Shown in pieces: positions 1-43,973 of a stretch of DNA of 43,973 nucleotides; the stretch's first letter is position 1; every line of letters starts with the position of its first letter. The DNA comes from Rhodospirillales bacterium (GTDB lineage Bacteria > Pseudomonadota > Alphaproteobacteria > Rhodospirillales > Magnetovibrionaceae): NCBI GenBank assembly GCA_024653965.1, contig JANLGW010000013.1:1-43973 (forward strand). The letters are read 5' to 3'. A program made the translations under genes and the position numbers. The notes beneath the pieces are model-generated. The model saw only the letters and a program-made list of their open reading frames with translations. It was not told where the DNA came from and made no database searches.

Positions 1-530
1 AAATCACCTACCATTCCACAGACGCTGAAGATTGGCGCGTTACTCTGGTCGATACCGGATCGGAAAGCATGACTGGCGGTCGGGTAAAGCGTGCTGCCCG
101 CTATTTGGACAAGGGCGAGCCGTTCTGCATGACCTATGGTGATGGGCTTTCCGATGTCGATATCTCAGCGTTGATTCAGTTCCACAAAACCCAGGGACGT
201 GAGGCCACGCTTACCGTGGTGCGTCCATCGGGTCGTTTCGGCGCTACCAAGCTCGATGGCGACCGGGTCAGTGAGTTTGTCGAAAAGCCGGCTGGCGAGG
301 GGGATTTCATCAATGGCGGTTTTTTTGTTCTTGAGCCCAGCGTGTTGGCGCGCATTGACGGCGATGTCACCGTTTGGGAACGCGAGCCTTTAGAGGGGTT
401 GACCCGTGAAGGCCAACTCAGCGCCTTTCAGCATGAAGGATTCTGGCAGCCCATGGATACGATTCGCGAAAAACGCTTGCTCGAAGAGTTGTGGGCAAGT
501 GGCGCGGCTCCGTGGAAGGTCTGGAATTGA
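1..530 (+). CDS. rfbF: Glucose-1-phosphate cytidylyltransferase (RfbF), 3' part
   Basis: The reading frame is open from base 3 and its start lies outside the window; 175 residues are visible. The enzyme makes CDP-glucose from CTP and glucose-1-phosphate, the entry step to CDP-6-deoxyhexoses. The visible part shows the family signatures VTLVDTG, the MTGGR turn and the metal-site region YGDGLSDVDI, followed by the C-terminal WEREPLEGL and the FWQPMDTIREK tail typical of RfbF. It lies three bases upstream of a glycosyltransferase gene and just ahead of CDP-glucose 4,6-dehydratase, which consumes its product. The internal ATG at 69 is not the true start because conserved sequence precedes it. The assignment is secure; only the N-terminal third (nucleotide-binding GGxGTR region) is unseen. 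Confidence 0.93.
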   Translation, partial: ITYHSTDAEDWRVTLVDTGSESMTGGRVKRAARYLDKGEPFCMTYGDGLSDVDISALIQFHKTQGREATLTVVRPSGRFGATKLDGDRVSEFVEKPAGEGDFINGGFFVLEPSVLARIDGDVTVWEREPLEGLTREGQLSAFQHEGFWQPMDTIREKRLLEELWASGAAPWKVWN

Positions 531-533
531 ACG

Positions 534-1466
534 ATGATTCCCGCTGAGGATGTCTCTCAGGATGCTTGGGCGCGTACGACGACCATCGTTGTTACGCACC
601 ATTCTAGTGCCGTAATCGGCCCTTGTTTGGATAGCGTGGCGCGCTCGGCGCGGATCATCGTGGTCGACAATGAAAGCAACGATAATACCCTTGATATCGT
701 GCGCAAACATGCGCCTAGTGCCGAAATCATCCAAAATGCCGTGGGCGTTGGATATGGCAACGCCGCCAGCCAGGGCCTTGACCGGGTACAAACGGAGTTT
801 GCGTTATTGATGAACCCCGATGCCGAGTTCATTGATGAGGCGTTCGCTGAATTGGTGGCGCAAGCTGATGCCAATCTTGATGCAGGCCTGCTGTCGCCGT
901 TGTTGGTCGGAAATAACGGCGATTTTGATCGCGCCTGGAATGGGCCTTTGTTTCAACGCGACCATATGCCCAGCAATCGTGAAAATGAACCTAAACCCGA
1001 AGGTACTTTTTGTACCTGGGTGGTATCGGGTGCCGTAAATCTGGTGCGGATGTCGGCGCTCAAAAAGGTGGGTTTTTTTGATGATGCCATTTTTCTTTAT
1101 CATGAGGACGACGATATCTGTATGCGGCTGATGAATGCAGGCTTTGCGGTTTTGGTCGTGCCCAGTGCCGTATCGCGCCACATCGGCGGCGGATCCATTG
1201 GTAGCGGCTGGGATCGTCTTTGGGAAAAATTCTACCATATGTCCTGGTCGCGCTTGTATTTTGAAGCCAAGTATCACAGCCCCGCCGCTGCATGCACACT
1301 GGGTTGGCGGCAGATGCTAAAGTTTGGTTTTAAGGCGTTATTGGTGTTTCGTCCTAAAAAGGCGTTTCGTGATGCGGCGCGTTTTTGCGGCGCGTTGGCC
1401 TACATGCGTGGCAAGGCAGCGTCGAAGACCACCACCCGGGCCCGCCCGGAAGGGGCTGCATTATGA
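534..1466 (+). CDS. Family 2 glycosyltransferase (rhamnosyltransferase-like)
   Basis: This is a 310-residue GT-A fold glycosyltransferase of the WbbL/rhamnosyltransferase type, expected to act at the cytoplasmic face of the membrane on a lipid-linked O-antigen or exopolysaccharide intermediate. The N-terminal strand TTIVVTHHSS, the IIVVDNESNDNT nucleotide-binding segment, the LLMNPDAEF metal-binding region and the acceptor-side motif LYHEDDDICMR are all visible in the usual order. No signal peptide or clear membrane segment is seen. It starts three bases after rfbF and its stop overlaps the next start (ATGA), so it belongs to the same operon and probably transfers the CDP-sugar made here or a neighbouring sugar. 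Donor and acceptor cannot be read from the sequence. Confidence 0.88.
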   Translation: MIPAEDVSQDAWARTTTIVVTHHSSAVIGPCLDSVARSARIIVVDNESNDNTLDIVRKHAPSAEIIQNAVGVGYGNAASQGLDRVQTEFALLMNPDAEFIDEAFAELVAQADANLDAGLLSPLLVGNNGDFDRAWNGPLFQRDHMPSNRENEPKPEGTFCTWVVSGAVNLVRMSALKKVGFFDDAIFLYHEDDDICMRLMNAGFAVLVVPSAVSRHIGGGSIGSGWDRLWEKFYHMSWSRLYFEAKYHSPAAACTLGWRQMLKFGFKALLVFRPKKAFRDAARFCGALAYMRGKAASKTTTRARPEGAAL

Positions 1467-2527
1467 GCATCAACATTAACCCTGATTTTTGGCGCACCAA
1501 GCGTGTTTTGCTCACCGGCCATACGGGCTTTAAGGGCACGTGGATGGCGTTGTGGCTGGAAAGCTTGGGCGCGCAGGTGTCGGGTTTCGGGCTTGCACCG
1601 GAAACAAACCCAAGCCTGTTTAAGTTGTTGTCGCCATGGCCGGGCATTCGCTCCACCATCGGCGATGTGCGCGACGCCGATGCCGTAAAACGGGCGGTGG
1701 CTGAAGCTGATCCCGAAATTGTTATCCATATGGCGGCGCAGGCTCTGGTTCGTCGATCTTACCGTGAACCGGTGGAGACGGTGGCATCCAACGTTATGGG
1801 AACGGTGAATTTGATGGAGGCTCTGCGCGGGGCCGAGAATCTTAAAGTTGCGCTGATCATCACCAGTGACAAAGTCTATCAAAACACCGATGACGGTGAG
1901 GCCTTCCGGGAAGACGCGCCATTGGGCGGAGACGATCCGTATTCCGCCTCCAAGGCTGCCCAAGAAATTGTCGCGCATGCGTGGGCCAAAAGTTATTTCA
2001 GTGAGCGCGATGTGGTGGTTGCTACCGCGCGGGCAGGCAATGTGATCGGCGGCGGGGACTTTTCCGAAGACCGGTTGGTCCCTGATATTTACCGCGCTCT
2101 GGCGGCAGGGAATAAGCTGATCCTGCGTAACCCCAACGCCACGCGCCCATGGCAGCACGTGCTGGATTTGAATGCGGGTTATTTAATGTATGTTGAGCGG
2201 TTGGCTACGCAACCCAAGGCGACGCCGAAGTCCATTAATTTTGGCCCGTCACCGGGCCCCGGTTATACCGTCGGCGCGATTGCGCAAAAGATGATGACCG
2301 CCTTGGGGCAAAACATGGTTTTAGATGTCCAGCCATCAAAGTTGAAGGAAAAGACCTTGCTGTCGGTTGATGCGACGTTGGCGCTCGATGTGTTGGGCTG
2401 GAACGCGCGGTTAAACGTGGATGATGCCGTGCGCATCACTGCCGATTGGTACGGTGCATTTCTCAATGGGGCGAATGTCAAAGAAATCACGACCCACCAG
2501 CTTCAGGACTACGGAGTAGATCGATGA
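1463..2527 (+). CDS. rfbG: CDP-glucose 4,6-dehydratase (RfbG)
   Basis: A 354-residue extended short-chain dehydrogenase that converts CDP-glucose to CDP-4-keto-6-deoxyglucose using bound NAD. The Rossmann motif appears as LLTGHTGFKG near residue 20, followed by the TSDKVYQN segment and the catalytic YSASKAAQE (Tyr-x3-Lys). The GNVIGGGDFSEDRLVPD region and the TRPWQHVLD motif are characteristic of RfbG rather than of dTDP-glucose dehydratase. The ATG at 1463 overlaps the upstream stop and gives the correct family N-terminus (NPDFWRTKRVLLTGHTG); an in-frame start further upstream would add a non-homologous extension. Full length for the family. It supplies the keto-sugar to the C-methyltransferase, epimerase and reductase downstream. 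Confidence 0.95.
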   Translation: MSININPDFWRTKRVLLTGHTGFKGTWMALWLESLGAQVSGFGLAPETNPSLFKLLSPWPGIRSTIGDVRDADAVKRAVAEADPEIVIHMAAQALVRRSYREPVETVASNVMGTVNLMEALRGAENLKVALIITSDKVYQNTDDGEAFREDAPLGGDDPYSASKAAQEIVAHAWAKSYFSERDVVVATARAGNVIGGGDFSEDRLVPDIYRALAAGNKLILRNPNATRPWQHVLDLNAGYLMYVERLATQPKATPKSINFGPSPGPGYTVGAIAQKMMTALGQNMVLDVQPSKLKEKTLLSVDATLALDVLGWNARLNVDDAVRITADWYGAFLNGANVKEITTHQLQDYGVDR

Positions 2528-3747
2528 CCCATTGCCGCTTTTGTGGATCAGAGATTACCTTAAGCCTGGTTGATCTGGGCGAGCAGCCGCCATCCAACAG
2601 CTATCTCACCAGTGCGGACGCAGCGGAGAAAACCTTTCCCCTGCACGCTGTCGTGTGTGAGGACTGCCATCTGGTGCAGCTTGCCGACGAGGTACCGCCA
2701 GACGAAATATTTACCGCTGATTATGCTTATTTTTCGTCCTATTCGTCCAGTTGGGTGGCGCATGCTAAAATCTATGCAGAGGCCATGATCGAACGCTTCA
2801 ATCTTGGCTCTACGAGTAAAGTGGTCGAGATCGCCAGTAATGACGGTTACCTGCTGCAACACTTTGTAAAGGCGGGCGTGCCGGTTCTGGGCGTCGATCC
2901 GGCGGCGGGTTGCGCCGAAGCGGCGCGCGCCAAGGGCATTGAAACGGAAGTCGCTTTTTTCAATGCCGACACCGCCCGGCGTTTGCGCGCATTAGGGCAC
3001 GGCGCGGATTTAATGGCCGCCAACAACGTACTCGCCCATGTCCCGGATATTCGCAGTTTTGTTGAAGGCTTCACCATCTTGCTGAAAGATGACGGCGTGA
3101 TGACGGTGGAGTTCCCGCATCTGCTGAACTTGCTCAAATTGGTGCAATTCGACACCATCTATCACGAACATTATTCGTATTTATCCCTGTTGGCGGTAGA
3201 GCACATTTTTAACGAATGTGGATTGCGCGTCTTCGACGTTGAAGAACTGTCTACCCACGGCGGTTCGTTGCGTGTATTTGCGTGCAAATCCAATAGTGTG
3301 CGTCATGAGGATAAGCTGGGTTTGGCTGCCATGCGTGACAAAGAGCGTAGTGCTGGATTGGGGGAGCGTGCAGCGTACGAGGGGTTTGATGCTAAATGTC
3401 AGGCGGTACGTAAAGGCCTGTTGTCGTTTTTGGATCAGGCCAACAGAGATGGAAAAACAGTAGTCGCTTATGGCGCAGCAGCCAAGGGCAACACGTTGTT
3501 AAATTACGCCGAAGTGGGCACAGACCGGATTGATTTTGTGTGTGACGGCAATCCAGCCAAGCAGGGTAAGTTTTTGCCCGGCAGTCGCATTCCCATTTTG
3601 TCGCCCGATCATATCAATAGCGCCAAACCCGACTACGTGTTGATCCTGCCATGGAATTTGCGCGCTGAAATTTCCCAGCAGCTTGGCTTTGTTCGGGATT
3701 GGGGTGGGATGTTCGTCGTCGCGGTGCCGCGCATCGAGGTGTGGTGA
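2524..3747 (+). CDS. SAM-dependent sugar C-methyltransferase
   Basis: A 407-residue protein of the three-part sugar C-methyltransferase family (TylCIII/NovU-like). The N-terminal zinc site is visible as CRFCG near residue 5 and CEDCH near residue 50. The central Rossmann methyltransferase domain has EIASNDGYLL (SAM motif I) and AANNVLAHVPD. The C-terminal domain has VVAYGAAAKGNTLLNY and the WNLRAEI segment. Family members attach a methyl group to C3 of nucleotide-linked 4-keto-6-deoxyhexoses. It directly follows rfbG with an ATGA overlap, so its likely substrate is CDP-4-keto-6-deoxyglucose, giving a branched sugar. The regiochemistry is inferred from the family. Confidence 0.87.
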   Translation: MTHCRFCGSEITLSLVDLGEQPPSNSYLTSADAAEKTFPLHAVVCEDCHLVQLADEVPPDEIFTADYAYFSSYSSSWVAHAKIYAEAMIERFNLGSTSKVVEIASNDGYLLQHFVKAGVPVLGVDPAAGCAEAARAKGIETEVAFFNADTARRLRALGHGADLMAANNVLAHVPDIRSFVEGFTILLKDDGVMTVEFPHLLNLLKLVQFDTIYHEHYSYLSLLAVEHIFNECGLRVFDVEELSTHGGSLRVFACKSNSVRHEDKLGLAAMRDKERSAGLGERAAYEGFDAKCQAVRKGLLSFLDQANRDGKTVVAYGAAAKGNTLLNYAEVGTDRIDFVCDGNPAKQGKFLPGSRIPILSPDHINSAKPDYVLILPWNLRAEISQQLGFVRDWGGMFVVAVPRIEVW

Positions 3748-4283
3748 TGAAAATAACCCCCCTTAAAATTCAAGGCGCGGCGCTTGTCGAGATTGAACCT
3801 TTGGGGGACGAGCGGGGTTTTTTTGCCCGCAATTTTTGTCGGCAGGAATTTAGGGATGCAGGGCTAAAACTGGACGTGACGCAGAGCAATTTGTCGCACA
3901 ACGTCAAAAAAGGCACGCTGCGGGGCATGCATTTTCAGGCATTCCCCAAACCGGATCCTAAACTGGTGAGCTGTATTCAGGGCGCGATTTTCGACGTAGT
4001 GGTCGATGTGCGGGAAGGTTCGGACAGTTATTGTCAGTGGTTTGGCGTCGAGCTGTCGGCGGATAATCACAAGGCTTTGTTTGTGCCGCCTGGGTGTGCG
4101 CACGGCTTCATGACACTCACCGACGATGCGTTGGTGCATTATTTGATGGGCGAGGCCTTTGTGGCCGATTTGGCGCGCGGCGTGCGTTGGGATGATCCGG
4201 CCTTCGCCATCAATTGGCCGATGGAACCCCAAGTTATTTCCGAGCGGGATGCGGCTTTCGGCAATGTTGAAAGCGCAAAATGA
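3747..4283 (+). CDS. dTDP-4-dehydrorhamnose 3,5-epimerase-like cupin (RfbC family)
   Basis: A 178-residue cupin of the RmlC family, which epimerises 4-keto-6-deoxy sugar nucleotides. The family landmarks ERGFFARNFCRQEF, LRGMHFQ (catalytic His region), the DVVVDVREGS strand and FVPPGCAHGFMTL are present in order and the length is normal. The start at 3747 overlaps the last base of the methyltransferase stop (TGATG); GTG codons at 3741 and 3744 in the same frame are alternatives. In this operon the substrate is more likely a CDP sugar carrying the new C-methyl group than dTDP-4-keto-rhamnose, since no rmlA, rmlB or rmlD is visible. The substrate is therefore an inference from context. Confidence 0.88.
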   Translation: MKITPLKIQGAALVEIEPLGDERGFFARNFCRQEFRDAGLKLDVTQSNLSHNVKKGTLRGMHFQAFPKPDPKLVSCIQGAIFDVVVDVREGSDSYCQWFGVELSADNHKALFVPPGCAHGFMTLTDDALVHYLMGEAFVADLARGVRWDDPAFAINWPMEPQVISERDAAFGNVESAK

Positions 4284-5197
4284 CGCGCATTTTGATCACG
4301 GGTGCGACGGGCTTGATCGGCAGACATGCCGTGGCCGCATTGGTTGCCCAAGGTCTGGATGTTCATGCCGTTGCGCGGACTAAACCAGATACATCGCCCC
4401 CCGGTGTCACGTGGCAGGTATGCGATCTTTTAAAAGCGGGCGAGGTTGAACGGCTGACCGCCAAGGTTAAAGCCTCGCACCTTTTGCATTTGGCGTGGGT
4501 GACAGAACACGGCCACTTTTGGAATGCAGAAGAAAATCGCGATTGGCAGGCTGTCTCGCAGCGCCTAATCGAAGCGTTTCAAAACGACGGCGGGGCGCGT
4601 GTGGTGGTGGCGGGTTCATGCGCTGAATACGATTGGACAGACTTAGCCGATGGGCTGTGTAGAGAAAAACAAACCCCATTGAAGCCGCATACCCTTTATG
4701 GGCAGAGCAAAGTCGATACTTTTAAATGGCTTGAAGATTTCGCGGCCCAGGTAAAGTTAAGTTATGCTTGGGGGCGAGTGTTCATGCTGTTTGGCATGGG
4801 GGAAAACCATAAACGTTTGGTGTCATCCATTGCCGCGGCTTTGGCTCAGGGGCGTGAAGCTCAATGTACATCGGGTGTGCAGGTGCGTGACTTTATGGAT
4901 GCGCGGGATGTGGGCTGGGCCTTTGCCGCTTTGCTGATGAGCGGCGTTGAAGGCGCCGTGAACGTGGCCAGTGGCGAGCCGCACACCATTGCCGAAGTCG
5001 CCAATGCGTTGGGGGCAATTTCAGGCCGCCCCGATTTGGTGCGTCTGGGTGCGTTGCCGGACCGCCCAGACGATCCTTTGGCGTTGGTTGCCGACGTTAC
5101 CCGTTTGCGCGAGGAGGTGGGTTATGTTTCTACGGTGGACTTTCAAGAAGGCCTTAACCAAGCTTACGAGCAAATAAGGCGGGAGGCACAGCGATGA
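4280..5197 (+). CDS. NAD(P)-dependent SDR sugar epimerase/reductase
   Basis: A 305-residue extended short-chain dehydrogenase. The N-terminal [13 protein letters not shown] is the cofactor-binding Rossmann loop, [12 protein letters not shown] carries the catalytic Ser region, and [11 protein letters not shown] supplies Tyr-x3-Lys. The later part has [14 protein letters not shown] and [13 protein letters not shown], typical of nucleotide-sugar epimerases and 4-reductases such as CDP-abequose or tyvelose synthases. It overlaps the epimerase-like gene before it and the acetyltransferase after it by four bases each. The likely role is the final 4-keto reduction that gives the finished CDP-deoxyhexose. 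Product stereochemistry cannot be deduced. Confidence 0.85.
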
Positions 5198-5772
5198 TAA
5201 AACTTTTCCGAAAACTGAAACGGATTATCAGGGGCAAGCGTAGCCGCGATATCCTGCCGGATTATGTAACCATCGGTCGTGGCACTTATGGATTGAACCG
5301 TAACACTTTTCAGGGTTTATCCCCGGATGCGCCAGTGATTGTTGGCAACTTTTGTTCATTTGGTCCCGAGGTTATGATTTTTGCTAAGGCGGATCATCCC
5401 ATGAACCGGCCTTCTACTTATCCATTGAAAACCCTTTTTCTGTATCCAGGGCAAGGGAATCAGGATGCCGTGACCAAGGGCGGCGTCAGTATCGGCCATG
5501 ATGTATGGGTTGGCGCGCGAACCATGATCTTGAGCGGCGTAACCATCGGTAATGGCGCGGTGATCGGTGCTGGTGCTGTTGTTGCCAAAGACGTTCCCCC
5601 TTATGCGGTGGTCGTTGGCAATCCTAGCGTTGTCATTAAATATCGCTTTGATGCAGATCAGATTAACGCCCTTGAGGAAATTGCGTGGTGGAATTGGCCT
5701 GATCATAAAATTCGCGAATTTGAGCCGTATTTTTATGGCGAGCTAAACGACTTTCTTGCCAAGGCAAAATGA
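5194..5772 (+). CDS. CatB-like (XAT family) hexapeptide acetyltransferase
   Basis: A 192-residue left-handed beta-helix acyltransferase. Hexapeptide repeats run through the middle, for example [17 protein letters not shown] and [15 protein letters not shown], and the family tail [13 protein letters not shown] is present. The segment [10 protein letters not shown] contains the conserved catalytic-type His of xenobiotic acetyltransferases. The basic N-terminus ([15 protein letters not shown]) is not a signal peptide. As the last gene of a polysaccharide operon it more plausibly O-acetylates a sugar than inactivates an antibiotic. It overlaps the preceding SDR gene by four bases, and a hairpin terminator follows at 5875. 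Confidence 0.85.
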
Positions 5773-5785
5773 ATTGCTAAGAACG

Positions 5786-5814
5786 TTGATTTGAAATTCA
5801 AGTTTAGGTATGAT
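5786..5814 (+). promoter_or_regulatory. Sigma-70-like promoter in the rfb-hup gap
   Basis: TTGATT at 5786-5791 and TATGAT at 5809-5814 are separated by exactly 17 bases. This gives 4/6 and 5/6 matches to the -35 and -10 consensus and a predicted start near 5821. The spacer contains the dyad TTGAAATTCAA at 5791-5801, which fits the TTG-N5-CAA pattern reported for HupR binding in Rhodobacter capsulatus. No convincing coding sequence follows before the terminator at 5875. Confidence 0.5.
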
Positions 5815-5820
5815 GATTTC

Positions 5821-5910
5821 AAGTCAAAAAGACCTTCTGGCGGCCCAACGCCGCTCTTGGGGTAAGAAATGAAGCCGTTCCGAATATCTTCGGGGCGGTT
5901 TTCTTCTTTC
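5821..5910 (+). ncRNA. Candidate small RNA of about 90 nt
   Basis: The segment starts at the predicted start of the promoter at 5786-5814 and ends in an intrinsic terminator, so a discrete transcript of about 90 nt is expected. A GC-rich internal hairpin (GGCG at about 5840 with CGCC at about 5850) precedes the terminator stem. I do not recognise the family. A 30-codon frame from the ATG at 5869 to the stop at 5961 exists, but it runs through the terminator and has only a weak ribosome-binding site, so it is not called as a gene. Confidence 0.35.
5875..5910 (+). terminator. Rho-independent terminator after the polysaccharide operon
   Basis: CCGTTCCGAA at 5875-5884 pairs with TTCGGGGCGG at 5889-5898 (10 pairs including two G-U) around a TATC loop, followed by the T-rich tract TTTTCTTCTTTC. 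It would end transcription from the sugar operon and from the promoter at 5786, insulating the hydrogenase operon. Confidence 0.8.
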
Positions 5911-5982
5911 TATTCGACCGGAAAGTTTATTGTCGATCTGGAAAGCTTCTTATCACATTAAGCCAGCGTGTAGCTCCTCCCG

Positions 5983-5993
5983 TTGAGTGACAA
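5983..5993 (+). promoter_or_regulatory. Possible HupR/HoxA binding site (TTG-N5-CAA)
   Basis: TTGAGTGACAA matches the TTG-N5-CAA dyad described for HupR of Rhodobacter capsulatus. It is centred about 70 bases upstream of the start predicted from the sigma-54 promoter at 6032, a usual distance for an enhancer-binding protein. A second match lies at 5791-5801. The motif has only six fixed bases, so each site alone is weak evidence. Confidence 0.4.
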
Positions 5994-6031
5994 AACCCAT
6001 AGTTCCGCCATTACCGTCGGCGGCGCGCCAT

Positions 6032-6046
6032 TGGCACGCCCCTTGC
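6032..6046 (+). promoter_or_regulatory. Sigma-54 (-24/-12) promoter of hupSLC
   Basis: TGGCACG at 6032-6038, four bases, then TTGC at 6043-6046 is an exact match to the RpoN consensus TGGCACG-N4-TTGC with correct spacing. Transcription should start near 6058, leaving a leader of about 55 bases before hupS. It agrees with the NtrC-type activator HupR encoded at 22025, whose AAA+ domain keeps the GAFTGA sigma-54 contact loop. Confidence 0.88.
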
Positions 6047-6112
6047 TGATTAACCCGCTAGGTGCGGTCTTTGGACCGTTGGAGGGTTATTCACAATTTA
6101 GGGGAGACGACC

Positions 6113-7201
6113 ATGGGGGAGACCACCGAAACCTTCTATGACGTCATTCGGCGTCAGGGTATTTCGCGCCGCAGCTTCATGAAATTCTGCAGTCTTACGG
6201 CGGCGTCATTGGGGCTTGGCCCCGCGTTTGCGGCCAAAATCGCCAATGCGATGGAAACCAAGCCGCGTATTCCGGTGTTGTGGCTTCATGGCCTGGAATG
6301 CACGTGCTGTTCGGAAAGTTTTATCCGTTCCGCTCACCCGCTGGTGAAGGACGTGGTGCTGTCGATGATTTCGTTGGATTACGACGATACCATCATGGCA
6401 GCCGCAGGCCATCAGGCCGAAGCGATCCTCGAAGAGGTCAAGACCCAGTACAAAGGTCGTTATATCTTAGCGGTCGAAGGCAATCCCCCCTTGAAAGACG
6501 GCGGCGTGTATTGCATGCCGGGCGGCACTCCTTTCGTCGATAAGCTTAAATATATGGCCGAAGATGCCCAGGCGATCATTTCGTGGGGATCGTGCGCGTC
6601 ATGGGGCTGCGTTCAGGCGGCGAAGCCCAACCCGACCGAAGCCACGCCGGTACACAAGGTCATCAAAGACAAACCGATCATCAAGGTGCCGGGTTGTCCG
6701 CCCATCGCCGAAGTTATGACCGGCGTTTTGACCTACATCCTGACCTTCGAGCGTATGCCCGATCTGGATCGTCAGGGCCGTCCAAAAATGTTCTATAGCC
6801 AGCGCATTCACGACAAATGTTATCGCCGTCCGCATTTCGACGCCGGTCAGTTTGTCGAGGCGTGGGACGACGACAACGCCCGCAAGGGCTATTGCCTATA
6901 CAAGATGGGCTGTAAGGGGCCGACCACGTACAACGCGTGCTCGACCACGCGCTGGAACGAAGGCGTGTCTTTCCCCATTCAGTCGGGTCATGGCTGTATC
7001 GGTTGCTCGGAAGATGGGTTCTGGGACAACGGTAGCTTCTATGATCGTGTGACGGACATCAAACAATTTGGCATCGAATCCACCGCCGATAAGGTGGGTG
7101 TCGCCGCCGCGACGACCGTCGGTGCCGCTGTTGCTGCGCATGCCGCGCTGAGCCTTGTAAAACGGGCTCAGCAAAAAGGCTCGCAGAGCGACGAAAACTG
7201 A
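6113..7201 (+). CDS. hupS: Uptake [NiFe] hydrogenase small subunit HupS
   Basis: A 362-residue precursor of the electron-transferring subunit of a membrane-bound H2-uptake hydrogenase. The N-terminus has a Tat signal (SRRSFMKF near residues 18-25, then a hydrophobic stretch to GPAFA), so the folded enzyme is exported with HupL. The proximal-cluster segment reads ECTCCSES (Cys63, Cys65, Cys66) and later GSCASWGC (Cys161, Cys166). Cys65 and Cys166 correspond to the two extra cysteines (Cys19 and Cys120 of E. coli Hyd-1) that bind the [4Fe-3S] cluster of oxygen-tolerant enzymes. A C-terminal hydrophobic helix ([22 protein letters not shown]) anchors it. The start at 6113 follows the site AGGGGAGA; an in-frame ATG at 6062 lies almost at the predicted transcription start and is unlikely. 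Confidence 0.97.
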
Positions 7202-7222
7202 CGGTAGGGGAGGAATAAGACT

Positions 7223-9010
7223 ATGGCGACGACTCCGAACGGTTTCAATCTCGACAACTCCGGCCGCCGTGTGGTGGTTGATCCGGTGACCCGCATTGAA
7301 GGTCACTTGCGCGTCGAAGTGAACGTGGATGAAAACAACGTGATCCGCAATGCGGTGTCTACCGGCACCATGTGGCGTGGTCTGGAATTGATCTTGCAGG
7401 GCCGCGACCCGCGCGATGCTTGGGCATTTACCCAGCGCATCTGCGGTGTATGCACGGGTACGCATGCGCTAACCTCGGTGCGGGCGGTGGAAGATGCGTT
7501 AGACATTTCCATTCCCGAAAACGCCAACTCCATCCGTAACCTCATGCAGTTGACCCTGCAGGTTCACGATCATCTGGTGCATTTTTATCATCTGCATGCG
7601 TTGGATTGGGTGGACGTGGTCTCGGCGTTGAATGCCGACCCGAAAGCGACTTCTGAACTGGCACAGTCTATTTCCAAGTGGCCGCTGAGTTCGCCCGGTT
7701 ATTTCAAGGACGTGCAGGGGCGCTTGAAGAAGTTTGTGGAGAGCGGTCAGTTAGGCCCGTTCAAAAACGCTTATTGGGGGCACCCGGCCTATAAACTTCC
7801 GGCGGAAGCGAACCTGATGGCCGTGGCGCATTATCTTGAAGCGCTCGATTTCCAAAAGGACATCGTCAAGATTCACGCCATCTTCGGCGGTAAGAACCCG
7901 CACCCGAACTGGCTGGTGGGCGGTGTGCCCTGCGCCATCAATCTCGACGGCGAAGGTTCGGTAGGCGCGATCAACATGGAACGCCTTAACATGGTGTCGT
8001 CCATTATCGATCGCTGCATCGAGTTCACCGAGCAGGTTTACATTCCCGATCTGCTCGCGGTGGCGAGTTTCTATAAAGGCTGGCTCTATGGCGGCGGGTT
8101 GTCGTCCAAAAGCGTGCTTTCCTACGGTGATATACCCGATCACGCCAATGATTATTCGGCGGCCAACCTAATGTTGCCGCGCGGCGCGATTATCAACGGC
8201 GATCTCAGCACCGTCCATGAAGTGGATCAGCGCGATCCCGAACAGATTCAGGAATTTGTCGATCACTCTTGGTACACCTACGAAGGCGACGCCAAGGGCC
8301 TGCATCCGTTCGACGGTCAGACCAATCCGCACTTCGAGTTGGGCGCGGGCGTTAAGGGCGATGCCAAGCGTATCGTCAACATTGACGAAAATGCCAAATA
8401 TTCATGGATCAAGGCTCCGCGCTGGCGTGGCCATGCCATGGAAGTGGGGCCGTTGTCGCGTTATATCATCGGTTACGCGCAGGGCAACCCTGAATTCAAG
8501 GAACCCGTTGAAGCGGTGCTCAAACATCTCGATGCTCCGGTTAGCGCGTTGTTCTCAACGCTTGGTCGCACGGCGGCGCGGGGGCTGGAATGCCAGTGGG
8601 CGGCGCATAAGATGCGCTACTTCTTCGACAAATTGATCGCCAACATTAAGGCTGGCGATAGTGCAACCGCCAATACCGCAAAGTGGGATCCGGCGGCATG
8701 GCCGAAATCCGCCAAGGGTGCTGGTTTTACCGAAGCTCCGCGTGGTGCGTTGGGGCATTGGGTCGAAATCGCCGACGGCAAAATCAAGAGCTATCAGTGT
8801 ATCGTTCCCACCACGTGGAATGGTTCACCGCGCGACGCGCAAGGCAATATCGGTGCGTTCGAAGCCTCGCTTATGGACACGCCGATGGCGGATCCCGAGC
8901 AGCCGCTGGAAATCATCCGCACCTTGCACAGCTTCGATCCGTGCTTGGCGTGTTCTACCCACGTGATGTCGCCCGACGGTCAGGAAATGGCCGAGGTCAA
9001 GGTCCGTTAA
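7223..9010 (+). CDS. hupL: Uptake [NiFe] hydrogenase large subunit HupL
   Basis: A 595-residue catalytic subunit carrying the Ni-Fe(CN)2CO site. The first cysteine pair is RICGVC (Cys74, Cys77) and the second is DPCLACSTH (Cys574, Cys577), followed by a 15-residue tail after His580 ([15 protein letters not shown]). HupD would remove this tail after nickel insertion. The gas-channel positions are Val (CGVC) and Leu (FYHLHALD), as in catalytic hydrogenases, in contrast to HupV at 14454. The length is normal for group 1 enzymes. There is no signal peptide; it is exported by association with HupS. It starts 21 bases after hupS with a good ribosome-binding site (GGGGAGGA). Confidence 0.98.
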
Positions 9011-9034
9011 TCCACATTGGGGGAGGGTTGAGCC

Positions 9035-9727
9035 ATGAGTACGGAACACGTTACCGAAGCGCGAACGTCCGTCTACGTTTACGAAGCCCCAGTGCGGGTC
9101 TGGCACTGGATCAATGCCGCAAGCATCGTCGTTTTGGCTGTGACGGGTTATTTCATTGGTAATCCACTGCCCAGCGTGGGCGGTGATACCAGTGACATGT
9201 ACGTGATGGGCACCATTCGCTTCGTGCACTTCAGCGCGGCGTATATTTTTGCGGTGGGTTTTATCGGGCGTATCTATTGGGCGTTTGTGGGCAATCATCA
9301 TGCTCACCAGCTTTTCACCCTGCCGTTTTGGCGCGGTGAATTTTGGCGAGAGCTGTTCTTTGAAATGCGCTGGTACCTGTTTATGGAACGTGCGCCGAAG
9401 AAGTATGAGGGCCACAATCCGCTGGCGCAGTTCTTCATGTTTTTCGCCGTGATGTTGCTGTCGATTTTCATGATCTGCTCGGGCTTCGCGCTTTATGGTG
9501 AAGGTCAAGGAATCGGCAGTTGGCAATATTCCCTATTTGGTTGGATGTTCGACATCTTTACCAACAGCATGCTCCTGCATTCTTGGCACCGTTTGGGCAT
9601 GTGGGTGTTGGTGGTGTTCATCATCGTCCACGTTTATGCGGCGATCCGCGAAGACATCATGTCGCGTCAGTCGATCATCTCGACCATGATCAGTGGCGAA
9701 CGGATGTTTAAGGACAGCAAGGATTGA
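9035..9727 (+). CDS. hupC: Hydrogenase-associated cytochrome b HupC
   Basis: A 230-residue integral membrane di-heme cytochrome b that passes electrons from HupS to the quinone pool. Four hydrophobic segments are evident, at about residues 25-45, 70-90, 130-155 and 180-205. Histidines expected as heme ligands lie in VWHWINAASI near the start, in VHFSAAY, and in LHSWHRLGMW and FIIVHVYAAIRED near the end. The length and C-terminus (SRQSIISTMISGERMFKD) match the HupC/HyaC family. It sits in the usual order after hupL with a strong ribosome-binding site, GGGGGAGGG. Confidence 0.95.
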   Translation: MSTEHVTEARTSVYVYEAPVRVWHWINAASIVVLAVTGYFIGNPLPSVGGDTSDMYVMGTIRFVHFSAAYIFAVGFIGRIYWAFVGNHHAHQLFTLPFWRGEFWRELFFEMRWYLFMERAPKKYEGHNPLAQFFMFFAVMLLSIFMICSGFALYGEGQGIGSWQYSLFGWMFDIFTNSMLLHSWHRLGMWVLVVFIIVHVYAAIREDIMSRQSIISTMISGERMFKDSKD

Positions 9728-9731
9728 TCCG

Positions 9732-10331
9732 ATGACGACGAACGGCAACATTTTAGTTCTCGGTATTGGGAATATTCTGTGGGCCGACGAAGGTTTCGGT
9801 GTGCGCGCGGTGGAAGAATTTCACCGCCGCTACCAGGTTCCCGAAGACGTCGTTTTGATGGATGGCGGCACCCAAGGGCTGTATCTGGTGCAGTTCGTTC
9901 AGGAAGCCGAAAAACTATTGGTGTTCGACGCGGTCGATTACGGCTTAAAACCCGGGGAAATGATCGTCGTACGCGGTGATGAAGTGCCTAAGTTCACGGG
10001 TGCAAAAAAGATGAGCCTGCATCAGACTGGATTTCAGGAAGTTCTCTCCGCCGCCGATTTCACGGGCCACTACCCCAGTGATTTGACGCTGATCGGTGTG
10101 CAGGCATTGGACCTTGAAGACTGGGGTGGCAGCCTGACGAATTTGGTGAAGATCAAAATGGACGAAGCCTTGGCCATTGCCGTCAAGCAATTGCAAGACT
10201 GGGGTGTCGAAGTCGTCAAACGCGATACACCGTTGGCTCATCGCGATGGCCTGATGGAACACAGCCTGGATATTGGCGGTTATGAAAATGGCCATCCGTT
10301 GCGCGCCTTCGATATTGATGGAAGGGCTTAG
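9732..10331 (+). CDS. hupD: Hydrogenase maturation endopeptidase HupD
   Basis: A 199-residue HyaD/HybD-type peptidase that clips the C-terminal tail of HupL after metal-site assembly. Visible family features are ILVLGIGNILWADEGFGVRAVEEF (the Glu/Asp that senses nickel), LMDGGTQGL, FDAVDYGLKPG and LHQTGFQEVLSAAD with the conserved His. The ATG at 9732 follows AAGGAT and gives the family N-terminus; the frame is open further upstream into hupC but is unrelated there. The C-terminal extension after about residue 165 is slightly longer than the minimal family core. Confidence 0.95.
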   Translation: MTTNGNILVLGIGNILWADEGFGVRAVEEFHRRYQVPEDVVLMDGGTQGLYLVQFVQEAEKLLVFDAVDYGLKPGEMIVVRGDEVPKFTGAKKMSLHQTGFQEVLSAADFTGHYPSDLTLIGVQALDLEDWGGSLTNLVKIKMDEALAIAVKQLQDWGVEVVKRDTPLAHRDGLMEHSLDIGGYENGHPLRAFDIDGRA

Positions 10332-10334
10332 GTC

Positions 10335-10679
10335 ATGTGTCTCGGCATTCCCATGCGCGTGATGGAGCAAGGCGAAGGCTGGGCCATGTGCGAGGGGCGT
10401 GGCGAAGTGCGTCGTGTCTGCACGCTGCTGCTCGAAGAGCATGGGCTGGGCGACTGGGTGCTGGTGCATCTCGACAACGCTATGCGCGTTTTGGATGAAA
10501 CCGAAGCACGGCAAATTAGTGATGCAATCGAGGCCCTGGACGTTGCGCTGAGCGGCGGAAATTTTGATCATTTGTTTGCCGACTTGGTTGGACGTGAGCC
10601 CGAACTTCCTCAAGCCTTGCGGACCTCCCCCAATGACATCCCCTGGGTGCAACCCATAGCGGAGAACAAAGTCGCATGA
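10335..10679 (+). CDS. hupF: HypC-family chaperone HupF
   Basis: A 114-residue protein starting MCLGIPMRV, the invariant HypC/HupF N-terminus whose Cys2 binds the iron ligand carrier or the large-subunit precursor. The core barrel (GEGWAMCEGRGEVRRV, GDWVLVHLDNAMRVLDE) matches HypC. A C-terminal extension of about 35 residues, absent from the 78-residue HypC at 19571, marks it as HupF, which in Rhizobium leguminosarum protects HupL during aerobic maturation. It lies three bases after hupD, and its stop overlaps the next start. Confidence 0.92.
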   Translation: MCLGIPMRVMEQGEGWAMCEGRGEVRRVCTLLLEEHGLGDWVLVHLDNAMRVLDETEARQISDAIEALDVALSGGNFDHLFADLVGREPELPQALRTSPNDIPWVQPIAENKVA

Positions 10680-11071
10680 TGGACGCTTCATCCGCATTGG
10701 ATCGTATGATCGAGCGCACGAACGTGCCGGTTCTCGATGCTAAAGGCGTCGCCGAACAGGCGGCCTTAGGCGATTGGATATTGCTGTTTGCGGGCGATCC
10801 TACGGGTCGTGTGGAAGTCGCCGATCTGGCGGTGATTTTACCGGAAATCGTCAAGGGCCGCGCAGGCGAATTGATGTTCGGCGTGATCGATCGCGAGGCC
10901 GAGGATGCCTTGGCGGCGCAAATGGGCGTTTTTGTTAAACCGACGTTGGTATTTTTGCGCGAAGGCGTGGTGATGGGCGTCATTCCGCGCATCAAAGATT
11001 GGTCATTTTACGAGCAAATGCTGAATGAATATCTGCCACTTGGTGGCAGTGACCGGAGAGCCAGCGCATGA
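10676..11071 (+). CDS. hupG: Hydrogenase assembly protein HupG (HyaE family)
   Basis: A 131-residue thioredoxin-fold protein of the HupG/HyaE family without a CxxC active site. Family members are reported to act as chaperones for the Tat-exported hydrogenase small subunit. Recognisable segments are WILLFAGDPTGRVEVADLAVILPE, a FGVIDREAEDALAAQMGVFVKPTLVFLREG strand-turn with the cis-proline region, and the C-terminal KDWSFYEQML. It overlaps hupF and hupH by four bases each. Its identity rests on both the sequence and the conserved position between hupF and hupH. Confidence 0.88.
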   Translation: MMDASSALDRMIERTNVPVLDAKGVAEQAALGDWILLFAGDPTGRVEVADLAVILPEIVKGRAGELMFGVIDREAEDALAAQMGVFVKPTLVFLREGVVMGVIPRIKDWSFYEQMLNEYLPLGGSDRRASA

Positions 11072-11913
11072 CCCTTAAAATGTTCGAATGGCCCGAAGAC
11101 CGCAGCGCGGAATTGACCGTTCAATCGGTGGTGGGCATCAATCTGGATGAAATCGAGCAAGATGAACGCGACCGTCAGTTGGGTTTGGCGCGCGCCGAAG
11201 CGTTGGCTGCCCAGGCATCGGCGGGAATTGCGCTGTTGCGCGATATCGCTGCGGCCATGTTGAAGCATAAAGAAACCGATGCGCCCTTAACGTTCAGCAC
11301 GGAGCATCTTGATGCCGTATCGCGCACATTGGTATCGGAAGTTTTGGGGCGTGGCGAAGTTTCGGGTCAGGTCAGCGAACCCGCGCCGATGCAGATTCAA
11401 GAAAGCGTGTATCCCGGCCTGTGGCGGGTAAAAAGTGCTGCGCGTGCCGATGCGCCGGAATGCCTGATTATCGCCGATGTTCCGCCCATGCTGCGGTTTC
11501 ATGCCCATAAATCCATCGATCCCACCATGCGGATCAACAAGGAACGCGAAGGGGTGATGAACGCACTGCCAGTGCTGGCGGAAATCCGCGATCATGTTAA
11601 AGGCTATGTTTCCGGCAGCAACAATCACGTGATCAACTTCACGCTGTTGCCCATGAGTGAAGCCGACATGGGGTTGATGCGGGAAACCTTGGGCGCAGGC
11701 CATGTGGACATGGTATCCAAGGGTTACGGCAAGTGCCGGGTGTGTTCGACGCGCTGGCCGAACGTGTGGTCGGTGCAGTTCTTCAACGCCATGGACACCA
11801 TTATTCTTGATTCCTTGGAAGTCGGTGACGTGCCGGTGTCGGTCCGCGCGGCGGGAGATGATTTTGTCGATAGCGGTGCGCGCATTCTGGAAGTGATTGA
11901 GGCGTATCTGTGA
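11068..11913 (+). CDS. hupH: Hydrogenase expression/formation protein HupH (HyaF family)
   Basis: A 281-residue protein of the HupH/HyaF family, required in related bacteria for maturation of the uptake hydrogenase, probably at the HupS iron-sulfur stage. The N-terminal half is helical and variable. The C-terminal half has the family features GLWRVK, NALPVLAEIRDH, NHVINFTLLPMSEADM, the CRVCSTRWPNVWSVQFFNAMD segment with a Cys pair, and DSLEVGDVPVSVRAAGDDF. It is coupled to hupG (ATGA overlap) and shares one base with the next start (TGATG). Confidence 0.9.
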   Translation: MTLKMFEWPEDRSAELTVQSVVGINLDEIEQDERDRQLGLARAEALAAQASAGIALLRDIAAAMLKHKETDAPLTFSTEHLDAVSRTLVSEVLGRGEVSGQVSEPAPMQIQESVYPGLWRVKSAARADAPECLIIADVPPMLRFHAHKSIDPTMRINKEREGVMNALPVLAEIRDHVKGYVSGSNNHVINFTLLPMSEADMGLMRETLGAGHVDMVSKGYGKCRVCSTRWPNVWSVQFFNAMDTIILDSLEVGDVPVSVRAAGDDFVDSGARILEVIEAYL

Positions 11914-12674
11914 TGAACCATCAGCACGCCAAGCTTTTGCCATCATCTGCTTCTGTTGCCCATATGGCCAAAGGGCGTATGGAATGCGGGGTATGCTGGT
12001 ACGTCTACGATCCGGCACAAGGCGATGACGTGTGGCAGATTGAGGCCGATATCGCGTTCGGCGCGTTGCCTGATCATTGGCGCTGTCCGCAGTGCGATGC
12101 GGAAAAATCCAAGTTTTTAGCCTTGGATATTGCGGATGAAAATGTGCAGACCGGCGGGGCCGAAGATGTGCAAGCGCTGATCGCCGCTTATCAGCGTGTG
12201 GATCAAGAACGGATGCAAGATATTCCGTTTCGCAATGCCAAACTCTCTATTGAGGCGGTGGACTTTCAACCCTGGCAAGGCGGCTCGCTTGGCGTTGTCA
12301 TAACGCCGTGGTTTATGAATTTGGTGTATCTCGCTGGCCCCAACACCGATTGGACGGCGCACCGGCATGGTGATTTGGTTACTCATGTGCTGCCGTCTGG
12401 GCGTTATCAATTTATCCACGGCGATTTGGAAGGTTTTGGGCCGTTGCAGAGTTGCTCGTTGATGTCCCCGGTCACCGATTTTGAAGATATGGAAGCGGCG
12501 CGCATCACCGCGCGGGAAGTCATGCGCCTGATGTTGATCGCGCCGGGAGGCGAGCCAGAACCCGAGGGAATGCGCCTAAAGACCGAACCGGACCCGGAGC
12601 CTACACTGGCTAGCGGGGAGATCAGCCGACGTGAATTGTTGAGGGGACGGCGTGTCGCCGCTCCAGAGATTTGA
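11913..12674 (+). CDS. hupJ: Rubredoxin-HupJ fusion (HupI plus HupJ)
   Basis: A 253-residue two-domain protein. Residues about 22-70 form a rubredoxin with Cys-x2-Cys in ECGVCWYVYDP and RCPQCD, fitting a single Fe(Cys)4 site; this equals HupI/HoxR of other clusters. Residues about 85-210 are the HupJ/HybE/HoxT chaperone domain (FRNAKLSIEAVDFQPW, GVVITPWFMNLVYL, SGRYQFIHGD, FGPLQSCSLMSPV). An acidic, proline-rich tail follows. HupI homologues are needed for active enzyme under oxygen, and HybE-type proteins bind small-subunit precursors, so the fusion may bring an electron carrier to the cluster being assembled. No separate hupI is present. The start at 11913 is translationally coupled; ATG codons at 11964 and 11979 are alternatives. 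Confidence 0.88.
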   Translation: MNHQHAKLLPSSASVAHMAKGRMECGVCWYVYDPAQGDDVWQIEADIAFGALPDHWRCPQCDAEKSKFLALDIADENVQTGGAEDVQALIAAYQRVDQERMQDIPFRNAKLSIEAVDFQPWQGGSLGVVITPWFMNLVYLAGPNTDWTAHRHGDLVTHVLPSGRYQFIHGDLEGFGPLQSCSLMSPVTDFEDMEAARITAREVMRLMLIAPGGEPEPEGMRLKTEPDPEPTLASGEISRRELLRGRRVAAPEI

Positions 12675-12693
12675 GCTTATGAGGAGACGACAG

Positions 12694-13290
12694 ATGAGCT
12701 GTAAAAAAGTATTGGGATTAAGCGCCATGTTTATGCTTGCCGCCGTTTCGGGGGCTGAGGCGCACGTCGGCGTCGGCGTGGTGAGCGGAACCGTGGCAGG
12801 CTTCACCCATCCCGTTGCTGGGCTGGATCACGTGCTGGCGATGATCGCGGTGGGTGTGCTTGCTGCCCAACAGGGTGGACGGGCGCTGTGGTCTATTCCC
12901 TTGGCGTTTGTCGCCATGATGTTGGTGGGCGGCGTGTTGGGTGTTGCTGGTATTGCGGTGCCGTTCGTCGAGCAGGGCATTATGGGCTCGATCATTGTGA
13001 TGGGTGTTGTCGTTGCCTTGGGTCGCGCCATGCCGATGCCTTTGGCCATGGCTATGGTCGGTCTCTTTGCGGTGTTTCATGGCCATGCCCATGGCACGGA
13101 AATGCCGGTGGATGCATCGGGCGCTCTTTACGGGTTGGGTTTTGCCATCGCAACGGCGATGCTGCACGTCTCTGGTATCGCTGCTGCTGTATCGGCGCAG
13201 AAATTTGCACGACAGGTTGCACCCGTATTGGTAAGGATCGGCGGCGGCATCATTGCCACTTTAGGTATGGCGATGCTCGCGGGTGCCTAA
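12694..13290 (+). CDS. hupE: Nickel permease HupE (HupE/UreJ family)
   Basis: A 198-residue membrane protein that brings Ni2+ into the cell for [NiFe] hydrogenase, and possibly for the urease encoded downstream. It starts with a signal peptide ending near GAEAH, so the mature N-terminus is HVGVG. The nickel motif HPVAGLDHVLAMIAVG and a second HGHAHGTE histidine cluster sit among about six hydrophobic segments. The ATG at 12694 follows GAGGAGA; another at 12679 would add five basic residues. It ends the first hup operon: a strong terminator follows at 13339. Confidence 0.93.
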   Translation: MSCKKVLGLSAMFMLAAVSGAEAHVGVGVVSGTVAGFTHPVAGLDHVLAMIAVGVLAAQQGGRALWSIPLAFVAMMLVGGVLGVAGIAVPFVEQGIMGSIIVMGVVVALGRAMPMPLAMAMVGLFAVFHGHAHGTEMPVDASGALYGLGFAIATAMLHVSGIAAAVSAQKFARQVAPVLVRIGGGIIATLGMAMLAGA

Positions 13291-13317
13291 CGCGTTTTGA
13301 AATTTTGGGTTTCCCTC

Positions 13318-13333
13318 TGACGTCACGACGTCA
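13318..13333. repeat. Inverted repeat TGACGTC-N2-GACGTCA
   Basis: Perfect 7-base arms separated by AC lie between the hupE stop and the terminator. The dyad could be an operator for the downstream hupUV promoter (about 60 bases away) or part of the hupE 3' end. I cannot assign a regulator. Confidence 0.45.
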
Positions 13334-13338
13334 ATAAT

Positions 13339-13380
13339 TGGGCCGGGCGTGGGTTCCTCATCCGCACCGGCCCATTTTTC
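13339..13380 (+). terminator. Rho-independent terminator after hupE
   Basis: TGGGCCGG at 13339-13346 pairs perfectly with CCGGCCCA at 13367-13374, with a further GCG/CGC pairing inside, followed by TTTTTC. It separates the structural and maturation operon hupSLCDFGHJE from the sensor genes hupUV. Confidence 0.88.
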
Positions 13381-13391
13381 TGAGCGCGTGC

Positions 13392-13420
13392 TTGTCAGCG
13401 AAACTTACCCGGACTAAACT
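13392..13420 (+). promoter_or_regulatory. Sigma-70-like promoter of hupUV
   Basis: TTGTCA (13392-13397) and TAAACT (13415-13420) are separated by 17 bases, giving 5/6 and 4/6 matches. The start is expected near 13427, about 30 bases before hupU. A housekeeping promoter suits a sensor that must be present before hydrogen appears. Confidence 0.55.
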
Positions 13421-13458
13421 TTTTCAGCCCAAACCCCCCAGTAAAGGCTTTTGTCGCG

Positions 13459-14457
13459 ATGTTCAACATCCTCTGGCTTCAGGCAGGCAGTTGCGGCGGC
13501 TGCACCATGGCGGCGCTGACGGCGGAAGATCGCGGCCTGATCCAGGCGCTTAAAGCCTTCGACGTGAATGTGTTGTGGCACCCGGCGCTATCGTTGGAAA
13601 CCGGCGAGGATGCATTGGGGATTCTTCAAGATGTGTTAGACGGTCGGCAATCGCTTGATGCCCTGTGTGTTGAAGGTTCGGTATTGCGCGGGCCGGGGGG
13701 CAGTGGCCGTTTTCAGATGTTGGCTGGTACGGATCGTTCGATGGCGGCGTGGATTGCCGATCTTGCTCTGCGTGCGCGTTATGTGGTGGCGGTGGGTACC
13801 TGCGCGGCATTCGGCGGTATCCCCATGGCGGACGGCGCGGTGACGGATGCGTGTGGCTTGACCTATGAAGGGGATGAAGCCGGCGGGTTGCTGGGAAGTA
13901 ATTTCAGATCGCGTAGCGGCCTGCCGGTAATCAATATTGCGGGCTGTGCGCCCCATCCCGATTGGATATGCGAAACGCTGGGTCTGCTTGCCACCGGCGG
14001 CATGGAAGCGGCGCAGTTGGATGCCTTTTCCAGGCCGCGCTTTTACGCCGATCATTTGGCGCATCACGGCTGTTCGCGCAATGAGTATTACGAATTCAAG
14101 GCCAGCGCCAAGCGGTTCTCGCATTTGGGCTGCCTGATGGAAAATTTAGGCTGCAAGGCAACGCAGGCGGCGGGCGATTGCAATATCCGGTCGTGGAACG
14201 GGTCCATGGGCAGTTGTCCGGACGCGGGGTTCCCGTGCATCGCATGTACTTCTCCGGGTTTTGAACAGCCTACCGATGCGTTCCAAGAAACCGCCAAACG
14301 CGCGGGTATTCCCATCGGCCTTCCCGTTGATATGCCCAAAGCATGGTTTATTGCGCTTGCAGCACTTTCCAAATCGGCTACCCCGGAGCGGGTGAAATCG
14401 AACGCGGTGTCCGATCATGTGGTGGTGCCGCCCGCGCGTCTTGGAGAAAGTGAATGA
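13459..14457 (+). CDS. hupU: Regulatory (H2-sensing) hydrogenase small subunit HupU
   Basis: A 332-residue small subunit of the HupU/HoxB sensor type. Unlike HupS it has no Tat signal and no C-terminal anchor, so the protein is cytoplasmic. The proximal cluster motif is plain GSCGGC (Cys12, Cys15), without the extra cysteines of HupS; VGTCAAFGG and AGCAPHPDW follow. The medial and distal cluster ligands are in HHGCSRNEYYE, HLGCLMENLGCK and the PDAGFPCIAC region. Together with HupV it binds H2 and, in studied bacteria, signals through the kinase HupT/HoxJ. It overlaps hupV by four bases (ATGA). Confidence 0.95.
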   Translation: MFNILWLQAGSCGGCTMAALTAEDRGLIQALKAFDVNVLWHPALSLETGEDALGILQDVLDGRQSLDALCVEGSVLRGPGGSGRFQMLAGTDRSMAAWIADLALRARYVVAVGTCAAFGGIPMADGAVTDACGLTYEGDEAGGLLGSNFRSRSGLPVINIAGCAPHPDWICETLGLLATGGMEAAQLDAFSRPRFYADHLAHHGCSRNEYYEFKASAKRFSHLGCLMENLGCKATQAAGDCNIRSWNGSMGSCPDAGFPCIACTSPGFEQPTDAFQETAKRAGIPIGLPVDMPKAWFIALAALSKSATPERVKSNAVSDHVVVPPARLGESE

Positions 14458-15905
14458 CGCGGCGCATCATTGGTCCGTTCAATCGCGTCGAGGGCGATTT
14501 GGAGGTGCGTCTCGATATTGCCGCCGGAAAGGTTGAGGCCGCGCGCGTTTCGGCTTCCATGTACCGTGGGTTCGAGCAAATTCTTCATGGCCGTCCGATG
14601 ATGGACGCCATCTCCATCAACCCACGCATTTGCGGCATTTGTTCGGTGTCTCAATCGGTAGCGACTGCCGATGCGTTGGCCGATCTATTGGGAATTGTTC
14701 AACCCGAAAATGGGCGGCTCGGTATTAATCTGGTGCATGCGGCGGAAAACTTAGCCGATCATTTGACGCATTTTTATTTGTTTTTCATGCCTGATTTTAC
14801 ACGTGCCGTGTATGGGCAAAAGCCGTGGTTTGATGATGCGAGTGCGCGCTTTGCCGCGAAGTCCGGGCGGGGGCAGAGCGCGGTGCTGGCGGCTCGTGCG
14901 CGGTTGCTCAACATCACCGGGATTTTGGTGGGCAAATGGCCCCATACCTTGGCCATTCAACCGGGCGGGCTGACCCACGCGCCTGATGAAGGTGCGTGCA
15001 TGCGCCTGAAATCCGTTTTGGCGGATACCCGCACCTTTTTGCAAGACGTGTTGTTTGGTCAACCCTTGGAGCATATCGCCAACCTGGAAGGGCGGCAGGC
15101 CTTGGGTGTCGCCATTGACACGGCACTGGCGGCGGGCGCTGATTTCGGGCGATTTGGGCGTATTGCCCGGAATTTGTCACTGGAAGCGTATGGCCAGGGC
15201 TATACCCGGTTTATGAGTTTTGGCGCTTATCTGATCGCGGGTGAAGCGGCTTTTGCCCCTGGAATGATGGATGCCGGTACTCGCCATGCGCTGCGGGTGC
15301 CCGATTTTGCCGAGGAATTGAGCCATAGCTGGTATTCGGGTGAGCCCGCGCATCCAGAACAGGGCGAGACGCACCCCGATGCTGACCGGGAAGGGGCGTA
15401 TTCTTGGTCCAAGGCTCCGCGTGTGGCGGGTGAGCCCGTTGAAGTCGGCGCGATTGCCCGTCAGGTGGTGGCCGGACATTCGTTGATGCTTGATTTGGTG
15501 GGTGGCGGTCCTGCAAACGTGTATACGCGCATCGTCGCGCGCATGGTGGAAAGCGCCCGCATCGTGCTGTTGATGGAAGATTGGGTGCGGCGGCTTGAGC
15601 CCCTGGCCCCGGTAAATCTAGACACGCCTCATGCCAGCCAACAGAGCGGTTCTGGGGTGGGGTTGGTGGAAGCCGCACGCGGCAGTCTCGGTCACTGGGT
15701 GCGGATAGAAGCGGGACGCATCGAGCACTACCAAATCATTGCCCCGACCACCTGGAATTTTTCCCCTCGCGATGGGGCGGGAAAACCCGGTGCGGTGGAA
15801 TACGCGCTTGAAGGAACGCCGGTGGCCGACGGCGATGAAGGAGATGCCATGGTGCAGCATGTGGTGCGGTCGTTCGATCCGTGTATGGCGTGCACGGTCC
15901 ATTGA
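14454..15905 (+). CDS. hupV: Regulatory (H2-sensing) hydrogenase large subunit HupV
   Basis: A 483-residue large subunit of the HupV/HoxC sensor type. The N-terminal site RICGICSVSQ (Cys60, Cys63) is diagnostic of regulatory hydrogenases. The chain ends at DPCMACTVH with no tail after the final His, so no endopeptidase step is needed. Ile62 (CGIC) and Phe110 (FYLF) occupy the two gas-channel positions known in HoxC of Ralstonia eutropha to narrow access for oxygen; the catalytic HupL here has Val and Leu. HupUV is thus expected to turn over H2 slowly and stay active in air. The stop is followed after four bases by a large dyad. Confidence 0.96.
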   Translation: MTRRIIGPFNRVEGDLEVRLDIAAGKVEAARVSASMYRGFEQILHGRPMMDAISINPRICGICSVSQSVATADALADLLGIVQPENGRLGINLVHAAENLADHLTHFYLFFMPDFTRAVYGQKPWFDDASARFAAKSGRGQSAVLAARARLLNITGILVGKWPHTLAIQPGGLTHAPDEGACMRLKSVLADTRTFLQDVLFGQPLEHIANLEGRQALGVAIDTALAAGADFGRFGRIARNLSLEAYGQGYTRFMSFGAYLIAGEAAFAPGMMDAGTRHALRVPDFAEELSHSWYSGEPAHPEQGETHPDADREGAYSWSKAPRVAGEPVEVGAIARQVVAGHSLMLDLVGGGPANVYTRIVARMVESARIVLLMEDWVRRLEPLAPVNLDTPHASQQSGSGVGLVEAARGSLGHWVRIEAGRIEHYQIIAPTTWNFSPRDGAGKPGAVEYALEGTPVADGDEGDAMVQHVVRSFDPCMACTVH

Positions 15906-15909
15906 TCGC

Positions 15910-15953
15910 AAAGTGGTTATTTTCTATCCATATGGATACGTTGTAACCACTTT
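15910..15953. repeat. 44-base nested dyad after hupV
   Basis: Outer arms AAAGTGGTTA (15910-15919) and TAACCACTTT (15944-15953) are perfect 10-base inverted repeats. Exactly centred between them is the perfect 14-base palindrome TATCCATATGGATA (15925-15938), with five unpaired bases on each side. As RNA it would fold into a long hairpin starting four bases after the hupV stop. A T-run of only four follows the centre arm, so it is not a classical terminator. It may be a transcript-end stabiliser or a regulator site. Confidence 0.7.
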
Positions 15954-16046
15954 TGGTGCGGCCTCACTCTTTTGTTATCGTCTCACGGATATAGAAAGAC
16001 ATTTTTCTGTAATAGGTTAGTGCTGATGTAAGGTATTCTTCCAGGG

Positions 16047-16061
16047 TGGCATGAATATTGC
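16047..16061 (+). promoter_or_regulatory. Sigma-54-like promoter of the hupK-hyp-hupRT operon
   Basis: TGGCATG (16047-16053), four bases, TTGC (16058-16061) differs from the RpoN consensus TGGCACG-N4-TTGC at one position and has exact spacing. The start is expected near 16073, about 25 bases before hupK. No TTG-N5-CAA site is seen between hupV and this promoter, so the activator is uncertain. Confidence 0.65.
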
Positions 16062-16096
16062 CAGCTTGACGGGGGGGATGTGGGAGTTCGCTAACC

Positions 16097-17149
16097 ATGC
16101 CGTACGGCGGGGCAAACGATTTAAACGGCACGATTACCGTGCGTATGGGCGTTCGTGACGCGCGTGTTGCGGCGGTTGACGTTGTTTCCACGCGCCTTGC
16201 CGATGCGTCTAGGGTCTTTGTCGGACGCACGCCTGCGCAAGCGGCCCAGATGGTGGGCATGTTGTATTCGTTATGCGCGCGTGCGCAGACAATCGCTGCG
16301 CTTGAAGCCCTGGAGCAAGCTCAAGAGATCACCGTGGCGCCCCAGCACACGTCCGCCCGCAATGTGATGCGTTTGGCGGAAATGCTGAGCCAAACGGCTC
16401 TGCGTTTGTGTATGGACTGGCCGAGGTTGTTGCGGTTGCCGCCTGAGCCTGTCGTCGTGCGGGCCTGTCTTGGTGCGGAGGCAGCGTTGGAGCGCGCCCT
16501 GTTTGCTGATGCGCCGTGGAAAACGCCGGGTGGTGCTTCTTTTTCGCCGGATGTGCAGGCGGCGCTTGATCAAATTGCCTCGCTTAACGCCTTGATTGCT
16601 ATGACGGTGTTGCGCGATGACGGGGATGGTTTGGCTGAACAACTGCGCCGGGCGGTGAGTTGTGTGCGTCTGCAAAGTTTTGGCACGCTGAACGATGAGG
16701 CCAAACGCGAGGATGGCGCGTTGGTCCGGCGCTGGAACGATGTCCGGGTGCGTGAAGCGCGCGATGTTTATGGTTTGGGTTTAAGGGCGCGGCTAGAGGC
16801 GCGCCTTGCGGATATGACCGCGTTGCTCCATGAAATGGCTGAAGCGGCTCAGGGAGTGAAGCCGGGCAAGGCGTTTGACCTGAAGGTTCGAGACAGCGGC
16901 GTCGGCGAGACTCACGTGCAGACCGCGCGTGGCATGTTGACGCACAGTGTGACGGTAAAAGACGGCTTGATTGCAAAGTACGTCATCAACGCGCCGACCG
17001 ATGCGAACTTTGCCCCGGATGGACCGGTGGCAATGGGGCTTTTAGGCGCGGACGCCACGGATAGCGGGGCTTTGATGTGTGCAGCCGAACTGCATGTGTT
17101 GGCCATCGATCCATGTGTCCGTTTTGCGGTGGAGATCGGCCATGCATGA
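16097..17149 (+). CDS. hupK: Hydrogenase maturation protein HupK
   Basis: A 350-residue HupK/HoxV-type protein, a scaffold-like relative of the hydrogenase large subunit proposed to hold the Fe(CN)2CO group during cofactor assembly. Resemblance to the large subunit shows at both ends: an N-terminal region with VFVGRTPAQAAQMVGMLYSLCARAQ (one Cys where HupL has CxxC), and a C-terminal [16 protein letters not shown] with one DPC cysteine. A segment ARGMLTHSVTVKDGLI and NAPTDANFAP parallel the [11 protein letters not shown] and VPTTWN regions of HupL. It is the first gene behind the sigma-54-like promoter and overlaps hypA by eight bases. Confidence 0.88.
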   Translation: MPYGGANDLNGTITVRMGVRDARVAAVDVVSTRLADASRVFVGRTPAQAAQMVGMLYSLCARAQTIAALEALEQAQEITVAPQHTSARNVMRLAEMLSQTALRLCMDWPRLLRLPPEPVVVRACLGAEAALERALFADAPWKTPGGASFSPDVQAALDQIASLNALIAMTVLRDDGDGLAEQLRRAVSCVRLQSFGTLNDEAKREDGALVRRWNDVRVREARDVYGLGLRARLEARLADMTALLHEMAEAAQGVKPGKAFDLKVRDSGVGETHVQTARGMLTHSVTVKDGLIAKYVINAPTDANFAPDGPVAMGLLGADATDSGALMCAAELHVLAIDPCVRFAVEIGHA

Positions 17150-17483
17150 AATGTCGCTGGCCGAAGGGGTATTGCAGATTTTGCAAGATCAGGCTCAGGC
17201 GCAGAGTTTCGCCCGGGTAAAGACAGTGTGGTTGGAAATCGGTGAGTTATCGCATGTTGACCCAGACGCCATCGCGTTTTGTTTTGATGCAGTTGTTCAA
17301 GGTTCGCTTGCCGAAGGGGCCAAGCTTGAAATTATTCGTACGCCGGGTCAGGCGTGGTGTCATGATTGCGCCAAGGCGGTACAGGTTTCCAGCTTGATTG
17401 ATCCGTGTCCCGTATGTGGTGGCTATAAACTGCAAGTGACGGATGGTCAGGAAATGCGGGTGCATGAATTGGAGGTGGATTGA
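17142..17483 (+). CDS. hypA: Nickel-delivery metallochaperone HypA
   Basis: A 113-residue HypA. The N-terminus MHEMSLAEG supplies the nickel-binding His2, and the structural zinc site is CHDC with CPVC near residues 70-90. HypA hands nickel, with HypB, to the hydrogenase large subunit. The ATG at 17142 is chosen because MHEMS is invariant; the frame is open upstream inside hupK. One base separates its stop from the hypB start. In some bacteria HypA also serves urease, but here ureE and ureF are present. Confidence 0.95.
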
Positions 17484-17484
17484 A

Positions 17485-18429
17485 ATGTGTACGGTATGCG
17501 GATGCGGCGGCAAGGACGCCAAAATCGAAGGCGAACACAGCCATGATCACGACGATCATGGGCATGGGCACCACCATGGGCATGCCCACGGGCACTCTCA
17601 TGACCACGCCTATGACCACACCCACGACCATGGGCATAACCAGGGTCATGATTGCGGACACGATCACGACCATTCGGTCGTGGACGACAGGGGCGATCTG
17701 CATTTTGGCAAAGGCATCGGCGGCACGCATGTAGCGGGGTTGAGCCAGTCGCGTATCGTGCAGATCGAACAAGACATCTTGGGAAAAAACGATCATTTGG
17801 CCCTGCACAATCGTGAGCGGTTCGAGGGCTTGGGCATTTTGGCGCTGAATTTGGTATCGTCGCCGGGTTCGGGAAAAACGACGCTATTGACGCGTACCGC
17901 CGCCGATTTGATGAAGTCTATGCCGGTCGCAGTGATTGAAGGCGACCAGCAAACGGCATTGGACGCCGACCGCATTCGCGCCACCGGCGTGGCGGCTATT
18001 CAGATCAACACCGGCAAGGGCTGTCACTTGGATGCCGACATGGTGCGTCGCGCCACCGATGCGCTTGATCCCGAACCGGGAACGCTGCTGTTCATTGAAA
18101 ATGTAGGCAATTTGGTTTGTCCTGCCGCGTTCGATCTGGGTGAGGCGGCCAAGGTCGCCATCTTGTCGGTGACGGAAGGCGAAGATAAACCGCTTAAATA
18201 TCCCGATATGTTCCATGCCGCGACACTGATGATCTTGAACAAATCCGATCTGTTGCCCTACGTGCCGTTCGATGTGCAAAAATGCATCGAAAACGCGCGG
18301 CGCGTGAATCCTAAAATTGAAGTTTTGCAGCTCTCCGCCTTGAGCGGTGAGGGTTTGGAAGCGTGGTACGCTTGGTTGCAAACCCGGCGCAGCGCGGTTC
18401 AAGCTGATTTGAAAGAGGCTGGCGAATGA
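17485..18429 (+). CDS. hypB: Nickel-binding GTPase HypB
   Basis: A 314-residue SIMIBI-class GTPase driving nickel insertion. The N-terminus MCTVCGCGG holds the high-affinity nickel site (CxxCxC). Residues about 20-65 are very rich in His, with over 20 histidines alternating with Asp and Gly, a nickel storage or buffering segment found in many alphaproteobacterial HypB proteins. The GTPase domain shows [11 protein letters not shown] (P-loop), [23 protein letters not shown] and NKSDLLPYV. The ATG at 17485 gives the conserved N-terminus. It overlaps the following gene by four bases. Confidence 0.96.
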
Positions 18430-19559
18430 GCTTGGCATCCGCCATTGCGGTTGAAAACGTCGACGCCATCGCCATCGCTCATGTGGTGGCGCTGCCCCGG
18501 CCCATGCCCACGGTGCTGGGCATGGGGGCGCATCTTAAGGCGAGCCTGTGTTTGTTCGAAGGTAATCAAGCGTTTGTCACCCATCCGGCGGGGAATATGG
18601 AAACCCTGGAAGCAGTCGAGCTTTATCAAACTATGATGGCTGCGATGATTGAGCGTGTCGGTGGGTTGGCGAATGTGGTCCGTGTGGCGCACGATCTGCA
18701 CCCTGACTTTCATACCACATCGTTTGCGGAGGAATTGGGCTGTGCGACGATGCCGGTACAGCACCATCACGCGCATATTCTCGCCACGGTTCTGGAATAT
18801 CATCGCGAAGGGCCGGTGATCGGTTTGGCGCTGGACGGCTTCGGTTTGGGTGCCAGTGATGAATCGTGGGGCGGCGAACTGTTGTGGGTCGATGGCCTCG
18901 CGTTCGAGCGTTTAGGGCATCTTTCCCGTTTGGCCCAGCCGGGCGGAGACATTGCCGCACGTGAGCCATGGCGTATGGCGGCGGCGGCTTTGTACGCCTT
19001 GGGGCGCGGTGATGAGATCGGTTCACGCTTTTCCGTCCAGCCGCATGGTTCTCAGTTGCAGCAGATGCTGGACAAAAACCTCAACAGTCCTAAGACGTCC
19101 AGTTGTGGGCGGCTGTTTGATGCCGCGTGTGGCTTGTTGGGCGTGTGTCCTGTGGCCGAGTATGAAGGCCAGGCACCGATGGAATTGGAAGCGCTGGCGA
19201 CAAACCCAACGGTCTTAGACGGTGCTTGGAGTATCGAGGCCGATGGCAGCCTGAACACACTCCCTTTATTGGCAGCAATCGCCGATCTGTCCGCATCCGA
19301 TGGTGCAAACGTTTTTCATGGTACCTTGGCTGCGGCTATGGCCGAGTGGGTCTTGCGCGCGTGTCGCGAGCGAGGGGTGAAGACGGTGGCCTTTGGCGGT
19401 GGGTGTTTTTTCAATCGTGTGCTGACGGATCGGTTGAGCGCAGCGTTGAGCGAGGCTGGCCTTTTGGTGCTCAAGCCTAAACGGTTGTCTCCCGGTGATG
19501 CGGGATTGAGTTTCGGACAAGCCTACGCGGCAGCATTGGCCGCCGAAAAAATACAATAA
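18426..19559 (+). CDS. hypF: HypF C-terminal (Kae1-like) domain protein, N-terminal domains absent
   Basis: A 377-residue protein covering only the Kae1-like carbamoyltransferase domain of HypF. Full HypF is about 750 residues: acylphosphatase, two zinc fingers, a YrdC domain, then this domain. The visible features match: [12 protein letters not shown] at the domain start, the metal-site [40 protein letters not shown]-type strand ([15 protein letters not shown]) and [13 protein letters not shown]. The domain is complete and intact, with a normal overlap with hypB and a good site before hypC, so this looks like a stable short form, not decay. A short HypF1 is known in Ralstonia eutropha. The missing carbamoyl-phosphate steps must be supplied from elsewhere, or the protein works differently. 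Confidence 0.88.
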
Positions 19560-19570
19560 GGAGAACGCTC

Positions 19571-19807
19571 ATGTGTCTGGCGATACCGGCGAAAGTGGTG
19601 AAGCTGTTGGGTGACGGCATGGCCGACATCGAATTGGAAGGCGTGGTCAAGGAAGTCTCGCTAGACCTGCTGGATGGCATCGAGGTTGGTGATTACGTCA
19701 TTATTCATGTGGGGTATGCCCTGGCCAGACTGGACCCCGAAGAAGCCGAACGCACGCTGGCGCTGTTTGCCGAAATGGGGCGGTTGGCGGAGGAGAGCGC
19801 GGCATGA
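19571..19807 (+). CDS. hypC: Hydrogenase maturation chaperone HypC
   Basis: A 78-residue HypC starting MCLAIPAKVV, with Cys2 used to hold the Fe(CN)2CO precursor together with HypD and to pass it to the large subunit. The barrel strands (GMADIELEGVVKEVSL, VGDYVIIHVGYALARLD) and the helical tail (EEAERTLALFAEM) are standard. The site AAGGAGA sits before the ATG. The cluster also has the longer paralogue HupF at 10335. Confidence 0.96.
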   Translation: MCLAIPAKVVKLLGDGMADIELEGVVKEVSLDLLDGIEVGDYVIIHVGYALARLDPEEAERTLALFAEMGRLAEESAA

Positions 19808-20949
19808 AGTACATAGAAGAATTTCGCAACGCCGAACTCGCTCAAGGTCTGTCGCGTGCGATTGCCGCAGCGGTCGATCCCCAGCGTATATATCGGTTCA
19901 TGGAATTTTGCGGCGGCCACACCCACGCGATTGCGCGTTATGGCGTAGAAGATTTGCTGCCCACCAACGTGCGTATGATCCATGGTCCCGGCTGTCCGGT
20001 GTGCGTGCTGCCGGTGGGGCGCGTGGATGAAGCAGTAGCGTTGGCAACACAACACGATGTGATTTTATGTACCTATGCCGACCTGATGCGCGTTCCGGGC
20101 ACCAATTATGAAAGCCTGATCAAGGCGCGCTCCAAGGGCGCCGACGTGCGCATGGTCTATTCGACATTGGACGCCCTTAAGATCGCCGCCGATAATCCTG
20201 AGCGCGAAGTGGTGTTTTTCGCTATTGGTTTTGAAACCACCACGCCGCCTACCGCATCGGCGATCAAACAAGCCCAAGCCCGAGGGCTTAAAAACTTTTC
20301 GGTCTATTGCAACCACGTGCTGACACCTGCGGCGATGCGCGCGATCTTGGGCGCGTATACCGACGAAGGCGCGCCCAACGTCATCTTGGATGGCTTTGTC
20401 GGCCCGGCGCATGTCAGCGCCGTAATCGGCATGCGGCCTTATGAAGAGTTCACCCGCGATTATAAAAAGCCCGTGGTCATCGCGGGGTTCGAGCCGCTGG
20501 ACGTGATGCAGGCGGTACTGCAACTGATCCGTCAAAGCAACGAAGGACGCGCGGATGTGGAAAACGAATATGCCCGCGCCGTCACGCTTGAAGGCAATTT
20601 AAAAGCGCAGGCGTTGACGGCGGAAGTGTTCGATCTGCGCGATAGTTTTGAGTGGCGGGGATTGGGGGCCGTGCCGTTGAGTGCCTTGCAAATCCGTCCC
20701 GAATTCGCAGCGTTCGATGCCGAGAAACGCTTTCGTGTCGAGGTGCCGAACCCCAAAGAAAATAAAGCCTGTGCATGTGGTGAAATTCTGCGCGGCGAAA
20801 AGACGCCGACCGAGTGCAAGATATTTGGCACCGTCTGCACGCCCGACAATCCCATGGGCGCTTGCATGGTGTCTTCCGAAGGGGCGTGTGCGGCGCATTG
20901 GACCTATGGCCGCTTTAGGGAGGCTCCACCGTTGGAGAAAAGCGCATGA
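19804..20949 (+). CDS. hypD: Fe(CN)2CO assembly scaffold HypD
   Basis: A 381-residue HypD, the iron-sulfur protein on which the Fe(CN)2CO unit is built with HypC. Conserved segments are FCGGHTHAIARYG, HGPGCPVCVLP, the GFETTTPPTA motif and the C-terminal cysteines of the [4Fe-4S] site (NKACACGEIL, CKIFGTVC, NPMGACMVSSEGACAAHW). Length is normal. It overlaps hypC and hypE by four bases each. Confidence 0.97.
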   Translation: MKYIEEFRNAELAQGLSRAIAAAVDPQRIYRFMEFCGGHTHAIARYGVEDLLPTNVRMIHGPGCPVCVLPVGRVDEAVALATQHDVILCTYADLMRVPGTNYESLIKARSKGADVRMVYSTLDALKIAADNPEREVVFFAIGFETTTPPTASAIKQAQARGLKNFSVYCNHVLTPAAMRAILGAYTDEGAPNVILDGFVGPAHVSAVIGMRPYEEFTRDYKKPVVIAGFEPLDVMQAVLQLIRQSNEGRADVENEYARAVTLEGNLKAQALTAEVFDLRDSFEWRGLGAVPLSALQIRPEFAAFDAEKRFRVEVPNPKENKACACGEILRGEKTPTECKIFGTVCTPDNPMGACMVSSEGACAAHWTYGRFREAPPLEKSA

Positions 20950-22010
20950 ATGCCCCGCTGGATAAATCATTGCGCAAACCGAAGGCCCGCGCGTTGGATT
21001 TGAAACAGGGCCGGATCGACATGAGCCACGGCGCGGGTGGTCGCGCGATGGCGCAATTGATCGAAGAACTGTTTGTCGGTCAGTTCGACAACGCCATCTT
21101 GAACCGGGAACACGATGCTGCAATGTTCGAACTGCCGCCTGGGCGCGTGGTGATGAGCACCGATACCTTCGTTGTATCCCCTTTATTTTTTCCGGGCGGC
21201 AACATCGGATCATTAGCGGTGCATGGCACGGTCAACGATCTTGCTATGGGCGGCGGCGTGCCCAAGTACCTGACAGCAGGGTTTATTTTGGAAGAAGGCT
21301 TTCCCCTTTCTGATTTAGCCGAGATCGTCAAATCCATGGCCAAGGCTGCGCGAGAAGCGGGCGTTGCCATCGTGACCGGCGACACCAAAGTGGTGGAACG
21401 CGGCAAAGGCGATGGCATTTTTATCAATACTGCGGGTGTCGGCGTGGTTCCCGATGGCATCGAGGTATGCGGTGACCGCGCGCGCCCCGGCGATATCGTA
21501 TTGGTCAGCGGCACCTTGGGCGATCATGGCGTCGCGGTGATGAGCAAACGCGAAAATTTAAGCTTTTCCACCGAAATCCTTTCCGACTCTCAATCGCTGA
21601 ACGATTTGGTCGCCGATATGCTGGCGTCGGTTCCGGGCATGCGTGTGTTGCGCGATCCTACACGCGGCGGGTTGGCGGCGACTTTAAACGAAATTGCCCA
21701 TCAATCGGGCGTGGGGGTGGAACTGGCTGAAGCCGCTATCCCCATCCGGGGTGAGGTCAAGAGTGCTTGTGAACTGCTCGGCCTAGACCCGCTTTACGTT
21801 GCTAATGAAGGCAAGTTGATCGCCATTTGTCCGCCCGAAAATGCCGAACGCCTGCTTGCCGTCATGCAGGCACATCCCAAGGGCCGTGAAGCAGCCATCG
21901 TCGGTCACGTTTTGGACGATGCGCGTTGTTTTGTGCGTATGAAAACGCAATTGGGCGGCACCCGCATGGTCGATTGGTTGGCGGGCGAACAACTGCCGCG
22001 TATTTGTTGA
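20946..22010 (+). CDS. hypE: Cyanide-ligand synthesis protein HypE
   Basis: A 354-residue PurM-like protein that dehydrates the thiocarboxamide on its C-terminal cysteine to thiocyanate, the source of CN ligands. The N-terminal MSHGAGGRAM, the STDTFVVSPLFFPGGNIG segment, the RDPTRGGLAATLNEIA motif and the C-terminal PRIC with the essential terminal Cys are all present. An extension of about 20 residues precedes the core. It overlaps hypD (ATGA) and lies 14 bases before hupR. Confidence 0.97.
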   Translation: MNAPLDKSLRKPKARALDLKQGRIDMSHGAGGRAMAQLIEELFVGQFDNAILNREHDAAMFELPPGRVVMSTDTFVVSPLFFPGGNIGSLAVHGTVNDLAMGGGVPKYLTAGFILEEGFPLSDLAEIVKSMAKAAREAGVAIVTGDTKVVERGKGDGIFINTAGVGVVPDGIEVCGDRARPGDIVLVSGTLGDHGVAVMSKRENLSFSTEILSDSQSLNDLVADMLASVPGMRVLRDPTRGGLAATLNEIAHQSGVGVELAEAAIPIRGEVKSACELLGLDPLYVANEGKLIAICPPENAERLLAVMQAHPKGREAAIVGHVLDDARCFVRMKTQLGGTRMVDWLAGEQLPRIC

Positions 22011-22024
22011 GGACGGAGAGCAAA

Positions 22025-23491
22025 ATGTCCAAACGTCCCATTGTATTGGTCGTCGATGACGAGGTCCGTTCGCAAGAAACGTTGCGCCGGGTGCTTGAGG
22101 GTGATGAGTATCAGGTGCTTACCGCAGGAAGCGCGGTAGAGGCGGAGCGCATTTTGGAAAGCGAGATGGTTGACATCATCTTGTGTGATCAGCGTATGCC
22201 GGGCATGACAGGGGTAGAGTTTTTAAAACGCGCCCGTGATCTGTGGCCGGATGCGGTACGTATGATCATTTCGGGTTATACCGATTCTGAAGATATAATT
22301 GCCGGTCTTAATGATGCGGGCATTTATCAATACATCACCAAACCTTGGGATCCGGAAGAGTTGCTCTCTATCGTCAAGGGGGCGGTTGAGTTGATGAAAC
22401 TGCAACGCGATAGCGCCATCGCCACGGTGGAAATGAAACAAGCGGCAGCCCCCGTAAAAAAACGTCTGAAAGAGACGACGGCGCGGTTGAAAAAACAGTT
22501 TGATTTTTCCCATATTGTGCATGCGCCGAACGGTCCTATGGCGAGGGTTTTAGCCTTGGCCGCAAAGGGGGCTGCGGTGGATATCTCGGTGTTGATCGCT
22601 GGGGAAAGCGGCACCGGAAAGGAAGTGCTGGCGCGCGCCATTCACTATAACTCGCCCCGTTCCGACAAACCGTTCGTGGCCGAAAATTGCGGCGCGTTAC
22701 CTGACGAATTGTTGGAAAGCGAGCTGTTCGGCTGCAAAAAAGGGGCGTTTACGGGCGCTTACGAAGATCGCATCGGGTTGTTTGAAAAAGCCGATGGCGG
22801 AACCATTTTTTTAGATGAAGTCGGCGAAACCTCGCCCGCGTTTCAAGTAAAATTGTTGCGTGTGTTGCAAGACGGTGAGTTTAGGCCGCTGGGCTCTCAA
22901 CGCACACGCAAGGTGGACGTGCGGGTCATCACCGCCACCAACCGGGTGCTGGAAAAAGAGATTAAGGCCAAGCGGTTTCGTGAAGACCTATATTACCGTC
23001 TTGCGGCCTTTCCGATTACCTTGCCGCCGTTACGCGAGCGTCCGGTGGATATTCCATTGCTGGCCAATGATATCTTAGCGAACGTTGCGCGTCAGTTCGA
23101 CAGTCCTGTGAAATCGATCAGCACAAGCGTGATGGACGTATTCGTGCGTTATCCGTGGCCTGGGAACGTGCGCGAAATGCAAAATGAAATTCAGCGCATG
23201 GTCACCTTGGCCGACGGCGAGATTCTGGATGGGCAGACGCTATCGCCTCGTCTGTGCGACGGCAGCGTGAATGAAATCATGGTCGATAAGATGGTGGCGT
23301 TTGGCGAGGGCTGGCAACCTATTTTGGGATTGGCTTTGCGTGATCAAGTCGAGATGCTGGAACGACAAATTCTTTCTGCGGCCTTGGAACGCCACAACGG
23401 TAATATTTCCCGTGTGGCCGATGAAATGGGACTATCGCGAGTGGGGCTTCGCGGTAAACTTCAGCGTTACGACCTTTCCCGTCCGAATTGA
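22025..23491 (+). CDS. hupR: NtrC-type response regulator HupR/HoxA
   Basis: A 488-residue sigma-54 enhancer-binding regulator for hydrogenase genes. The receiver domain has VVDDE and the phosphoacceptor Asp55 (LCDQRMPGMTG) with Lys in ITKPWD. The AAA+ domain has GESGTGKE (Walker A), GAFTGA (sigma-54 contact loop), and GGTIFLDEVGE (Walker B). The Fis-type DNA-binding helix-turn-helix ends the protein (NISRVADEMGLSRVGL). In Rhodobacter and Ralstonia the unphosphorylated form activates, and the partner kinase silences it when H2 is absent. The start at 22025 follows GGACGGAGAG; upstream in-frame codons lie inside hypE. It may feed back on its own operon, which starts from a sigma-54-like promoter. 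Confidence 0.94.
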   Translation: MSKRPIVLVVDDEVRSQETLRRVLEGDEYQVLTAGSAVEAERILESEMVDIILCDQRMPGMTGVEFLKRARDLWPDAVRMIISGYTDSEDIIAGLNDAGIYQYITKPWDPEELLSIVKGAVELMKLQRDSAIATVEMKQAAAPVKKRLKETTARLKKQFDFSHIVHAPNGPMARVLALAAKGAAVDISVLIAGESGTGKEVLARAIHYNSPRSDKPFVAENCGALPDELLESELFGCKKGAFTGAYEDRIGLFEKADGGTIFLDEVGETSPAFQVKLLRVLQDGEFRPLGSQRTRKVDVRVITATNRVLEKEIKAKRFREDLYYRLAAFPITLPPLRERPVDIPLLANDILANVARQFDSPVKSISTSVMDVFVRYPWPGNVREMQNEIQRMVTLADGEILDGQTLSPRLCDGSVNEIMVDKMVAFGEGWQPILGLALRDQVEMLERQILSAALERHNGNISRVADEMGLSRVGLRGKLQRYDLSRPN

Positions 23492-23505
23492 GAGCAGGGT
23501 TTGCG

Positions 23506-24915
23506 ATGGCGCGCTTCGACGACACCAACGATACCAATGATGCCAGCCGTAACAAACACGTCGAAGGCTTAGGGGAAGTTATGGGTTCGGTGGGGGAACT
23601 CGCCGAACTGGGGCTGACAGGTCTTCAAGAAACGGCGTGGGTCGAAGTCATCCGTAAAGTGGAAGAGGTTTATTCCGATCTCATTCAGTACGAAGTCGAC
23701 TTGGAGCGTAAAAATACCGAATTGGAAGATACGCAAAAATTTGTTGATAGCGTGATCAGCTCCATGTCTGAAATTTTGATCGTATGCGACCGCGATCAGC
23801 GGGTTGAACAGGTGAATAAGGCGGCCGAGAATTTGACGGGCTTTACCGCCCGCGAATTGGTGGGGCGCAAACTTGGTGATTTAGTGATTAATCCCGAAGG
23901 CTGCCTGCTCGGCGAACTATGCTCCGGGCGCGCGGCCAAGATGGCCGATTATTGCGAAGTGCAGTTAAAGTCAAAGCTCGATGAAAAGGGAACGGACCCG
24001 GTGTCTATGAACGGTTCCGTGCGCATAGATCATCGTGGACGCCCCGCAGGTATCGTGATTGTCGGGCGCCCGATGGGGGAATTGCGTCGTGCGTATCAGG
24101 CGCTCAATAAAGCGCACGCAAATTTGGTGCAAGCCCAACGTCGGCTGGTGCAATCGGAAAAGATGGCAAGTTTAGGCCGGTTGGTGGCTGGCGTGGCACA
24201 TGAGTTGAACAATCCCATCAGCTTCATTAACGGCAATGTTCATTCGCTGGATAAATACAAAGACAAACTAAAATCGTATGTGATCGCATCCAAGGCGCCG
24301 GGCATGGATGCGGTACAATTGGCTAAATTGCGTGAAGAACTTAAGATCGAACGCATCCTTGAAGATTTGGACCCCTTGGTTGAAGGCACCTTGGAAGGTT
24401 CGGCGCGGGTTCGCGACATTGTGAAGAATTTGCGCCGCCTATCGTTCAGTGGCTCCGAACAGCCGGAACGTTTCGATCTGGTCCAGGTGGTGAGTACCGG
24501 CGTCAGTTGGGTTAAGCGCGGTGGTCCTAACCCGGTCAATGTGTGTTTGGACTTGCCTGAACGTTTAGAGCTGACCGGGCATGGGGGGCGTATCCACCAG
24601 GTGATCGTCAATTTGGTGGAAAATGCCCTGGACGCCGTCAACGGCGTGGCCAAGCCAGAGGTCATCATATCCGTGCGCAAAGAGGGCGAACAGGCCTTCG
24701 TGCGGGTTCAAGACAATGGTTGCGGGATTGGCGAGGAAGAGCAGTTGCGTGTGTTCGATCCTTTTTTCACCACCAAAGGCGTGGGAGAAGGCACGGGGCT
24801 GGGCTTATGGATCAGCTATGACATTGTGCGCGAACACGAAGGTGACATCACCGTTGAAAGCACAGCGGGCAAGGGGGCGACGTTTACGGTAGTGCTGCCG
24901 ATTCAGCTTCAATAG
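23506..24915 (+). CDS. hupT: Soluble sensor histidine kinase HupT/HoxJ
   Basis: A 469-residue kinase that takes the hydrogen signal from HupUV. It has no membrane segment. A helical N-terminus (residues 1-75) leads into a PAS domain (about 76-190), a coiled-coil linker rich in Gln and Ala, and the H-box GVAHELNNPISF with phospho-His232. The ATPase domain carries IVNLVENALDAV (N box), VQDNGCGIG (G1), FDPFFTTK (F box) and GTGLGLWIS (G2). The ATG at 23506 is preferred; a TTG at 23488 overlaps the hupR stop and would add six residues. It is the last gene of the hydrogenase region; no clear terminator follows. Confidence 0.92.
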   Translation: MARFDDTNDTNDASRNKHVEGLGEVMGSVGELAELGLTGLQETAWVEVIRKVEEVYSDLIQYEVDLERKNTELEDTQKFVDSVISSMSEILIVCDRDQRVEQVNKAAENLTGFTARELVGRKLGDLVINPEGCLLGELCSGRAAKMADYCEVQLKSKLDEKGTDPVSMNGSVRIDHRGRPAGIVIVGRPMGELRRAYQALNKAHANLVQAQRRLVQSEKMASLGRLVAGVAHELNNPISFINGNVHSLDKYKDKLKSYVIASKAPGMDAVQLAKLREELKIERILEDLDPLVEGTLEGSARVRDIVKNLRRLSFSGSEQPERFDLVQVVSTGVSWVKRGGPNPVNVCLDLPERLELTGHGGRIHQVIVNLVENALDAVNGVAKPEVIISVRKEGEQAFVRVQDNGCGIGEEEQLRVFDPFFTTKGVGEGTGLGLWISYDIVREHEGDITVESTAGKGATFTVVLPIQLQ

Positions 24916-25088
24916 GTCTTGGAACGTGAGCTGATTCATTGAAATCATGGCGTTTCCTGCAGGATATTAACCCATGTTATTGCCGTGGGATAATGCATGG
25001 GCCGAAGTAGATCACGGTGAAGATGCGCCGGTGTTGTGGCGGTGGTACCCTTGTGCGGCAGTTCTGCAACAGGTGGGAGAGAACAACC

Positions 25089-26096
25089 ATGGACAACATC
25101 GGCATCATCGGGGCGGGGGCGTTTGGCACGGCCATGGCGGCGGTGGCTCGCCGTGCGGGCCGTAAGGTGACCATCTGGGCCTATGAACCAGAGGTCGTTC
25201 ACGACATCAATACCAACCACGTCAACTCGGCTTTCCTGAAAGGCGTGGATCAAAAGGGCGAGCCGTTAGACCCCGATATTCGTGCCACCGGTGATTTGGG
25301 TGAAGTGTGCGCCAACGATGCGGTGTTCGTGGCGGTGCCCGCTCAGCACCTGCGTCGGGTGGTGGCAGACGCGGCGCAGCATTGGCGGCCCGGCGTGCCG
25401 ATCATGACGTGCTCCAAGGGGGTGGAACTCGACTCGTGCAAGCTGATGGTCGAGGTTGTGAAAGATTGCCTGGGCGAGCAGGCACCCATTGCATGCATGG
25501 GTGGTCCCACCTTCGCCATTGAAATCGCTCGCGGTCTGCCTGCTTCTGCGACGGTGGCGTGTGCCGATCTGGCCGTGGCGGAAGCCTTGGCGGCGGCGAT
25601 TATGTCGCCGGTCTTTCGTGGTTACGTGACGACGGATATCATCGGCGCGCAGTTGGCGGGCGCCGTGAAAAACGTGCTCGCCATTGCCTGCGGCGTGGTT
25701 CTGGGTCGGGGTTTGGGCGACAACGCACGCGCCGCATTGGTCACGCGCGGCATTGCGGAAATGACGCGCTTAGGCTTGGTGCTGGGAGCCGAACCCAAAA
25801 CGATCATGGGGCTTGCGGGCTTAGGCGACGTGGCGCTAACCTGCAACGCTATGCAGTCGCGCAATTTTTCGTTCGGTTACGAATTGGGCCAGGGCAAGAC
25901 GGTCGAACAGATATTGGCCGGGCGTGGCAAAACCGTGGCGGAAGGTTATTTTAACGCCCGCTCGGTCACCGAGTTGGCGCGCCGCAACCAAGTCGACATG
26001 CCCATCTGTCTGGCGGTCGAGGCGGTGCTGGATGTGGGGGCGGATTTGGACTCCATCATCCACGGCCTGCTGTCGCGGCCGCTGACGACGGAATGA
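25089..26096 (+). CDS. gpsA: Glycerol-3-phosphate dehydrogenase [NAD(P)+] GpsA
   Basis: A 335-residue cytoplasmic dehydrogenase that reduces dihydroxyacetone phosphate to sn-glycerol-3-phosphate for phospholipid synthesis. The Rossmann loop IGAGAFGTAMA is at the N-terminus. Family motifs include TCSKGVE, MGGPTFAIEIARG, GAVKNVLAIACGV with the catalytic Lys, and GLAGLGDVALTC. The start at 25089 follows GGGAGAGAACAA; the frame is open upstream but is not homologous there. The 173-base gap after hupT holds only a weak hairpin (CCCATG at 24971 with CATGGG at 24996). The gene is convergent with the next one, ten bases away. Confidence 0.96.
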   Translation: MDNIGIIGAGAFGTAMAAVARRAGRKVTIWAYEPEVVHDINTNHVNSAFLKGVDQKGEPLDPDIRATGDLGEVCANDAVFVAVPAQHLRRVVADAAQHWRPGVPIMTCSKGVELDSCKLMVEVVKDCLGEQAPIACMGGPTFAIEIARGLPASATVACADLAVAEALAAAIMSPVFRGYVTTDIIGAQLAGAVKNVLAIACGVVLGRGLGDNARAALVTRGIAEMTRLGLVLGAEPKTIMGLAGLGDVALTCNAMQSRNFSFGYELGQGKTVEQILAGRGKTVAEGYFNARSVTELARRNQVDMPICLAVEAVLDVGADLDSIIHGLLSRPLTTE

Positions 26097-26106
26097 CGCA
26101 AGTCCC

Positions 26107-26967
26107 TTAGCGCATTTTGGGAAGTACCAGGCGCTCTAGCCAGTTGCGCGGTTCGGTCTGGCGCACGCCGTCGATTAGGATGTCGCCTTCGACACCCAAC
26201 TGCCATGCGAGCGCCATGTTGTCCGGTTCAGCGTAGAGCTTCTCATAACGCGCAACCATCTCGAGCGCATCGTTTTCGTCGGTGAAAAAGCCTTCTTTGG
26301 TGAGTGCTGCGCGGCGGCAATAGATCAGCCGCGCCATTTGATAAAGATCGTATTCCGGGTGGTATTGCAAACCCCAGAACGTGCCCTTGCCATGGTGCAC
26401 GGTGATGGCATGCACACGCGTAAAGGCATTGCCCGCCAGCACTTCGCCGCCGGTTGGTAGATGCGTAACTTCGTCGAAATGGCTGACGAAGCCGTCAAAT
26501 GCGGTTGCTTTTCCCTCGAATAGGGGATGGCCGCGACCGGCCTCGTTTAACGTGATTTTGCGCGCCAGCCCCATCTCCCGGCCGTTTGGGTTGGCGGCCA
26601 CCGTTCCGCCCGCAGCGACGGCGGCAATTTGAATGCCCCAACAGGTGCCATACTGCGGCACACCGACACGGTACGCCTCGCGAGCCAGTTCAAGATGGCG
26701 CTGCACACGTGCGTCATCAGTTTTGTGGATGGTCAGCGAACATCCCGTCCAGGCGATGCCGTGGTATTCGCCCAGTCCCACCCCCGGAGCCAGCGCCGCA
26801 TCCGGATCGGAGGCAAACAGCACGTCGAAGCGCGCCGAGGGACACAGTCGCCCCAGCATCGACATGTATAGATCAGATGCCATGCCCATGCCGCATTTGG
26901 CCAAGTTTTCGCGGTCGTCCTTGGGATAACCGTCGATGACGAGAATGCGAGGGGTTGCGTGTGTCAT
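26107..26967 (-). CDS. Class I glutamine amidotransferase-like protein
   Basis: A 286-residue protein with the class I glutamine amidotransferase fold. The nucleophile elbow is YGTCWGIQ (Cys at about residue 109) and the His/Glu pair is in LQYHPEYDLYQ. An oxyanion-side GCSLTIHKTDD and a long C-terminal extension of about 75 residues are also visible. No synthase domain is fused, so it could be a free-standing amidase, gamma-glutamyl hydrolase, or GuaA-like subunit; the true reaction is unknown. The start at 26967 is supported by AAGGAG seven bases before the ATG; a longer frame to 27024 lacks such a site. It is the only confident minus-strand gene and is divergent from the ABC transporter operon. 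Confidence 0.8.
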   Translation of the reverse strand: MTHATPRILVIDGYPKDDRENLAKCGMGMASDLYMSMLGRLCPSARFDVLFASDPDAALAPGVGLGEYHGIAWTGCSLTIHKTDDARVQRHLELAREAYRVGVPQYGTCWGIQIAAVAAGGTVAANPNGREMGLARKITLNEAGRGHPLFEGKATAFDGFVSHFDEVTHLPTGGEVLAGNAFTRVHAITVHHGKGTFWGLQYHPEYDLYQMARLIYCRRAALTKEGFFTDENDALEMVARYEKLYAEPDNMALAWQLGVEGDILIDGVRQTEPRNWLERLVLPKMR

Positions 26968-27436
26968 GGCTGTAGTCTCCTTAATGGGGTTTAAAGGATA
27001 TCGTGCGCTGTCACACGGATGCAATGGTTGCTTGCGATGATGCGGGCGTTCCGCCTCCGCTTATGGGTGCCGGGCGCCAAATGGGAGCTGGCGAGTTCTG
27101 GCAGGGTATTGTTGTATGAAATTGATTTTTCATCATATTTTTGTCAGAAATCATCTATGCAGTTGCCAAGCAGAAATGCTGCATCTAAACTTATGTAACG
27201 AAAAGGCCTGTTTCGACCTATGCGTTTAGGCGGATGATTTGGAAAGCAACATGTGCGGCACCAAACGAGCCATTCACAATCATTCAGATACGGGTATGGA
27301 GGTTTTTCGTACCCATAAAACACACCCACGCGGGTTTGTTTGAACAAAGGTCGCGCCGCGCATGTGCATGGCGTGAAATATTTTTCGTTCCGCTTGTTTA
27401 AATGACACGGGACGTTTTTTAAGGGAGGAGCCAAAG
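26968..27436. other. Intergenic region between divergent genes
   Basis: No credible coding sequence is seen in these 469 bases. The AT-rich centre holds several dyads: ATGCAG with CTGCAT near 27155-27182, GGGTATG (27292) with CGTACCC (27308), and TTTGTT-TG-AACAAA at 27335-27348. The last lies about 90 bases before the binding-protein start and could be an operator. A strong ribosome-binding site, AAGGGAGGAG, precedes the ATG at 27437. I could not fix a promoter with confidence. Confidence 0.4.
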
Positions 27437-28513
27437 ATGTTTAAATCTACGGGTAAAATGATTGCAGGCGTATTGCTTGGTGCGGGTCTGACCATGGTGG
27501 CCAGCCAAGCCAACGCGGAAACCCTGCGCCTGCTCACCTGGGGTGGTTACGCCCCGGATAAGGTGGTGCAGATGTTCAAGGCCGAAACCGGCATTGACGT
27601 CGAGGTTACCAACTCCAACAACGAAGAAATGATCTCCAAGCTACGCGCTACCGGTGGAGCGGGCTTCGACTTGGCTCAGCCTTCGCAGGACCGCGTCGCG
27701 GGCGCGCAGAGCGAATTTGACATCTACAAGCCGATCGACCTCTCCAAGATCGACGCCACCAAGATCATCCCCTCCATGTTGGAAGGGACCAAGAAAAACA
27801 CCACCGTTAACGGTAGCGCCTATGGCGTGCCGCACGTGTGGGGCACCAGTCTGCTGGCGGTGAACACCGCTATGGCACCGGACGTGAAGGATTATCTCGA
27901 CCTGTGCGATCCAAAGTACACGGGCAAAATCTCCTATCGCCTGAAGCGCCCGATTCTGATGGCGTTCGCCTTCTCGATGGGCATGGATCCTTTCGCTGCC
28001 TATAACGACAAAGCCAAGTACCAGGACATTCTCAACAAGGTCGAGGCCAAGCTGATCGAGTGCAAGCCGATCGTGAAGGCATACTGGAGCGGTGCCGACG
28101 CCCTGATCGCTCTGATGAGCAGCGGCGAAGTGGTTGCCGCCAAGGCGTGGGACGGCACCGGCTGGAAACTCACGGCCGCGAAGCCTGAAATCAAGACCAT
28201 GGCCCCGACCTCGGGCGCGCTGGGTTGGATCGACACTTTCGTCTTGCCGAAAAAGACTCAGAACGAAGCTGCCGCTTACAAGTGGATCAACTTCGTGATG
28301 CGTCCTGAAGTGGCGGCGATGATCGTCGAAGCGGCGGGCAACTTCACCGCTGCCGTGGACGGCGACAAGTTTGTCGAGGAAGGCGCGCGCAAGCGTTTTC
28401 AGGACACCTTCCCGCCGGAAGCCATCGACAACATCAAGTGGTACCCACCGGTGCCGACCGGACTGGAAGAGATGGAAGGCAAGGTTCTGGACCGCGTCCA
28501 GGCCGCTAAGTGA
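27437..28513 (+). CDS. PotD/PotF-like periplasmic substrate-binding protein, ligand probably not a polyamine
   Basis: A 358-residue binding protein with a Sec signal peptide cleaved after ASQANA (residue 27). It has the polyamine-family fold: LLTWGGY, AKLRATGGAGFDLAQPS, YGVPHVWGT, KAWDGTG and LGWIDTFVLP. By eye against E. coli PotD, the aromatic residues Trp34, Tyr37, Trp229, Trp255 and also Asp257 have equivalents. The acidic pair Asp168/Glu171, which holds the amine, falls in YRLKRPILMAF, where Leu and Pro replace them beside Arg, Lys and Arg. With a phosphodiesterase and GlpD in the operon, a phosphate-bearing ligand such as a glycerophosphodiester is more likely. Family membership is sure; the ligand is inferred. 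Confidence 0.85.
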   Translation: MFKSTGKMIAGVLLGAGLTMVASQANAETLRLLTWGGYAPDKVVQMFKAETGIDVEVTNSNNEEMISKLRATGGAGFDLAQPSQDRVAGAQSEFDIYKPIDLSKIDATKIIPSMLEGTKKNTTVNGSAYGVPHVWGTSLLAVNTAMAPDVKDYLDLCDPKYTGKISYRLKRPILMAFAFSMGMDPFAAYNDKAKYQDILNKVEAKLIECKPIVKAYWSGADALIALMSSGEVVAAKAWDGTGWKLTAAKPEIKTMAPTSGALGWIDTFVLPKKTQNEAAAYKWINFVMRPEVAAMIVEAAGNFTAAVDGDKFVEEGARKRFQDTFPPEAIDNIKWYPPVPTGLEEMEGKVLDRVQAAK

Positions 28514-28535
28514 TCTTCGAGGTCAGTTGAGGAGC

Positions 28536-28564
28536 GGGCGCATGGGGAAAATCCCCGTGCGCCC
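28536..28564 (+). terminator. Strong hairpin between binding-protein and ATPase genes
   Basis: GGGCGCATGGGGA (28536-28548) pairs with TCCCCGTGCGCCC (28552-28564): 13 pairs with one T-G and a three-base loop, followed by CTCTCTTTCC. It can act as a partial terminator or 3' stabiliser, letting the binding protein be made in excess over the membrane components. Confidence 0.65.
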
Positions 28565-28639
28565 CTCTCTTTCCAAGAGCGTGATACTTGAATATACATA
28601 ACAGGTAAGCATGGGCCTGAAAGTGCAGTGGGGATGGGC

Positions 28640-29788
28640 ATGACCGACGCGACGGACGAGAGCGAACTTTACGATTTGGAATGCCGCAATCTGGTGCGCA
28701 CCTTCGGTGCTTTCATTGCCGTGGACGATGTTTCCTTCGGCGTGCCTCGCGGCGATTTTTTCTCTATCCTCGGGCCTTCGGGCTGCGGCAAGACCACTAT
28801 CCTGCGCATGATGGCGGGTTTTGATCGGCCCACTTCGGGCGACATTTTAATCAAGGGAAAGTCTGTCGTCGACGTGCCGCCGAACAGGCGCCCGGTGAAC
28901 ATGGTGTTTCAGCAATTGGCGCTGTTCCCCATGATGACGGTGGCGGAAAATATCGCCTACGGCTTGGTGCGTAAGGGTTTGAACAAAACCGACATCGCCG
29001 ACAAGGTGAAATCGGCACTGGGGCGCATCGGCCTGCCCACTTCGGGCGGCAAATCGATCAAGCAGCTTTCCGGCGGTCAGCAGCAGCGTGTCGCCATCGC
29101 CCGCTGCTTGGTGTTGGAACCCGCCGCTTTGCTGCTGGACGAGCCGCTCGGTGCGCTCGATCTTAAGCTCCGTGAGCACATGAAGGTCGAGCTTAAGAAA
29201 ATGCAAGATCAGTTCGGCACTACTTTCGTTTACATTACCCACGATCAGTCCGAAGCGCTGGTTATGTCCAATCATGTGGCGGTGATGAACAAGGGCCGGT
29301 TCGAACAGATCGGCAGTCCCCAAGATTTGTACTATCACCCGGACACCGCGTTTGTGGCGGGGTTCGTCGGCGACACCAACCGTTGGCACGGTCGCGTGGA
29401 AAGCGCGGATGCAAGCGGCGTCAAAGTGGTGTCGGCGGATGGCGTGAACCTGATCGCCACCGCAGCAGGTAAAACGCCGTTGGTGCAAGGTGGGGAGGTA
29501 GATATTTTTGTGCGCCCAGAATCGGTGGTGATCGCCACCGGAGAAGAGCGCGTATCGGGTATGGAAAACCGCATCGAGGGCGATCTGGTAAGCATTTTGT
29601 TCAACGGCGCCAATTCCCGTGCCCTGATCCGCGACCGCCATACCGGTGGCGAGTTGGACGTGGCGTTGCCGCAAACCGGCGAGTTTTCGCACCTCAAACG
29701 CGGACAGGCGGTGCACTTGGGCTGGGGCAAAGCGCAGGCCAAGGCCTTCGCTGCAGATGCCCGCCGCGACCAGGGAGTTGGCACATGA
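28640..29788 (+). CDS. ABC transporter ATP-binding protein (PotA-like)
   Basis: A 382-residue ATPase of the PotA/FbpC group. Walker A is GPSGCGKTTI, the Q-loop is in NMVFQQLALFP, the signature is LSGGQQQRVAIARC and Walker B is ALLLDEPLGALD, followed by the H-loop YITHDQSEA. The C-terminal third (after about residue 240) is a TOBE regulatory domain. ATG codons at 28634 and 28640 and a GTG at 28628 are in frame; 28640 has the best spacing to GGGG. It overlaps the first permease gene by four bases. It energises the transporter completed by the two permeases downstream. Confidence 0.92.
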   Translation: MTDATDESELYDLECRNLVRTFGAFIAVDDVSFGVPRGDFFSILGPSGCGKTTILRMMAGFDRPTSGDILIKGKSVVDVPPNRRPVNMVFQQLALFPMMTVAENIAYGLVRKGLNKTDIADKVKSALGRIGLPTSGGKSIKQLSGGQQQRVAIARCLVLEPAALLLDEPLGALDLKLREHMKVELKKMQDQFGTTFVYITHDQSEALVMSNHVAVMNKGRFEQIGSPQDLYYHPDTAFVAGFVGDTNRWHGRVESADASGVKVVSADGVNLIATAAGKTPLVQGGEVDIFVRPESVVIATGEERVSGMENRIEGDLVSILFNGANSRALIRDRHTGGELDVALPQTGEFSHLKRGQAVHLGWGKAQAKAFAADARRDQGVGT

Positions 29789-30648
29789 GGATGCAAAGTG
29801 CCACGCGGTTGGCTTTGTTTTTGCTGCTGGCACCCATTGTGCTGTGGCTCGCCCTGTTGGTGATTTTGCCTCATGTGGACATGTTCATGGTTTCGATGCG
29901 TGAACGTGTTGGCATTCGTCAGTACGAATATTCGTTCGCCAACTATGTCGAATTCTTCGTTGAGCCGCTTTATTGGCGCACGTTTGCGCGTACCGCGATT
30001 ATGTCCATTATCGCTACGGTCATGACGCTGCTGATCGGTTTCCCGGTGTCATATTATATCGCTAAGATGCTGCGCGGTCGGATGAAGAATTTTCTGTTTT
30101 TGCTGTGTCTGGTGCCGTTCTGGGTAAGCGAACTGGTACGCACCTTTGGGTGGATGATTTTGCTGCGCGAAAGCGGCGTTATCAGCAACCTGATGCAGTG
30201 GATGGGTCTCGTCAGTGGTCCGGTGGAGATGCTCTATAACGATGCGACCATCATGGTCGGCTTCATTTATACGTCGATGTTGTTTATGGTGGTGCCGCTG
30301 GTCTCGACGCTCGATAGCCTCGACGACAGTTTGGTCGAGGCGGGTTACGACTTGGGCGGAAATGCCTTCACCGTGCTGCGCACGATCATCATTCCCCACG
30401 CCATGCCGGGCATCGTTTCGGGTTGCATCGTGGTATTTATGCTCACGCTGGGCAATTATTTGACGCCGGTGTTGCTGGGCGGCAAGGATAGCCTGTGGTT
30501 CACCGAGCAAATTTACACTCAGTTCATCACCCGCTTCAATTGGGAGCAGGGCGCAGCCTTCGGATTCTTGTTGCTGGGGCTGTCGTCGTTGATTGTGTGG
30601 GCGGGGCTCAGGCTATCGCGCCAAACCCTTTCGCAGACGATGGGCTAG
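29785..30648 (+). CDS. ABC transporter permease (PotB-like)
   Basis: A 287-residue inner-membrane permease with about six hydrophobic segments, the first at residues 7-30. The EAA loop that docks to the ATPase is visible as SLVEAGYDLGGNAFTVLRTIIIPHAMPG. FWVSELVRTFGWMILL and LTPVLLGG are typical of PotB/PotH permeases. It starts inside the end of the ATPase gene and is followed 13 bases later by its partner permease. Confidence 0.92.
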   Translation: MRMQSATRLALFLLLAPIVLWLALLVILPHVDMFMVSMRERVGIRQYEYSFANYVEFFVEPLYWRTFARTAIMSIIATVMTLLIGFPVSYYIAKMLRGRMKNFLFLLCLVPFWVSELVRTFGWMILLRESGVISNLMQWMGLVSGPVEMLYNDATIMVGFIYTSMLFMVVPLVSTLDSLDDSLVEAGYDLGGNAFTVLRTIIIPHAMPGIVSGCIVVFMLTLGNYLTPVLLGGKDSLWFTEQIYTQFITRFNWEQGAAFGFLLLGLSSLIVWAGLRLSRQTLSQTMG

Positions 30649-30661
30649 GAGGATATAAGCG

Positions 30662-31516
30662 ATGATCCCCTCCATTCCCCAACCGAAAAGCTTTCGTGTC
30701 GCTTATGGCGCCTACGTGGCGCTGTTCTTCATTTATCTGGTCTTGCCGCTGGGCGTGGTGGCGGTGTTCGCGTTCAATGATTCCATGTTTCCGTCGCTGC
30801 CGTGGGGCGGCTTCACCCTGGATTGGTTTTTTAACGACACTCAGCCGCGACTAGGGCTGTTTCACGATCCCAGGCTGTTGAGCAGTATCTGGACGTCGTT
30901 TTTCATCGCCTGCTGGGTTACGGGATTGTCCGTTGCGGTTGGCTTGACCAACGCCTTTTTGTTTGAGCGTCAAGATTTCCCGCTCAAGAACGTGCTTTAC
31001 ATGGTGATGCTGTTGCCACTGGTCATTCCCGGCGTGATCCTAGGCGTTTCCATCCTGGTGTTTTCCAGCACCATCGCCGCGTTCCTTGAAACCAATTTTG
31101 GCCTGGACGTGTTTTTTCTTCGTCCGAGCAAGTTCTTGGTCATTCTGGGCCAATTTTCATTCATTGCGACCATCACCACCTTGGTTATTGCGGCGCGGCT
31201 GCGTAAATTTGATATCGCGCTGGAAGAAGCAGCGCAAACCCTCGGCGCGTCGAAACTGGTGGCAGTGTGGACAGTGACCATTCCATATTTGAAGCCCGCG
31301 CTCATCGGCGCGGCCATCGTGTCGTTCTTGATGTCCTTTGAAAACTTCAATACTACCTTGATGTTGGTGGGCTCCGATCAGCCGCTGACTATCGCCATGT
31401 ATGGGCGATTGCGCGAAGGATCGACCCCGGAACTGAACGCGTTGTCCCTGCTGTTGATGGTGGGAGCCGGCGCGCTGGCCTTGATCAGCGTGTTCGTGCA
31501 ACGTGACAAACCCTGA
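30662..31516 (+). CDS. ABC transporter permease (PotC-like)
   Basis: A 284-residue partner permease with about six hydrophobic segments. The EAA loop reads ALEEAAQTLGASKLVAVWTVTIPYLKP, and the region SFLMSFENFNTTLMLVGS is the usual PotC/PotI motif. The start at 30662 follows AGGAGGATA. It completes a binding protein/ATPase/two-permease importer whose substrate is discussed under the binding protein. Confidence 0.92.
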   Translation: MIPSIPQPKSFRVAYGAYVALFFIYLVLPLGVVAVFAFNDSMFPSLPWGGFTLDWFFNDTQPRLGLFHDPRLLSSIWTSFFIACWVTGLSVAVGLTNAFLFERQDFPLKNVLYMVMLLPLVIPGVILGVSILVFSSTIAAFLETNFGLDVFFLRPSKFLVILGQFSFIATITTLVIAARLRKFDIALEEAAQTLGASKLVAVWTVTIPYLKPALIGAAIVSFLMSFENFNTTLMLVGSDQPLTIAMYGRLREGSTPELNALSLLLMVGAGALALISVFVQRDKP

Positions 31517-31546
31517 TTTTTTTTGACCTCCCTGGAAGATTTCATC

Positions 31547-32296
31547 ATGACTGAAACACATCCCGCCCATATGCCGAAAATCATCGCCCATCGCGGTGCC
31601 TGCGGCAGCGCACCGGAAAACACGCTTGTTTCTATTGCTCGCGCTGCCGATCTGGGGGCGCAAGCGGTGGAGTTTGACGCCACCGTCAGCCTCGACGGAC
31701 ACGCTCTGGTGCAGCATGATTTCAACGTCGATCGGTGTAGCGACGGCCATGGTCCGGTGGTGCTGAAAACGCTGGACGAAATCGCCACCTTGGACGCAGG
31801 CGGTTGGTTCGCGCCAGAATTTAAGGGCGAGCGCATTCCGTTACTGACCGACGCGCTTGCGCTGGTGAGCGAAAGGGGCATGGCGCTCAATTTGGAACTC
31901 AAACCGACGCTCGGCTGGGAAGAACCCACCGTACGCGCCATCGCCCAAGCGTTGAAGGCGGCATGGCCCAAGGACGGGCGGATTTTGGTATCGTCGATGA
32001 GCACGCTGGCGCTCGACGTGTTTCACGACTTAATGCCCGATGTGGCGCTGGGGCTGATCACTTATGCGATCCCCGAACACTGGAACGAACGCTTGAAGCG
32101 TCACCACTGTCTGAGCTTGCACTGCTATCACGCCTTCGTCACGGAGGCTCTGGCAAAAGCCATTCATGCGACCGGACATCGCCTGCATGTCTATACCGTT
32201 AACGACGAGACCCAGGCCCAGGCTTTGTTTGCCATGGGGGTGGATGCCATCTTCACGGATCATCCCGAACGCATGTTGCCCTTGGTGCAAAACTGA
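31547..32296 (+). CDS. ugpQ: Cytoplasmic glycerophosphodiester phosphodiesterase (UgpQ-like)
   Basis: A 249-residue GDPD-family TIM barrel that splits glycerophosphodiesters into sn-glycerol-3-phosphate and an alcohol. The N-terminal catalytic segment is IIAHRGACGSAPENT, followed by EFDATVSLDGHALVQHDFNVDR with the metal-binding Glu/Asp and second His, and LNLELKPT. There is no signal peptide, so substrates must be imported first, as with UgpQ beside the Ugp transporter in E. coli. The ATG at 31547 has GGAAG upstream; a TTG at 31523 would add eight residues. It sits between the permease genes and glpD in one operon. Confidence 0.93.
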   Translation: MTETHPAHMPKIIAHRGACGSAPENTLVSIARAADLGAQAVEFDATVSLDGHALVQHDFNVDRCSDGHGPVVLKTLDEIATLDAGGWFAPEFKGERIPLLTDALALVSERGMALNLELKPTLGWEEPTVRAIAQALKAAWPKDGRILVSSMSTLALDVFHDLMPDVALGLITYAIPEHWNERLKRHHCLSLHCYHAFVTEALAKAIHATGHRLHVYTVNDETQAQALFAMGVDAIFTDHPERMLPLVQN

Positions 32297-32305
32297 AGGT
32301 TCACC

Positions 32306-33838
32306 ATGACCGAACATTCTGAGCTTTACGATCTTCTGGTCATCGGCGGCGGTATTAATGGCGTTGGCATCGCGCGGGATGCCGCCGGGCGCGGCTTGTC
32401 TGTTTTGTTGTGCGAACAAGGCGATTTGGGCGGGGCTACGTCATCGGCCAGCAGCAAGCTGGTGCATGGCGGCTTGCGTTATCTGGAACACTACGAATTC
32501 CGTTTGGTAGCGGAATCGCTTGCTGAGCGCGCGACGCTATTGAATATGGCGCCGCACATCGTCCATCCGATGCGTTTTGTGCTGCCCCATGCGCCGGGTA
32601 TGCGTCCGGCATGGATGGTATCTTTGGGGTTGTTTCTTTATGACATTCTGAGCAAACGTGATGCGCGTCTGGGCGCGTGCGGAAAACTTGATCTTACCTC
32701 CGCATTTCAAGGGGAACCGTTGCAAGACCATGTGCGCGTCGGTTTCGATTACGCCGACTGCACGGTGGATGATTCCCGTCTGGTGGTCTTGAATGCCCGA
32801 GCGGCCCAGGATCGGGGTGCGGACATTTTCACCCGTACCGCGTTGGTCGAGGCTCACCGAGAGGATGGAGTATGGAAGGCGAAGCTGCGCGATGCCGTTA
32901 GCGGTGTGGAGCGTGATGTGCATACCAAGGTGCTGGTGAACGTCGCGGGACCATGGGTGCGCAGCGTCATCGATAGCGCCCACGGCGTACTGGTTGGCAA
33001 GAACGTGCGTCTGGTTAAGGGCAGTCATATTGTTGTGCCGTGCCTGTTTGACGGCGATCATGCCTATATTTTGCAAAATGACGATGGCCGCGTGGTGTTT
33101 GTCATTCCGTTTCACGATGCCTTTACCCTGATTGGCACCACCGAAGACATTCTCGAAGCGCCGCCGCCGTTGGACGGCACGGGGTTTGGCGTTTCGGATA
33201 CGGAAAGCGAATATTTATGCCGCGCCGTGAACCGCTATTTTTCAAAGCAGATTTCGCCAGCCGATGTGACGTGGGCTTATGCGGGCGTGCGCCCCCTGTT
33301 TGAAGACAAGGCCGCGTCTGCATCGGCTGTTACGCGGGAATACGTGCTCGATCTGCAAGGCACAAACGGCGATGCGCCGCTGTTGTCGGTGTTCGGCGGC
33401 AAGCTTACTACCTATCGCCGCCTGGCGGAAAAGGTGCTGGATAAGGTGCGGACGTTCCTGCCCCATATGGGGCAGGCCTGGACGTCTGATGTTCCGCTTC
33501 CCGGTGGGAACCTGCCCGATGACGGCATGCACGGATTGTTGGCTGAACTGCAAACGGCCTATCCTTGGGCGACGGAAGTATTTCTCCGGGCGTTGGCGGA
33601 TCGTCATGGCACACTTGTTTTTGATGTGCTGGGCGATGCGGCCAATGAAGCGGCGCTCGGGAAAAACTTTGGTCACGGCCTTTATGCGTGTGAAGTGGAG
33701 TACTTCATTAGCCATGAATGGGCGCGTGAGGCTAATGACATTTTGTGGCGGCGCACCAAGTTGGGTCTTGTCATGGATGAAGCCGAACGAGCGGCTTTGG
33801 CGGGTTATCTTTCTTCATGTAGCGCATCAATGCGATAA
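32306..33838 (+). CDS. glpD: Aerobic glycerol-3-phosphate dehydrogenase GlpD
   Basis: A 510-residue FAD enzyme that oxidises sn-glycerol-3-phosphate to dihydroxyacetone phosphate and feeds electrons to quinone at the inner membrane. The FAD-binding motif VIGGGINGVGIARDAAGRG, the SSASSKLVHGGLRYLE signature, WAYAGVRPLF and FGGKLTTYRRLAE are in order, and the C-terminal helical domain is complete (RRTKLGLVMDEAE). It lies nine bases after the phosphodiesterase gene, whose product it would consume. It works opposite in direction to GpsA at 25089. Confidence 0.96.
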   Translation: MTEHSELYDLLVIGGGINGVGIARDAAGRGLSVLLCEQGDLGGATSSASSKLVHGGLRYLEHYEFRLVAESLAERATLLNMAPHIVHPMRFVLPHAPGMRPAWMVSLGLFLYDILSKRDARLGACGKLDLTSAFQGEPLQDHVRVGFDYADCTVDDSRLVVLNARAAQDRGADIFTRTALVEAHREDGVWKAKLRDAVSGVERDVHTKVLVNVAGPWVRSVIDSAHGVLVGKNVRLVKGSHIVVPCLFDGDHAYILQNDDGRVVFVIPFHDAFTLIGTTEDILEAPPPLDGTGFGVSDTESEYLCRAVNRYFSKQISPADVTWAYAGVRPLFEDKAASASAVTREYVLDLQGTNGDAPLLSVFGGKLTTYRRLAEKVLDKVRTFLPHMGQAWTSDVPLPGGNLPDDGMHGLLAELQTAYPWATEVFLRALADRHGTLVFDVLGDAANEAALGKNFGHGLYACEVEYFISHEWAREANDILWRRTKLGLVMDEAERAALAGYLSSCSASMR

Positions 33839-33871
33839 AATTCATTTCTATAATTGCAAGTTTATCATTTG

Positions 33872-33912
33872 ATCCGTCTTGCGGTGGTGCGGCGCGCATA
33901 GGGATTATTTTT
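33872..33912 (+). terminator. Possible terminator after glpD
   Basis: ATCC...TGCG from 33872 can pair imperfectly with CGCA...GGAT ending near 33904, followed by TATTTTTG. The stem has mismatches, so this is a moderate call. The location, about 35 bases after the glpD stop, is right. Confidence 0.4.
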
Positions 33913-34119
33913 GCGGGTATCTTTTTGAGACAGCAGACGGCATATCAATCTTTAATTCATTGATATTGTTGAAAACATGCGGAAAGTAAAAAATTGCATG
34001 CGCAAAAATAAGGCATGAAAATTGATGCTGCATAAAATATATGCATTTTGTATTTATTTCCCGCTTAAGCTGGGGCAGTCGCATCTGTCAGGGGTGAGGG
34101 GGGGAATTGGCGCTGATCT

Positions 34120-34245
34120 AAAAACCCCCGCGGTTTTGCGCCGCGGGGGCCGAGACGGTTGTGGTGCAACAACGCCTCTCAGGAGGAGAAGTAAGATCAG
34201 CCCCTGTGCCACCACAATGCGAGTCGACGCGGATCGGGTCAACAT
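34120..34245 (-). promoter_or_regulatory. Orphan attenuator-like element with branched-chain codon run
   Basis: Read on the minus strand, a frame from the ATG at 34245 encodes MLTRSASTRIVVAQG and then LILLLLLRGVV, a dense run of Ile, Val and Leu codons as in ilv/leu leader peptides. It is followed by the perfect 9-pair hairpin at 34125-34149 with loop 34134-34140 and then TTTTT (34124-34120), an intrinsic terminator in this direction. A second dyad, CACCACAA (34210-34217) with TTGTGGTG (34159-34166), brackets the Leu codons. The frame has no stop before the terminator, which is atypical. No amino-acid gene follows on this strand: the next gene downstream is convergent glpD. Confidence 0.4.
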
Positions 34246-34249
34246 CTCT

Positions 34250-34301
34250 AGCTGCCTATAAATATTGCAAAAAAATGACGCTGCTCATTTAGTAGGCAGC
34301 T
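34250..34301. repeat. 9-base inverted repeat upstream of urtA
   Basis: AGCTGCCTA at 34250-34258 and TAGGCAGCT at 34293-34301 are perfect inverted copies 34 bases apart. The pair lies between the minus-strand attenuator-like element and the sigma-54 promoter of urtA, so it may be a paired operator or a hairpin in a minus-strand leader. Confidence 0.5.
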
Positions 34302-34406
34302 CGCCCCCGCGTGAACTTGGGCAGATGTGGGGTCGCGCGCCACGTGTTTTATCTACTGCATTGAATATAAACAAAAATTAAAGATATCGACAGGGGGCGT
34401 GCGGGT

Positions 34407-34421
34407 TGGCCCGCATCTTGC
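34407..34421 (+). promoter_or_regulatory. Sigma-54 promoter of the urea operon
   Basis: TGGCCCG (34407-34413), four bases, TTGC (34418-34421) matches the RpoN consensus except for one base, with exact spacing. The start should be near 34433, about 40 bases before urtA. Control by RpoN with NtrC would make urea uptake and urease respond to nitrogen limitation, as known for urt genes elsewhere. I found no convincing NtrC dyad upstream. Confidence 0.75.
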
Positions 34422-34474
34422 GATTGGGTAGGCGGTGCAACAACGTCATTCTCAATTGGAGGAGAGTTATTCTT

Positions 34475-35758
34475 ATGAAAACGACTTTTAAAACCGTGGT
34501 CGGCGCGGGTGTTATCGCCGCTTCGGTTCTGGGGGCAACGGCCGCTCAAGCTGCCGAAACCATTAAAGTAGGGGTGCTGCATTCCCTGTCCGGGACCATG
34601 GCTATTTCTGAAACCACGCTCAAAGACACGGTCTTGATGATGATCGACGAGCAAAACAAGAAGGGCGGTCTGCTGGGCAAGAAGCTTGAAGCCGTGGTCG
34701 TCGACCCTGCGTCCAATTGGCCGCTGTTCGCCGAAAAAACCCGTGAGCTGATTTCGAAAGAAAACGTCAACGTGATTTTCGGCTGCTGGACCTCGGTATC
34801 GCGCAAGTCGGTGTTGCCAGTGGTTGAAGAATTGAACGGCATGCTGTTCTATCCGGTTCAGTACGAAGGCGAAGAAAGCTCGCGTAACGTGTTCTATACC
34901 GGCGCTGCGCCGAACCAGCAGGCCATTCCGGCCGTCGACTACCTGCTTAGCAAGGACGGCGGAGAAGCTAAGCGCATCGTGCTGCTGGGTACCGACTATG
35001 TCTATCCGCGTACGACCAATAAAATCCTGCGTTCCTATTTGAACGCCAAGGGCATCGCTGACGCTGATATCATGGAAAACTACACGCCGTTCGGTCATTC
35101 CGATTGGCAGACCATCGTCTCCGACGTCAAGAAGTTTGCTTCTACGGGTAAAAAGACCGCCGTGGTTTCCACCATCAACGGTGACGCCAACGTGCCGTTC
35201 TACAAAGAATTGGCCAACCAAGGCATCAAAGCCGAAGACATTCCCGTGGTGGCGTTCTCGGTCGGTGAAGAAGAACTTGCCGGTCTCGACACCGGTCCGT
35301 TGGTCGGTCACTTGGCGGCATGGAACTATTTCATGAGCGTCAAGGCACCGGAAAACGATGCTTTCATCAAAACTTGGAAAGCCTTCATTAAAGACAACAA
35401 GCGCGTCACCAACGATCCGATGGAAGCCACCTATATCGGCTTCAAGATGTGGGTTCAGGCCGTTGAACAAGCCGGCACCACTGATGTTGACGCTGTGCGT
35501 CAAGCCATGTACGGCCAAAAGGTTCCCAACCTGACCGGCGGTATGGCGGTGATGAACACCAACCATCACCTGTCCAAGCCGGTGCTGATCGGTGAAATCC
35601 AAGACAATGGCCAATTCGATATCGTGTGGAATACCGATGGCGAAGTGGTGGGCGACGCGTGGTCCGATTTCTTGCCGGAAAGCGCCAAACTGACCGCTGA
35701 CTGGACCTATCCGTGGGTCTGCGGCAACTGCGAAAAGCCGAAATACGCGGCGAAATAA
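34475..35758 (+). CDS. urtA: Urea ABC transporter substrate-binding protein UrtA
   Basis: A 427-residue periplasmic binding protein with a signal peptide ending at AAQAA (about residue 27). The mature part has the UrtA/AmiC-type signature IKVGVLHSLSGTMAISE, FGCWTSVSRKSVLPV, LFYPVQYEGEE and LGTDYVYPRTTNKI, all typical of UrtA. It gives the high affinity of urea import. The ATG at 34475 follows GGAGGAGA; the frame extends upstream through the promoter, so that part is not coding. A hairpin separates it from urtB, which would allow more binding protein than permease. Confidence 0.96.
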   Translation: MKTTFKTVVGAGVIAASVLGATAAQAAETIKVGVLHSLSGTMAISETTLKDTVLMMIDEQNKKGGLLGKKLEAVVVDPASNWPLFAEKTRELISKENVNVIFGCWTSVSRKSVLPVVEELNGMLFYPVQYEGEESSRNVFYTGAAPNQQAIPAVDYLLSKDGGEAKRIVLLGTDYVYPRTTNKILRSYLNAKGIADADIMENYTPFGHSDWQTIVSDVKKFASTGKKTAVVSTINGDANVPFYKELANQGIKAEDIPVVAFSVGEEELAGLDTGPLVGHLAAWNYFMSVKAPENDAFIKTWKAFIKDNKRVTNDPMEATYIGFKMWVQAVEQAGTTDVDAVRQAMYGQKVPNLTGGMAVMNTNHHLSKPVLIGEIQDNGQFDIVWNTDGEVVGDAWSDFLPESAKLTADWTYPWVCGNCEKPKYAAK

Positions 35759-35786
35759 TCGACGTTTCTCTCTGTCTTAGACTACC

Positions 35787-35822
35787 CCCGGGGTGGACTA
35801 TCCTCCCGAAGTTCACCCCGGG
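35787..35822 (+). terminator. Hairpin between urtA and urtB
   Basis: CCCGGGGTGGACT (35787-35799) pairs with AGTTCACCCCGGG (35810-35822), 13 pairs with one G-T, around a ten-base loop. Only AAATTT follows, so read-through is expected. It probably protects urtA mRNA or reduces transcription into the membrane and urease genes. Confidence 0.7.
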
Positions 35823-35878
35823 AAATTTATAAGTTCAAATTCTTTGATCCCTTTTCACTTTAGTCCATGCGGGGAACT

Positions 35879-37528
35879 ATGTTTCAGAAGGTCTTTAAGG
35901 CGCGCTGGTCGTTGGTGATGGCCTTGAGCGCGGCGCTTTTTCTCGCTACCCCTGCGATGGCCGACGATTTTGCCGACGCCGTGCAGGGTCTTAACGCCGA
36001 AGGGTATGCTGAAAAAGGTCAGGCAATCGAAGCCCTGGCCGCCGTTGGCGATGATCGTTCGGTTGCCGTATTGGGTGCCTTGATGGAAGGCAATCTGTTT
36101 GTGCGCGCCGCCGATGGGCGGGTGTTGATTGCTAGGGAATCCGGCAGCGTTTATTTAATGACGGATCCCGTAACGGGCGAAGCGATGGATGAAGCAGCCG
36201 AGGACGCCATTGAAAAAATTCGCATCAACAACAAACTGCGTGGCCAATTGAAGGGCGTGTTGGGCGCAATGACGTTGATGAGCAGCGATGCCGCTAAACG
36301 ATTGAGCGCCGCCGATGAAGTGTTCAAGGCTGGCGATCCGGCCATTCTTCCCATTCTTGAGCGTGCTCTGGCGCGTGAAGATATTGCCGACGTTAAAACG
36401 CGCCTCATCCGCGCTCGCGCCGCCATCGTGCTGGAGCATGGAACGGATGCGCCCGCGCGGATCGAAGCGGCGAAAGTTCTTAGCGAATTTACCGATCCCG
36501 ATGTCGTCGCTCTGTTGGGAAAATTGGCATTTATGGATGGCCAAGGGCAGCCCGTCGAACAAGATGCCGCCGTGTTCAATGCGGTCAAGGACGCCCATCA
36601 ATCCGTGGAAGCCAAGCTCGCCCAATGGGCCATGCTGGGCAATGTATTCCAAGGGGTGTCGCTGGGCTCGGTGTTGCTGTTGGCCGCCGTGGGGCTGGCC
36701 ATCACGTTTGGCGTCATGGGCGTGATTAATATGGCGCACGGCGAAATGGTGATGTTGGGCGCGTACACCACGTTCATGGTGCAAGAGGTGTTTCGCACGC
36801 ATTTCCCTGGCGCGTTCGATTGGTCGCTGGCGGTGGCCGTTCCGGCGGCATTTTTGGTTACGGGTGCCGTGGGCATGGTGATCGAACGCGGGGTGATCCG
36901 CCATCTGTACGGACGCCCGTTGGAAACGCTGTTGGCGACGTGGGGCGTTAGCCTGATCTTGCAGCAAGTGGTGCGCACGATTTTTGGCCCCACCAATCAA
37001 GAGGTCGGCAACCCCAGTTGGATGTCGGGTGCGATCGAAACCTCGACTGGCCTGGTGCTTACCTACAACCGCATTTGGATCATCGTTTTTTCGTTGATGG
37101 TATTGGGCATGCTGGCGCTGGTGGCGCGCAAGACCCTGTTTGGTCTGCAAATGCGCGCGGTAACGCAAAACCGCGCCATGGCGTCATCGATGGGCATTCG
37201 TTCGGGCTGGGTCGATGCGCTGACGTTTGCCCTGGGCTCGGGTATTGCAGGTATGGCGGGCGTGGCGCTCAGCCAAATCGACAACGTATCGCCCAACTTA
37301 GGTCAGGCCTACATCATCGACAGCTTTATGGTGGTGGTGTTCGGCGGTGTCGGCAATCTCTGGGGCACGCTGGTCGGTGCGTTTTCGCTCGGCATCTTGA
37401 ATAAATTTCTGGAACCCTATGCGGGTGCGGTGCTGGGTAAGATTTTGGTCTTGGTCGGCATCATTTTGTTCATTCAAAAACGACCCCGTGGGCTGTTCGC
37501 CCTTAAGGGCCGTGCGGTGGAGTCCTAA
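35879..37528 (+). CDS. urtB: Urea ABC transporter permease UrtB with N-terminal helical-repeat domain
   Basis: A 549-residue protein. A signal peptide (about residues 1-28, ending PAMADD) is followed by about 200 residues of alpha-helical, HEAT-like sequence with recurring ADEVFKAGDPAILPILERAL-type units. From about residue 245 it is a LivH-type permease with eight or so membrane segments (GVSLGSVLLLAAVGLAITFGV, GVINMAHGEMVMLGAY, GLQMRAVTQNRAMASSMGI). The long periplasmic domain is usual for proteobacterial UrtB and absent from LivH. The ATG at 35879 has GCGGGGA upstream; one at 35867 would add four residues. Confidence 0.94.
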   Translation: MFQKVFKARWSLVMALSAALFLATPAMADDFADAVQGLNAEGYAEKGQAIEALAAVGDDRSVAVLGALMEGNLFVRAADGRVLIARESGSVYLMTDPVTGEAMDEAAEDAIEKIRINNKLRGQLKGVLGAMTLMSSDAAKRLSAADEVFKAGDPAILPILERALAREDIADVKTRLIRARAAIVLEHGTDAPARIEAAKVLSEFTDPDVVALLGKLAFMDGQGQPVEQDAAVFNAVKDAHQSVEAKLAQWAMLGNVFQGVSLGSVLLLAAVGLAITFGVMGVINMAHGEMVMLGAYTTFMVQEVFRTHFPGAFDWSLAVAVPAAFLVTGAVGMVIERGVIRHLYGRPLETLLATWGVSLILQQVVRTIFGPTNQEVGNPSWMSGAIETSTGLVLTYNRIWIIVFSLMVLGMLALVARKTLFGLQMRAVTQNRAMASSMGIRSGWVDALTFALGSGIAGMAGVALSQIDNVSPNLGQAYIIDSFMVVVFGGVGNLWGTLVGAFSLGILNKFLEPYAGAVLGKILVLVGIILFIQKRPRGLFALKGRAVES

Positions 37529-37531
37529 GCT

Positions 37532-38695
37532 ATGTTTCATCAACCGATGATCTTGCGTATTTTGGGCGACCGTAAGGCGGCGACGATCTTGGGTATTTTG
37601 CTTGTCTGTGCGTTTTTGGTGCCGGTGCTGAATTTACTGGTGCCCGAAGGATCGGTGTTTCATGTGCCCAGCTACCTCGTCACCTTGATGGGTAAGTATT
37701 TGACTTATGCATTGCTGGCCATTTCGGTCGATTTAGTGTGGGGTTATTGCGGAATATTGAGTCTTGGCCACGGTGCATTTTTTGCGCTCGGCGGTTATGC
37801 CATGGGCATGTACATGATGCGCCAGATCGGCGATCGCGGCGTGTACGGCAATGCTGAATTGCCCGACTTTATGGTGTTTCTCAATTGGCAGGAATTACCG
37901 TGGTACTGGTACGGCTTCGACAACTTCGGTTTTGCATTGCTGATGGTGGTGCTGGCACCGGGCTTGTTGGCGTTTGTGTTTGGCTGGTTCGCTTTTCGCT
38001 CGCGTGTGACGGGGGTGTATCTTTCGATTATCACTCAGGCGATGACGTATGCGTTGCTTCTGGCATTTTTTCGCAACGACATGGGTTTCGGCGGCAACAA
38101 TGGCCTGACCGATTTTAAAGACATCTTAGGCTTTAACATTCAGTCCGATGGTATGCGCGCGACGCTGTTTTCGCTGTCGGCGCTGGCGGTCATTGGCGGT
38201 TATCTGGTGTGTCGTTACATCGTGGATTCACGATTGGGCCGTGTCATCATCGCAATTCGCGACAGCGAAAGCCGCACGCGTTTTTTGGGTTACCGAGTGG
38301 AATATTACAAGCTGTTCGTCTTTACCGTTTCGGCAGTCTTGGCCGGAATTGCGGGCGCGCTTTATGTGCCGCAGGTGGGCATCATCAACCCCAGCGAATT
38401 TTCGCCTGCAAACTCTATTGAGATCGTTATCTGGGTGGCACTGGGCGGGCGCGGTACCTTGGTTGGCCCGATCATCGGTGCGTTGGCGGTGAATTACGCT
38501 AAAACCTATTTCACCGGGGCGCTGCCCGAAGCGTGGCTGTTCATGCTGGGCGGTCTGTTTATCGTCGCCACGTTGTTTCTGCCCAAGGGTATTGTTGGCA
38601 CGCAGGCTATTTTGGATGCGTTCGAACGTCAGCGCTTACGGTTGGCGAAGTTTCTGCGACCTTATGAATACGTTGAAGGAGGAGAAGGGCGATGA
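37532..38695 (+). CDS. urtC: Urea ABC transporter permease UrtC
   Basis: A 387-residue LivM-type permease that pairs with UrtB. The signature SVDLVWGYCGILSLGHGAFFALGGYAMGMYMMRQIG is present, as are the FGGNNGLTDF loop, the RVIIAIRDSESRTRFLGY cytoplasmic loop that contacts the ATPases, and WVALGGRGTLVGPIIGALAVN. About eight hydrophobic segments are seen. It starts three bases after urtB and its end overlaps urtD by four bases. Confidence 0.95.
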   Translation: MFHQPMILRILGDRKAATILGILLVCAFLVPVLNLLVPEGSVFHVPSYLVTLMGKYLTYALLAISVDLVWGYCGILSLGHGAFFALGGYAMGMYMMRQIGDRGVYGNAELPDFMVFLNWQELPWYWYGFDNFGFALLMVVLAPGLLAFVFGWFAFRSRVTGVYLSIITQAMTYALLLAFFRNDMGFGGNNGLTDFKDILGFNIQSDGMRATLFSLSALAVIGGYLVCRYIVDSRLGRVIIAIRDSESRTRFLGYRVEYYKLFVFTVSAVLAGIAGALYVPQVGIINPSEFSPANSIEIVIWVALGGRGTLVGPIIGALAVNYAKTYFTGALPEAWLFMLGGLFIVATLFLPKGIVGTQAILDAFERQRLRLAKFLRPYEYVEGGEGR

Positions 38696-39447
38696 GCAAA
38701 CCCAATACTTCCGACACCATTTTGTATCTGGACGGCGTATCGGTCAGTTTCGACGGCTTTAAGGCGCTGAACAATTTGAGCATTTACATCATGCAAGGCG
38801 AACTGCGCGCCATCATCGGCCCCAACGGCGCAGGTAAAACCACGATGATGGATGTGATCACCGGCAAAACTCGTCCCGATACCGGCGTTGTGCAATTCAA
38901 TGGCGGGGTCGATTTGACGCAACTGGACGAAGCGGCCATTGCTAATTTAGGGATAGGGCGCAAGTTTCAAAAACCCACGGTGTTTGAAAATCACACCGTG
39001 TTCGACAATTTGGAATTAGCCTTGGCGGGCGCACGCCGCCCTCATCAAAGCCTGTTCTTTCGTTTGAGCGGCGAGCAAATGGATCGCATCGATGCGGTGT
39101 TGAGCACCATTTCGCTCACTGCGCAACGCAATGCTCAGGCAGGTTCGCTTTCCCACGGGCAAAAACAGTGGTTGGAAATCGGCATGTTGCTGATGCAAGA
39201 CCCCGAATTGCTGCTGGTGGATGAACCCGTGGCGGGCATGACCGACGCGGAAACGGAAACCACGGCGCATTTGCTTAAAACCATCGCCAAGACTCGCTCT
39301 GTCGTAGTGGTTGAGCACGACATGGTTTTTGTGCGTGCGTTGGATTGCCGCGTTAACGTATTACACGAAGGTTCGGTGCTGGCCGAAGGCAGCTTGGAAG
39401 TCGTGCAGAACAACGAACAAGTCATTGAAGTCTATTTGGGGCGCTAG
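38692..39447 (+). CDS. urtD: Urea ABC transporter ATPase UrtD
   Basis: A 251-residue LivG-type ATPase. Walker A is GPNGAGKTTMMD, the signature is SLSHGQKQWLEIGML (SHGQKQW is a UrtD hallmark), Walker B is LLLVDEPVAGMT and the H-loop is VVVEHDM. The start is well marked by GAAGGAGGAG. Two bases separate it from urtE. Confidence 0.95.
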   Translation: MSKPNTSDTILYLDGVSVSFDGFKALNNLSIYIMQGELRAIIGPNGAGKTTMMDVITGKTRPDTGVVQFNGGVDLTQLDEAAIANLGIGRKFQKPTVFENHTVFDNLELALAGARRPHQSLFFRLSGEQMDRIDAVLSTISLTAQRNAQAGSLSHGQKQWLEIGMLLMQDPELLLVDEPVAGMTDAETETTAHLLKTIAKTRSVVVVEHDMVFVRALDCRVNVLHEGSVLAEGSLEVVQNNEQVIEVYLGR

Positions 39448-39449
39448 GT

Positions 39450-40145
39450 ATGTTGAACGTTCAAAGCATCGATCTTCATTACGGCGCATCGCAAGCCCTG
39501 CGCGGCGTAAACTTAGAGGCTGACTTAGGCCAGGTGACGTGCGTGATGGGGCGCAACGGGGTCGGAAAAACTTCACTGATGCGCGCCATCGTCGGCCAAC
39601 AGGCAACCAGCGGCGGAAAAGTTCTGTGGGATGGCGATGACATCACCCACTTGAGCCCCAATGAACGCGCGCGCCGGGGCATCGCCTACGTGCCCCAAGG
39701 CCGTGAAATTTTCCCCCTGATGAGCGTGGAAGAAAATCTGCGCACCGGTTTTGCGCCGTTGCCGCGCGCTTTGCGCCATATTCCCGATGAAATCTTCGAA
39801 TTGTTTCCGGTGCTCAAAGATATGCTCGGTCGCCGGGGCGGGGATTTGTCGGGCGGACAGCAGCAGCAGCTTGCCATCGCCCGCGCCCTGGTGATGCGCC
39901 CGCGTCTGTTGGTGTTGGACGAACCGACCGAAGGCATTCAGCCATCCATCATTAAAGATATTGAGCGCGTAATCCGCTTGTTGGCGTCGCGTGGCGATAT
40001 GGCGGTATTGCTGGTGGAGCAGTATTTTGAATTCGCCCGCGATCTGGCCGATGCATTTTGTGTCATGGATCGCGGCGAAGTGGTCCTGGCGGGAGCCAAG
40101 GCAGATATGGTGGAGGATGATGTACGTCGCCATCTCACCGTCTAA
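39450..40145 (+). CDS. urtE: Urea ABC transporter ATPase UrtE
   Basis: A 231-residue LivF-type ATPase completing the importer. Walker A is GRNGVGKTSLMR, the signature LSGGQQQQLAIARAL, Walker B LLVLDEPTEGIQPSI and the H-loop LLVEQYF. The C-terminus DDVRRHLTV is typical of UrtE. Its last 26 bases overlap the likely ureD start, which ties urea import to urease production at the level of translation. Confidence 0.95.
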   Translation: MLNVQSIDLHYGASQALRGVNLEADLGQVTCVMGRNGVGKTSLMRAIVGQQATSGGKVLWDGDDITHLSPNERARRGIAYVPQGREIFPLMSVEENLRTGFAPLPRALRHIPDEIFELFPVLKDMLGRRGGDLSGGQQQQLAIARALVMRPRLLVLDEPTEGIQPSIIKDIERVIRLLASRGDMAVLLVEQYFEFARDLADAFCVMDRGEVVLAGAKADMVEDDVRRHLTV

Positions 40146-41010
40146 GGTCGTCGCCAACGGCTGGCCGCAAACACCTGCGCAGGTTTTGCAGGGCATGCGT
40201 GGGCGGGCATCCATGACGTTTGCGCGAAGTGGTGATGAAACGCGGCTGAAAGACCTTTATCAATCGTCGCCCCTGCGTGCGCTGTTTCCCGGCAAGGCGA
40301 GCGGTGACGTGTTATCGGCAGCGCTGGTGACCACCTCTGGCGGGCTTTTAGGCGGGGACCACCTGGACGTGGAGGTGAAGCTCGAAGCCGCCGCCGCCGT
40401 TCAGGTCATCGGCCAGGCGGCGGAAAAGGTTTATCGCTCCAAGGGGCCGGACACAATTTTCGACGTCCGTCTGGAAGTGGCGGAAGACGCTTGGTTGGAA
40501 TGGCTGCCGCAAGAAACCATCCTTTTCGATCAGGCTCGCTTGCGGCGGCACACTTGCGTTGATGTTGCTGCGGGCGGCGCGTTTTTAGGCGCGGAGATGC
40601 TGGTGTTTGGGCGCGCCGCCATGGGCGAAACGCTGCGTACCGGCTTAATCCGCGATGTGTGGGAAGTGCGCCGCGGGGCGAAGCTGATCTGGGCGGATGC
40701 GTTGCATCTAGCGGGTGATTTAAGCGTGCAGCTGGATCATCCGGCGGGCTTTGGCGGGGCGCGTGCGGCGGCGACGGCGGTTTATGTCGCCGACGATGCG
40801 GCTGCCCATCTGGCTTTTGTGCGCGAGGTATTGGACGGCGCACCAGACGGTGTGAGGTGCGCCGCCACGGTGGTGAATGGGGTGTTGGTGGTGCGCTGGT
40901 TGGCCTTTGATGCCCAAGCGCTACGTGGCGCATTTGGCGTGTATTGGGCCGCCATGCGCCATGAAGTGAAAGGCCTGCCCGGGTTAATGCCTCGGTTGTG
41001 GCAGATGTAA
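40120..41010 (+). CDS. ureD: Urease accessory protein UreD
   Basis: A 296-residue scaffold that binds apo-urease and, with UreF and UreG, delivers nickel. Family features are GRASMTFARSGDETRLKDLYQSSPLRALFP, the TTSGGLLGGDHL motif, AAEKVYRSKG, EWLPQETILFDQA and the C-terminal GLMPRLWQM. ATG codons at 40117 and 40120 are adjacent; 40120 has better spacing to GGAGG, and 40195 would cut conserved sequence short. It overlaps urtE by 26 bases, in a different frame. Confidence 0.92.
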   Translation: MYVAISPSKVVANGWPQTPAQVLQGMRGRASMTFARSGDETRLKDLYQSSPLRALFPGKASGDVLSAALVTTSGGLLGGDHLDVEVKLEAAAAVQVIGQAAEKVYRSKGPDTIFDVRLEVAEDAWLEWLPQETILFDQARLRRHTCVDVAAGGAFLGAEMLVFGRAAMGETLRTGLIRDVWEVRRGAKLIWADALHLAGDLSVQLDHPAGFGGARAAATAVYVADDAAAHLAFVREVLDGAPDGVRCAATVVNGVLVVRWLAFDAQALRGAFGVYWAAMRHEVKGLPGLMPRLWQM

Positions 41011-41025
41011 TAGGGAGAATAAGCG

Positions 41026-41328
41026 ATGAAACTCACCCCCCGCGAAAAGGATAAGTTGTTGATCGCCATGGCGGCCGAAGTGGCGCGTAAGCGGCTGGCG
41101 CGCGGCGTCAAGCTCAACCATCCCGAAGCCATCGCGCTGATTTCGGATTTTGTCGTCGAGGGGGCGCGGGATGGTAGGTCGGTGGCGGAGTTGATGCAGG
41201 CGGGCGGGCGCGTGTTGAGCCGCGCCCAGTGCATGGAGGGTATCGCCGAAATGATCCACGACATTCAGGTCGAAGCCACCTTTCCCGACGGCACCAAGCT
41301 CGTCACCGTGCATGAACCGATCCGTTGA
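41026..41328 (+). CDS. ureA: Urease gamma subunit UreA
   Basis: A 100-residue structural subunit with the standard [27 protein letters not shown] start, [24 protein letters not shown], and the C-terminal [18 protein letters not shown]. Length is exactly that of the free gamma subunit, so there is no gamma-beta fusion as seen in Helicobacter. The site GGGAGAA precedes the ATG. Confidence 0.97.
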
Positions 41329-41343
41329 GCAAGGAGAATGACG

Positions 41344-41655
41344 ATGATTCCCGGTGAAATCATTACGAAAGACGGCACCATCGAGCTGAACGCGGGGCGT
41401 CCCATCTGTACGCTGTCGGTCGCCAATACCGGCGATCGTCCGGTGCAGGTCGGCAGCCACTATCATTTTTATGAGACCAATGCGGCGCTGGCGTTTGACC
41501 GTGAACGGGCACGTGGCTTTCGCCTCGATATTCCGGCGGGTACTGCGGTGCGCTTCGAGCCGGGCCAGACCCGCGATGTGCAACTGGTGGCCTATGCGGG
41601 CGATCGCATCGCCATCGGGTTCAATGCGCGCGTTGACGGCAAATTGGAGATTTGA
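41344..41655 (+). CDS. ureB: Urease beta subunit UreB
   Basis: A 103-residue structural subunit starting [11 protein letters not shown], the family N-terminus. The motif [34 protein letters not shown] and the [10 protein letters not shown] end are typical. The ATG at 41344 is seven bases from AAGGAG; another in-frame ATG at 41338 is too close to that site. Confidence 0.97.
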
Positions 41656-41658
41656 AAT

Positions 41659-43368
41659 ATGGCCTTTACGATTGATCGATCTTCTTATGCCGCCATGTTC
41701 GGCCCTACTGTCGGAGACCGGGTGCGTTTGGCCGATACAGAATTGTTCGTCGAAGTCGAAGAAGACCGCACCATTTATGGTGAAGAAATAAAGTTCGGTG
41801 GCGGTAAGGTCATTCGTGACGGCATGGGCCAGGGCCAAGCTTCGCGTGAGCAGGGTGCGGTGGATACCGTCATCACCAATGCGCTGATCATCGATTACTG
41901 GGGCATCGTCAAAGCTGATATCGGCATTCGCGGCGGGCGCATCGTCGGTATTGGCAAGGGCGGAAATCCTGACACCCAACCGGTCGTAGATATTATCGTC
42001 GGCCCCGGCACCGAAGTGATCGCGGGTGAAGGCCGTATCGTTACCGCAGGCGGCATCGACGCGCACATTCACTGGATTTGCCCACAATTGGTCGAAGATG
42101 CGCTGCATTCGGGCATCACCACCATGTTGGGCGGCGGCACCGGTCCGGCCGAAGGCACCAACGCCACTACCTGTACGCCGGGGCCGTGGCACATGGAACG
42201 CATGATCCAGGCCGCCGAAGGCCTGCCGATGAATTTAGGCTTTTTCGGCAAGGGTAACGCGTCCCGCCCCGATGCTTTGCTGGAACAGGTGCGTGCGGGG
42301 GCATGTGGATTAAAGCTGCACGAAGACTGGGGCACCACGCCGAGCGCCATCGACACCTGTTTGAGTGTCGCCGAAGATAGCGATATCGGCGTCGCCATTC
42401 ACACCGATACGTTAAATGAATCGGGTTTTGTCGAAAATACGATCGCCGCGTTTAAGGGCCGCACCATTCACGCCTTTCATACCGAAGGTGCGGGCGGGGG
42501 GCATGCGCCCGACATCATCAAGGTGTGTGGTGAACAAAATGTGCTGCCTTCATCCACCAATCCGACGCGGCCCTATACCGTCAACACCATTGATGAACAT
42601 TTGGACATGTTGATGGTGTGTCATCATTTGGATGCGCGCATTCCCGAAGACGTGGCGTTCGCCGAAAGCCGCATTCGCAGGGAAACCATCGCGGCGGAAG
42701 ACATCCTGCATGATCTTGGTGCGTTTTCCATGATTTCATCCGACAGTCAGGCCATGGGGCGCGTGGGTGAAGTGATCATCCGCACCTGGCAGACGGCGGA
42801 CAAAATGAAGCGCCAACGCGGGCGACTGGCTGAAGAAGTTGGCAATAACGATAACTTTCGCGTCAAACGCTATATCGCTAAGTACACCATCAATCCCGCC
42901 CTTACCCACGGCATCGCTAAACATGTCGGTTCCATCGCCGCGGGCAAGCTGGCCGATTTGGTGTTGTGGAAACCCGCATTTTTCGGCGTCAAACCCGATT
43001 TGGTGGTGAAAGGCGGCATGATCGTTTCCGCCGCCATGGGCGATCCCAATGCCTCTATCCCCACGCCGCAGCCGGTGCATTATCGATTGATGTTCGGCGC
43101 CTTGGGTCGGGCGTGCGCGGAAACGTCGGTGACGTTTGTCAGCCAGGCTGCAATCGAAGAAGAAATCGATAATCGTTACGGCACGCTCAAGCAACTGGTA
43201 GCGGTTGAGGACTGCCGCACGGTGAAAAAAGCCGACATGATGCTCAACAGTTATACCCCCACCATCGAAGTTGATTCTGAAACCTATGAAGTGCGCGCCG
43301 ATGGCCAGGTGTTGACGTGCGAACCCGCCGACGTTCTGCCCATGGCACAACGCTACTTCTTGTTTTAA
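41659..43368 (+). CDS. ureC: Urease alpha (catalytic) subunit UreC
   Basis: A 569-residue nickel enzyme that hydrolyses urea to ammonia and carbamate. All active-site elements are seen: [10 protein letters not shown] (two nickel His), GLKLHEDWG with the carbamylated Lys and a nickel His, [25 protein letters not shown], the flap MVCHHLD with the mobile Cys, and SSDSQAMGR with the nickel Asp. The N-terminus ([20 protein letters not shown]) is standard and the length is normal. Three bases separate it from ureB. Confidence 0.98.
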
Positions 43369-43379
43369 GGAGAGATATG

Positions 43380-43880
43380 ATGCGCCATGTCACGCAGGTG
43401 ATTTCCCGCGCGGATTGGGTGCCTAGTGAGGCCAAGGGCACCGTGACGCTCCGCTTTGAAGATCGGTTTCGCCGCCGCGTGCGTCTAAAAGATGATGCAG
43501 GCGAGCCGTTCCTATTGGACTTGGCGCATGCCACGCGCTTTGAAGATGGCGACGGTCTGGCCTTGACCGAGGGCGGGGTATTGCTGGTGCGCGCCGCCAT
43601 CGAAGACGTGCTGGAAGTTACAGGTAAAGACACTCAACATACCGCGCGTTTGGCGTGGCATATCGGTAACCGCCATACGCCGCTGGAGGTTCTGCCGGGA
43701 GGCATCTTGCGCATTCAGTACGATCATGTGTTGATGCATATGCTTGAAGGCTTGGGCGCTAAGGTGTCGCGCACGTCTGCGCCGTTCGCGCCGGAGGCGG
43801 GTGCCTATGATAGCCCTCAAGCGGGAGATGAGGTCCATGGTCATCATGACCACACCCACGCCCATTCCTATCACGGATAG
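43380..43880 (+). CDS. ureE: Urease nickel metallochaperone UreE
   Basis: A 166-residue UreE. The N-terminal peptide-binding domain has [15 protein letters not shown] and the metal-binding domain has [18 protein letters not shown] with [16 protein letters not shown], including the conserved nickel His. The C-terminus ends in a His-rich tail ([15 protein letters not shown]). The start at 43380 is six bases after AAGGAGA; an adjacent ATG at 43377 is possible. The DNA coding for the His tail is also the start of ureF in another frame. Confidence 0.94.
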
Positions 43881-43973
43881 GGGCTTGCTGCGCCTGTTGG
43901 CGTGGCTGTCGCCGTCGTTTCCCGTGGGCTCGTATGCATATTCGCACGGCGCGGAATTCGCCGTGGAAAGCGG
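43837..43973 (+). CDS. ureF: Urease accessory protein UreF, 5' part
   Basis: Only the first 45 codons are present; the gene runs off the window. The protein continues into [22 protein letters not shown], the unmistakable UreF N-terminal motif. UreF is the GTPase-regulating partner in the UreD-UreF-UreG nickel insertion complex. ATG codons at 43837 (with GGGAGATGAGG upstream) and 43846 are both possible. The start lies inside the end of ureE, in another frame, an overlap of 35 to 44 bases. Confidence 0.9.

What the first reader, a model, noticed from the sequence alone, without database searches (positions are those of the whole stretch)
27437..33838. PotDABC-like transporter rewired for glycerophosphodiester use
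The operon joins a polyamine-type ABC importer with a cytoplasmic phosphodiesterase lacking a signal peptide and with GlpD. The binding protein keeps the aromatic box but lacks the acidic Asp168/Glu171 pair of PotD; the segment has Arg, Lys and Arg instead, fitting a phosphate. This would be a counterpart of UgpBAEC-UgpQ built from an unrelated transporter family: import of the diester, release of glycerol-3-phosphate, then oxidation to DHAP.
Basis: partly seen in the sequence, partly recalled or inferred. Interest (0 to 1): 0.75.

Follow-up and report, generated by a model that had tools for sequence, protein, structure and literature searches.

The report
Polyamine-type importer for lipid headgroup diesters
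A marine bacterium carries a transporter that looks like a polyamine importer but sits with the enzymes that cut up deacylated membrane lipids, so it probably feeds the cell intact lipid headgroups (best guess: glycerophosphoethanolamine) as carbon, nitrogen and phosphorus, although no binding test has been done.

Summary
The operon lies exactly where stated: binding protein (SBP), ATPase, two permeases, cytoplasmic UgpQ-like phosphodiesterase (GDPD), GlpD. The SBP has the PotD/PotF fold (model pLDDT 91.9; 20-26% identity). PotD's Asp168/Glu171 are gone; R168 and R171 are invariant in 104 of 104 rows; PotD's Asp257 is kept.
A GDPD follows the last permease in 7 of 80 related loci, from two GDPD lineages. 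Relatives adjoin UgpB/UgpA (11 of 80, all Thalassospira; two Sulfitobacter plasmids) or genes of the known marine ethanolamine cluster (12 of 80; 2 of 15; 1 of 11). In the window's genome one GDPD and one GlpD were found, no UgpB or glycerol kinase, no choline dehydrogenase over cut-off, but all eight ethanolamine-cluster genes and a separate putrescine locus. Best explanation: import of a glycerophosphodiester, most likely glycerophosphoethanolamine; cleavage to ethanolamine and glycerol-3-phosphate; GlpD makes DHAP.
Against: 52 of 80 relatives show no marker gene in the DNA held, and the basic motif also occurs in a branch beside choline-dehydrogenase-like genes. The ligand is untested. A new variant of a known kind.

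The parts
27437..28513 (+). periplasmic solute-binding protein, PotD/PotF fold, Sec-type signal peptide (MFK...ANA, by eye)
27932..27952 (+). codons of the SBP segment SYRLKRP (residues 166-172), where PotD has the Asp168/Glu171 segment
   Evidence: coordinates computed from the SBP start at 27437 and read
28536..28564 (+). 13-pair hairpin between SBP and ATPase genes; possible mRNA stabiliser or attenuator (inference)
28628..29788 (+). ABC ATPase with TOBE domain, PotA/PhnT2-like
29785..30648 (+). permease, PotB-like
30662..31516 (+). permease, PotC-like
31547..32296 (+). cytoplasmic glycerophosphodiester phosphodiesterase, UgpQ-like (first listed ORF start 31523)
   Evidence: the only PF03009 match in the genome
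32306..33838 (+). GlpD, FAD-dependent glycerol-3-phosphate dehydrogenase; the only one found in the genome
26107..27024 (-). divergent class-I glutamine amidotransferase domain gene, also beside the transporter in 5 of 80 relatives; possible gamma-glutamyl amide hydrolase (inference)
25017..26096 (+). GpsA, NAD(P)-dependent glycerol-3-phosphate dehydrogenase; a GpsA match also near the transporter in L003, L007, L013

Best explanation
A PotDABC-type ABC importer has been turned to glycerophosphodiesters, most probably glycerophosphoethanolamine (GPE). The SBP would hold the phosphodiester with the conserved R168/K170/R171 segment at the start of helix 171-180 and the ammonium end with Asp266 and the Trp/Tyr box (inferred). 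The ATPase and two permeases import it. The cytoplasmic GDPD splits it into sn-glycerol-3-phosphate and ethanolamine; GlpD oxidises glycerol-3-phosphate to DHAP; ethanolamine goes through the gamma-glutamylation pathway encoded elsewhere in the same genome to glycine and glutamate. Shown: gene order, families, conservation, genome content, co-occurrence. Inferred: ligand, flux, regulation. I put 'some glycerophosphodiester' at about 0.75 and 'GPE as the main ligand' at about 0.5.
For: (1) Operon with GDPD and GlpD, gaps of at most 30 bases from ATPase to GlpD. (2) GDPD directly after the last permease in 7 of 80 relatives, from two separate GDPD lineages (two changes forced by well-supported branches). 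(3) 11 of 80 loci (all Thalassospira) have UgpB and UgpA just downstream; on two Sulfitobacter plasmids UgpBAEC is just upstream by record annotation (2 of 11 plasmid records, 7 of which carry annotation), a different arrangement. GlpR or GlpD matches in 3 of 80 and 2 of 15. (4) At least one ethanolamine-cluster gene (EtoW, EtoX, ETAGA, GAADDH, GETADH; cluster from PMC10132767) in the flanks of 12 of 80, 2 of 15 and 1 of 11 loci; L003 and L007 have both GDPD and these genes; on Marinovum pMaD4 the whole cluster lies directly upstream. (5) In 387 class genomes ETAGA is in 10 of 17 with the SBP and 40 of 370 without. (6) Own genome: all eight eto-cluster genes on two contigs, a separate putrescine locus with its own Pot system, one GDPD and one GlpD found, no glycerol kinase or UgpB match, no choline dehydrogenase over cut-off. 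(7) Invariant basic segment plus kept Asp266 and aromatics. (8) Phaeobacter MED193 proteins named PotA/PotD are induced by P starvation in a PhoB-dependent way (PMC10132767 Table 1); orthology not checked.
Against: No binding or growth data. 52 of 80 close relatives show none of the markers GDPD, eto, UgpB+UgpA, GlpD/GlpR in the flanks held (lists), although some flanks are short. The basic motif is equally conserved in a more distant branch (under 60% identity) where 6 of 8 rows carry a choline-dehydrogenase-like GMC gene in the flank, so the motif may bind another anion. 7 of 17 SBP genomes lack ETAGA at the threshold used. Four of 17 SBP genomes gave no GDPD match at E 1e-10 with this GDPD as query. 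In the window genome the ethanolamine genes lie on other contigs. No convincing PHO box before the window's SBP (score 17).
Confidence: 0.6

Rival explanations
1. A broad or choline-type glycerophosphodiester importer (glycerophosphocholine, -glycerol, -inositol), with no preference for the ethanolamine form. Otherwise the pathway is the same.
For: GDPD families are broad in headgroup (recalled). The more distant branch adjoins choline-dehydrogenase-like genes.
Against: Own genome has no choline dehydrogenase over cut-off (other routes of choline use were not searched) and no glycerol kinase match but the ethanolamine cluster; linkage and co-occurrence are with ethanolamine genes.
Confidence: 0.2
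2. An amine importer (ethanolamine, another amino alcohol or a polyamine); GDPD and GlpD are neighbours by chance.
For: Closest solved structures bind polyamines. Asp266 and four aromatic-box residues are kept. Adjacent ethanolamine genes.
Against: Acidic pair replaced by an invariant basic segment. Ethanolamine already has the EtoVWX TRAP importer in these clusters, whose EtoX binds it at 7.9 uM in Phaeobacter (PMC10132767), and putrescine has its own Pot system in this genome. GDPD recruited twice to the same slot.
Confidence: 0.12
3. An importer of glycerol-3-phosphate or another small phospho-zwitterion (phosphoethanolamine, 2-aminoethylphosphonate); GDPD serves internal lipid turnover.
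For: Linkage to Ugp, GlpR and GlpD. Best ATPase model is PhnT2, below its cut-off.
Against: No phosphonate SBP model matched the SBP at E 0.001 (that such models are in the library is recalled). A GDPD would not be needed. Kept Asp266 does not suit glycerol-3-phosphate (inference).
Confidence: 0.08

Closest known systems
E. coli UgpBAEC-UgpQ (CUT1 family)
   Same: ABC import of a glycerophospho compound with a cytoplasmic UgpQ-type GDPD; UgpQ-like GDPD here (NF006989, 240 bits, cut-off 264)
   Different: SBP and permeases are PotD/PotB/PotC-like, not UgpB/A/E; GlpD is in the operon
PotDABC / PotFGHI polyamine importers
   Same: fold, subunit set, four aromatic-box residues and Asp257
   Different: 20-26% SBP identity to solved relatives, acidic pair lost, basic segment gained, phospholipid-catabolism context
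GpxB glycerol-1/3-phosphate importer (PMC12718374; outline and parts 1-3 of 6 read)
   Same: a non-Ugp ABC importer for lipid-backbone phosphates in marine bacteria
   Different: GpxB is placed in the phosphonate (PhnT) family; this SBP matches SBP_bac_8
EtoVWX and ethanolamine gamma-glutamylation cluster (PMC10132767; passages and part 2 of 8 read)
   Same: the adjacent or co-occurring pathway for the freed headgroup
   Different: a TRAP importer for free ethanolamine; in that paper import of the intact headgroup is left open
AepXVW/AepSTU 2-aminoethylphosphonate importers (PMC8316502, seen in a search listing only)
   Same: import of an amine-bearing organophosphorus compound
   Different: no phosphonate SBP model matched this SBP

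Membership tests
PotD/PotF polyamine-binding proteins | type II SBP fold and sequence homology | tested here: met
   PotD model NF007048 2e-28; nearest solved folds are PotD/PotF, Z about 34
PotD/PotF polyamine-binding proteins | curated equivalog cut-off of the PotD or PotF model | tested here: not met
   99 bits against 582 (PotD), 82 against 636 (PotF)
PotD/PotF polyamine-binding proteins | acidic residues for the amines (PotD D168, E171, D257; recalled) | tested here: not met
   only D257 kept, as D266
PotD/PotF polyamine-binding proteins | polyamine binding | not testable with these tools
   needs purified protein
UgpBAEC importer | UgpB-type SBP | tested here: not met
   no UgpB model match for the SBP at E 0.001; none in the genome
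UgpQ-type cytoplasmic GDPD | GDPD domain | tested here: met
   PF03009 136.7 bits, cut-off 23.6
UgpQ-type cytoplasmic GDPD | curated cut-off of NF006989 (glycerophosphodiester phosphodiesterase, UgpQ by recall) | tested here: inconclusive
   240 bits against 264: best model but just below
GlpD | curated cut-off | tested here: met
   NF008899 703 bits, cut-off 360
GpxB / PhnD-type | PhnD-type SBP domain | tested here: not met
   Pfam gives SBP_bac_8, SBP_bac_1, SBP_bac_6 only at E 0.001
2-AEP importer (PhnS/AepX type) | phosphonate SBP model | tested here: inconclusive
   no such model at E 0.001 for the SBP, but that the library holds one is recalled, not seen
Glycerophosphodiester importer (functional class) | binding of GPE, GPC or GPG | not testable with these tools
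   inferred from context only

The most novel reading that the evidence does not exclude
This subfamily of PotD-type transporters, easily annotated as spermidine/putrescine importers, is a dedicated uptake system for intact glycerophosphoethanolamine in marine bacteria, delivering C, N and P of deacylated phosphatidylethanolamine in one step, and is a second invention of the UgpBAEC-UgpQ strategy in another transporter branch.
Probability: 0.5. Interest if true: 0.72.

Novelty: new variant of a known kind. Interest (0 to 1): 0.6.

Why it matters
[quoted passage not shown] This operon and its relatives give a testable candidate for the glycerophosphodiester form. If true, some genes counted as polyamine uptake in ocean surveys would be phospholipid-headgroup uptake, which would shift readings of P, N and C flow. 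The SBP was found in 17 of 387 genomes sampled in the class, the window's own included.

Tried and rejected
GpxB membership: rejected. Phosphonate (PhnS/AepX) membership: unlikely, no model match. The idea that the basic motif marks only the GDPD-linked copies: rejected, it is in all 104 rows. One GDPD gained once and inherited by all GDPD-linked loci: rejected on the GDPD tree; the SBP tree alone does not exclude it. PHO box in the window: none convincing (score 17); over 90 upstream regions a simple score finds 29 of 90 at 18 or more against 72 of 456 control regions, and 5 of 90 against 4 of 456 at 22 or more, suggestive only since the loci are related. A wider survey around G382 failed: its family held only 14 genomes, 2 of them with a match at E 1e-130. 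Model coordinates are not in the Python box, so no docking or pocket superposition was done. No paper on a PotD-type glycerophosphodiester or GPE importer turned up in the listings of searches (open-licence PMC only; two returned nothing; others were capped lists of 20 of 326 and 25 of 53 papers).

Rows dropped and doubled: 3 of 80 loci (L004, L017, L069) had too few transporter genes for gene calling; alignment A1 used 51 of 80 loci plus the window; the SBP tree used 60 rows; 3 of 106 loci (L056, L077, L081) fell out of the residue count because my pattern missed them. L111, L112 and L114 of the 15 class loci lie on contigs of the same length as L045, L060 and L078 and are probably the same records; L144 and L149 are near-identical Shinella plasmids. 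The two Sulfitobacter Ugp loci did not pass my own UgpB/UgpA thresholds and are counted by record annotation; 4 of 11 plasmid records have no annotation and were checked by tblastn only.

Odds for GPE set to 0.5 in the statement; overall confidence unchanged.
Full report
Observation. The six genes are present at the stated coordinates and read in one direction. Pfam and NCBIfam place them as an SBP of the PotD/PotF kind, an ABC ATPase with TOBE domain, two PotB/PotC-like permeases, a GDPD and GlpD. ATPase and first permease overlap by 4 bases; the later gaps are 13, 30 (with the GDPD start at ATG 31547) and 9 bases. Between SBP and ATPase lie 114 bases with a 13-pair hairpin.

Binding protein. 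An AlphaFold2 model from 52 aligned sequences reaches mean pLDDT 91.9. The closest solved folds are PotD and PotF chains, Z about 34, 20-26% identity. The profile alignment to PotD shows W34, Y37, W229, W255 and D257 kept, and T35, E36, Y85, D168, E171, Y293 and Q327 changed; PotD residue roles are recalled. The segment at D168/E171 reads S-Y-R-L-K-R-P at the start of helix 171-180. Over 104 rows (96 at 60% identity or more, the window included, 8 below) R168, R171, D85, R86, W238, D239, W264 and D266 are invariant, and K170 is K or R. A basic segment with a kept acid and aromatic box suits a zwitterion with an anionic and an ammonium end. This is inference: no pocket geometry was computed, and the loop register is uncertain by one to three residues.

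Genome context, own genome. The assembly has 2,990,654 bases in 153 contigs, 99.63% complete. One GDPD and one GlpD were found, both in this operon. No glycerol kinase (TIGR01311) or UgpB (NF008211) matched, and no choline dehydrogenase over cut-off (two short weak matches of 22 and 19 bits in one frame). It does hold the ethanolamine cluster genes: EtoW, EtoX, ETAGA, GAADDH, GETADH on contig 114 and RpiR, GGAH-type FGase, EtoV at the end of contig 117; that the two contig ends adjoin is likely but not shown. Also on contig 117 is a putrescine-type locus with two glutamine-synthetase-like genes, a class-III aminotransferase, a Pot-type transporter, a Peptidase_C26 gene, a DAO oxidoreductase and an arginase-family gene. 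So polyamines and free ethanolamine each seem to have their own importer here, and no glycerol-kinase source of glycerol-3-phosphate for GlpD was found.

Genome context, relatives. Of 80 relatives with SBP identity 64-78% (the best 80 of 543 were kept), 7 have a GDPD directly after the last permease (L002, L003, L005, L006, L007, L015, L021). The GDPD tree puts the first five with the window and the other two in a separate place; well-supported branches force two changes. In the SBP tree the two groups are also apart, though a single origin is not excluded there. L015 adds GlpR and GlpD just downstream. Eleven loci, all Thalassospira, have UgpB (over its cut-off in L019) and UgpA just downstream. 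On two Sulfitobacter plasmids UgpBAEC is just upstream; those two did not reach my own thresholds and are counted on the record annotation.

Ethanolamine link. Twelve of 80 loci, 2 of 15 from the class survey and 1 of 11 plasmid records carry at least one ethanolamine-cluster gene in the flanks, in several arrangements; L003 and L007 carry both GDPD and these genes. On Marinovum algicola pMaD4 the whole cluster runs directly into the transporter genes. The cluster's function in Phaeobacter MED193 is from PMC10132767 (passages and part 2 of 8 read). In 387 genomes of the class, ETAGA (E 1e-120) is found in 10 of 17 with the SBP (E 1e-80) and in 40 of 370 without; Fisher one-sided p = 5e-6, not corrected for relatedness.

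Results against. Fifty-two of 80 loci show none of the markers GDPD, eto, UgpB+UgpA, GlpD/GlpR in the DNA held; 28 of 80 show at least one (34 of 106 over all three sets). Among the 8 rows under 60% identity, 6 have a choline-dehydrogenase-like GMC gene in the flank (L103, L104, L106, L144, L148, L149), two of them near-identical plasmids, so the wider family may serve another amino-alcohol compound. Four of 17 SBP genomes gave no GDPD match at E 1e-10 with this query, and 7 of 17 lack ETAGA at the threshold used. The window's upstream region has no convincing PHO box.

Literature. GpxB (PMC12718374; outline and parts 1-3 of 6 read) is a non-Ugp glycerol-phosphate importer, but of the phosphonate (PhnT) family. 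PMC10132767 lists MED193 PotA and PotD among P-starvation proteins not induced in the phoB mutant, and GlpR as raised on phosphoethanolamine; I could not test whether that PotD is an orthologue. The same paper leaves open whether the intact headgroup is imported. PMC10130141 (passages read) assigns cadaverine, putrescine and spermidine to potFGHI of Ruegeria pomeroyi; the word ethanolamine does not occur in its text. The listings of my ten literature searches showed no PotD-type glycerophosphodiester importer.

Conclusion. The operon probably works like UgpBAEC-UgpQ but is built from a PotD-type transporter. The most likely ligand is glycerophosphoethanolamine. It fails the sequence cut-offs and the acidic-residue test for PotD proper, so it should not be filed as a polyamine transporter; whether it binds the diester needs a bench test.

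Noticed in passing
window 41811-42100, - strand: Rfam 5_ureB_sRNA match (98.6 bits, gathering 40), antisense to a 569-aa + strand ORF (41659-43368); may reflect conserved urease coding sequence rather than an RNA.
   Followed up: no
window 28536-28564: Strong 13-pair hairpin between the SBP and ATPase genes, perhaps favouring SBP expression.
   Followed up: no
L140 5486-6098 and L142 5493-6114 (Sulfitobacter plasmids): Two small genes on the other strand sit between ugpB and ugpA on both plasmids: a RelE/ParE-type toxin, with a ParD antitoxin in L142 and a gene annotated hypothetical in L140.
   Followed up: no
L103, L104, L106 (gene after the last permease); L144, L148, L149 (in the flank): A more distant branch of the transporter adjoins choline-dehydrogenase-like GMC oxidoreductases; perhaps another amino-alcohol substrate.
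   Followed up: partly
L019 3318-8670: In Thalassospira an N-acetylmuramic acid 6-phosphate etherase and a sugar-type ABC system lie just upstream of the PotD-type transporter.
   Followed up: partly
L110 (contig end, reversed): PotD-type operon followed by a GlpR-like regulator and a UgpB-like transporter, the models matched below cut-off.
   Followed up: partly
upstream of the SBP in L024, L044, L059, L064, L116 and others: PHO-box-like direct repeats in some relatives (29 of 90 against 72 of 456 controls at score 18).
   Followed up: partly
window 26107-27024: Class-I glutamine amidotransferase gene kept beside the transporter in L003, L005, L006, L007 and L011; may be a second gamma-glutamyl amide hydrolase.
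   Followed up: partly
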